From assembly GCA_013697785.1 (NCBI GenBank), contig JACCWE010000073.1, positions 1-32,338 on the forward strand: 32,338 nucleotides of DNA. Direction: 5' to 3'. The position numbers and the translations under genes were made by a program. The notes under the pieces are model-generated. The model was not told the DNA's origin. It searched no databases and saw only the letters and a program-made list of their open reading frames with translations. This DNA comes from Gemmatimonadaceae bacterium. GTDB taxonomy: Bacteria > Gemmatimonadota > Gemmatimonadetes > Gemmatimonadales > Gemmatimonadaceae. How positions within the stretch are numbered: position 1 is the first letter of the stretch; the number at the start of each line of letters is the position of its first letter. Below are positions 1 through 32,338 of this stretch, piece after piece.

Positions 1-30
1 GCCGACATCCGAACATGCGAGTGGAGAATC

Positions 31-660
31 ATGAGCAAGGTATTCGTCAACATTGGACTCAGCCTCGACGGCTTCATGGCACCGGAAGGAATGACCATGG
101 AGAATTACGAGTATATGAATTGGGGAGCTAAGTGGGGTGCGATGATGGCCTGGATCGTCAACCAACAGTACTTCCGCGAGAACCTCAAGCTCGGACCAGG
201 GGGAGAGACGGGCCCGGTCAATGATCTGATTCGCAACACCACCGAGCGCACCGGCGCCAGCATAATGGGCAAGCGAATGTTCGACCAAGGCGAGATCGCC
301 TGGCCAGAGGATGCTCCGTTTCACACACCGGTATACGTTCTTACCCATGAGAAACGCGAACCCTGGGTGCGTCCCGGTGGAACGACATTTTACTTCATCA
401 ACGACGGGCCGGAGCGTGCCCTGGAGTTGGCGCGGGAAGCCGCTGGCAGTCGTGATATTCGTCTGGCCGGCGGAGCGGATCTGATCCAGCAGTACCTGAA
501 CCTGGGTGCCGTCGACGAGCTGGAAATCGCGTTGGCGCCCGTGTTGTTCGGCGGCGGGCGTCGCCTCTTCGAGAACGTACGCGAGCCCGGGCCGCACTTT
601 CGCATTGACAGGGTTCTCGATGGTCCAGCCGCAACACACCTGCGCTATGTACGTCAGTAA
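31..660 (+). CDS. Dihydrofolate-reductase-fold (RibD C-terminal-like) reductase
   Basis: The 209-residue protein begins with the family hallmark (V-F-V-N-I-G-L-S-L-D-G-F-M-A), the first strand of the RibD_C/DHFR fold. It ends with a glycine-rich nucleotide-binding turn (R-L-A-G-G-A-D-L, about residues 142-149) and an A-P-V-L-F-G-G-G-R-R-L-F segment. Such proteins are NAD(P)H-dependent reductases; the true substrate of this small stand-alone type is generally unknown, so folate or flavin-pathway activity should not be assumed. The ATG has a purine-rich GTGGAGA stretch just upstream. It is followed six bases after its stop by an attC-like structure (666-729), so it may be integron-cassette cargo; DHFR-fold genes are common there. 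A second member of the family lies at 2433-2981 but is only distantly similar. Confidence 0.9.
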   Translation: MSKVFVNIGLSLDGFMAPEGMTMENYEYMNWGAKWGAMMAWIVNQQYFRENLKLGPGGETGPVNDLIRNTTERTGASIMGKRMFDQGEIAWPEDAPFHTPVYVLTHEKREPWVRPGGTTFYFINDGPERALELAREAAGSRDIRLAGGADLIQQYLNLGAVDELEIALAPVLFGGGRRLFENVREPGPHFRIDRVLDGPAATHLRYVRQ

Positions 661-665
661 ATTCT

Positions 666-729
666 GTCTGACAACCGGTTGCAGCGGACGGTCCGCTGCG
701 CGTCCCGGCGTTGAGCTGGAACGCTAGAC
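666..729 (+). other. Candidate integron attC recombination site
   Basis: The 64-bp element has the ordered parts of an attC site. It begins with an R''-like box GTCTGAC (666-672; consensus RYYYAAC, one mismatch) and ends with an R'-like box GCTAGAC (723-729; consensus GTTRRRY, one mismatch). Inside, CCGGTT pairs with AGCTGG (L boxes, two wobble pairs), and CAGCGGA pairs perfectly with TCCGCTG as a central stem. The spacing and purine/pyrimidine pattern resemble the classic aadA-type attC. Orientation is right for a cassette whose gene is 31-660. No integrase and no second convincing attC are seen in the window, so it may be a lone or decayed site. Confidence 0.55.
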
Positions 730-796
730 GCAGTGTGAATGCCCACGCCGGGCATTCCGGTCGAGAAAAAGAGGAGATGATCTGACTGTCAAGCGG

Positions 797-1219
797 ATGG
801 ACAACGTAGGCATCGTGGTAGAATCCCTCGATGGCGCCATCTCATTTTTCGCCGAGCTTGGACTGAAACTCGAAGGGCGAGCCACGATCGACGGAGAGTG
901 GGCCGGGCGCGTTACCGGACTCGGGTCCCAGCACGTCGAGATCGCCATGCTGGTCACCCCGGACGGTCACAGTCGGCTCGAGCTCTCGCGATTCCTCAGC
1001 CCGCCCGTCGTCGCCGATCACCGGCACGCCCCGGTGAACGCACTCGGCTACCTACGCGTCATGTTCACTGTGGATGACATCGACGATACGCTCGCCAGGC
1101 TTCGCAAGCGCGGCGCGCAGCTCGTCGGCGAAGTAGTTCAATACGTAGAGGCGTATCGCCTCTGCTACATTCGCGGTCCCGAGGGACTTCTCATCGGGCT
1201 CGCCGAGGAGCTCGGATAA
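797..1219 (+). CDS. VOC-superfamily (glyoxalase/bleomycin-resistance fold) protein
   Basis: The 140-residue protein has two paired beta-alpha-beta-beta-beta modules. The first opens D-N-V-G-I-V-V-E-S-L-D and runs into A-I-S-F-F-A-E-L-G-L. The second opens L-G-Y-L-R-V-M-F-T-V-D-D-I-D and ends Y-I-R-G-P-E-G-L-L-I-G-L-A-E. This is the usual single-chain VOC layout, but no specific lyase, dioxygenase or resistance function can be assigned. The first ATG is at 797, yet the ribosome site GAGGAG (771-776) is too far from it. It lies 5 bases from an in-frame CTG at 782, which would add L-T-V-K-R, an N-terminus I recall as common in this family. A CTG start is therefore plausible. The gene lies 52-67 bp beyond the attC-like site. 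Confidence 0.88.
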   Translation: MDNVGIVVESLDGAISFFAELGLKLEGRATIDGEWAGRVTGLGSQHVEIAMLVTPDGHSRLELSRFLSPPVVADHRHAPVNALGYLRVMFTVDDIDDTLARLRKRGAQLVGEVVQYVEAYRLCYIRGPEGLLIGLAEELG

Positions 1220-1260
1220 CGAGGGTTCGATGTGGCAAGCGGGTAAGGCTAACCGCGTCA

Positions 1261-1289
1261 CGAGTGCAACCTGACGTTCGTTGCACTCG
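1261..1289. repeat. Perfect inverted repeat (10-bp arms, 9-base loop)
   Basis: CGAGTGCAAC (1261-1270) is followed after nine bases by its exact reverse complement GTTGCACTCG (1280-1289). There is no T-run on either side, so it is not a textbook intrinsic terminator. It lies 41 bp after the VOC gene and 111 bp before the DUF1801 fragment, and may end the VOC transcript or mark an old recombination junction. Confidence 0.6.
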
Positions 1290-1400
1290 ACGAGTGATCG
1301 GAGGACTGCTCTCCTCGCTCGCGTCGTCGACTCACGTGCAAGTGAAGCTGGCCATGGAGCGGATCTCGCGCGAACCACTGCGCACGTCTCGGAGGACTTC

Positions 1401-1598
1401 GTGACTGCGAAAGCCGATAGCACGAAGCGTACGCACGAGGCTGAGCTTCGGTCCTACATCGACAGGTTGGATCCGAAGGATCAGAAGCTTGCTCGATCAG
1501 TCCGCGCTGCGGTACGGAGGAGATTCCCGACCGCCAACGAGCTGGCGTACGACTACAAGACCTTCTTCGTCATCGCCTATTCGCCGACGGAAAAGTGA
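1401..1598 (+). pseudogene. Truncated DUF1801 (YdhG-like) protein
   Basis: A GTG at 1401 with GGAGG five bases upstream (1391-1395) begins a 65-residue product. Its middle (Y-I-D-R-L-D-P-K-D-Q-K-L, then A-V-R-R-R-F-P-T-A-N-E-L-A-Y-D-Y-K-T-F-F-V-I-A-Y-S-P) matches the N-terminal half of the DUF1801 fold, where a conserved aromatic strand precedes the C-terminal sheet. The family is usually about 110-150 residues; here a TGA follows directly after S-P-T-E-K. I see no continuation of the domain in any forward frame of the next 100 bases, so the 3' half has been lost rather than merely frameshifted. Function of the intact family is poorly known. Confidence 0.55.
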
Positions 1599-1701
1599 CG
1601 GCTGCGTTGCCGACGCAACATCGGCATGCATCTGGCGACGCTTTGCACGAGCAGCCCATGCTGAGCGTCAGGCGCTCGCCCACTGCCCTGATGGAGGACG
1701 C

Positions 1702-2343
1702 ATGGACGTGTCAGGCCACTGGCAAAGGATGTATTCGCAGAAGGCGCCGGAGGAAGTGAGTTGGTTTCAGGAAATTCCGTCGCGATCGGCGGCCTTGGTC
1801 CAACAGGTCGCGCCCGCACGTGCGGCACGTATCCTCGATGTCGGCGGCGGCGCGTCGACGCTTGTCGACACTCTGCTGGCGTCGGGGTACACCGCGCTCA
1901 CGGTGCTCGATCTCGCGCCCGCCGCGCTCGCGCACGCGCAGGCGCGCCTCGGTGGCGCAGCCAGGACGGTGACCTGGGTCGCCGATGACATTCTCACAGT
2001 GAAGCTGCCGCCCGCGAGCGTCGACGTGTGGCACGATCGCGCTGTATTTCATTTTCTCACACAACCGGCGGAGCGCGCCGCGTATCTGGCGCAAGTGCGC
2101 CGAGTGCTGCGGCCCGGTGGCTACGCCGTGATCGCGACGTTCGCGGAGGACGGCCCCACGCGTTGCAGCGGGCTCGAAGTCGTGCGCTATTCCGAGAACG
2201 CCCTCCATGCCGTCTTCGGTGACGGGTACGTTTTGGAACACAGCGAGCGCGAAATGCACACCACGCCGAGCGGGGCCGCGCAGGCTTTCACATATTGCGT
2301 CTGCCGCTGGTCACCCGCCGTCACCGTGCAGCCCGTCGGCTAG
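1702..2343 (+). CDS. Class I SAM-dependent methyltransferase
   Basis: The 213-residue protein carries SAM-binding motif I at residues 44-50 (I-L-D-V-G-G-G-A-S), followed by an acidic end of strand 2 (V-L-D-L-A) and motif II/III region W-V-A-D-D-I-L. The segment V-D-V-W-H-D-R-A-V-F-H-F-L and a post-motif V-L-R-P-G-G-Y strand complete a Rossmann-like methyltransferase core. The ATG at 1702 follows GGAGG (1694-1698) and is chosen over upstream in-frame codons, which belong to non-homologous sequence. The substrate is not apparent; the N-terminal W-x-x-M-Y and V-S-W-F-Q pattern is seen in small-molecule methyltransferases with DUF-type names. It stands alone in the mosaic part of the window. Confidence 0.88.
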   Translation: MDVSGHWQRMYSQKAPEEVSWFQEIPSRSAALVQQVAPARAARILDVGGGASTLVDTLLASGYTALTVLDLAPAALAHAQARLGGAARTVTWVADDILTVKLPPASVDVWHDRAVFHFLTQPAERAAYLAQVRRVLRPGGYAVIATFAEDGPTRCSGLEVVRYSENALHAVFGDGYVLEHSEREMHTTPSGAAQAFTYCVCRWSPAVTVQPVG

Positions 2344-2432
2344 CCGTGCGTTGTTGTCAGCGGCGTCAGGGATTGCCGCTCGTCCTCAGAGCATCGGTTT
2401 GCAGCCTCCACCATTAGCGATACCGTTACGTA

Positions 2433-2981
2433 ATGCGACCACTTCGGTATTCAATCAACGTCACATTGGACGGATGCTGCGATCATCGTGCGATTATCGC
2501 AGACGAAGACTTGCATCGTCACGCGATCGAGAACCTCGAACGCGCCGATGCTCTCCTCTTTGGACGGGTGACGTACGAAATGATGGAGGCAGGGTGGCGG
2601 CGACCGACGCCAACGGGAGCGACGCCTGAGTGGATGGAACCCTTCGCGCGAACGATCGACGCGGCAAAAAAGTACGTCGTGTCGAGCACCCTGGACCAGG
2701 TCGATTGGAACGCGGAGCTCCTGCGCGGGGATCTCGGAGAGGCCGTTCAGCAGCTGAAACGTGCGCCGGGGAAGGGACTCCTCGTGGGAGGCGTGACGCT
2801 CCCGCTGGCGTTGGCGGAGCTGGGATTGATCGATGAGTACGAGATCGTGGTGCACCCCAGGCTGGCGGGCCATGGGCCGACGCTGTTCGCAGGGCTATCG
2901 AAGTGGGTCGACTTGAAGCTGGAGAGCCGGCTGGAGTTCGCCTCGGGCGCGGTGGCGATGCGGTATTCGCCGGGAAGTTAG
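2433..2981 (+). CDS. Dihydrofolate-reductase-fold (RibD C-terminal-like) reductase
   Basis: The 182-residue protein starts with R-Y-S-I-N-V-T-L-D-G, the DHFR/RibD_C first strand. It continues with A-D-A-L-L-F-G-R-V-T-Y-E-M-M (strand and helix with conserved G-R-x-T-Y), and G-L-L-V-G-G-V-T-L near residues 126-134, the dinucleotide-binding turn. The C-terminal sheet (E-Y-E-I-V-V-H-P, then G-P-T-L-F-A-G-L) is complete. Family members are NAD(P)H-dependent reductases with mostly unknown substrates. The ATG lacks a strong ribosome site. It is the last plus-strand gene before the convergent lipoprotein gene, with a terminator serving the latter between them. Confidence 0.9.
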   Translation: MRPLRYSINVTLDGCCDHRAIIADEDLHRHAIENLERADALLFGRVTYEMMEAGWRRPTPTGATPEWMEPFARTIDAAKKYVVSSTLDQVDWNAELLRGDLGEAVQQLKRAPGKGLLVGGVTLPLALAELGLIDEYEIVVHPRLAGHGPTLFAGLSKWVDLKLESRLEFASGAVAMRYSPGS

Positions 2982-3085
2982 CGAACGCGCGAACGCATTC
3001 ACGACGCCTCGGTTCTCACGGTATTGTCAGAGTTCTCAGGAAAGAGGGATGCGCGTCTTCGAGAGCATCGACGTATCTGAAAACG

Positions 3086-3117
3086 GAAAATTCCCCCGGG
3101 CATCGACCCCGAGGGAA
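3086..3117 (-). terminator. Intrinsic terminator for the beta-propeller lipoprotein gene
   Basis: On the minus strand the arms TTCCCTCGGG and CCCGGGGGAA pair over ten positions with one G-T wobble around a seven-base loop, followed directly by TTTTCC. It begins 18 bp past the lipoprotein stop codon. The loop and T-run orientation fit termination of the minus-strand gene only. Confidence 0.7.
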
Positions 3118-3135
3118 CGGTGTTTTCTCCCGCGA

Positions 3136-4485
3136 CTACTTATCGAAGCCCGTTAGGCCAATGTATGCCTGCTGCATGTTCGTCTTGCCCACGGAGGATG
3201 GGACGGCGAACGGCGAGCCGGCAAGTTCGGTGAGCGCGCCATTGGCGGCCACACTGAAAATTGCCACCGAGTGAGTCTTGAACGCACCGGCGACATACAG
3301 ATATCCATCTGCCGACTGGTACGGCTCTTTCGAGTCCTGTGGCGGTGCGGCGCGCCGGGTAATGAAGTTGGGACTGAGTGACACAGTCAGGCGATCATCG
3401 CTCCCAATATCAAATGTGCTGACGTTGTTCCCGGTAAAACTGACCGTGAACAGCTTCGTGCGATCATTGCTAACGAGCGTCCAGCATGCTTCGTCATTGC
3501 GCTCGGCAGTGGCAAAATTTTGCACCTTCGCACCGGTCGTGCCGTCGTGCACGGTGACGCTGTTATTCTCCTTGGACGAATGGAGATTGAAATTCGCCAT
3601 GTAGATGAACTGGTTGTTTGGACTCCACGAGATACCAATGTTCCCCGACACACCGACTTCCTCATACATACCCGTTTGCGTGAGCGCTCCGCTCGTAAAG
3701 TTGTAGACGTACAAGCGACCTGGTTTCTGCAATGTGAGATCTGCATCGGGCGTATCGAAGTGCGGAACTCCCCAGGTAGAGGCGATCAACTTGCTGCCGT
3801 CGCCGTTGAACACGACAGTTGTTGGCCCTCCATTGGTGCCATCGCTGTACGTCACGCCAACGCGATTAAATGTCAGCTGACCCGTTGATTGATCGAATGT
3901 AAATACTGCGATGTTTCGAGCCGCGGATGACATCACGGCGCCGTGAGCTTCCGGTGGCGATTTCTGGTAGTTCGGATTTGCAAACTGGTTCGCCACGGCT
4001 ACCCATGTCGTACCTCCAATCGTCGCCGAGGCAATGGAGACACTTCGCTCGCCGTGCGAGTCCATGTTGTCCATTTCGGGTGTCGCGCTGTTCTGGTCAA
4101 TGCGTACCAGACTCCCATTGCCGCGATTGATTCGAAACACGGAAACGCTGCCGTTGACAGGATTGGAGCCGGCGTTCACGACCAACAGGTAATCGCCGAT
4201 AATCCGTACACCGCCTTGTGTATCGAAGTCTCCATCTGCCGCATCTCCCGCCGCGCCCGTCAAATACGGCGAACCTGGAAGTTCGACCAACGAACCGTCG
4301 CTGCGCCGGCCAAGGGCCACTACACCATTGCCGCTGTTATCGTTGGTGGAGGTGTACAGATACCCTGCATTCTGATCACCCGCGCCCGGGCCAGATGGAT
4401 CGCTACCGCACCCGCCAATCAGCGTTGCAGTCAGGAAAAGGATGAAAAGATAAATTGGAGACCGCAGCCGCAAGTATTTTTTCAT
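3136..4485 (-). CDS. Beta-propeller (lactonase-like) lipoprotein
   Basis: This is a 449-residue exported lipoprotein. The N-terminus has a basic start, a hydrophobic stretch (residues 11-24) and a lipobox I-G-G-C with Cys26. The body consists of repeated blades with motifs such as D-G-S-L-V-E-L-P-G-S-P-Y near the start and N-G-A-L-T-E-L-A-G-S-P-F near the end, as in 6-phosphogluconolactonase/YVTN-type seven-bladed propellers (PF10282-like). No enzymatic residues can be assigned; it may be a binding or scaffold protein at the outer membrane. A relative with the same blade motif lies at 23478-24785. Base composition is visibly less GC-rich than neighbours, which suggests recent acquisition or relaxed selection. 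A possible promoter lies near 4687-4714. Confidence 0.85.
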   Translation of the reverse strand: MKKYLRLRSPIYLFILFLTATLIGGCGSDPSGPGAGDQNAGYLYTSTNDNSGNGVVALGRRSDGSLVELPGSPYLTGAAGDAADGDFDTQGGVRIIGDYLLVVNAGSNPVNGSVSVFRINRGNGSLVRIDQNSATPEMDNMDSHGERSVSIASATIGGTTWVAVANQFANPNYQKSPPEAHGAVMSSAARNIAVFTFDQSTGQLTFNRVGVTYSDGTNGGPTTVVFNGDGSKLIASTWGVPHFDTPDADLTLQKPGRLYVYNFTSGALTQTGMYEEVGVSGNIGISWSPNNQFIYMANFNLHSSKENNSVTVHDGTTGAKVQNFATAERNDEACWTLVSNDRTKLFTVSFTGNNVSTFDIGSDDRLTVSLSPNFITRRAAPPQDSKEPYQSADGYLYVAGAFKTHSVAIFSVAANGALTELAGSPFAVPSSVGKTNMQQAYIGLTGFDK

Positions 4486-4535
4486 GATGTCATGATCCAG
4501 TGAAAGGAGGAGTGTGCGAGGCGGCCGTCACGGCG

Positions 4536-4643
4536 TCACCCATAGGCTGCGAAAATCCGAGCCAAGGTACCGTCGTCGGCTAGTGCGCGTATGACGGCAT
4601 CCAGACTGTCCCGCTGACGATTTGCTCGCGCGTGTCCGTTCCT
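4536..4643 (-). pseudogene. Possible C-terminal remnant of a family 3 solute-binding protein
   Basis: The minus-strand frame ends R-D-S-L-D-A-V-I-R-A-L and A-D-D-G-T-L-A-R-I-F-A-A-Y-G before TGA. This pattern (helix, then L-x-x-D-G-T-x-x-x-I-x-x-x-Y-G at the very C-terminus) is typical of periplasmic amino-acid-binding proteins of the SBP_bac_3 family. Only about 35 residues remain and nothing upstream continues the domain, so this is a tentative reading of a fragment. Confidence 0.3.
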
Positions 4644-4686
4644 GCGGGCGCCGGCAACACTGCACGTCATGAGCCAAGCTGTTGCA

Positions 4687-4714
4687 CTTATACCGTAACA
4701 GATTTCTCACAAAA
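4687..4714 (-). promoter_or_regulatory. Possible sigma-70-type promoter for the propeller lipoprotein
   Basis: On the minus strand TTTTGT (4709-4714) is separated by 16 bases from TATAAG (4687-4692), in a locally AT-rich patch about 200 bp before the lipoprotein ATG. Directly downstream of the -10 is TGCAACAG (4679-4686), which also occurs in the shared motif at 24885 and 27691. The -35 match is weak. Confidence 0.35.
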
Positions 4715-5051
4715 CCCGAATTGTAACGAAATGCGCGGCCTGGCCCTCGAACGCCCATCGCGATGTGCGACGCACACCGCTGCACCGGTTTCCGTGCGGC
4801 GTCTACTTTCGAAGCGGGAGCCCCGTGGCGAGATGCCGCGCCCGGTGGCGACATCCGACTCGCGCGCGCTGGCTTGCTGCGCGCCTGCTGACATCTGAGG
4901 AACTTGACGCGTTGAGCGCGGCGATGACCTAGAGCCTCTACCGTACGCCAACGATGACTAGCGATCGCGAATCTTCGCGTGAAGCAGCACTCGGCGAATA
5001 CGGCAGCGACACCCAAAACATCAAGCGCCGCCCGCCGCAAGTCGCCCTGCA

Positions 5052-5540
5052 CTATTTCATCGACTTCACATGAGCCACGAGCTGATCGACGGCGATCTCG
5101 GTGCCCTGCTGCCAACCCGACGCTTTGTTTTTTTCGAGGTCAGCTTCATCACGGTGCAGCGCCGTGAACACATAGCGGGTTCCTGTTCCCACGCTTTCCA
5201 TCGTGACGATCGCGGTGATCGGAATGTCGTCAAAGATTGCCGGACGATAGCCGGGAAATAACATGGAGGTCCAGACGAGTCGCTCCATCGGAATAACGTC
5301 CAGGAAACAGCCGACGTTGGGAAAGTCCTGACCGTTTCCCGTTGCGATGTCGATGCTGAAGATGCCGCCCGGTCGCACGTCCATTTCGGCTTTCGACACA
5401 CGCCCCCACGCCTTGGGCATGTACCACTCCTTGAGATGCTCCGGTTTGGTCAACGCTTCCCAGACGAGGCGCGCCGGAGCGTCGATGAACCGTTCGATGA
5501 GGAAATCGAGTTTCGGATTGACGGCGAATTGCCTGCTCAT
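5052..5540 (-). CDS. SRPBCC / AHSA1-family (START-like fold) protein
   Basis: The 162-residue protein has the AHSA1 pattern: F-L-I-E-R-F-I-D-A-P-A-R-L-V-W-E-A-L-T and the following K-E-W-Y-M-P, then D-V-R-P-G-G-I-F and a sheet with E-R-L-V-W-T. The fold forms a hydrophobic cavity for lipids or small ligands. The ATG at 5540 overlaps the stop of the ArsR gene by four bases (ATGA), so the two are translationally coupled; an upstream in-frame start at 5606 would run deep into arsR and is rejected. ArsR-AHSA1 pairs are very widespread, and the regulator usually controls the pair; the ligand is not known. The C-terminus is complete. Confidence 0.92.
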   Translation of the reverse strand: MSRQFAVNPKLDFLIERFIDAPARLVWEALTKPEHLKEWYMPKAWGRVSKAEMDVRPGGIFSIDIATGNGQDFPNVGCFLDVIPMERLVWTSMLFPGYRPAIFDDIPITAIVTMESVGTGTRYVFTALHRDEADLEKNKASGWQQGTEIAVDQLVAHVKSMK

Positions 5541-5878
5541 GATTCTGACTCCTTCTCCTTGAGTTGTTTGACGAATGTGTCGAACCGGTCCAGTCGAGCT
5601 TCCCACAGCTCACGACGCGCGGTCAGCCAGTCTTCAACGACCTTGAACCGATCGGGTGCGATCTCATAAGTGCGTACCCGCCCTCGCTTCTTCGACTTCA
5701 CAAGTCGGCTCTGCTCGAGCACGGTCAGGTGCTGCACGAACGAGGGAAGCTTCATGTCGAACGGTGCTGCCAGCTCACTGACTGTGGCTGGGCCGAAAGA
5801 CAGCTGCTCCAGAACTTTCCGCCGAGTCGAATTGGACAACGCATGAAAAACATCGTCAGCGACTGCGGATCGAACCAT
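5537..5878 (-). CDS. ArsR/SmtB-family winged-helix regulator
   Basis: The 113-residue protein is an ArsR-type winged helix. It opens V-F-H-A-L-S-N-S-T-R-R-K-V-L-E-Q-L (helix 1-2) and continues T-V-S-E-L-A-A-P-F-D-M and S-F-V-Q-H-L-T-V-L-E (recognition helix), then a wing with K-K-R-G-R-V-R-T-Y-E. No metal-binding C-x-C pair is present, so it belongs to the metal-independent group that pairs with SRPBCC proteins. It is the first gene of a two-gene minus-strand operon and overlaps the next gene by four bases. A strong promoter and a near-palindromic operator lie just upstream, which argues for autoregulation. Confidence 0.93.
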   Translation of the reverse strand: MVRSAVADDVFHALSNSTRRKVLEQLSFGPATVSELAAPFDMKLPSFVQHLTVLEQSRLVKSKKRGRVRTYEIAPDRFKVVEDWLTARRELWEARLDRFDTFVKQLKEKESES

Positions 5879-5921
5879 CTCGGCACCATTTGGTTGGTTG
5901 CGTTACCCGATCTGTCGGGAA

Positions 5922-5950
5922 ATTCTACCACTGGATAACACTAAGGTCAA
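5922..5950 (-). promoter_or_regulatory. Sigma-70-type promoter of the arsR-SRPBCC operon
   Basis: On the minus strand TTGACC (5945-5950) and TAGAAT (5922-5927) are separated by exactly 17 bases, each one base from consensus. The -10 lies 43 bp before the arsR ATG. This is the best canonical promoter I see in the window. Confidence 0.7.
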
Positions 5951-5959
5951 TACCTAAGT
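5940..5959. promoter_or_regulatory. Probable ArsR operator overlapping the -35
   Basis: Read on the minus strand, ACTTAGGT and ACCTTAGT flank a four-base spacer; the arms match an inverted repeat at seven of eight positions. The site covers the -35 hexamer, the placement expected of a repressor such as the ArsR protein encoded immediately downstream. Binding is inferred. Confidence 0.5.
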
Positions 5960-6142
5960 ATACTTTTTATATTCACAGCCGCTCGCGGACCAATAACACG
6001 GAATTCCGCGAACGACTCGAAGGTCGCTGGATCCTGGCGCGCGATGCCCCCACGTTATTACCCGTGGGAGCACTGCGTCATTTGATTGGGCTCGCTTGCA
6101 GGTGAGCCGGCTCGCCAACTCGCACAACGGGAGCGGTGCGCA

Positions 6143-6502
6143 ATGGGCATCGGCGTCAAAATATCCTGTCCATGCTTCGGGAGCTTCATACTCCAGGTTG
6201 GCCCGCGCATGGCCCCACCCAAGTACTGCCTGTTCCCTTTCTTGTGCACTGAGTGCAAGGACGCGTCGTGCCTGGATATTCACGCGCAGTCACAAGCGTG
6301 CGAACACTGTGGCTCGAAATCCGTGGTGCCGTACGGCAGCCCCCCGGCGATCGGCGAAGCGGGGTTACACGTGGTATTCGCGTGCTGGCAAAGCGACACA
6401 TTTTCCGCCGAGCAGCTTACGTTGACCGACGGCACCTATTGGTGTCCGACATGTCGCCAGCACACCGCACGCTTCGAGGACGCAGGTATTCGGTGGGATT
6501 GA
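6143..6502 (+). CDS. Hypothetical zinc-ribbon-like protein
   Basis: I do not recognise this 119-residue protein. It is cysteine-rich: a C-P-C near residue 9, C-T-E-C, C-E-H-C and C-P-T-C pairs follow in order, and at least the last three look like knuckles of zinc ribbons. The spacing of C-T-E-C and C-E-H-C (about 20 residues) fits a treble-clef or rubredoxin-like knuckle pair. There is no signal peptide. The ATG at 6143 has GGGAG ten bases upstream; an in-frame ATG at 6086 is possible but adds an unconserved-looking basic tail. It is followed after 108 bp by another unrecognised gene. Confidence 0.6.
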   Translation: MGIGVKISCPCFGSFILQVGPRMAPPKYCLFPFLCTECKDASCLDIHAQSQACEHCGSKSVVPYGSPPAIGEAGLHVVFACWQSDTFSAEQLTLTDGTYWCPTCRQHTARFEDAGIRWD

Positions 6503-6610
6503 TAGCGGCGCCGCACCAGACCCTCAGCGCGGACGTCACCGGAGTCTGCTCCACTGATATCCTCGACGTCCGGCGGCCTCAGATTTCCGGCAAAAAGAGA
6601 GGTCGGTGAC

Positions 6611-7135
6611 GTGCCGCTGCTCCCGTTCGACAACTTCCGCATCGACAGCGCGCTCACCGCTGCCGAGGTGCATAACGCTCTCGCGGCAGCAGTCGAGCCA
6701 CGCAAGCGGTTCCGATTGTCGCGCGGCCAGTGCCCCTTTGAAGGTGAGCTCGGAATCGACTCCTTCACTCTGACACGGATCATCAATTACAGAAACTCCT
6801 TCATCCCCCGCATCCGCGGACGCATCATCACGACATCCAGCGGCAGCACCGTCGAGGGGACGATGTCACTTCACCCCGCTGTGTTGTGGTTCATGAGTTT
6901 CTGGTTCGGTTTGCTGATCCTCTTCGGTGGCGGTATCTGGGTGTCGATGCTGGCGAAGGGCGTCTGGCAACCGATGGGATTGGTGCCGCTCGGAATGTTC
7001 GCCTTCGGATGGACACTCACCTCCGGCGCGTTCACTCTCGAGGCGAGAAAGGCGCGTGCGCTGTTAACCAGCTTGCTCGCACCGGGTCAAACGCCAACCC
7101 TCACCGCGCATACCGCGCCGACGCCAACTCGATGA
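6611..7135 (+). CDS. Hypothetical membrane protein with two transmembrane helices
   Basis: The 174-residue product is not recognised. Residues 1-85 are soluble and include P-R-K-R-F-R-L-S-R-G-Q-C-P-F-E-G-E and R-I-R-G-R-I. Two hydrophobic spans follow (about residues 90-112 and 118-140), and the C-terminal tail is short and rich in Ala, Thr and Pro. The start is GTG at 6611. The N-terminal half followed by a helical hairpin is reminiscent of small sensor-like or bacterial PH-like membrane proteins, but nothing decisive is visible. The last 35 bp overlap the 3' end of the convergent ATP-grasp gene, with no room for separate terminators. Confidence 0.6.
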   Translation: MPLLPFDNFRIDSALTAAEVHNALAAAVEPRKRFRLSRGQCPFEGELGIDSFTLTRIINYRNSFIPRIRGRIITTSSGSTVEGTMSLHPAVLWFMSFWFGLLILFGGGIWVSMLAKGVWQPMGLVPLGMFAFGWTLTSGAFTLEARKARALLTSLLAPGQTPTLTAHTAPTPTR

Positions 7136-8084
7136 TTCTGCCGATGAGCGCGTCGTACGGCATACCGTCCGCGGCGGCGGCACGAGCGAACTCGCCGCTC
7201 TCCTCGAGATAGCAATTCGGATTGACCTCGATGACATACGCCTCGCCCGACTCGGATACGCGCATGTCGACGCGTGCATAGTCTCGCAAGCGAAGCGCGT
7301 GAAAGGCATCGAGCGCCGTCTTCCGCAACAGCTCGTCGAGCTCGGGTGGCAGATCATTCGGTACGAAGGTGCGCGTGCCCGCGTACTCTTCGCCTTTCTC
7401 GTCGCCGTCCTCGCCCCACTTGGCCGCCCAACTGGCAATCCTCGGCTTATCCGTCGGGAATCCGGTGAAATCCATCTCCATTGGCGGAAGCGCGCGCGCG
7501 TCGGCGTTCCCAATCACGCCGACGTAAAACTCACGCCCGTCGATGAACTCCTCGATGAGAGGAGGTTGATGGAAGTTGCCTTGTACCGCTCCCATTTGCG
7601 CGAGCAGCTCTTGCACATTGTGGACGACGGAGGCGTGGGTGATCCCGATCGATGCATCCTCCTGCGGAGGCTTGACGATCAAGGGAAATTTCAGATCTCC
7701 CGCCCACTCCACATCACCGCGATGCACGGTTGCGAATTCCGGCGATCGTACGCCGTGAAACGACAGCACCTTCTTGCTCAACGCCTTGTCGCCGGCGAGC
7801 ATGAGGCCCGCCGGACTCGACCCGGTGTAGCGCAGATCCAGGAGATTCAGGAGCGCGGCGACGTTCGACTCGAGCGCACTCTTCCCGTCGAACGCTTCGG
7901 CCAGATTCACAACCAGCGCCGGCTCCGCCGCTCGCAGCTCCGTCGCCAGCGCGACGACATCGGGCATCACGATCTGGAAACCGATCTCGTGGCCGGCTCG
8001 CTCGAGTACTCCAGCGATCTGTGCCAGCACCGGATCGACGGGCGGCTCCACCGCGTCCGCCGAGTGCAGGATGACGATCTTCAT
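7101..8084 (-). CDS. ATP-grasp ligase related to D-alanine-D-alanine ligase
   Basis: The 327-residue protein has the D-Ala-D-Ala-ligase arrangement: an N-terminal Rossmann-like half (M-K-I-V-I-L-H-S-A-D), a central F-P-L-I-V-K-P-P near residues 133-140 with S-I-G-I, and E-E-F-I-D-G-R-E-F at 178-186. The magnesium-binding end is D-Y-A-R-V-D (268-273) and I-E-V-N-P-N (285-290). It would join a carboxylate to an amine with ATP hydrolysis. The N-terminal substrate region departs from cell-wall Ddl, and there are no mur genes nearby, so a non-wall dipeptide or peptide substrate is plausible. Its ATG overlaps the stop of the upstream metallopeptidase by four bases, which implies co-expression and probably a shared task. 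Confidence 0.88.
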   Translation of the reverse strand: MKIVILHSADAVEPPVDPVLAQIAGVLERAGHEIGFQIVMPDVVALATELRAAEPALVVNLAEAFDGKSALESNVAALLNLLDLRYTGSSPAGLMLAGDKALSKKVLSFHGVRSPEFATVHRGDVEWAGDLKFPLIVKPPQEDASIGITHASVVHNVQELLAQMGAVQGNFHQPPLIEEFIDGREFYVGVIGNADARALPPMEMDFTGFPTDKPRIASWAAKWGEDGDEKGEEYAGTRTFVPNDLPPELDELLRKTALDAFHALRLRDYARVDMRVSESGEAYVIEVNPNCYLEESGEFARAAAADGMPYDALIGRIIELASARYAR

Positions 8085-9091
8085 CGTTCGATACGCCAGT
8101 GCATGATGACACCCATGATGAACGCCGTGAGAGCGATCAACGCGCCGGCAGCGTCGGTCGGGGCGGCGAGATGTAGTTCGTCAGCGCGGTCGGCCAATCG
8201 GTTGGCGAGCGTGCGCACCGTTGTCGTGCTCTCGCCACTCCAGAGAGCGATTCGGCTCACGAGTTGACGCTGATGCACGCGCAGAAACGCCGCTCCCCCT
8301 GCAGCCACATCGTCTGACGAGACATCCGGCAAGATGCGGAGCAGATCGGCATCGAATTGTGCAGGGTGGGGCATTGGCAGCGCGTCGCCGAGCGGGTGAT
8401 AGTGTTCGGCGAGCGTGTGGTGCAAGTCACCCACGTCGGCGTCCTCCTCGCTGGCGTCGGGGATGTCGGGAACGGACGAGCCGACCTCCGCCATGACGCG
8501 GTCGACGTACTCGAGCTTCTCGAGCGCGCCCCATCCCTCGTACGCCGCTCGCCAATTCGTGTTTGGCGTCAGCCACACAGCGAACGTCTCGGCGAAATCC
8601 TCGTCGGGATGCTTCTGCGCATACCAGCCCAACACGTGTCGGACGTGTGACGTCGAAAACGGGTCCGGGAAGTAGCTGTCGCTATACGGCTCCGCAAACG
8701 AGCCGAACGTCGCTTGCCAGTCGCTCCGGTCGTAGAGACGATAGGCGTAGTTGAGGGCATGCCCCGCCTCGTGCCGCAGGTAGCGCATCGATTCCGTCTC
8801 GTCTTCGACTTCGCCGGAGAGATCTTCCTCGAGGCGGCGCAGTCGCTCGTCAGCGAGATAGAAGGGGACGCCGATGCGCGCGATACCGTCCGGGCATCCC
8901 CACTCATCGCTGAGATAGATCGGCGGGCGAAACACGAGACCGCGCTCGGCAAGCTCCGCATCCAGGCGTTGCGACAACCGTTCGAGCATCGTGCCCTCGA
9001 GCGTGAGCCCGAGACTCGAGATCGGTCGATCGAGCAGCGCCGTTCGCTCGCGATCCCATTCGCGCGCCTGGTCATCCATCGATTCAGTCAT
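8081..9091 (-). CDS. Zincin-type putative zinc metallopeptidase
   Basis: The 336-residue protein has H-E-A-G-H at residues 107-111 within Y-L-R-H-E-A-G-H-A-L-N, the HExxH signature, and a downstream D-E-D-F-A-E-T-F-A-V-W (about 163-173) that can give the third, glutamate, zinc ligand. This matches proteins called putative zinc-binding metallopeptidase. No signal peptide is seen; a hydrophobic segment near the C-terminus (A-L-I-A-L-T-A-F-I-M-G-V-I-M) could anchor it, leaving the catalytic part cytoplasmic or its topology uncertain. The start could be ATG 9091 or 9079; GGAGA lies close before 9091. It is the first gene of a coupled pair with an ATP-grasp ligase. Confidence 0.85.
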   Translation of the reverse strand: MTESMDDQAREWDRERTALLDRPISSLGLTLEGTMLERLSQRLDAELAERGLVFRPPIYLSDEWGCPDGIARIGVPFYLADERLRRLEEDLSGEVEDETESMRYLRHEAGHALNYAYRLYDRSDWQATFGSFAEPYSDSYFPDPFSTSHVRHVLGWYAQKHPDEDFAETFAVWLTPNTNWRAAYEGWGALEKLEYVDRVMAEVGSSVPDIPDASEEDADVGDLHHTLAEHYHPLGDALPMPHPAQFDADLLRILPDVSSDDVAAGGAAFLRVHQRQLVSRIALWSGESTTTVRTLANRLADRADELHLAAPTDAAGALIALTAFIMGVIMHWRIER

Positions 9092-9218
9092 TCTCCACGC
9101 TCGAACAAGCAGAATTCGCGCCACACATCGAAGTCTCGCCTAATCACATCGAGCGCGAGCGCGTCGCCCACCGGTGACGTGATCAAATCGCCATTGCAAC
9201 CACCAGAGCCGTGTGACA

Positions 9219-9233
9219 TTCTAGGCACTAGAA
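9219..9233. promoter_or_regulatory. Palindromic site upstream of the second VOC gene
   Basis: TTCTAG and CTAGAA form a perfect inverted repeat around a three-base GCA spacer, 32 bp before the VOC ATG and in the gap divergent from the metallopeptidase gene. CTAG is rare in most bacterial DNA, so a doubled CTAG palindrome here is notable. It could be an operator for either divergent gene; no cognate regulator is adjacent. Confidence 0.4.
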
Positions 9234-9265
9234 CAAATGAAATGCGCCCACGATGGAGAGATGAC

Positions 9266-9751
9266 ATGGTCAAGCCCGCGAAGAATACGATCTGCCTCTG
9301 GTATAACGGCGACGCCGAAGAAGCGGCGCGCTTTTACGCCCGGACCTTTCCCGATTCATCCGTGACCGCCGTCCACCGCGCACCGGGCGACTTTCCGTCG
9401 GGAAAGAAGGGGGACGTGTTGACGGTCGAGTTCACCGTGATGGGCATTCCGTGCCTTGGGCTCAATGGCGGACCTGCATTCGCGCACGACGAGGCGTTCT
9501 CGTTTCAGGTCGCAACCGATGATCAGGCCGAAACGGATCGCTATTGGAATGCGATCGTGGGCAACGGTGGCAAAGTGAGCGACTGCGGCTGGTGCAAGGA
9601 CAAATGGGGATTGTCGTGGCAGATCACGCCGGTCGCCCTGATACGAGCGATCACCGATCCTGATCCCGGTGTTGCCAAGCGCGCCTTCGATGCGATGATG
9701 CAAATGCAAAAGATCGACATCGCTGCAATCGAAGCGGCGCGCCGCGGTTGA
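9266..9751 (+). CDS. VOC-family PhnB-like protein (3-demethylubiquinone-9 methyltransferase fold)
   Basis: The 161-residue protein matches the PhnB-like/DUF-type VOC group: I-C-L-W-Y-N-G-D-A-E-E-A-A-R-F-Y at the start, T-V-E-F-T-V-M-G-I-P-C-L-G-L-N-G-G-P in the middle and D-C-G-W-C-K-D-K-W-G-L-S-W-Q-I-T-P near the end. This family was historically misannotated as a ubiquinone methyltransferase; no methyltransferase motif is present and the reaction is unknown. The ATG at 9266 is preceded by GGAGAG at 9255-9260. Expression is probably monocistronic, since the metallopeptidase gene is divergent and the next gene, a broken kinase, follows after 51 bp. Confidence 0.92.
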   Translation: MVKPAKNTICLWYNGDAEEAARFYARTFPDSSVTAVHRAPGDFPSGKKGDVLTVEFTVMGIPCLGLNGGPAFAHDEAFSFQVATDDQAETDRYWNAIVGNGGKVSDCGWCKDKWGLSWQITPVALIRAITDPDPGVAKRAFDAMMQMQKIDIAAIEAARRG

Positions 9752-9802
9752 GTGATGGAGCATTCACGAATCCTGCGGCTGCATCTCTCGAGCGCAGTCT
9801 AG

Positions 9803-12279
9803 ATGTCCGATGACGTCTCGCGACTGAGCACCGATCTCGCCGACCGCTATCGTATCGAGCGCGAGCTGGGCGCGGGCGGGATGGCGACCGTCTACCTCGC
9901 GCGCGACTGAAGCACGATCGCGACGTCGCGATCAAGGTGCTCCGGAACGAGCTCGCCGCCGTCATCGGCGCCGACCGCTTCCTGACGGAGATCAAGACCA
10001 CCGCGAATCTGCAACACCCGCACATCCTCTCGCTCTTCGACTCGGGCTCCGTCGACGGCACCGTGTTCTACGTGATGCCGTTCGTCGACGGCGAATCGCT
10101 CCGCGACCGGCTCAAGCGCGAGAAGCAGCTTCCCGTCGACGATGCGCTCCGTATCGGACGCGAGATCGCCGACGCGCTGCAGTACGCCCACGAGCACGGT
10201 GTCATCCACCGCGACATCAAGCCCGAGAACATCCTCCTGCACGGCGGACACGCGCTCGTCGCCGACTTCGGCATCGCGCTTGCCGCGTCGAAGGTCGGCG
10301 GCAATCGCATGACCGAGACCGGCATGTCGCTCGGCACACCGCAGTACATGAGCCGAACAGGCGATGGGCGAGCGCGAGCTCGATGCGCGCACCGACGTTT
10401 ACGCGCTCGGCTGCGTCATGTTCGAGATGCTCGCCGGCGAGCCGCCGTTCACCGGCCCGACGGCGCAGGCGATCGTCGCGAAGGTTATCACGGCTCCGGC
10501 TCCGTCCGTGCGCACCCGTGCGACCGCGTTCATCACGCGCGCGAACGATGGCGACAGTTGCCGCCGGCGCTGCGATCGCGGTCGCCGCATTCTTCCTCGG
10601 TGCCAGGCTCAGAGGCGGCGCCGGCGCGCCACCCTTAGTCTTCGGTCGCGCGACGCACGTCACCTGGGATCCCGGGCTCGAGATTCTCCCTGCGCTCTCG
10701 CCGGATGGCCGCTCGGTTGCGTATTCGGCGGGACCGCTCATCACTACGCACGTGATGGTGCGACCGGTCGGCGAGGGACGTGCGATCGCGCTCACCGGCG
10801 ATACGACGACATCCGAGACTGATCCCGAGTGGTCGCCCGACGCTTGCGCATCCTCTTCCTCACTCGTGGCGGCGTCTTCAGCGCGCCCGCGGGCGGTGGT
10901 CCCGCGCGACCCGAGATTCCCGCCCGAGCGGGATTGCCGATCATGTCGGCAACGTGGTCGCCGGACGGAAAGGAGATCGGTTGTCTTCGCGGCGAATCTC
11001 TCTTCGTTCGTGATGAGCGCGCATCGGTTAGGGCGATCGCGCGCATGCCGCAGTCGGGCCGCTGCTCGTGGTCGCCCAGTGGAGCGTTCATCGCATGTCC
11101 GGTCGGCGATCAATACTATTCCGCCGCGGGACTTCTCTTCGGGAACCCGTCGCCCGCGTGGATCGTCCTCGCGCGCGTGCGCGACGGTGCCCTCACCACG
11201 GTGACGGATTCTCTGTCGCTCAACCACTCGCCCGTGTGGTCTCCGACAGCCGATGGCTCTATTTCATTTCGAACCGCGACGGTCCCAGCGACATCTACGG
11301 CGTTCCCGTTACGAAGAATGGCGGCGCGGGCGGCACGGTCGAGCGATTGAGCACCGGCCTTGGCGCACACACGATTTCGTTGTCGCGCGACGGCACTCGG
11401 CTCGCCTATTCTCACTGGGCGAGTCGCTCGAGTATCTGGTCGATGCCGATGCCGACCAATCCGCCGGTCATGAGCACAGCAGCGACTCGCGTGACGAATG
11501 CCAATGAGTTCATCGAATCGTTGACCATCTCGCTGGATGGCAAATGGCTGTACTACGATTCCAATCTTCCCGGCAACGCGGACATTTTCCGAATATCGGT
11601 TGCGGGTGGCGACCCGGAGCAGCTCACGACGGATCGTGCCGACGACTTCGCACCGGAGCCATCTCCCGACGGCAAGAAGATCGCCTTTCACTCGTGGCGA
11701 AGCGGTTCACGCGACATCTACGTGATGCGTCTCGATGGCGGAGGAATTCAGCAGGTCACCAATACGCCTCGCCTGCAGGAGGGGCTGGCGCGGTGGTCGC
11801 CTGACGGACAGGCCCTCACCTTCACGCAGATCTCCTCGCCATTTGGCGTCTGGATAGCTCGTCGCGACAAGGGCGGGCACTGGGGCGAGCCGAAATTGAT
11901 CGAGGCAGGGGGCTTTTTCCCGCTCTGGTCACCCGATGGAAAGCACATTGCCTTCGGAAGCTCGCTTTTCGGTGGGCTGCTCAAGATCATGCCGGCGGAC
12001 TCCGGCGCAGAACGCACCGTGGTGCAGGCGGCGGGCGACCTCGCGTGGCTGGCGTGGCCGAGGAACGGGCCCATCTACTACAGCATTCACGACGCGCGCG
12101 GCAACGCATCGATCTGGTCGGTCTCGCCGGACAAGGGGCCCGCGCGCCTGCTCATCAACCTCGACCCTGCGCTGCATCCCTCACTGCGAAGCACGATCGC
12201 GATCGGAAACGGCCGCCTCTATTTCAGCGCCGAAGATCGCGAGAGCGACATCTGGGTGATGGAGACTCGGCGCCCGTAG
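9803..12279 (+). pseudogene. Ser/Thr protein kinase fused to a TolB-like propeller, multiply frameshifted
   Basis: Pieces in three frames rebuild one protein. An N-lobe (R-Y-R-I-E-R-E-L-G-A-G-G-M-A-T-V-Y-L-A-R-D) stops at TGA 9908. Frame +1 resumes with the C-lobe (H-R-D-I-K-P-E-N near 10210, D-F-G near 10266, G-T-P-Q-Y-M-S), breaks near 10352, and resumes at T-D-V-Y-A-L-G-C. A third break near 10530 removes the end of the kinase domain before a transmembrane helix (about 10547-10610). WD40-like/PD40 blades follow with breaks near 10840 and 11242; from 11.25 kb to the TAG at 12279 the frame is intact. Compared with the expected codons, the losses are one C, a C plus a G, one G and one C. The intact family senses or signals at the membrane; this copy is probably non-functional unless the gaps are sequencing errors. 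Confidence 0.85.
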
Positions 12280-12290
12280 GCGAGCGACTC

Positions 12291-13352
12291 CTACGGCGCC
12301 GCCGGCTCCACCACCAGCGGGCCGCGCTGATGCGCGAGCGCTCGCCCAAGCTTGATCCCCGACTTCTCGATGCCATGATAGGCCACGAGACATCCGAGCA
12401 CGAGTGACCCTGTCGCGGCCACGCCCTGCACGATCGGCGGCTGGTCGCGCAGCACATGCAGTCCGAACCAGAGCGCGATGGGGTGCAGCAGGTATATGCC
12501 ATAGGAATAGGTCGCGATCGTGTGTGCCGCGCGCGTGAAGTGCGACTCGGCCATCTCCGCGGCGAGTGGGATGGTGACTCCGAGTATCACGCAGAACCCA
12601 GCGCGCACGGCCCACGATTCGACCCATAGATTCCACGCAGCGAGACCAAGCACGAGATCGGCGAAGATCAGCGCGATCCACGCGTACGATGGAAGCGCCG
12701 GCGTCTTCCCGCGACGGAGCAGCCAGTAGGCGAGAACCCCGGCGAGGAAGCACGGCACGAACTCGAAAAACCGCAGCCGCCAGATGCCGGGGATGACGTC
12801 TTTCCCGCTCGTGTATGCGATCGCCATCGCGCAGCCGATCACGAACAATAGCGCGATCCCCTTGAACGACCTTCTCCTCGCCACGAGGAAGCAAAGCGGA
12901 AGGAGCACGTACATCTGCAGCTCGAGCGGCAGCGTCCAGAGTACGCCGAGTATGAAGGGTTGATTGAAGAACCCTTGTAGCAGCGCGATGTTGGCGGCGA
13001 TTGCCGCGGCCGAGAAGCTGCGAGCAGGTGCGTACGCCGCCCCGTCTGGCACGCGCAGCAGCAGGACTACGCCGATCACCGCGATCGCGAGCGGATAGAT
13101 GCGCCAAAAGCGTCGTATATAGAAGCGCTCGATCCAGCCTTTGCGCGATGGCGCGCCGTCCTTTTCCATCGACGCCATGAGCACAAGCGATGTGTGAACA
13201 AAGAACGCCTGCACTCCCGCTTGACCAATCCATCCGGCGACGAGTGTGTTGTGGCCGATGACATTGTTGGCGGTGTGGTTGGCTACCACGCAGAACACTG
13301 CGATCGCGCGAAGGACGTCGAGATTTCGCTCGGGAAGCTTGGTTCGCGTCAT
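12291..13352 (-). CDS. Acyltransferase 3 family membrane protein (OafA/YrhL-like)
   Basis: The 353-residue protein opens with the acyltransferase-3 signature: R-N-L-D-V-L-R-A-I-A-V-F-C-V-V-A-N-H, which carries the conserved Arg and His. About ten hydrophobic spans follow, with F-Y-I-R-R-F-W-R-I-Y-P-L (conserved R-x-x-R-I-x-P) near residues 76-88 and L-W-T-L-P-L-E-L-Q-M-Y near 138-148. Members move acetyl or other acyl groups onto sugars of cell-surface polysaccharides, lipids or antibiotics; the acceptor cannot be told here. It lies 11 bp from the broken kinase gene, tail to tail, and 95 bp from the divergent HD gene. No glycosyltransferases are nearby. Confidence 0.9.
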   Translation of the reverse strand: MTRTKLPERNLDVLRAIAVFCVVANHTANNVIGHNTLVAGWIGQAGVQAFFVHTSLVLMASMEKDGAPSRKGWIERFYIRRFWRIYPLAIAVIGVVLLLRVPDGAAYAPARSFSAAAIAANIALLQGFFNQPFILGVLWTLPLELQMYVLLPLCFLVARRRSFKGIALLFVIGCAMAIAYTSGKDVIPGIWRLRFFEFVPCFLAGVLAYWLLRRGKTPALPSYAWIALIFADLVLGLAAWNLWVESWAVRAGFCVILGVTIPLAAEMAESHFTRAAHTIATYSYGIYLLHPIALWFGLHVLRDQPPIVQGVAATGSLVLGCLVAYHGIEKSGIKLGRALAHQRGPLVVEPAAP

Positions 13353-13447
13353 GGGGGGAAGGTTATCGCCATCGATTTAGGGGCGAAAAGGGCGCGACAA
13401 GTACTCTTTGTACACCTTTGTGCCGCCCGGCCTCTCGAAGGGTTAGT

Positions 13448-13921
13448 ATGGTCCTTGGGAGCCACGCAGTGTCTCCGACCTCCAGCCGAAATCATGTGCA
13501 CACACTTGAACGCGCTGTTCAGATTGCTTCCGAAGCACATGCGGGTGCAGTCGACAAGGCTGGCGAGCCATACGTGCGGCATCCTCTGCGTGTAATGCTT
13601 CAGGTCGACACGCCGGAACAGCGCATCGCCGCGGTGCTTCACGACGTCGTCGAGGACACGCCGTGGACGCTGGACTTTCTGCGCTCGGAGGGATTCCCGC
13701 CCGAGAACGTCGGCGCGGTCGATGCGCTGACGAAGCGCACGGGAGAGAGCAGGCTCGAGGCGGCGAAGCGTGCCGCGGTGGACCCGATTGCGCGCCGGGT
13801 GAAGCTCGCCGACGACGCCGACAACCTCGATCTCGAGCGGATCACCGATCCCACGCAGCGGGACTTCGACCGGCTGCTTCAATACCGGGAGGTTCGCGCG
13901 CTGTTGGAGTCGCACTCGTAA
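13448..13921 (+). CDS. HD-domain protein resembling a small alarmone hydrolase
   Basis: The 157-residue protein matches the HD hydrolase half of RelA/SpoT proteins without a synthetase domain. V-R-H-P-L-R-V-M (first His), A-A-V-L-H-D-V-V-E-D-T (the H-D and E-D pair) and R-R-V-K-L-A-D-D-A-D-N-L-D-L (conserved K-L-A-D and D-N) are all present in order. Such proteins hydrolyse (p)ppGpp in several lineages, so a stress-signal-removing role is the best guess, though other nucleotides are possible. ATG 13448 has GAAGGG upstream; starting earlier adds a low-quality tail. There is no obvious operon partner. Confidence 0.85.
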   Translation: MVLGSHAVSPTSSRNHVHTLERAVQIASEAHAGAVDKAGEPYVRHPLRVMLQVDTPEQRIAAVLHDVVEDTPWTLDFLRSEGFPPENVGAVDALTKRTGESRLEAAKRAAVDPIARRVKLADDADNLDLERITDPTQRDFDRLLQYREVRALLESHS

Positions 13922-13941
13922 GGGTTCACCACTAGAATTTA

Positions 13942-13955
13942 TCTTGAATTCAAGA
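13942..13955. repeat. 14-bp perfect palindrome
   Basis: TCTTGAATTCAAGA is its own reverse complement and sits between the HD gene stop and the small secreted protein gene. It is followed two bases later by ATTTTT, so it could also fold as a short hairpin with a T-run ending the HD transcript, although the stem would be only five pairs. Confidence 0.4.
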
Positions 13956-14005
13956 CGATTTTTCAGCGCCCCGCCGCACGCTCTCTCACGCCGGAGTCGA
14001 GATCC

Positions 14006-14365
14006 ATGCTCACCGCCGCCCGTCTGTTGATCGCCTCCGTCGCCCTGGTCTCGCTCGCCGCCGTACCTGTCTATCCGGGCGCCACGCTCGACGCCGCCGG
14101 AACCAAGGTGGAGACGGCGAAGCATCCGAAATATCCGTACAAGGTGTACACGACGCCCGACTCGTACGAGAAGGTCGTCGCCTTCTACAAGAGCAAGGGT
14201 GCGTCGCAGTCCATGCCGATCTCGATCGGCAACACGGCGCAGCAGAAGATGGCGATGTTCTCCGCCAGCGACAGCACGATCGCCATCAACTGGCCGGTCG
14301 ATGCGATGGACGCGAGCGGCAAGGTGATCTCGAAGACGGGAACGCGGATCGCCGTCGGCAGCTGA
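14006..14365 (+). CDS. Small secreted hypothetical protein
   Basis: The 119-residue product begins with a typical signal peptide: one Arg, then a hydrophobic run (about residues 6-20) ending S-L-A-A. The mature part opens V-Y-P-G-A-T-L-D and contains T-K-V-E-T-A-K-H-P-K-Y-P-Y-K-V-Y-T-T-P-D-S-Y-E-K-V-V-A-F-Y. This recalls small periplasmic proteins of unknown function that carry a Y-P-G-A box. The later strands (I-A-I-N-W-P) look like a compact alpha/beta fold. No enzyme signature is seen. Confidence 0.75.
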   Translation: MLTAARLLIASVALVSLAAVPVYPGATLDAAGTKVETAKHPKYPYKVYTTPDSYEKVVAFYKSKGASQSMPISIGNTAQQKMAMFSASDSTIAINWPVDAMDASGKVISKTGTRIAVGS

Positions 14366-14508
14366 TGCGCGCTCGCGGCTGTGCTACACGACGCACCAAC
14401 CCTCATTGCGGAATTCGCAAGTCGTCCGGTAGGTTGAAGTGAGAACAGTCGTGTCTGGCACGAGCGACGCCCAAATCGCTGCGTGAGTCTCACGCCAGAG
14501 GAGTCGCG

Positions 14509-14865
14509 ATGCGCACCGGAATCTCCTTCGTGCTGTTCGTCGTTCTCGGCGGCTTGCTCATGTTCGGTGGTCACGCATTGGCGTCGATGAGCGGCATGAA
14601 TGGCCTGCAGCTTCCCTACTGGTGGTCCTACGTGATCCTCTATCCGCTCGCGGGCATTCAGGCGGTGCGGGGAGGTTCGCTCCGGCCGCTCGCCGCATCG
14701 ATTGCAGTGTGCCTGCTCCCAGCGCTCTACTTTGCCGCCATCGGCGTGCTGGACTCCAATTGGCACGCGAGTAACACGGCGATTCTGGGAGTGGCAATCG
14801 CCTTCGTGATCACCCTCGTGTGCGCGTTTCTCGTCGGGCTCAGGCGCCCGGCGGGAATCAGCTGA
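14509..14865 (+). CDS. Small four-helix membrane protein of unknown function
   Basis: The 118-residue product has four hydrophobic spans (about residues 6-24, 36-56, 60-80, 90-112) with short polar loops and no recognisable motif. ATG 14509 is well placed after AGAGGAG (14495-14501). It is separated by 143 bp from the secreted-protein gene and transcribed away from it, so it may have its own promoter. The gene converges with a small lipoprotein gene, and a hairpin lies between them. Confidence 0.7.
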   Translation: MRTGISFVLFVVLGGLLMFGGHALASMSGMNGLQLPYWWSYVILYPLAGIQAVRGGSLRPLAASIAVCLLPALYFAAIGVLDSNWHASNTAILGVAIAFVITLVCAFLVGLRRPAGIS

Positions 14866-14876
14866 CTGGATGCAAA

Positions 14877-14908
14877 AGAAGACTGCCTTTTTCTATCGGC
14901 AGTCTTCT
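14877..14908 (-). terminator. Hairpin terminator between convergent genes
   Basis: AGAAGACTGCC (14877-14887) and GGCAGTCTTCT (14898-14908) form an 11-bp perfect stem with a ten-base loop. Read on the minus strand it is followed by TTTGC, fitting termination of the 14934 lipoprotein gene. On the plus strand there is no T-run after it, but the same hairpin may also stop transcripts from the membrane-protein gene. Confidence 0.6.
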
Positions 14909-14933
14909 CAGCATGCAGGAGTAGCCCGCGAGG

Positions 14934-15149
14934 TTACGGCTTACTCGCCTCCGGCACGTGGTGCGTGTTCTTGACGGTATCGACGTGGACGGTCGTGTCG
15001 GCCTTGACGACCGTGGTGTCGCGAACCTTGGTCGTGGTGACGACGGTGTCGACGCTCTTCACCGTGGTGTCACCGCTTCCCTTGCATGCAACCGCAGCGA
15101 CAGTCACTGCGACGGCGGCGGCGAATGTTGCGAGCTTGATGACGCGCAT
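14934..15149 (-). CDS. Small lipoprotein with Asp-Thr-Thr-rich body
   Basis: The 71-residue product starts M-R-V-I-K-L, has an alanine- and valine-rich signal peptide and a lipobox-like A-V-A-C with Cys near residue 22. The mature part is a low-complexity run of T-T-V and D-T-V units, with few large hydrophobic residues, so it is probably extended or unstructured. ATG 15149 is preferred to the upstream in-frame ATG at 15188, which would put a polar tail before the signal peptide. It stands 78 bp downstream of the CsgG-like gene on the same strand, so it may be co-transcribed. The role is unknown. Confidence 0.6.
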   Translation of the reverse strand: MRVIKLATFAAAVAVTVAAVACKGSGDTTVKSVDTVVTTTKVRDTTVVKADTTVHVDTVKNTHHVPEASKP

Positions 15150-15227
15150 CAAAGTCCTGGAATGAGAAACGAGCAAGCGATGATTCAAGCTCGCATCAAC
15201 TGCGTCCGTTGTCCAGATGACGCTTGG

Positions 15228-15953
15228 TTACCGGCCGCGATCCGAGTGTAGACGCGTGAGCTCGTGCTGCGCGGGCTCGTACTCGGGGGAGTCGGCGACG
15301 AGCTGCTGCAGCATCGTGATCGCCTGCTGCACGCGCCCGGAGTCACGGGCTTCAATTGCCCGCGCGAACATCAGCGTCGTCTGATACGACGCCTTCTGCG
15401 TCAGCTCACGCGCGCGCTTGCCGTCCTTCGGCAGATCGGCAAGGTGCATGTCGTGACCGAGATGCTCCGAGATCTGCCCGATGAGCGAGGCGAGATTCGC
15501 CTGCTTCCCCTCGGCGTTCGCGGTGTGCTCGACCTGTCCTGTCGCGACGTCGACCATGTACGCGGCGATGCGAATCGTGCCGTGACCATCGCCCGTGAAC
15601 GCGCCGCGTATCACCCACTGTGCGCCGAGAATGCGGCCTACGTGCGAGGCGGCTTCGTCGTCGAGGCGGCCTTGACCGTCGAGCTTCTGTGAGGTGAGCA
15701 CCCGGCGCAAACGCTGCGGCTCGACGGTGCGAATGGCGGGATTGCGCGAGAGCTCGATGAGGAGGAGCTCGGGAACGCCGCTCGTGAGCGGATTGAGCGC
15801 GACGTGCTCATCGCCTATCACACTGTTTGCGAAGGGAAGCGCGCCAACCAGCGGCCACGATTCATGCTGCTGCGCATTCACTTGCGCCGCGGACGCCGCG
15901 AGCGTCGCGACGATCAGCGTGGCAAGAATAGTTTTCGAACCTCGGCGTCGCAT
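15228..15953 (-). CDS. Secreted CsgG/LpoB-like domain protein with TPR-like tail
   Basis: The 241-residue product has a signal peptide (residues 1-27, cleavage near V-N-A-Q) and a domain with L-P-F-A-N, L-L-L-I-E-L-S and G-R-I-L-G-A-Q-W-V-I-R-G-A-F. In CsgG/LpoB-type proteins this corresponds to strand, helix and the 'A.y.l.G' stretch. Residues about 195-235 (A-I-E-A-R-D-S-G-R-V-Q-Q-A-I-T-M-L-Q-Q-L) look like a single TPR. Such proteins act as periplasmic adaptors, for example in secretion or wall-synthesis activation. No lipobox is present. It is 12 bp downstream of the MBL gene and likely in the same transcript. Confidence 0.72.
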   Translation of the reverse strand: MRRRGSKTILATLIVATLAASAAQVNAQQHESWPLVGALPFANSVIGDEHVALNPLTSGVPELLLIELSRNPAIRTVEPQRLRRVLTSQKLDGQGRLDDEAASHVGRILGAQWVIRGAFTGDGHGTIRIAAYMVDVATGQVEHTANAEGKQANLASLIGQISEHLGHDMHLADLPKDGKRARELTQKASYQTTLMFARAIEARDSGRVQQAITMLQQLVADSPEYEPAQHELTRLHSDRGR

Positions 15954-15965
15954 CCTGACTCCCGG

Positions 15966-16835
15966 CTACACGGTGAACGTCGTCCCCTCCGCGGCAGCCA
16001 GTATTTCGAGGCGCGCGCCCCTGTCGCTCGCGCGCTTCTGGCATGCCGCAATCTGCTCACTCACCGCTGCGTCGGAGCGTTCCGGATGGTGGTGGTAGAG
16101 CACCAGCCGCTGCACTCCCGCGTCGAGCGCGAGGTCCACGACGTCTTCGTACCGCGAGTGTCCCCACCCGCGGTGCCGCTCATACTCGTCGGCCGTATAC
16201 ATCGCGTCGTGCACGAGCAGTGACGCATCGCGCGCGAAGCTCACGAGCTCATTGCGCCATCCCGGTGCGGAGCTGTACCCGTCGTGGTGGCCGAGCTCGT
16301 TATCCGAAATGTAGACGAGTGCCGGGGCGCCCGAGTTACCGTCGCTGATGCGGTAGCCGGTGGCGCCCCCCGGATGCCGCAGCGCAACCGTCTTCAGGGC
16401 GTAGCCATCCCCGCGCTCCACCTCGTTGAGGGCCCGAAAGCGGACCTGCGCCTGCAACGCATCGAACGTCACGGGGAAGACCGAGGTAGTCATCTGGGCG
16501 CGAAGTGCCTGCTCGAGACCGACGAGCGCGCCCGGCACGCTCCGAAAGGTGAACTCGTGCCCCGCCGCGTAGAGCGGCGCGAAGAACGGGATTCCCTGGA
16601 TGTGATCCCAGTGCGCGTGGCTCAAAATGATGTCGGCGACGATCGGCTTGCCGTTGGCGCGCTCGAGGAGGGAGCGTCCGAGATGGCGGATGCCGGTGCC
16701 CGCGTCGAGGATGAGCAGCGCGTTGGTGCCGGTGCGGAGCTCGACGCATGGCGTGTTCCCCCCGAAGTACGCGGTCGACGCGCCCGGCGCGGGCACGGAG
16801 CCGCGCGTTCCCCAAAACGTGAGCGTGAGCGTCAT
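15966..16835 (-). CDS. MBL-fold metallo-hydrolase
   Basis: The 289-residue protein has the beta-lactamase-fold metal site H-A-H-W-D-H at residues 73-78, an earlier glycine-rich L-T-F-W-G-T-R-G-S-V-P-A-P (6-18), Y-F-G-G-N-T-P-C and a late L-V-H-D-A-M-Y-T. This is the group with 'GTRGS.P' N-termini, which includes cyclic-nucleotide and other phosphodiester hydrolases, but many are uncharacterised. It lies 15 bp downstream of the Crp/Fnr gene on the same strand and 12 bp upstream of the CsgG-like gene. A role in removing a nucleotide signal sensed by the Crp protein is attractive but is inference only. Confidence 0.88.
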   Translation of the reverse strand: MTLTLTFWGTRGSVPAPGASTAYFGGNTPCVELRTGTNALLILDAGTGIRHLGRSLLERANGKPIVADIILSHAHWDHIQGIPFFAPLYAAGHEFTFRSVPGALVGLEQALRAQMTTSVFPVTFDALQAQVRFRALNEVERGDGYALKTVALRHPGGATGYRISDGNSGAPALVYISDNELGHHDGYSSAPGWRNELVSFARDASLLVHDAMYTADEYERHRGWGHSRYEDVVDLALDAGVQRLVLYHHHPERSDAAVSEQIAACQKRASDRGARLEILAAAEGTTFTV

Positions 16836-16850
16836 GCGGCGCTCAGCTGC

Positions 16851-17603
16851 TCAGACTTTGACTCGCGCCAGCGCTTCGAGCCCTTCGCGATTGGCTACGG
16901 AGATCTGGCGCCGCTCGACCTCGATCAGTCCGCGGTCCTGGAAGTCGCGCATCGCGCGCGAGACGGTCTCTCGGCTCGCGCCGATCATCTGCGCGATCGT
17001 CTGGTGCGTGAGCCGCTTCTCGATGACGGTGCCGCCGCTTTCTCCTGCTGCATCGAGAAGCAGTCGCGCTATGCGGCCGTCGACGTCGAGCAGCACGAGG
17101 CGTCCGATCTGCTCGTCGGCGCGGCGGAGGCGGCGCGAAAGCTCCTGGAGCAGCGCCCAGGCGACGGCGGGCGACTCGAGCACGCGCCGGCGGAAGTCGT
17201 CGCGATGCAGCACGAGCAGCGTCGCATCTTCCATCGCGATCACATGCGCGGAGCGCGGGCGGCTGTCGATGAGCGAGAGCTCGCCGAAGTGATTGCTGAC
17301 GCCCAGGATGCCGAGGATGACTTCTCGTCCATCTTCGCCTATCAGCACGACTTTGACGCGGCCGGAGCGCACGATGAAGAGGGAATCGCCGGGATCGTGC
17401 TCGAAGAGGATGACGCTCCCCTTGGGGTAGCTTCGCTCCCGCGTCACCTCGGCGAACTTGGCCAGCTCGGTGGCGTCGAGGCCACTGAGGAGGGGTACGG
17501 TGGAGAGGAAGTCCGCTGTTTCCACGAGCAGTGCCTTGAGAGAGGAATCGCGCCGCGACGGGAGCTTGAGCGGGAAGCTAGGGCGGTGGAAAAGGGCTGT
17601 CAA
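16851..17603 (-). CDS. Crp/Fnr-family cyclic-nucleotide-type regulator
   Basis: The 250-residue protein has an N-terminal cNMP-binding beta-barrel with a well-preserved phosphate-binding cassette F-G-E-L-S-L-I-D-S-R-P-R-S-A (about residues 108-121), a long dimer helix, and a C-terminal winged helix with T-H-Q-T-I-A-Q-M-I-G-A-S-R-E-T-V-S-R (about 197-214). There are no clustered cysteines, so it is not an Fnr iron-sulfur type. Residues 1-20 are a basic extension beyond usual Crp length. It is first in a minus-strand run (Crp, MBL hydrolase, CsgG-like, small lipoprotein) and divergent from rpmE across a 163-bp gap. A cyclic nucleotide ligand is expected but not proven. Confidence 0.92.
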   Translation of the reverse strand: MTALFHRPSFPLKLPSRRDSSLKALLVETADFLSTVPLLSGLDATELAKFAEVTRERSYPKGSVILFEHDPGDSLFIVRSGRVKVVLIGEDGREVILGILGVSNHFGELSLIDSRPRSAHVIAMEDATLLVLHRDDFRRRVLESPAVAWALLQELSRRLRRADEQIGRLVLLDVDGRIARLLLDAAGESGGTVIEKRLTHQTIAQMIGASRETVSRAMRDFQDRGLIEVERRQISVANREGLEALARVKV

Positions 17604-17766
17604 ACCGATGCGCGGGCGATTCTTGCACCAGTCGGCTCTAGCCAGTCAAGCCGGAACAAACCGCTTCAACCGCCCGTTAACCCCTTGTCGGGCTGGCTTT
17701 TAAGCGGGAATTCCGTATATTTATTGGCTGTCACCGACTCACCCTCAGCGCTACCGAGGCATCACC

Positions 17767-17970
17767 ATGAAAGCAGACATCCATCCGACGTACGCGACCG
17801 CCACGGTCAAGTGCGCCTGCGGCAATGAGTTCCTGACCCGCTCCACGCAGTCCGAGATCCACACGGACATCTGTGGAAACTGCCACCCGTTCTACACGGG
17901 CAAGCAGAAGCTCATCGACACGGCTGGCCGCGTCGAGCGCTTCCGCCAGAAGTACGGGAAGCCGGCCTGA
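17767..17970 (+). CDS. rpmE: 50S ribosomal protein L31
   Basis: The 67-residue protein is full-length L31: [13 protein letters not shown] (Cys16, Cys18), [13 protein letters not shown] (Cys36, Cys39) and a basic tail. Four cysteines identify the zinc-binding (C+) form. It binds the large subunit near the central protuberance and bridges to the small subunit. It is the first gene of a long plus-strand operon; its stop TGA overlaps the apparent CTG start of prfA. The preceding 163-bp gap is AT-rich near 17698-17732 (with TATATT at 17718-17723), a likely promoter region, but I could not define a -35. Confidence 0.96.
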
Positions 17971-19031
17971 GCATCGCGGATCGGCTCGATGAAGCGCTCG
18001 CCAGATTCGAAGAAGTAGAAGGCGAGCTTTCAGCCGCTCCAAACGGGCGGGACCCGGCGCGATTCGCTGAGTTGGGGCGAGAGCACCGCAGGTTGGCACC
18101 CGTGAAAGAGCTGGCCACCCAGCTTCGGAAGTTCGAGAGCGAGCTCGCGCAAACGCGCGAGCTCGTTGTCGTTGACGACCCGGAGATGGCCGCCGAAGCG
18201 CGCGCAGAAGAAGAGCGCCTCGTCGCACACATCGCGCAGCTCGAGGCCGAGCTCACGCCGCTCCTCCTCCCTCGCGATCCGATGGACGATCGCCCCGCCA
18301 TCGTCGAGATCCGCGCGGGCACCGGCGGCGACGAGGCCGCGCTCTTCGCAGCCGATCTCTATCGCATGTACACGCGCTACGCCGAGCATCGGCATTGGCG
18401 CATCGAGACCATCTCGCACTCCGAAGGTTCGCTCGGCGGCCTCAAGGAAGCGGTCTTCAAGGTCGAAGGCGACGGCGCCTTCGGTCGTTTGCGATGGGAG
18501 AGCGGCGTGCACCGCGTGCAGCGTGTGCCGGCCACAGAAAATCAGGGGCGCATTCACACATCGGCGGCGACGGTCGCGGTGCTGCCGGAGGCAGAGGAAG
18601 TCGACGTCAAGATCGAGGACAAGGATCTGCGCATCGACGTCTTCCGCTCGTCGGGACCCGGCGGGCAGAGCGTGAACACCACCGACTCCGCTGTGCGCAT
18701 CACGCACATCCCGACGGGGATCGTCGTGAGTCAGCAGGATCAGAAGTCGCAGCTGCAGAACAAGCTCAAGGGGATGCAGGTGCTCCGCTCGCGCATCCTC
18801 GATGCGCGACTCGCGGAGATCGAGTCGGCGCGCTCGCGCATGCGCAAGACACAGGTCGGCACCGGCGATCGCTCGGCGAAAATTCGCACGTACAACTTTC
18901 CTCAGAATCGCGTCACCGATCATCGCATCGGCTTCACGTCGCACGAGCTGGCGCACACGCTCGACGGCGATCTGGATGAGCTCATGAACGCACTCGCGAT
19001 CGCGACGCAGGAAGAGAAGCTCGATGGCTGA
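17967..19031 (+). CDS. prfA: Peptide chain release factor 1 (RF1)
   Basis: The 354-residue protein reads UAA and UAG in the ribosomal A site and triggers peptide release. The tripeptide anticodon P-A-T is at residues 188-190 and the catalytic G-G-Q at 232-234, followed by [10 protein letters not shown]. The conserved N-terminal domain ([14 protein letters not shown]) lies upstream of the first ATG/GTG/TTG start (TTG 18072), and the only in-frame start-like codon before it is CTG at 17967, overlapping the rpmE stop, with GGGAAG five bases upstream. That start makes the P-A-T numbering coincide with the E. coli protein. The next gene, prmC, encodes its methylase and overlaps by eight bases. Confidence 0.93.
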
Positions 19032-19908
19032 CGCGACGGGGAGCGCGCTCGTCGCCGGAACCGTCGGCGCGCTCGTGGCCGAGCTGACGGTGATGCTCCA
19101 GAGCGCAGGGGTCGAGGACGCGAAGCGCGAGGCGGGAGATATCGTCGCGGCCGTCAACGATGTTCCGCGCTTCTGGTCGCTCCTCCACGAGTTCGATGTC
19201 GTGAATGAGAGCACAGCCGCGAGCTGCCGCCGCGCGGCCCAGCACAGATGTTCGGGCGCACCGTTCGCGTATGCCGTTGGACGATCGGCCTTCCGGCATC
19301 TCACGCTCAACGTCGACGAGCGCGTGCTGATTCCGCGGCAGGAGACGGAGCTACTGGTCGACGAGGTGCTCGCGCGCGAGGCGACGGGACTCGCGATCGA
19401 CATCGGCACCGGCTCGGGGGCGATCGCGCTGGCGCTCGCGAGCGAGGGACGATTCGACCGGGTGATCGGCACCGATGTGTCGAGCGGCGCGGTCGCCGTC
19501 GCACGGGCGAATGGAAATCGGTTGGCGTCTCAGCTCTCCGCCGCAGTGGAGTGGCGCGAAGGCTCGCTGCTCGCGCCGGTTGCGGGCGAGCGGGCGCGCG
19601 TGCTGGTGTCGAATCCGCCCTATGTTTCCTTCGACGAGGCGCCCGCGCTTCCCGAGTCCGTGCGCGACTGGGAGCCGCCTTTGGCGCTGTACAGCGCGCT
19701 TGGCGGGATGGCGATAACGGCGAGCCTCGTGCGCGGGGCACCGGATGTGCTTGTACCGGGAGGTCTCCTGGTGATGGAACTCGATTCGCGACGTGCCTCG
19801 TTGGCGGCGGAGCTCGCCCTCGCCGACGGCCGGTATCGCGATGTCTCGGTGAGATTCGATCTCGCCGGACGCGAGCGTTTTCTGATTGCGAGACGAAAGG
19901 ACGAATAA
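19024..19908 (+). CDS. prmC: Release-factor glutamine N5-methyltransferase
   Basis: The 294-residue protein has an N-terminal helical domain that docks on release factors and a SAM-binding C-terminal domain: R-Q-E-T-E-L-L-V (about 105-112), [12 protein letters not shown] (motif I) and the diagnostic N-P-P-Y at residues 197-200. It methylates the Gln of the release-factor G-G-Q loop, so its position directly after prfA is the classic arrangement. The ATG overlaps the prfA stop by eight bases (ATGGCTGA), which implies coupled translation. The N-terminal helix bundle is shorter and more divergent than usual but the methyltransferase core is complete. Confidence 0.93.
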
Positions 19909-19910
19909 CC

Positions 19911-20264
19911 GTGCTGGAAGACAAAGCGAAAGAGCTCGGCCGCCTGATCGGCCAGAGTGCTGAATACAAGGCAGTGAAGCGCTCGAACGACGCGCTGAAC
20001 CAGGACAAGGACGCGGTGACGCTGCTGCGGCAGATGGAGCAGATCCGCATCGACGCGCAGAAGATGATGGAGCGCGGCGAGCAGCCCACCGAGGAGATGG
20101 AGAACAACCTCGACGCCCTCCTGGGCCAGGTGCAGGGGAAGTCGGTGTACCAGAATGTCGTGGCGTCGCAGGAGAACTTCGAGAAGGTGATGGCGCGCGT
20201 GAACGAGTGGATTCTCGATGGCATCAAGAAGGGCGCGACCAGCTCGATCATCACGCTGGCGTGA
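19911..20264 (+). CDS. YlbF/YmcA-family (DUF964) protein
   Basis: The 117-residue protein is nearly all helical, with A-K-E-L-G-R-L-I-G-Q-S-A-E-Y-K-A-V-K-R-S-N at the N-terminus and M-E-N-N-L-D-A-L-L-G-Q-V-Q-G-K-S-V-Y-Q-N-V-V near the middle. That pattern is typical of the YlbF/YmcA family. In Bacillus these partner with YaaT to control RNase Y-dependent mRNA processing and development. No YaaT-like gene is visible here, so the function is uncertain. The start is GTG 19911, two bases after the prmC stop, with AAAGGA upstream; an AUG start would lose the conserved first helix. Its stop (TGA 20262-20264) overlaps a GTG of tmk's frame. Confidence 0.8.
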   Translation: MLEDKAKELGRLIGQSAEYKAVKRSNDALNQDKDAVTLLRQMEQIRIDAQKMMERGEQPTEEMENNLDALLGQVQGKSVYQNVVASQENFEKVMARVNEWILDGIKKGATSSIITLA

Positions 20265-20266
20265 CC

Positions 20267-20953
20267 ATGATGCGCGGCCGGTTGGTCGTCTTCGAAGGGC
20301 CCGAGGGTGCGGGGAAGACCACGCAGCTTCGGCTCGTCTGCGACTGGCTGGCCACGCACGACCGTCCGTTCACCGGTGTGCGCGAGCCGGGTGGAACGGC
20401 GCTCGGCAACGAGCTTCGGCGAATGCTCCTCGAGCCGGGGCGCGAGATGAATGCGCGGTCGGAAGCGCTGCTGTTCATGGCGTCGCGCGCGGAGTTGATC
20501 GCCGAGGTGGTGAGACCGGCGCTCGATCGTGGTGAGCTCGTGCTGGCGGACAGATTTTTTCTGTCGACGTATGCGTATCAGGTGGTGGGCCGCGGGCTTC
20601 CGTTCGACGAAGTGCGCGCGGCCAACAGGCTCGCGACCGCGGGGCTCGTTCCCGATCTCACGATTTTGCTTACAGCGCCCGCGTCGATTCGCGATGCGCG
20701 CGTCATCGCGCGCGGCGGCGCCGATCGAATCGAGAGGGCAGGAGACGCGTTTCACGCACTCGTCGAGGGCGCATTCAACGAGTGCGCGCAGGCAGCGTGG
20801 CAGAGCGCGCATCCCGAGTGCGGACCGATCGCGTCCATCGATGCGTCCGGCTCGGAGAGCGAGGTGCTCGCACGTGTGACCGCCATATTGACCGCGAAGC
20901 TGCCGGATCTCTTTCCGTCCACGTCGCCGAAGGGAGCAGTCGCGCGTGTCTAG
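20267..20953 (+). CDS. tmk: Thymidylate kinase
   Basis: The protein converts dTMP to dTDP with ATP, an essential step of dTTP supply. The P-loop G-P-E-G-A-G-K-T is at residues 11-18, followed by R-E-P-G-G-T-A-L-G (dTMP site) and the D-R motif with L-A-D-R-F-F-L-S-T-Y-A-Y-Q. About 228 residues is normal; the C-terminus has a proline- and lysine-containing tail beyond the usual end. ATG 20267 is chosen, with ATG 20270 and GTG 20261 as alternatives; GTG 20261 would overlap the YlbF stop. The last eight bases overlap the GTG start of the S41 protease gene. Confidence 0.93.
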   Translation: MMRGRLVVFEGPEGAGKTTQLRLVCDWLATHDRPFTGVREPGGTALGNELRRMLLEPGREMNARSEALLFMASRAELIAEVVRPALDRGELVLADRFFLSTYAYQVVGRGLPFDEVRAANRLATAGLVPDLTILLTAPASIRDARVIARGGADRIERAGDAFHALVEGAFNECAQAAWQSAHPECGPIASIDASGSESEVLARVTAILTAKLPDLFPSTSPKGAVARV

Positions 20954-22631
20954 CGCCGAGCTGCCGGATGCGCCGGGCGGGCGTCTGCGGGCGCGCGCGA
21001 TCGTCGCCGTCGCGGCGCTGACACTCGCACTCGTGCTGGGCGGCTGGCTGCTGCAGCGCGGGCTGCGTCGCGACAGCGGGTCCGAGCGCGTGCAGATGTT
21101 CGACCAGGTGCGCGTGCACGTCTCGCGAGATTTCGTCGACTCGATTTCCGAGGGCGACATCTTCCGGAAGGCGGCCGAGGGGATGGTGCGCGAGCTGCAC
21201 GATCCGCATTCGGGGTATCTCAATCCCGATCGCTTCCGCTCGCTGAGCGAGAGCACGAGCGGGCACTATGCGGGCATCGGCATCCAGATCGATGTGCGTG
21301 ACGGATGGATCACGATCGTCGCGCCGATGCCGGGGACGCCGGCCGAGCGTGCGGGGATTCAGCCTGGCGACAGGATCGTGTCGATCGATGGGAAGAGCAC
21401 GGAGGGGTGGACGCCCGACGACGCGCGCGGCTCGATCCGCGGGAAGACGGGATCGACGGTGCTGTTGTTGATCGAGCGCCCCGGCGTGCCGACGCGCATT
21501 CCGTTCACGCTGGCCCGCGGAGAGATTCGCGTGCACTCTGTGCGGCACGTGTCGATGATCGGGGACGGCGTCGGCTACGTGAATCTCACGATTTTCAGCG
21601 ACTCGAGTGCGGACGAGGTGCGCGACGCGGTGACGCAGCTGCGCTCGCAGGGGATGAAGACGCTGGTACTCGACCTGCGCGCGAATCCTGGCGGACTGCT
21701 CGAGCAGGGAATCGAGGTCGCGGATCTCTTTCTCGATTCGGGGCAGCCGATCGTGTCGGTGCGCGGGCGCGTGCTCTCGAAAGCCTACGCCGACAAGGCG
21801 ACCCAGCTGTGGCCCGATCTCAGGCTGATCACGCTCGTGGACGATCACAGCGCGAGCGCGGCGGAGATCGTTGCGGGTGCGCTGCAGGATCACGATCGCG
21901 CCGCGATTCTCGGCACGACGTCGTACGGGAAGGGCAGCGCGCAGTCGGTGTTCAGACTCGACGACAGCGCGAGCGCGCTCAAGCTGACGACGGCGCGATG
22001 GTTCACGCCTTCGGGGCGGAGCATCCAGAAGGCGCGGCCGGTGGCGGCGGGCTCGGAGGACGACGATGAAGATGCGTCGTCGAAGGGTGGAGTCTCGGCT
22101 GACAGCGCGGCGCAGATTCCGCTGTCGAAGCGGGTGCAGTTCAAGACGGATGATGGACGCGTCGTCTACGGCGGTGGAGGCATCACGCCGGATCTCCTCG
22201 TGGCTGCGTCGGACTCGTTCAACGGTACGCGCGCGTTCTGGCGCATGATCGGTGCGGGCGCGCCGAAGTTCCGCGATGCGCTGACGGAGAGCGCGATCGA
22301 TGCGAAGCAGGCGCACGTCGTGCACGCGCCGGACTTCGTGGTGACGGATGCGCTGCGTCAGTCGCTGTGGGCGCACGTTGCGGCGAAGGGAATGAAGCTG
22401 GATCGCGCGCACTTCGACTCCGCGGGCGCGGCCGTCGACCGGCTGCTCGGGCTCGAGATCGCGCGCTACGCGCTGGGACCCGAGGCGGAATTCAAGCGGC
22501 GACTGAACGACGATCGCGTGATCGCTGCGGCGCTCGAGATCTCAGCGGGCGCGAAGGAGGAGATCGATCTGCTGCGCAGGGCAGGGGAGCGCCGCGCGGC
22601 GAAGCACGAGGACGCGCCGCACACGACATGA
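20946..22631 (+). CDS. S41 carboxyl-terminal processing peptidase with PDZ domain
   Basis: The 561-residue serine protease has an N-terminal hydrophobic anchor (about residues 18-36), a PDZ domain (about 110-195, G-I-G-I-Q-I, G-I-Q-P-G-D-R-I-V-S-I-D-G) and the S41 core. The catalytic dyad is Ser304 in H-S-A-S-A-A-E and Lys329 in T-S-Y-G-K-G-S-A-Q, spaced exactly 25 residues as in Prc/CtpA enzymes. Such proteases trim C-termini of periplasmic and membrane proteins. An acidic insert (S-E-D-D-D-E-D near residue 372) lies between the core and a long C-terminal helical region. GTG 20946 overlaps the tmk stop by eight bases and the stop overlaps the next ATG (ATGA). Confidence 0.94.
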   Translation: MSSAELPDAPGGRLRARAIVAVAALTLALVLGGWLLQRGLRRDSGSERVQMFDQVRVHVSRDFVDSISEGDIFRKAAEGMVRELHDPHSGYLNPDRFRSLSESTSGHYAGIGIQIDVRDGWITIVAPMPGTPAERAGIQPGDRIVSIDGKSTEGWTPDDARGSIRGKTGSTVLLLIERPGVPTRIPFTLARGEIRVHSVRHVSMIGDGVGYVNLTIFSDSSADEVRDAVTQLRSQGMKTLVLDLRANPGGLLEQGIEVADLFLDSGQPIVSVRGRVLSKAYADKATQLWPDLRLITLVDDHSASAAEIVAGALQDHDRAAILGTTSYGKGSAQSVFRLDDSASALKLTTARWFTPSGRSIQKARPVAAGSEDDDEDASSKGGVSADSAAQIPLSKRVQFKTDDGRVVYGGGGITPDLLVAASDSFNGTRAFWRMIGAGAPKFRDALTESAIDAKQAHVVHAPDFVVTDALRQSLWAHVAAKGMKLDRAHFDSAGAAVDRLLGLEIARYALGPEAEFKRRLNDDRVIAAALEISAGAKEEIDLLRRAGERRAAKHEDAPHTT

Positions 22632-23461
22632 CGCTTCCTCGCGTGTTCGTGGTCGGCGCGGGGCGAGCGGGACGAGCGCTGGCGCATGCGATGCGCGTGG
22701 CGGGTGTGGATGTGGTGGGGCTGCACGGACGCGGCGAGGGAATCGACATCACGTGGGGGAAGTTCCCGTCGTCGCTCGCGACCGCCACCGTGGTGCTCGT
22801 GACGGTCCGCGATGCGGAGCTCGACGGCGCGCTGTCGGAGCTCGCGGGCGCGTCGTTGAGCTCGGAGGTAGTGGTGTTGCACGCGAGCGGGAGCGCGGAG
22901 CCAGCGGCATTGGATCACCTGCGGGCGCTTGGGCATCCATGCGGCACCTTTCATCCGCTGCTTCCGCTCACCGATCCCACGCGCGCGACGGAGCAGCTCA
23001 AGCACGCGTGGATCGGCGTCGATGGTGACGAGGACGCGCGGGCAGCGTCGCGCGCGCTTGCGGCGGCGATCGGAGCGCGGGTGCTCGAGATTCCAGCGGG
23101 CGAGAAGGCGAGATATCACGCGGCCGCGGTCTTCGTTTCGAACTTTCCCGTCGTGCTGATCTCGGTGGGGGCGCGGCTGCTGGAATTAGCTGGAGTTCAA
23201 GATGATTCCGCGAGAGGCGCGCTCGGCACGCTGCTCACCGCAGCGGCGCAGAATGCATTGGCGATGCCGCCGGCGCAGGCGCTGACGGGGCCGGTCGTGC
23301 GTGGCGATGTGGAGACGGTGCGCGCGCATCTCGCGGCGCTTGCGGAGACGCCGGAGATACTGGAGCTGTATCGGGCGATGTCGAGGGAGGCGTTGCCGAT
23401 CGCGGAACAGGCGGGAGCGGACAGCGCGCGCCTCGATGAGCTGAGACGCGCACTGAGCTAG
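22628..23461 (+). CDS. Rossmann-like and DUF2520 domain protein
   Basis: The 277-residue protein opens with a dinucleotide-binding fold (R-V-F-V-V-G-A-G-R-A-G-R-A-L-A, G-x-G-x-x-G at residues 10-15). It ends with an all-helical domain typical of DUF2520 (T-G-P-V-V-R-G-D-V-E-T-V near residue 220). G-T-F-H-P-L-L-P-L-T (about 112-121) is the conserved centre. Family members resemble ketopantoate or pyrroline-5-carboxylate reductases and are annotated as NADP oxidoreductase, but substrates are generally unknown. The ATG overlaps the protease stop by four bases, so it closes the rpmE-to-DUF2520 operon. It converges on the lipoprotein gene at 23478 with only 16 bp between them. Confidence 0.88.
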   Translation: MTLPRVFVVGAGRAGRALAHAMRVAGVDVVGLHGRGEGIDITWGKFPSSLATATVVLVTVRDAELDGALSELAGASLSSEVVVLHASGSAEPAALDHLRALGHPCGTFHPLLPLTDPTRATEQLKHAWIGVDGDEDARAASRALAAAIGARVLEIPAGEKARYHAAAVFVSNFPVVLISVGARLLELAGVQDDSARGALGTLLTAAAQNALAMPPAQALTGPVVRGDVETVRAHLAALAETPEILELYRAMSREALPIAEQAGADSARLDELRRALS

Positions 23462-23477
23462 CGTTCACGCGGTGAGT

Positions 23478-24785
23478 CTAGAAGGCGACGAGTCCCCATG
23501 GGCGCGTGTGTGTGTCCACGGGCAATGCCACGGGAGTACCCGGCTCCGACAGCGATCCATCGGCCGCGACGGCGAGCGCGTGCAGCACGTTCCCGTTTGC
23601 CGCCGTGAAATCGGGATTCGTGTGCTGCGAGACGACGTACAGAAACTTGCCGTCCGGCGTCAGAGCTTCCTGGAAGGCCTGGCTCGTGGGCACCGGCATC
23701 CCCATCGCATTCATGTACGATGGACCGGGGTTTTTCAGCAGGAGGTGCTGATCTTCCACTGGCGCCAGGGGGGCAGTCGCATCATACCACGACATGGAGT
23801 TGTCACCCGTGTCCACGGTATATATGGCTGAACCCGTGGCGTTCGTGGTGATCCAGCAGATCGCCTGTCCGGAGTTGGCAACCGACGTCCGGAACGTCAG
23901 CGCACCAGTGCCCGAATCGAAGTTGTAGACTCCCAGCTTGTTCTGCGTGACGAATCCGACGTAGAGAATGTTCTGCGTCGGATGCACCGCCAGACCGAGC
24001 ACGAGCTGCGCCAGTGCGCTGTCGCCGGGAATGTTCAGTGGCGTGCCAGGCGCGGGAGCGAAGGTGCCGTCCGATGCGAGGGTGAACGAGCGAAGCGAGC
24101 CCGCAGGCGACGGTGCGATCGGCGCCATGAAATCGGCGCCGAAAAACAGACTCTTCGAGGGAGAGAGAAGCACCATCTGCGGAGAAGCACCGGCGACTGT
24201 TTCGACCTTCGCTCCGGGTACAGGAGACAGCGAGCCGTCGGCTGCTATGGCGAGAGTCGCGTAGTTCGGAAGTTGGGTCGTCGGCTGGGCGGGATCCTGT
24301 GCCTTGTTGACGACGAGCAGATAGTTTCCGTCGACCGCGACGCTCACTGGATTGATGCCGTTGGATGAAAAGGGCGAGCCGGCCACCGACGTCAACGATC
24401 CATTTTCAGCGATGTCGAACACGGCGATGGTGTTGCTCCCCGGGTTCACGGCGAACAGCTGCTTGTGATCAGAGCTCGTGGCGACCGCAAAATCGACATC
24501 GTCCGGTCCCAGCCCCTGTGTGGGATTGGCGACTCCGGTTCCGCCGGTGAGAAACGGACTTCCAGCCATGGCGGTGAGCGAGCCGTCAGCAGCGCGCGTG
24601 TAGCCAAGCACGGCATTCTGTCCGGGCGTCGCCGAGTTGCTGATGAGATAAAGCACCTTGCTCGCCGTGCCTGTCCTCGTTCCCGTCGTGGAGTTATCGC
24701 AACCGATCAGGACGAGCGCCGCGAGAGTGGCCGTTGTGAGTGCGAGAGAATACCGCCGAAAGCTGAAGTCAATTCCCTGAATCAT
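23478..24785 (-). CDS. Beta-propeller (lactonase-like) lipoprotein
   Basis: The 435-residue lipoprotein has a signal peptide ending in L-I-G-C (Cys29). The mature domain has at least six copies of a blade motif of type D-G-S-L-T-A-M-A-G-S-P-F or its variants (N-G-S-L-T-S-V-A-G-S-P-F, D-G-S-L-S-P-V-P-G). It also has internal F-A-V-N-P-G-S-N-T-I-A-V-F-D segments, as in YVTN/6-phosphogluconolactonase propellers. ATG 24785 follows AGGAGG and is preferred over the upstream in-frame ATG 24968, which lies in the divergent regulator's leader. It is a relative of the 3136-4485 protein. It faces a GntR-type regulator gene across 183 bp, which holds the shared 11-bp motif 100 bp before this start. An export-linked role under that regulator is inferred. 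Confidence 0.88.
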   Translation of the reverse strand: MIQGIDFSFRRYSLALTTATLAALVLIGCDNSTTGTRTGTASKVLYLISNSATPGQNAVLGYTRAADGSLTAMAGSPFLTGGTGVANPTQGLGPDDVDFAVATSSDHKQLFAVNPGSNTIAVFDIAENGSLTSVAGSPFSSNGINPVSVAVDGNYLLVVNKAQDPAQPTTQLPNYATLAIAADGSLSPVPGAKVETVAGASPQMVLLSPSKSLFFGADFMAPIAPSPAGSLRSFTLASDGTFAPAPGTPLNIPGDSALAQLVLGLAVHPTQNILYVGFVTQNKLGVYNFDSGTGALTFRTSVANSGQAICWITTNATGSAIYTVDTGDNSMSWYDATAPLAPVEDQHLLLKNPGPSYMNAMGMPVPTSQAFQEALTPDGKFLYVVSQHTNPDFTAANGNVLHALAVAADGSLSEPGTPVALPVDTHTRPWGLVAF

Positions 24786-24884
24786 GATCGCCCTTCCTCC
24801 TCTGACTGTCGTCGCGTGCCGGAACGCCCAGCGCCTGTGAGGAAGAGTGGAGGCAGAGTCTGCGCCATCTGTGGCACTTTTGGT

Positions 24885-24895
24885 TGCAACAGTTG
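24885..24895. promoter_or_regulatory. Candidate operator, shared with 27691-27701
   Basis: TGCAACAGTTG contains the perfect palindrome CAACAGTTG (24887-24895, arms CAAC and GTTG around an A). The same 11 bases occur at 27691-27701, in front of the cytochrome gene. Here the motif lies 101 bp before the propeller lipoprotein ATG and 73 bp before the divergent GntR gene, in position to regulate either. Confidence 0.5.
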
Positions 24896-24968
24896 TATTA
24901 ATGTCCTGCAGCTGACGCACGATGCGGCGCACTGGCGTCGTGCGGTTCTGTTCATCCTTACCGAACAC

Positions 24969-25901
24969 ATGTCACTCGCACCGGAAATCGCAAATACCCT
25001 GCGGTTGCGCCTCATGCGCGGCTCGCACCTCGGCCACGTCAAACCGGGTGCGCGACTGCCAAGTGTGCGCGAGCTTGCCCGCGAATTTGGCGTCGATCAC
25101 CGCACGATCATCGCCGCCTACCGCACGCTGGAAGCGGAAGGCCTGGTTCGCATGCGTCCACGGTCGGGAATCTATTTCGACCCGTCGACCAGCACGAGCG
25201 AGCGCGCCGATCTCGCCCGCTCCGCGCGCTGGGCGCTCGATGTACTCGTCGGAGCGATCGCGCGGGGCACATCGGTCCCGCATCTGGCGACGGAGCTCGC
25301 CAAGTATTCCAGCAGTGTGCCGTTTCGTGTCGCGTGCGTGGAGTGTAACGACGATCAGGCATCGGCCCTGGTGTCGGAGCTCGAATCGGATTTTGGAGTC
25401 AAGGCCACGGGCTTCAACGTCGATGAGCTGATGGCCGATGACGAACGAACGATGACGTTGCTCGCGAGATTCGATCTGATCGTGACGACCCCGTTTCACG
25501 CGGGCGTCGTGCAGCGCTTTGCGCAGCGTGTCGGGGTGGCATGGATCGCCGTCACCTATCGCACAGATCTCTTCGCGGACATCGCGCGGCGGCTGACCTC
25601 GACACCCGTGCACTTCGTGCTCACCGACGAACGTTTCGGCGCGAAGCTCACTCGAATCTTCGAATCGTCTCCGGGGGCGGAGCAGCTGCACCTTCACGCG
25701 CTGTGCCGCGCCGACCTCGGAGCGATTCCGCGCGACGAACCGACGTACCTCAGCTTTACCGCGCGGCGACAGCTTGCGGGGCATCCAATCCTTGCCCGCG
25801 CTGTACCGGAGACGCGAACATGCTCGCTGGAATTTGCGCGAGAGCTGCTGACGTTCATCGTGCACGCGAATGCGGCGCGCGCCATGGAGACACGTTGCTA
25901 G
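24969..25901 (+). CDS. GntR-type winged-helix regulator with uncharacterised effector domain
   Basis: The 310-residue protein starts with a GntR winged helix (P-G-A-R-L-P-S-V-R-E-L-A-R-E-F-G-V-D at about 26-43, then Y-R-T-L-E-A-E-G-L-V and R-S-G-I-Y-F). The remaining 235 residues are not FadR, HutC or aminotransferase (MocR) domains. They include R-V-A-C-V-E-C-N-D-D-Q-A, D-L-I-V-T-T-P-F-H-A-G and V-H-F-V-L-T-D-E-R-F-G-A-K-L-T-R-I-F, suggesting a Rossmann-like or periplasmic-binding-like sensory fold. The gene at 27738-28805 is a paralog throughout its length. ATG 24969 has no good ribosome site, but earlier in-frame codons lack homology. It is divergent from a propeller lipoprotein gene and converges with the cytochrome gene. 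Confidence 0.87.
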   Translation: MSLAPEIANTLRLRLMRGSHLGHVKPGARLPSVRELAREFGVDHRTIIAAYRTLEAEGLVRMRPRSGIYFDPSTSTSERADLARSARWALDVLVGAIARGTSVPHLATELAKYSSSVPFRVACVECNDDQASALVSELESDFGVKATGFNVDELMADDERTMTLLARFDLIVTTPFHAGVVQRFAQRVGVAWIAVTYRTDLFADIARRLTSTPVHFVLTDERFGAKLTRIFESSPGAEQLHLHALCRADLGAIPRDEPTYLSFTARRQLAGHPILARAVPETRTCSLEFARELLTFIVHANAARAMETRC

Positions 25902-25931
25902 CACCGAGCGCTTCCATGCCGCGGCGAGTTG

Positions 25932-27584
25932 CTAGTGCATGGTCTCGCTGCGCGTATCCAGGGCTCGAAGATACGACACCACGGCGCTCCGCTGTTTGCC
26001 GTCCGCGAGATAGAAGGGATGCGGAGACGACGTCCCACGCGACGGATTGAGCAGGGCGTCGAGTGTCGGAACGGAATTGTCGTGCAGAAAGACCGGTTTG
26101 CGAGCCAGGTCGAGCAAGAGCGGCATAGCGATTCCTCGGATCTCGCCGCGCAGACTCGCGTTCACGATGACCATCTTGTCATCGAAGATCGATGCTTCCG
26201 TGTTGAGCACCGGATTGAGCGGCGGCATTCGCTGGGCGAGCGTGACCGGGTTATCGCCCGGAAAGATCGTTTTCATTGGAATCATGCGCGTCGGCACGGC
26301 CTTCGACTGGTCGGCGTTGTGGCAGCTCGTGCATCCCACCGTTCGGAACAGCGCACGTCCAGCCGCGAAGGTCGCCGCGTCGACGTCGGCGCCTCGCGGT
26401 GCCGGCAGACTGACCATATATGCATTGAGGTCGAGGAGCATCTTCTCGTCGACACGTAGCCCGACCGGCGCGTCCTCACTCCCAGGCATCGCATGCGGCG
26501 ACGCCTTGACGTACGGATAGCCGGTCACGCCGGTCGCCTGAAGCACCTTCACGTAGTCGTCGGCGATCTCGTCGCCGGCCGGACCGCCGAGCTTGTGCAG
26601 GAACGCGCGTCCACCCGGGGTGGTCAGCGTGGTCTGGTCGAGCAGCGAGGTGTAGACAAGGTTGCTGAAGTTGTCCAGGCGAGCGATCGTGCCGCCGCTG
26701 CCGTAGGGTGCGGCCAGGTCCTGCCTGAAGAGCGGCGAGTTGTGCATCGGATCGCCGTTGCCGTCGAAGGTGTCGTCGAACATGCCGACCGGATAGTTGT
26801 CGGGGTTCGAGAGATAGGCATCGACGTCGGCTTCCGAGGAATTCTCGGTGAGGCCCTTCGTCGACCGGCCGAGCGTCTTGCCTCCGTTCGCGCGCAGTGC
26901 GAGTTGCAACACCGGATAGAGGGCGCGCGAATTTGCCGCAGTCGCGAAGATTTTCCCCATGTTGAGCGAATGGTTCGCGAGCCCATCCTTGCGATGTCCG
27001 ATCGCTCCGCCGTGCGGCGACCGAAAGAGGGAGCCGTCGGCCATCGAGTGACAGAGCGCGCAGGTGGCGCCCACCTTGTCGCCCGACGCGAGGTTCATCA
27101 CACCGTCGCCGTTACTGTCCTTGATCGGCATCCCCATGACTGCGTTGTCGCTCATCAGCGTCGCCGTCGCCGCGGGATCGTTGAGCAACGCCGATGTACG
27201 TCCCGTAGGATCGCTCTTGAGCTGTGCGGTCAACGCATCGCGGGTCGTGCCGTCGAGCGCGTCGACATCGATTTGCAGCCCCAGCTCCAGCAATTGATAT
27301 GGCGTGACGCGCGCTGCCTTCATCCCGGCGGGCATGCGCACCGCATCGGTCCAGAAACCCTCGTTGCCGAAGGTTTCGGTGCGGAACACAGTCTTGCCTG
27401 CAGACGCGTCGCCGTCCTTTCGCGGAAGCGGCTTTCCCTGATCGGCGGGGCCATCGCTTCCGGCGCTCATCGCCATCGACGACGATCCGCCGGGCCAGCA
27501 TGCGGAGAGTAATCCCGAAGCGACCAGACAGATCGCAATCGTTGATAGTCCCGTTCGACGTGCTCGAATAAAGTGACGACGCAC
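25932..27584 (-). CDS. Di-heme c-type cytochrome lipoprotein
   Basis: The 550-residue product has a basic N-terminus, a hydrophobic stretch, and a lipobox L-S-A-C with Cys29. Two CxxCH heme-attachment motifs follow: C-A-L-C-H at residues 175-179 and C-T-S-C-H at 418-422. The second lies in a cytochrome c domain (A-A-G-R-A-L-F-R-T-V-G before it, a M-I-P-M-K after it). The region between resembles di-heme peroxidase-type or thiol-oxidoreductase-type proteins, but the catalytic activity is not certain. GTG 27584 is chosen because GAGG lies just before it; earlier starts read through the promoter and shared motif. It is transcribed from the region downstream of the second GntR gene. Confidence 0.88.
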   Translation of the reverse strand: MRRHFIRARRTGLSTIAICLVASGLLSACWPGGSSSMAMSAGSDGPADQGKPLPRKDGDASAGKTVFRTETFGNEGFWTDAVRMPAGMKAARVTPYQLLELGLQIDVDALDGTTRDALTAQLKSDPTGRTSALLNDPAATATLMSDNAVMGMPIKDSNGDGVMNLASGDKVGATCALCHSMADGSLFRSPHGGAIGHRKDGLANHSLNMGKIFATAANSRALYPVLQLALRANGGKTLGRSTKGLTENSSEADVDAYLSNPDNYPVGMFDDTFDGNGDPMHNSPLFRQDLAAPYGSGGTIARLDNFSNLVYTSLLDQTTLTTPGGRAFLHKLGGPAGDEIADDYVKVLQATGVTGYPYVKASPHAMPGSEDAPVGLRVDEKMLLDLNAYMVSLPAPRGADVDAATFAAGRALFRTVGCTSCHNADQSKAVPTRMIPMKTIFPGDNPVTLAQRMPPLNPVLNTEASIFDDKMVIVNASLRGEIRGIAMPLLLDLARKPVFLHDNSVPTLDALLNPSRGTSSPHPFYLADGKQRSAVVSYLRALDTRSETMH

Positions 27585-27661
27585 GTTGATCCTCACCGGA
27601 TAATCGCGACTCCATCCGTCTCGACGAACGTCGAAATGGAAGACCCCGCTGTATCCTGTGA

Positions 27662-27690
27662 TATCTATGCGTATCTGCTGCATGCGACAA
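27662..27690 (-). promoter_or_regulatory. Possible promoter of the cytochrome gene
   Basis: On the minus strand TTGTCG (27685-27690) and TAGATA (27662-27667) are separated by 17 bases, 78 bp before the cytochrome start. The shared 11-bp motif (27691-27701) abuts the -35 on its upstream side, a placement more usual for an activator than a simple repressor. Confidence 0.45.
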
Positions 27691-27701
27691 TGCAACAGTT
27701 G
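27691..27701. promoter_or_regulatory. Candidate operator, shared with 24885-24895
   Basis: TGCAACAGTTG is identical to the site at 24885-24895, including the palindrome CAACAGTTG. It lies 108 bp before the cytochrome start codon and directly upstream of a plausible -35. A weaker relative, TGCAACAG plus CTTG, occurs on the minus strand at 4675-4686 by the first propeller gene. The obvious candidate binders are the two paralogous GntR-type proteins. Confidence 0.5.
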
Positions 27702-27737
27702 GATAATTCCGGGCGATGTGATCCGGACGCTTCCTCT

Positions 27738-28805
27738 CTAACGAGCCAGCAGGCTCCGGCTGGCCGAGGAGGCTGCGTCATTCATACGCTTCGCGCTCGC
27801 TGCGAAGTTCGCGCGCACGATGAATGAGAGCAGTGTTCGCCGGCTCTCGTCCGAGAAGACCCGCGCATCCGGCATGATTCGCCGCAACAGCGCCAATCCC
27901 GAGCGAGCCTGCGCGCCCTTGTCGGCCCTTCGGCCACCGTCCGAAGCGCCGCGCGAGCCGAGATCGTAGTCGTGCATCATCCGCTCGCGAGCGAGCCTGG
28001 TGAGGTAGACCGGCGCACTGGCAGGTATCGCATCGAGATCGCTCCGTCCATACACGTATATTCGCACCGGGCGCGATCTGGCCGGAGGGGGGAACATCGT
28101 CGCCAGCTTGGCCGCAAACCGCGGGTCCGCGACGACAAAGTGGACGATCTCCCTACGCATGAGACGGCGGACTTCGGCGAACAGATCGGGGCACATGGTC
28201 ACCTCGATCAGCGGCACCCCGGCGGCAGTCGCGATCTCACGCATCGCATCGTCGGCGGATGCCGTCACCATCATGTCGGCACGACGAACCTCCAGGGGAA
28301 GCGTCCGCCTCTTCGGCAGATGATCGATATCGACGGCCTCGACATGCAGGCCATAGTCTCGCCGCAGTTCATCGGTGGTCGACCAGAGTTGATCCTCATT
28401 GCGGTCCAGGACTACCGCACGCAGGCGCATGGTTTCGCAACTCTGTCGCAGGCACTCGAGAAAGGCGGGAGCGGGCATGCCCAGCGTGAGCGATTCGGCG
28501 AACAAGTTGATGATCCACTCGGCGTGCCGCGAGCTCGCAGCCCCTTCGTTCTCGACTTCGAGCTGCGCGCGATTCGCGGTTGATGCGACGAATACGCCCG
28601 ATCGCGTGCGAAGCTCGACGAGTCCCTCTGCTTCGAGCGCACGATACGCCGCGAGCACCAGGCGTGCATCGACGTCGAACTCCCGGGCGGCAATCCGCAC
28701 ACTCGGCAGTCGATCTCCCGGCCGCAGCATTCCAAGGTGCAGCTGACCTACCACGCGCTGTCGCAGTGCGGTGACGAGCGAGAGCCGGCGTACGGGCCGC
28801 TTCAC
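27738..28805 (-). CDS. GntR-type winged-helix regulator, paralog of 24969-25901
   Basis: The 355-residue protein has the same layout as its paralog. Its winged helix (P-G-D-R-L-P-S-V-R-I-A-A-R-E-F-D-V-D, then Y-R-A-L-E-A-E-G-L-V and R-S-G-V-F-V) precedes the same effector domain, with V-H-F-V-V-A-D-P-R-F-A-A-K-L-A-T-M-F and P-V-Y-L-T-R-L-A-R-E-R matching its sister at equivalent places. It is longer by a polar insert near residues 287-305 (G-G-R-R-A-D-K-G) and a serine-rich C-terminal tail. The cytochrome gene follows 153 bp downstream on the same strand. The gene starts at ATG 28805, 154 bp after the lolA stop, probably from its own promoter. Confidence 0.87.
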   Translation of the reverse strand: MKRPVRRLSLVTALRQRVVGQLHLGMLRPGDRLPSVRIAAREFDVDARLVLAAYRALEAEGLVELRTRSGVFVASTANRAQLEVENEGAASSRHAEWIINLFAESLTLGMPAPAFLECLRQSCETMRLRAVVLDRNEDQLWSTTDELRRDYGLHVEAVDIDHLPKRRTLPLEVRRADMMVTASADDAMREIATAAGVPLIEVTMCPDLFAEVRRLMRREIVHFVVADPRFAAKLATMFPPPARSRPVRIYVYGRSDLDAIPASAPVYLTRLARERMMHDYDLGSRGASDGGRRADKGAQARSGLALLRRIMPDARVFSDESRRTLLSFIVRANFAASAKRMNDAASSASRSLLAR

Positions 28806-28932
28806 GCGACTCTCACGCCGAGCGAGCTGACAGCGAGAACGAGTGGCGGGAAGGTGTGCATGGATGTCAAATCTGTATTGCGGTGTAACGCCTGCGAAAG
28901 GCGAAGGTCAATCGGTACAATATTATTCCACG

Positions 28933-28957
28933 CGAGCCGCAGCCGAAACGCGGCTCG
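28933..28957 (-). terminator. Hairpin after lolA
   Basis: CGAGCCGC and GCGGCTCG form an eight-pair perfect stem around a nine-base loop, three bases beyond the lolA stop codon on the minus strand. No T-run follows, so it may be a factor-assisted terminator or mRNA 3' end. Confidence 0.5.
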
Positions 28958-28959
28958 AG

Positions 28960-29640
28960 TTAGCCCTGCGGACCATCGAACACCTTCACCCCCGCCGGCA
29001 CCTTGAACACGAACGCATTCGCATCCACCGCGCCGTTCTTCGCGAACTTCGTCACCGTGATCAGTCGCGTCACCCCGCTCTGATCCACCGTCTCCACCCT
29101 TCGGAGCAGCGCGTCGCCGTCGTTCACCCACAGCGTCACCTTCGAGAAGGGCGACGCGGTGCTCTTTGGCGACAACACCACCGAATGCGTGGCGCTCCCA
29201 TCGATGCTCGCAGCCGCGCCGCCGGTCACCGTATAGCTCTTTCGCGGCGCTTCGAGAAATTGCGCGGCGAAGTCCGGCGCGCCGACATCCGCGCCCAGCT
29301 TCGCGCGGATCACCTGCCCCGGATTCGTGCTCGGCAGATACACCCACACCCACTGGCCGTCGCTCACGATGCGATCGCCGGACGGCTCCGCGAACTTGAC
29401 CGCGAAGTGCGACGGCCGGCGCTGCTGCAGCTCGCCCGTCGTCGTCGCCTTCATGCCCGTGAGCGAGTTGTCGATCGTCTGCGTGAACGAGATGCGCGCG
29501 GTCTTCACCGTCGCGTACGCGGCCACCGCGCGATCGAGCGTGCTGTCGGCGCTCTGGGCGGCGATGCCGCCCGCGAGCAGACACACACTGACCAGCGCGA
29601 GCGCGCCCGAGCCGACCCAACTCGATTTATTCATCCCCAT
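28960..29640 (-). CDS. lolA: Outer-membrane lipoprotein carrier protein
   Basis: The 226-residue protein has a signal peptide ending A-A-Q and a LolA-fold body: V-K-T-A-R-I-S-F-T-Q-T near residue 47, G-E-L-Q-Q-R-R-P-S-H-F near 68 and V-S-D-G-Q-W-V-W-V-Y near 89-98, with a late T-V-T-K-F-A-K. LolA accepts lipoproteins from LolCDE and carries them across the periplasm, so the many lipoproteins in this window depend on it. The start ATG (29640) is one base after the aroF-type stop, so the pair is translationally linked; GGGG precedes it. A second ATG lies two codons on. Confidence 0.87.
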   Translation of the reverse strand: MGMNKSSWVGSGALALVSVCLLAGGIAAQSADSTLDRAVAAYATVKTARISFTQTIDNSLTGMKATTTGELQQRRPSHFAVKFAEPSGDRIVSDGQWVWVYLPSTNPGQVIRAKLGADVGAPDFAAQFLEAPRKSYTVTGGAAASIDGSATHSVVLSPKSTASPFSKVTLWVNDGDALLRRVETVDQSGVTRLITVTKFAKNGAVDANAFVFKVPAGVKVFDGPQG

Positions 29641-29641
29641 T

Positions 29642-30694
29642 CTACCCCGCCGCGACCGTCGCGGTCCGCGGCGCAGGGGTGAGTGTGCGCCCGATCGCCG
29701 CCGAGATGGTTCGCAGCTCACCAACGAGCTCCGCGAACTGGTCAGGGTAGAGCGACTGCGCCCCATCGCTCAACGCACGCTCGGGATTGGGATGGACCTC
29801 CACGAGAATCCCGTCCGCGCCCGCCGCAACCGCTGCGCGGGCCATCGGCGTCACGAGATCGCGAATGCCGGTGCCATGGCTCGGATCGGCGACGATCGGG
29901 AGATGCGACATCTGTTGCACGATCGGGATCGCGGTGAGATCGAACATGTTGCGCGTCGCCGGATCGAAGGTGCGCACCCCACGCTCGCACAAAATGACAT
30001 CCTTGTTCCCGCTCGCCAGCACGTACTCGGCGCTCAACAGCAGATCGTTGATCGTCGCCGCGAGACCGCGCTTGAGCAGCACCGGCTTGCCGAGTGTGCC
30101 GACGAATTTGAGCAGCGAATAGTTCTGCATGTTGCGCGCGCCGATCTGAATGCAGTCCGCGTATTCAGCGACGAGCTCCGCACCCTGCTCATCCATCGCC
30201 TCGGTCACGATCGCGAGCCCGGTTTCCTTGCGCGCAGTCGCGAGATACTTGAGCCCGACTTCGCCGAGTCCCTGGAACGAATACGGTGAGCTGCGCGGCT
30301 TGAACGCGCCGCCGCGCAGGCACGCCGCGCCGGCTGCCTTCACCTGATGCGCGGCGAGCACGATCTGCTCTTCGGTTTCCACCGAGCACGGACCCGCCAT
30401 GATCACGACTTCCTTTCCGCCGACATCGACGCCAGGCGCGATCGTCACCACCGTATTCTCGGGGCGCCACTCGCGCGACACCTGCTTGTAGGGCTGCGTG
30501 ACGTGAATGACCTGCGCCACACCCGACAGCGCGCTGATGCGCGAGGAGTCGACGCGACCGTCGTTGCCGACGAGCCCCACGGCCGTGCGCTGTGCGCCCG
30601 GCATCGGCCGCGCCTGATAACCCATCTCCTCGATCACCGAGACGACTGCGTCGATCTCCGCTGCAGACGCGCCGTGCTTCATCACGACCAGCAT
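29642..30694 (-). CDS. aroF: 3-deoxy-7-phosphoheptulonate (DAHP) synthase, type I beta
   Basis: The 350-residue enzyme joins phosphoenolpyruvate and erythrose 4-phosphate in the first step of the shikimate pathway. The N-terminal ~75 residues (M-L-V-V-M-K, then M-G-Y-Q-A-R-P) are a ferredoxin-like regulatory domain, as in the Thermotoga type, and the barrel follows with [31 protein letters not shown] and [12 protein letters not shown]. The regulatory domain suggests feedback inhibition by aromatic amino acids. The ATG shares one base with the stop of the upstream MBL gene (TAATG), so the three genes are one transcription unit. Confidence 0.94.
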
Positions 30695-31458
30695 TACCGT
30701 TCCTCGATTTCAGTGGACCAGCCATCAGCGGCGACGATCACTTGCCCCAAATACCTGAGCGCGATGATCTCGCCAATGTCCTCGTCGAGCACGGGCGGAT
30801 AAAAGTGCGTGAGCACCAGCCGTCCCGGCTCCGCAAGCTCCGCCATCACCCCCACCTGCGCCGGCGTAAGATGATTCGCCACCGCCAGCTCTTCCGGCAG
30901 CGAGCACTCGCACAGCAGCACACTGCTCCCGCGTGCCCACTCGGCCACCGCCGTATCGAAGCCGGTGTCGCCCGTGTAGACCAGGCGCGCGAGTCCACGC
31001 TCTACGGAATATGCAACGGATTCGGCCGTATGGGGCACCTTGTGCGCCTCGATCGTAACCCCGTCACCCAGATCGGCGCGTTCGCCCGGGGCCAGCTCAC
31101 GCACGGTCAGCGGAAAACCGGGATCCTCGAGCGTGTTGCCATAGATCACGGCGAAGCGGTCGATGAGCTGCTGCAGCCCCACCGGCCCGAGTATCGTGAG
31201 CGGCGCCGAGCGTGGCGGCAGCGTGCCGTACTTCGACGCGAAGAGCAGCGTCGTGAGGTCGAGCGTGTGGTCCGGATGAAAATGCGTGATCGCCAGATGC
31301 GTGATGCCGAGCCAATTCACGCCGCGCTCGCCCATCCGGTGCACCACACCGCTGCCGCAATCCATGAGCAGCACCACCGCGCCGGCCTCCACCAGATGGC
31401 CGGCATTCACGCGAGCGGATGGCGACGCGGTGCCCGTGCCGAGCGTGGTGAGCCTCAC
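30694..31458 (-). CDS. MBL-fold hydrolase, RNase Z-like
   Basis: The 254-residue protein begins [14 protein letters not shown] and carries the metal site H-F-H-P-D-H (residues 59-64), then V-Y-T-G-D-T-G-F near residue 160 and L-T-H-F-Y-P near 218. This pattern belongs to the RNase Z/phosphodiesterase branch of the fold. The exosite arm that grips tRNA in true RNase Z is not evident, so it could act on another phosphodiester. It shares one base with the downstream aroF-type gene and is 15 bp from the smc stop, so it lies in the same operon. Confidence 0.88.
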
Positions 31459-31473
31459 TTCGCGAGCTGCCGG

Positions 31474-32338
31474 CTAGACCGACGCGGTGATCTCGCGATC
31501 CGGCTCTTCAACTGCAGCGCCGCGCATGCGCACGCTCACGAATGACGAGACCCCCGGCTCCTGCATCGTCACGCCGTACACCGCATCCGCCGCTTCCGTG
31601 GTCGTGCGCGGGTTGTGCGTGATGACGATGAACTGAGTCTTGTCCTTGAAGCGGTTGAGCATGCGCACGAAGCGGCCGATGTTCTGATCGTCCAGCGGGG
31701 CATCCACCTCGTCGAGCAGGCAGAAGGGGCTCGGCTTCGTGAGGAAGATTCCGAAGAGCAGCGAGAGCGCGACGAGCGCGCGCTCTCCGCTCGAGAGCAA
31801 ATGGATGCGCTGCGTCAATTTCCCGCGCGGGCTCGCGTGGATCTCGATGTCGCAGTCCAACGGCGTGTCGGAATTTTCCAGGCGCAAATCGCAGTCGCCG
31901 CCGCCGAACAGCGTCATGAAGATCTGGCGGAAGTTCTCGCGAACCTGAGTGAACGTCGTCAGGAAGAGCGCGCGCGCCGTCGTGTCGATTTCGCGGATGG
32001 CCTGCTGCAGCGAGAGCTTCGCCGTCGCGAGGTCAGCGCGCTGCGACGAGAGGAATTCCACACGCTTCAACTCTTCCTCGTGCTCCTCGATCGCGAGGGG
32101 ATTGACGGGCCCGAGCGCATCGAGCTGCGACCGAACGGACTCGGCCTCGGCGCGCAGCGTCGAATCGTCGATCTCCATCGGTGCCACCTCGGCGAGCAAC
32201 TCTTCGATCGGCCTGCGCCACTCGAGCTCGAGGCGCTCCCGGATCGAGTTCCGGCGTGCGGACAGCTCCGTCAGCCGAAGCTCGGCGTGGTGCAACTCGT
32301 CGGCGAGCGCAGTCGCGTTCCGCCGGATGCTGTCCAGG
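31474..32338 (-). CDS. smc: Chromosome segregation protein SMC, C-terminal part (cut by window end)
   Basis: About 288 residues of the C-terminus are inside the window; the gene continues past the right edge. A coiled-coil tail with a G-P-V-N-P-L-A-I-E-E break leads into the C-terminal ATPase half. The ABC signature reads L-S-S-G-E-R-A-L-V-A-L rather than the usual L-S-G-G-E, followed by Walker B F-C-L-L-D-E-V-D-A-P-L-D-D and the switch V-I-T-H-N. The C-terminal tail after G-V-T-M-Q-E-P-G-V-S is typical. SMC with ScpAB condenses and segregates chromosomes. It is the first known gene of the minus-strand run ending in lolA. Confidence 0.93.
   Translation of the reverse strand, partial: LDSIRRNATALADELHHAELRLTELSARRNSIRERLELEWRRPIEELLAEVAPMEIDDSTLRAEAESVRSQLDALGPVNPLAIEEHEEELKRVEFLSSQRADLATAKLSLQQAIREIDTTARALFLTTFTQVRENFRQIFMTLFGGGDCDLRLENSDTPLDCDIEIHASPRGKLTQRIHLLSSGERALVALSLLFGIFLTKPSPFCLLDEVDAPLDDQNIGRFVRMLNRFKDKTQFIVITHNPRTTTEAADAVYGVTMQEPGVSSFVSVRMRGAAVEEPDREITASV

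Follow-up and report, generated by a model that had tools for sequence, protein, structure and literature searches.

Does the 64-nt element that follows a dihydrofolate reductase (DHFR)-family gene at positions 666–729 constitute an integron recombination site (attC), and if so, does it belong to a cassette array or to a single inserted cassette? The window, that is the whole stretch of DNA analysed, comprises 32,338 nucleotides from a Gemmatimonadaceae bacterium and is the entire contig C117 of a 3.81 Mb assembly in 169 contigs; the contig has no sequence further to the left. We conclude, with a probability of about 93%, that 666–729 is a real but worn attC terminating a DHFR-family gene cassette. 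Its identity as an attC rests decisively on comparison: gene and attC recur together in distant bacteria, with integron cut points at both ends. The features are as follows, in window coordinates unless a contig is named.

C13 (L062) 8064–8070: left recombination box GCGACGC, three mismatches to GTTRRRY (C13 sequence)
1–30, + strand: cassette leader; conservation begins at the left box, whose last two bases are window positions 1–2
31–660, + strand: RibD_C/dihydrofolate-reductase-family gene, coding part of the attC-ended cassette (Pfam RibD_C; relatives 80–90% identical)
1–127, + strand: overlap, the same sequence as the 127 bases that end contig C13, which carries a cassette array (sequence match)
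666–729, + strand: degenerate attC site, 64 nt (models R1, 22 bits, and R2, 63.5 bits; orthologous sites in other genomes)
666–672, + strand: R'' box GTCTGAC, one mismatch to RYYYAAC (sequence; register from the ortholog alignment)
675–687, + strand: L'' arm CCGGTTGCAGCGG (CCGGTT-G-CAGCGG), extrahelical G at 681 (sequence; ortholog alignment and R2 register)
708–719, + strand: L' arm GCGTTGAGCTGG, also given as GGCGTTGAGCTGG, pairing with L'' via wobbles (sequence; same register)
723–729, + strand: R' box GCTAGAC, differing from GTTRRRY at one core base; also the start of the next cassette (sequence; G090 comparison)
730–1219, + strand: VOC-family gene (ORF 797–1219) with its leader, a cassette in genome G090 (Pfam Glyoxalase; G090 comparison)
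1489–2343: methyltransferase, ORF from TTG (Pfam)
2433–2981: second RibD_C protein (Pfam)

The consensus of the attC boxes is RYYYAAC for R'' and GTTRRRY for R', and the GTT core is the exchange point of recombination. An earlier reading of this DNA made from the sequence alone (the sequence-only reading) had placed an attC-like site directly behind a gene of the DHFR fold, and the site was recovered at exactly these coordinates on the + strand, beginning 5 nt past the stop codon of the first RibD_C gene. The order that it had described for the R, L and stem elements was likewise seen, with R'', spacer, L'', centre, L', spacer and R' following one another on the + strand. In the register of the ortholog alignment 18 of the 20 attC pairs are standard, four of them G–T wobbles; the two mismatched pairs (6/59 and 22/43 of the 64-nt register) are the same two that the R2 alignment marks. 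The inner L''/L' stem has 12 standard pairs out of 13 and leaves G 681 unpaired. R'' and R' are each one base off the consensus, the change in R' turning the core from GTT into GCT, which is found at one other of the 17 aligned sites, from G080.

Covariance models were used to score the site. For the general model, R1, candidate attCs were collected by applying an R''/R' motif and stem rules to the loci then collected, with the window and C13 excluded. These rules gave 29 matches, 27 of which were distinct. Loci of this genome contributed none, and a single shuffled copy of the sequence likewise yielded none. Removal of 2 doubtful sites and of 7 longer than 120 nt left 18 sites from other genomes of the order. 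The best R1 match in the window was exactly 666–729 on the + strand (22 bits, E 0.0015 with filters off). The next reached 12.5 bits, and all remaining window matches were rejected as background. In a further 64 kb from this genome, no match other than an attC on contig C123 (47.9 bits) exceeded 17.2 bits. The support that R1 lends to the site is modest and its margin small. The second model, R2, was built from 14 orthologous or similar sites. Its alignment, A3, is A2 without the window, L114 and L157; A2 holds 17 sites, namely 14 of the 28 DHFR-linked attCs introduced below (those without length changes), the window and two others. R2 scored the window site at 63.5 bits (E 4.3e-15) against 14 bits for the next match in 76.5 kb searched, a value that reports homology to its orthologous sites and not attC nature by itself. 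Under neither model does the element score as background, and the covariance-model check that had been proposed for it came out in its favour.

The comparison with other bacteria started from the gene. A scan of species genomes returned 249 relatives, of which the 80 best were kept as DHFR loci. These 80 are 80–90% identical and, going by their record titles, fall into six named phyla (Pseudomonadota, 57; Acidobacteriota, 8; Chloroflexota, 5; Gemmatimonadota, 4; Planctomycetota, 4; Ignavibacteriota, 1), with one further locus from an unnamed bacterium. In 28 of the 80 kept loci the 3' flank matched the attC above all 1600 shuffled flanks, some of these matches being partial; the window itself scored 40, and the shuffled maximum was 18. 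The 28 loci belong to Pseudomonadota, Acidobacteriota, Chloroflexota, Gemmatimonadota, Ignavibacteriota and one unnamed bacterium, those outside Pseudomonadota being metagenome bins by title, for which a binning error is possible in single cases. The match of the Ignavibacteriota locus (L160) is confined to the first 30 bases of the attC, and the attC of Chloroflexota locus L137 is rather different. When the best few candidates per genome were scored, five of the family's 99 genomes (G053, G080 twice, G012, G092 and G070) also matched the attC with no DHFR gene attached.

The borders of the conserved unit could be read from the same loci. Upstream of the gene, conservation begins at a GTTAGGC box 35 nt 5' of the ATG and is near random before it (unselected profile of 79 of the 80 loci and the window). 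Leader identity was analysed in 78 of the 80 loci, 45 of which retain the 35-nt leader. Mean pairwise identity among these 45 stands at 81% over the leader and drops to 65% over the box and to 27% over the 35 nt that precede it, and the GTTRRRY box is exact in 17 and carries one mismatch in 15 more (32 of 45 with at most one mismatch); the 45 rows were picked by identity over 35 nt including the box, a choice that favours the box figures and not the upstream figure. At the right border, analysed over 15 rows (the 14 DHFR-linked rows of A2 and the window), identity declines from 84% in columns 1–57 to 75% in columns 58–60 and 41% in columns 61–64, and is 29% in the next 20 bases. Columns 58–60 read GTT in 11 of the 15 rows. 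In the ortholog loci, GTT boxes bound the unit of gene and attC at both ends, which is what integron recombination leaves.

How this unit came to lie in such different bacteria is a separate matter. The gene tree, built from 81 rows of which two consist mostly of gaps, has little resolution (4 of 77 inner branches starred) and intermixes the phyla (17 changes, the least possible being 6); it adds little beyond the 80–90% identity between phyla. In the plasmid collection there was no close copy, the 15 records found all showing 60–80% identity and none covering 80% of the query. Viral contigs yielded a single relative, at 50%. For 20 of the 80 DHFR loci the source genome was searched for an integrase: 8 had one over the cut-off and 12 had none over it, G298 and G306 among the latter showing partial matches of 152–229 bits. 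We give even odds to the proposal that the DHFR-like cassette with its own 64-nt attC has reached at least five phyla (Pseudomonadota, Acidobacteriota, Chloroflexota, Gemmatimonadota and Ignavibacteriota) through integron-type recombination, often entering integrase-free genomes. If this is true, its copies would document, in nature, how cassettes insert at ordinary chromosomal sites and how the attC decays afterwards.

Two further forms of the 3' flank were observed among the loci. Thiobacillus thioparus (L082:2572–2593) has a 22-nt palindrome, GCCTAACAACCGGTTGTTAGGC, 3' of the DHFR gene, as if an attC had collapsed to its outer boxes. Five Geothrix isolates (L131, L132, L134, L135 and L143) have kept the DHFR gene and part of the leader; GGGCGGCCTAAC follows the stop codon, and the remaining attC is gone.

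On the right-hand side of the site, the neighbours had been taken for typical small cassette genes, namely VOC, a truncated DUF1801 gene and a methyltransferase. Pfam supported the names of the VOC gene (Glyoxalase; a cassette in G090) and of the methyltransferase. The supposed truncated DUF1801 gene had no Pfam match at E 0.01, which leaves its name unconfirmed. The VOC gene and its leader are matched in G090 from window position 722 onward, precisely where a 56.1-bit attC ends. Since the G090 match starts directly at an attC, the R' box at 723–729 is the left end of the VOC cassette too. The VOC match begins at 726–743 in G028, G064 and G041; in the remaining genomes it does not start until the gene itself, at 771–783. 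An attC belonging to the VOC gene itself was not recognisable in the window (R1, nothing further above 12.5 bits). Flanking genes that are contiguous and conserved in relatives would speak against a recombination site, and here the gene order varies: in G090 the VOC gene comes before the DHFR gene, the two being separated by two more attCs, and in G064 several hundred extra bases lie between them. G093 does count on the opposing side, as it keeps the order of DHFR, VOC, the 1402–1598 stretch and second DHFR, with extra bases between DHFR and VOC and a degenerate site after the DHFR gene. Past the cassette-like block, the window encodes a beta-propeller (lactonase-like) protein (3136–4485, − strand; Pfam) and an AHSA1-domain gene with an ArsR-type regulator (5052–5878, − strand), near which R1 gave no match above 12.5 bits.

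The left-hand side of the window leads to another contig. No other place in the assembly was found for the 127-base overlap with C13 (8195 bp), and between its small genes C13 carries seven attC matches, each scoring 20.7 bits or more (R1). A search of the whole genome with R1 (E up to 1; 150 of 5396 first-look candidates scored) gave nine matches, comprising these seven, one on C123 and the window site. Given the unique overlap with this attC array, the array lies to the left of the window if the overlap is a true join, as we infer from the sequence match; C13:7856 and window position 729 would then be about 0.94 kb apart. C13 itself opens in an IS3-like element, where it has 127, 126 and 123 bases in common with the starts of C21, C65 and C112, and this shared start probably explains the assembly break at the left end of C13. 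The two exact 127-base overlaps would fit contigs cut at branch points of the assembly graph with k = 127. The IS3-like element occupies L062:1–1310 and contains an rve integrase core.

Pfam assigns to C13 two toxin–antitoxin pairs (BrnT/BrnA, and HigB with a helix-turn-helix partner), DUF5990, an FAD oxidoreductase and a VOC protein; a SnoaL match stayed below the Pfam cut-off. PMC11023631 describes toxin–antitoxin cassettes in the array of Vibrio cholerae. Five of the C13 attCs are 66–88% identical to one another. The window attC is only 50–54% identical to those of C13 and C123, and for this reason it probably arrived with its cassette. We read the window cassette as continuing the C13 array to the right, with an attC of another lineage. 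The C13-type attC on C123 stands alone, far inside the contig (C123:42698–42795; L170:6699–6796), is 95% identical to C13:1391–1487, and is preceded by a small gene that starts near a GTTAGCC box; it may mark the chromosomal insertion of one cassette.

The assembly was then searched for an enzyme that could act on these sites. With TIGR02249 no integron integrase exceeded the cut-off in the assembly, which has gaps, and an integrase from the same genus used as query gave partial matches only (best, 53% over 59 aa). Tyrosine recombinases on C129 and C63 were rejected as integron integrases, being below the cut-off; they may be housekeeping XerC/XerD types. No intI was found beside the array in this assembly, as a complete integron would have it. 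Across the order, 131 of 288 genomes carry an integron integrase over the NCBIfam cut-off, apparently a high proportion (this order alone was counted). An integrase-less array, or CALIN, requires two or more attCs spaced by under 4 kb (PMC9668308). C13 holds such a cluster on its own, and 666–729 belongs to one only if C13 adjoins. The sequence-only reading had offered two possibilities for the site, a remnant or the edge of a cassette array situated further left, and both descriptions apply: the C13 array overlaps the window by 127 bases, no integrase was found, and the boxes are worn.

The known mechanism indicates what would be expected of such a site. The bottom strand, once single-stranded, would form a hairpin via R''/R' and L''/L' pairing, in line with the bottom-strand recombination of attC treated in PMC8946536. 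An integron integrase would bind this hairpin and exchange strands between the G and TT of the R' box, and the exchange would insert or excise the unit of leader, gene and attC. Because GTT is the exchange point and R' here has GCT, little or no recombination is expected, which suggests a loss of activity. This copy of the cassette would probably be immobile or weakly mobile, and an integrase from elsewhere might still use it. In the arrangement that we propose, the DHFR cassette would sit at the right edge of an array that extends into C13, has no detectable integrase and has decayed boxes at its edge; 666–729 is probably the inert edge of a CALIN.

The array could instead be a live sedentary integron whose integrase falls into an assembly gap. 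In the assembly its left end breaks off at the IS3-like start that C13 has in common with three other contigs; two genomes of the same genus (G077 and G032) are among those with integrases over the cut-off; and the mutual similarity of the five C13 attCs is of the kind seen in sedentary arrays. Against this, completeness is given as 100% and still no integrase reaches the cut-off, and the boxes around the DHFR cassette are worn. We consider a live integron unlikely, at odds of about one to three, and favour the inert edge. A single cassette at a non-integron (attG-type) place, and not at the edge of an array, is improbable. Such an insertion would be in keeping with the one significant attC in the window, with the lone attC on C123 of the same genome and with the DHFR genes of the 12 genomes (of 20 tested) without an over-cut-off integrase, including the two with partial matches, but the unique overlap joins the window to C13, whose attCs reach to about 1 kb from the site, and the next gene, VOC, is itself a cassette in G090.

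Folding and covariation contribute little to these distinctions. Over the 17 aligned sites four pairs of the attC structure changed on both sides, a score that 147 of 500 shuffles equalled or exceeded, and the wobble pairs that had been called compensating are better described as tolerated changes. On the same sites, a local two-hairpin structure exceeded all 500 shuffles in covariation score, with 76.8% of cells paired versus 82.9% for the attC structure. As the attC covariation lies within the shuffles and the local-hairpin control above all of them, none of our claims rests on covariation. The minimum-energy DNA fold of the + strand also consists of two local hairpins and not of the attC stem (z −2.35, 4 of 200 shuffles folding equally well); single-strand folding is on its own weak evidence for an attC. 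The local hairpins and their covariation would suit a transcription terminator or another RNA hairpin kept for expression of the DHFR gene and not for recombination, but this is very improbable, as Rfam had no match in window 1–6000 at E up to 1, the element is present without the DHFR gene in five other genomes, and neither the fading of conservation at the GTT core on the right nor the GTTRRRY box at the left would be explained.

We return to the worn attC at the probable edge of an array and to its place among described systems. Gemmatimonadota are listed among the integron-bearing phyla in PMC8618304, where routes of CALIN formation are also discussed, and archaeal attCs 95–100% identical to bacterial ones, the latter in five phyla, are reported in PMC9668308. 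Models of attC by taxon exist (PMC8352920), the term gemmatimonad being absent from the main text of that paper. Literature searches with the word combinations of Gemmatimonadetes, integron and attC, and of 'dihydrofolate reductase family protein', gene cassette and attC, found no paper for either combination in the library covered. Integrons and integrase-less arrays are known kinds, and the wide spread of the DHFR cassette is the more interesting lead. It is useful in that one gene family is paired with one attC type across phyla and its GTT borders can be read from alignments. The loci offer a natural data set on how far cassettes travel, how often they land outside integrons and how fast an unused attC decays.

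The site at 666–729 resembles the integron attC (59-base element) in its R''-L''-centre-L'-R' order, in the extrahelical base of its 5' arm, in its sense orientation just after a gene and in belonging to a unit bounded by GTT boxes. It differs in the GCT core of its R' box and in one change in R''. As in CALINs, several attCs follow one another at distances below 4 kb and an integrase was not found, but here the cluster appears only once C13 is placed beside the window, which by itself has one site. Like the solitary attG-site cassettes (Loot et al. 2024, as presented in PMC12444791), some copies of the DHFR gene lie in genomes without an over-cut-off integrase; unlike those cassettes, the one in this genome is adjoined by an array.
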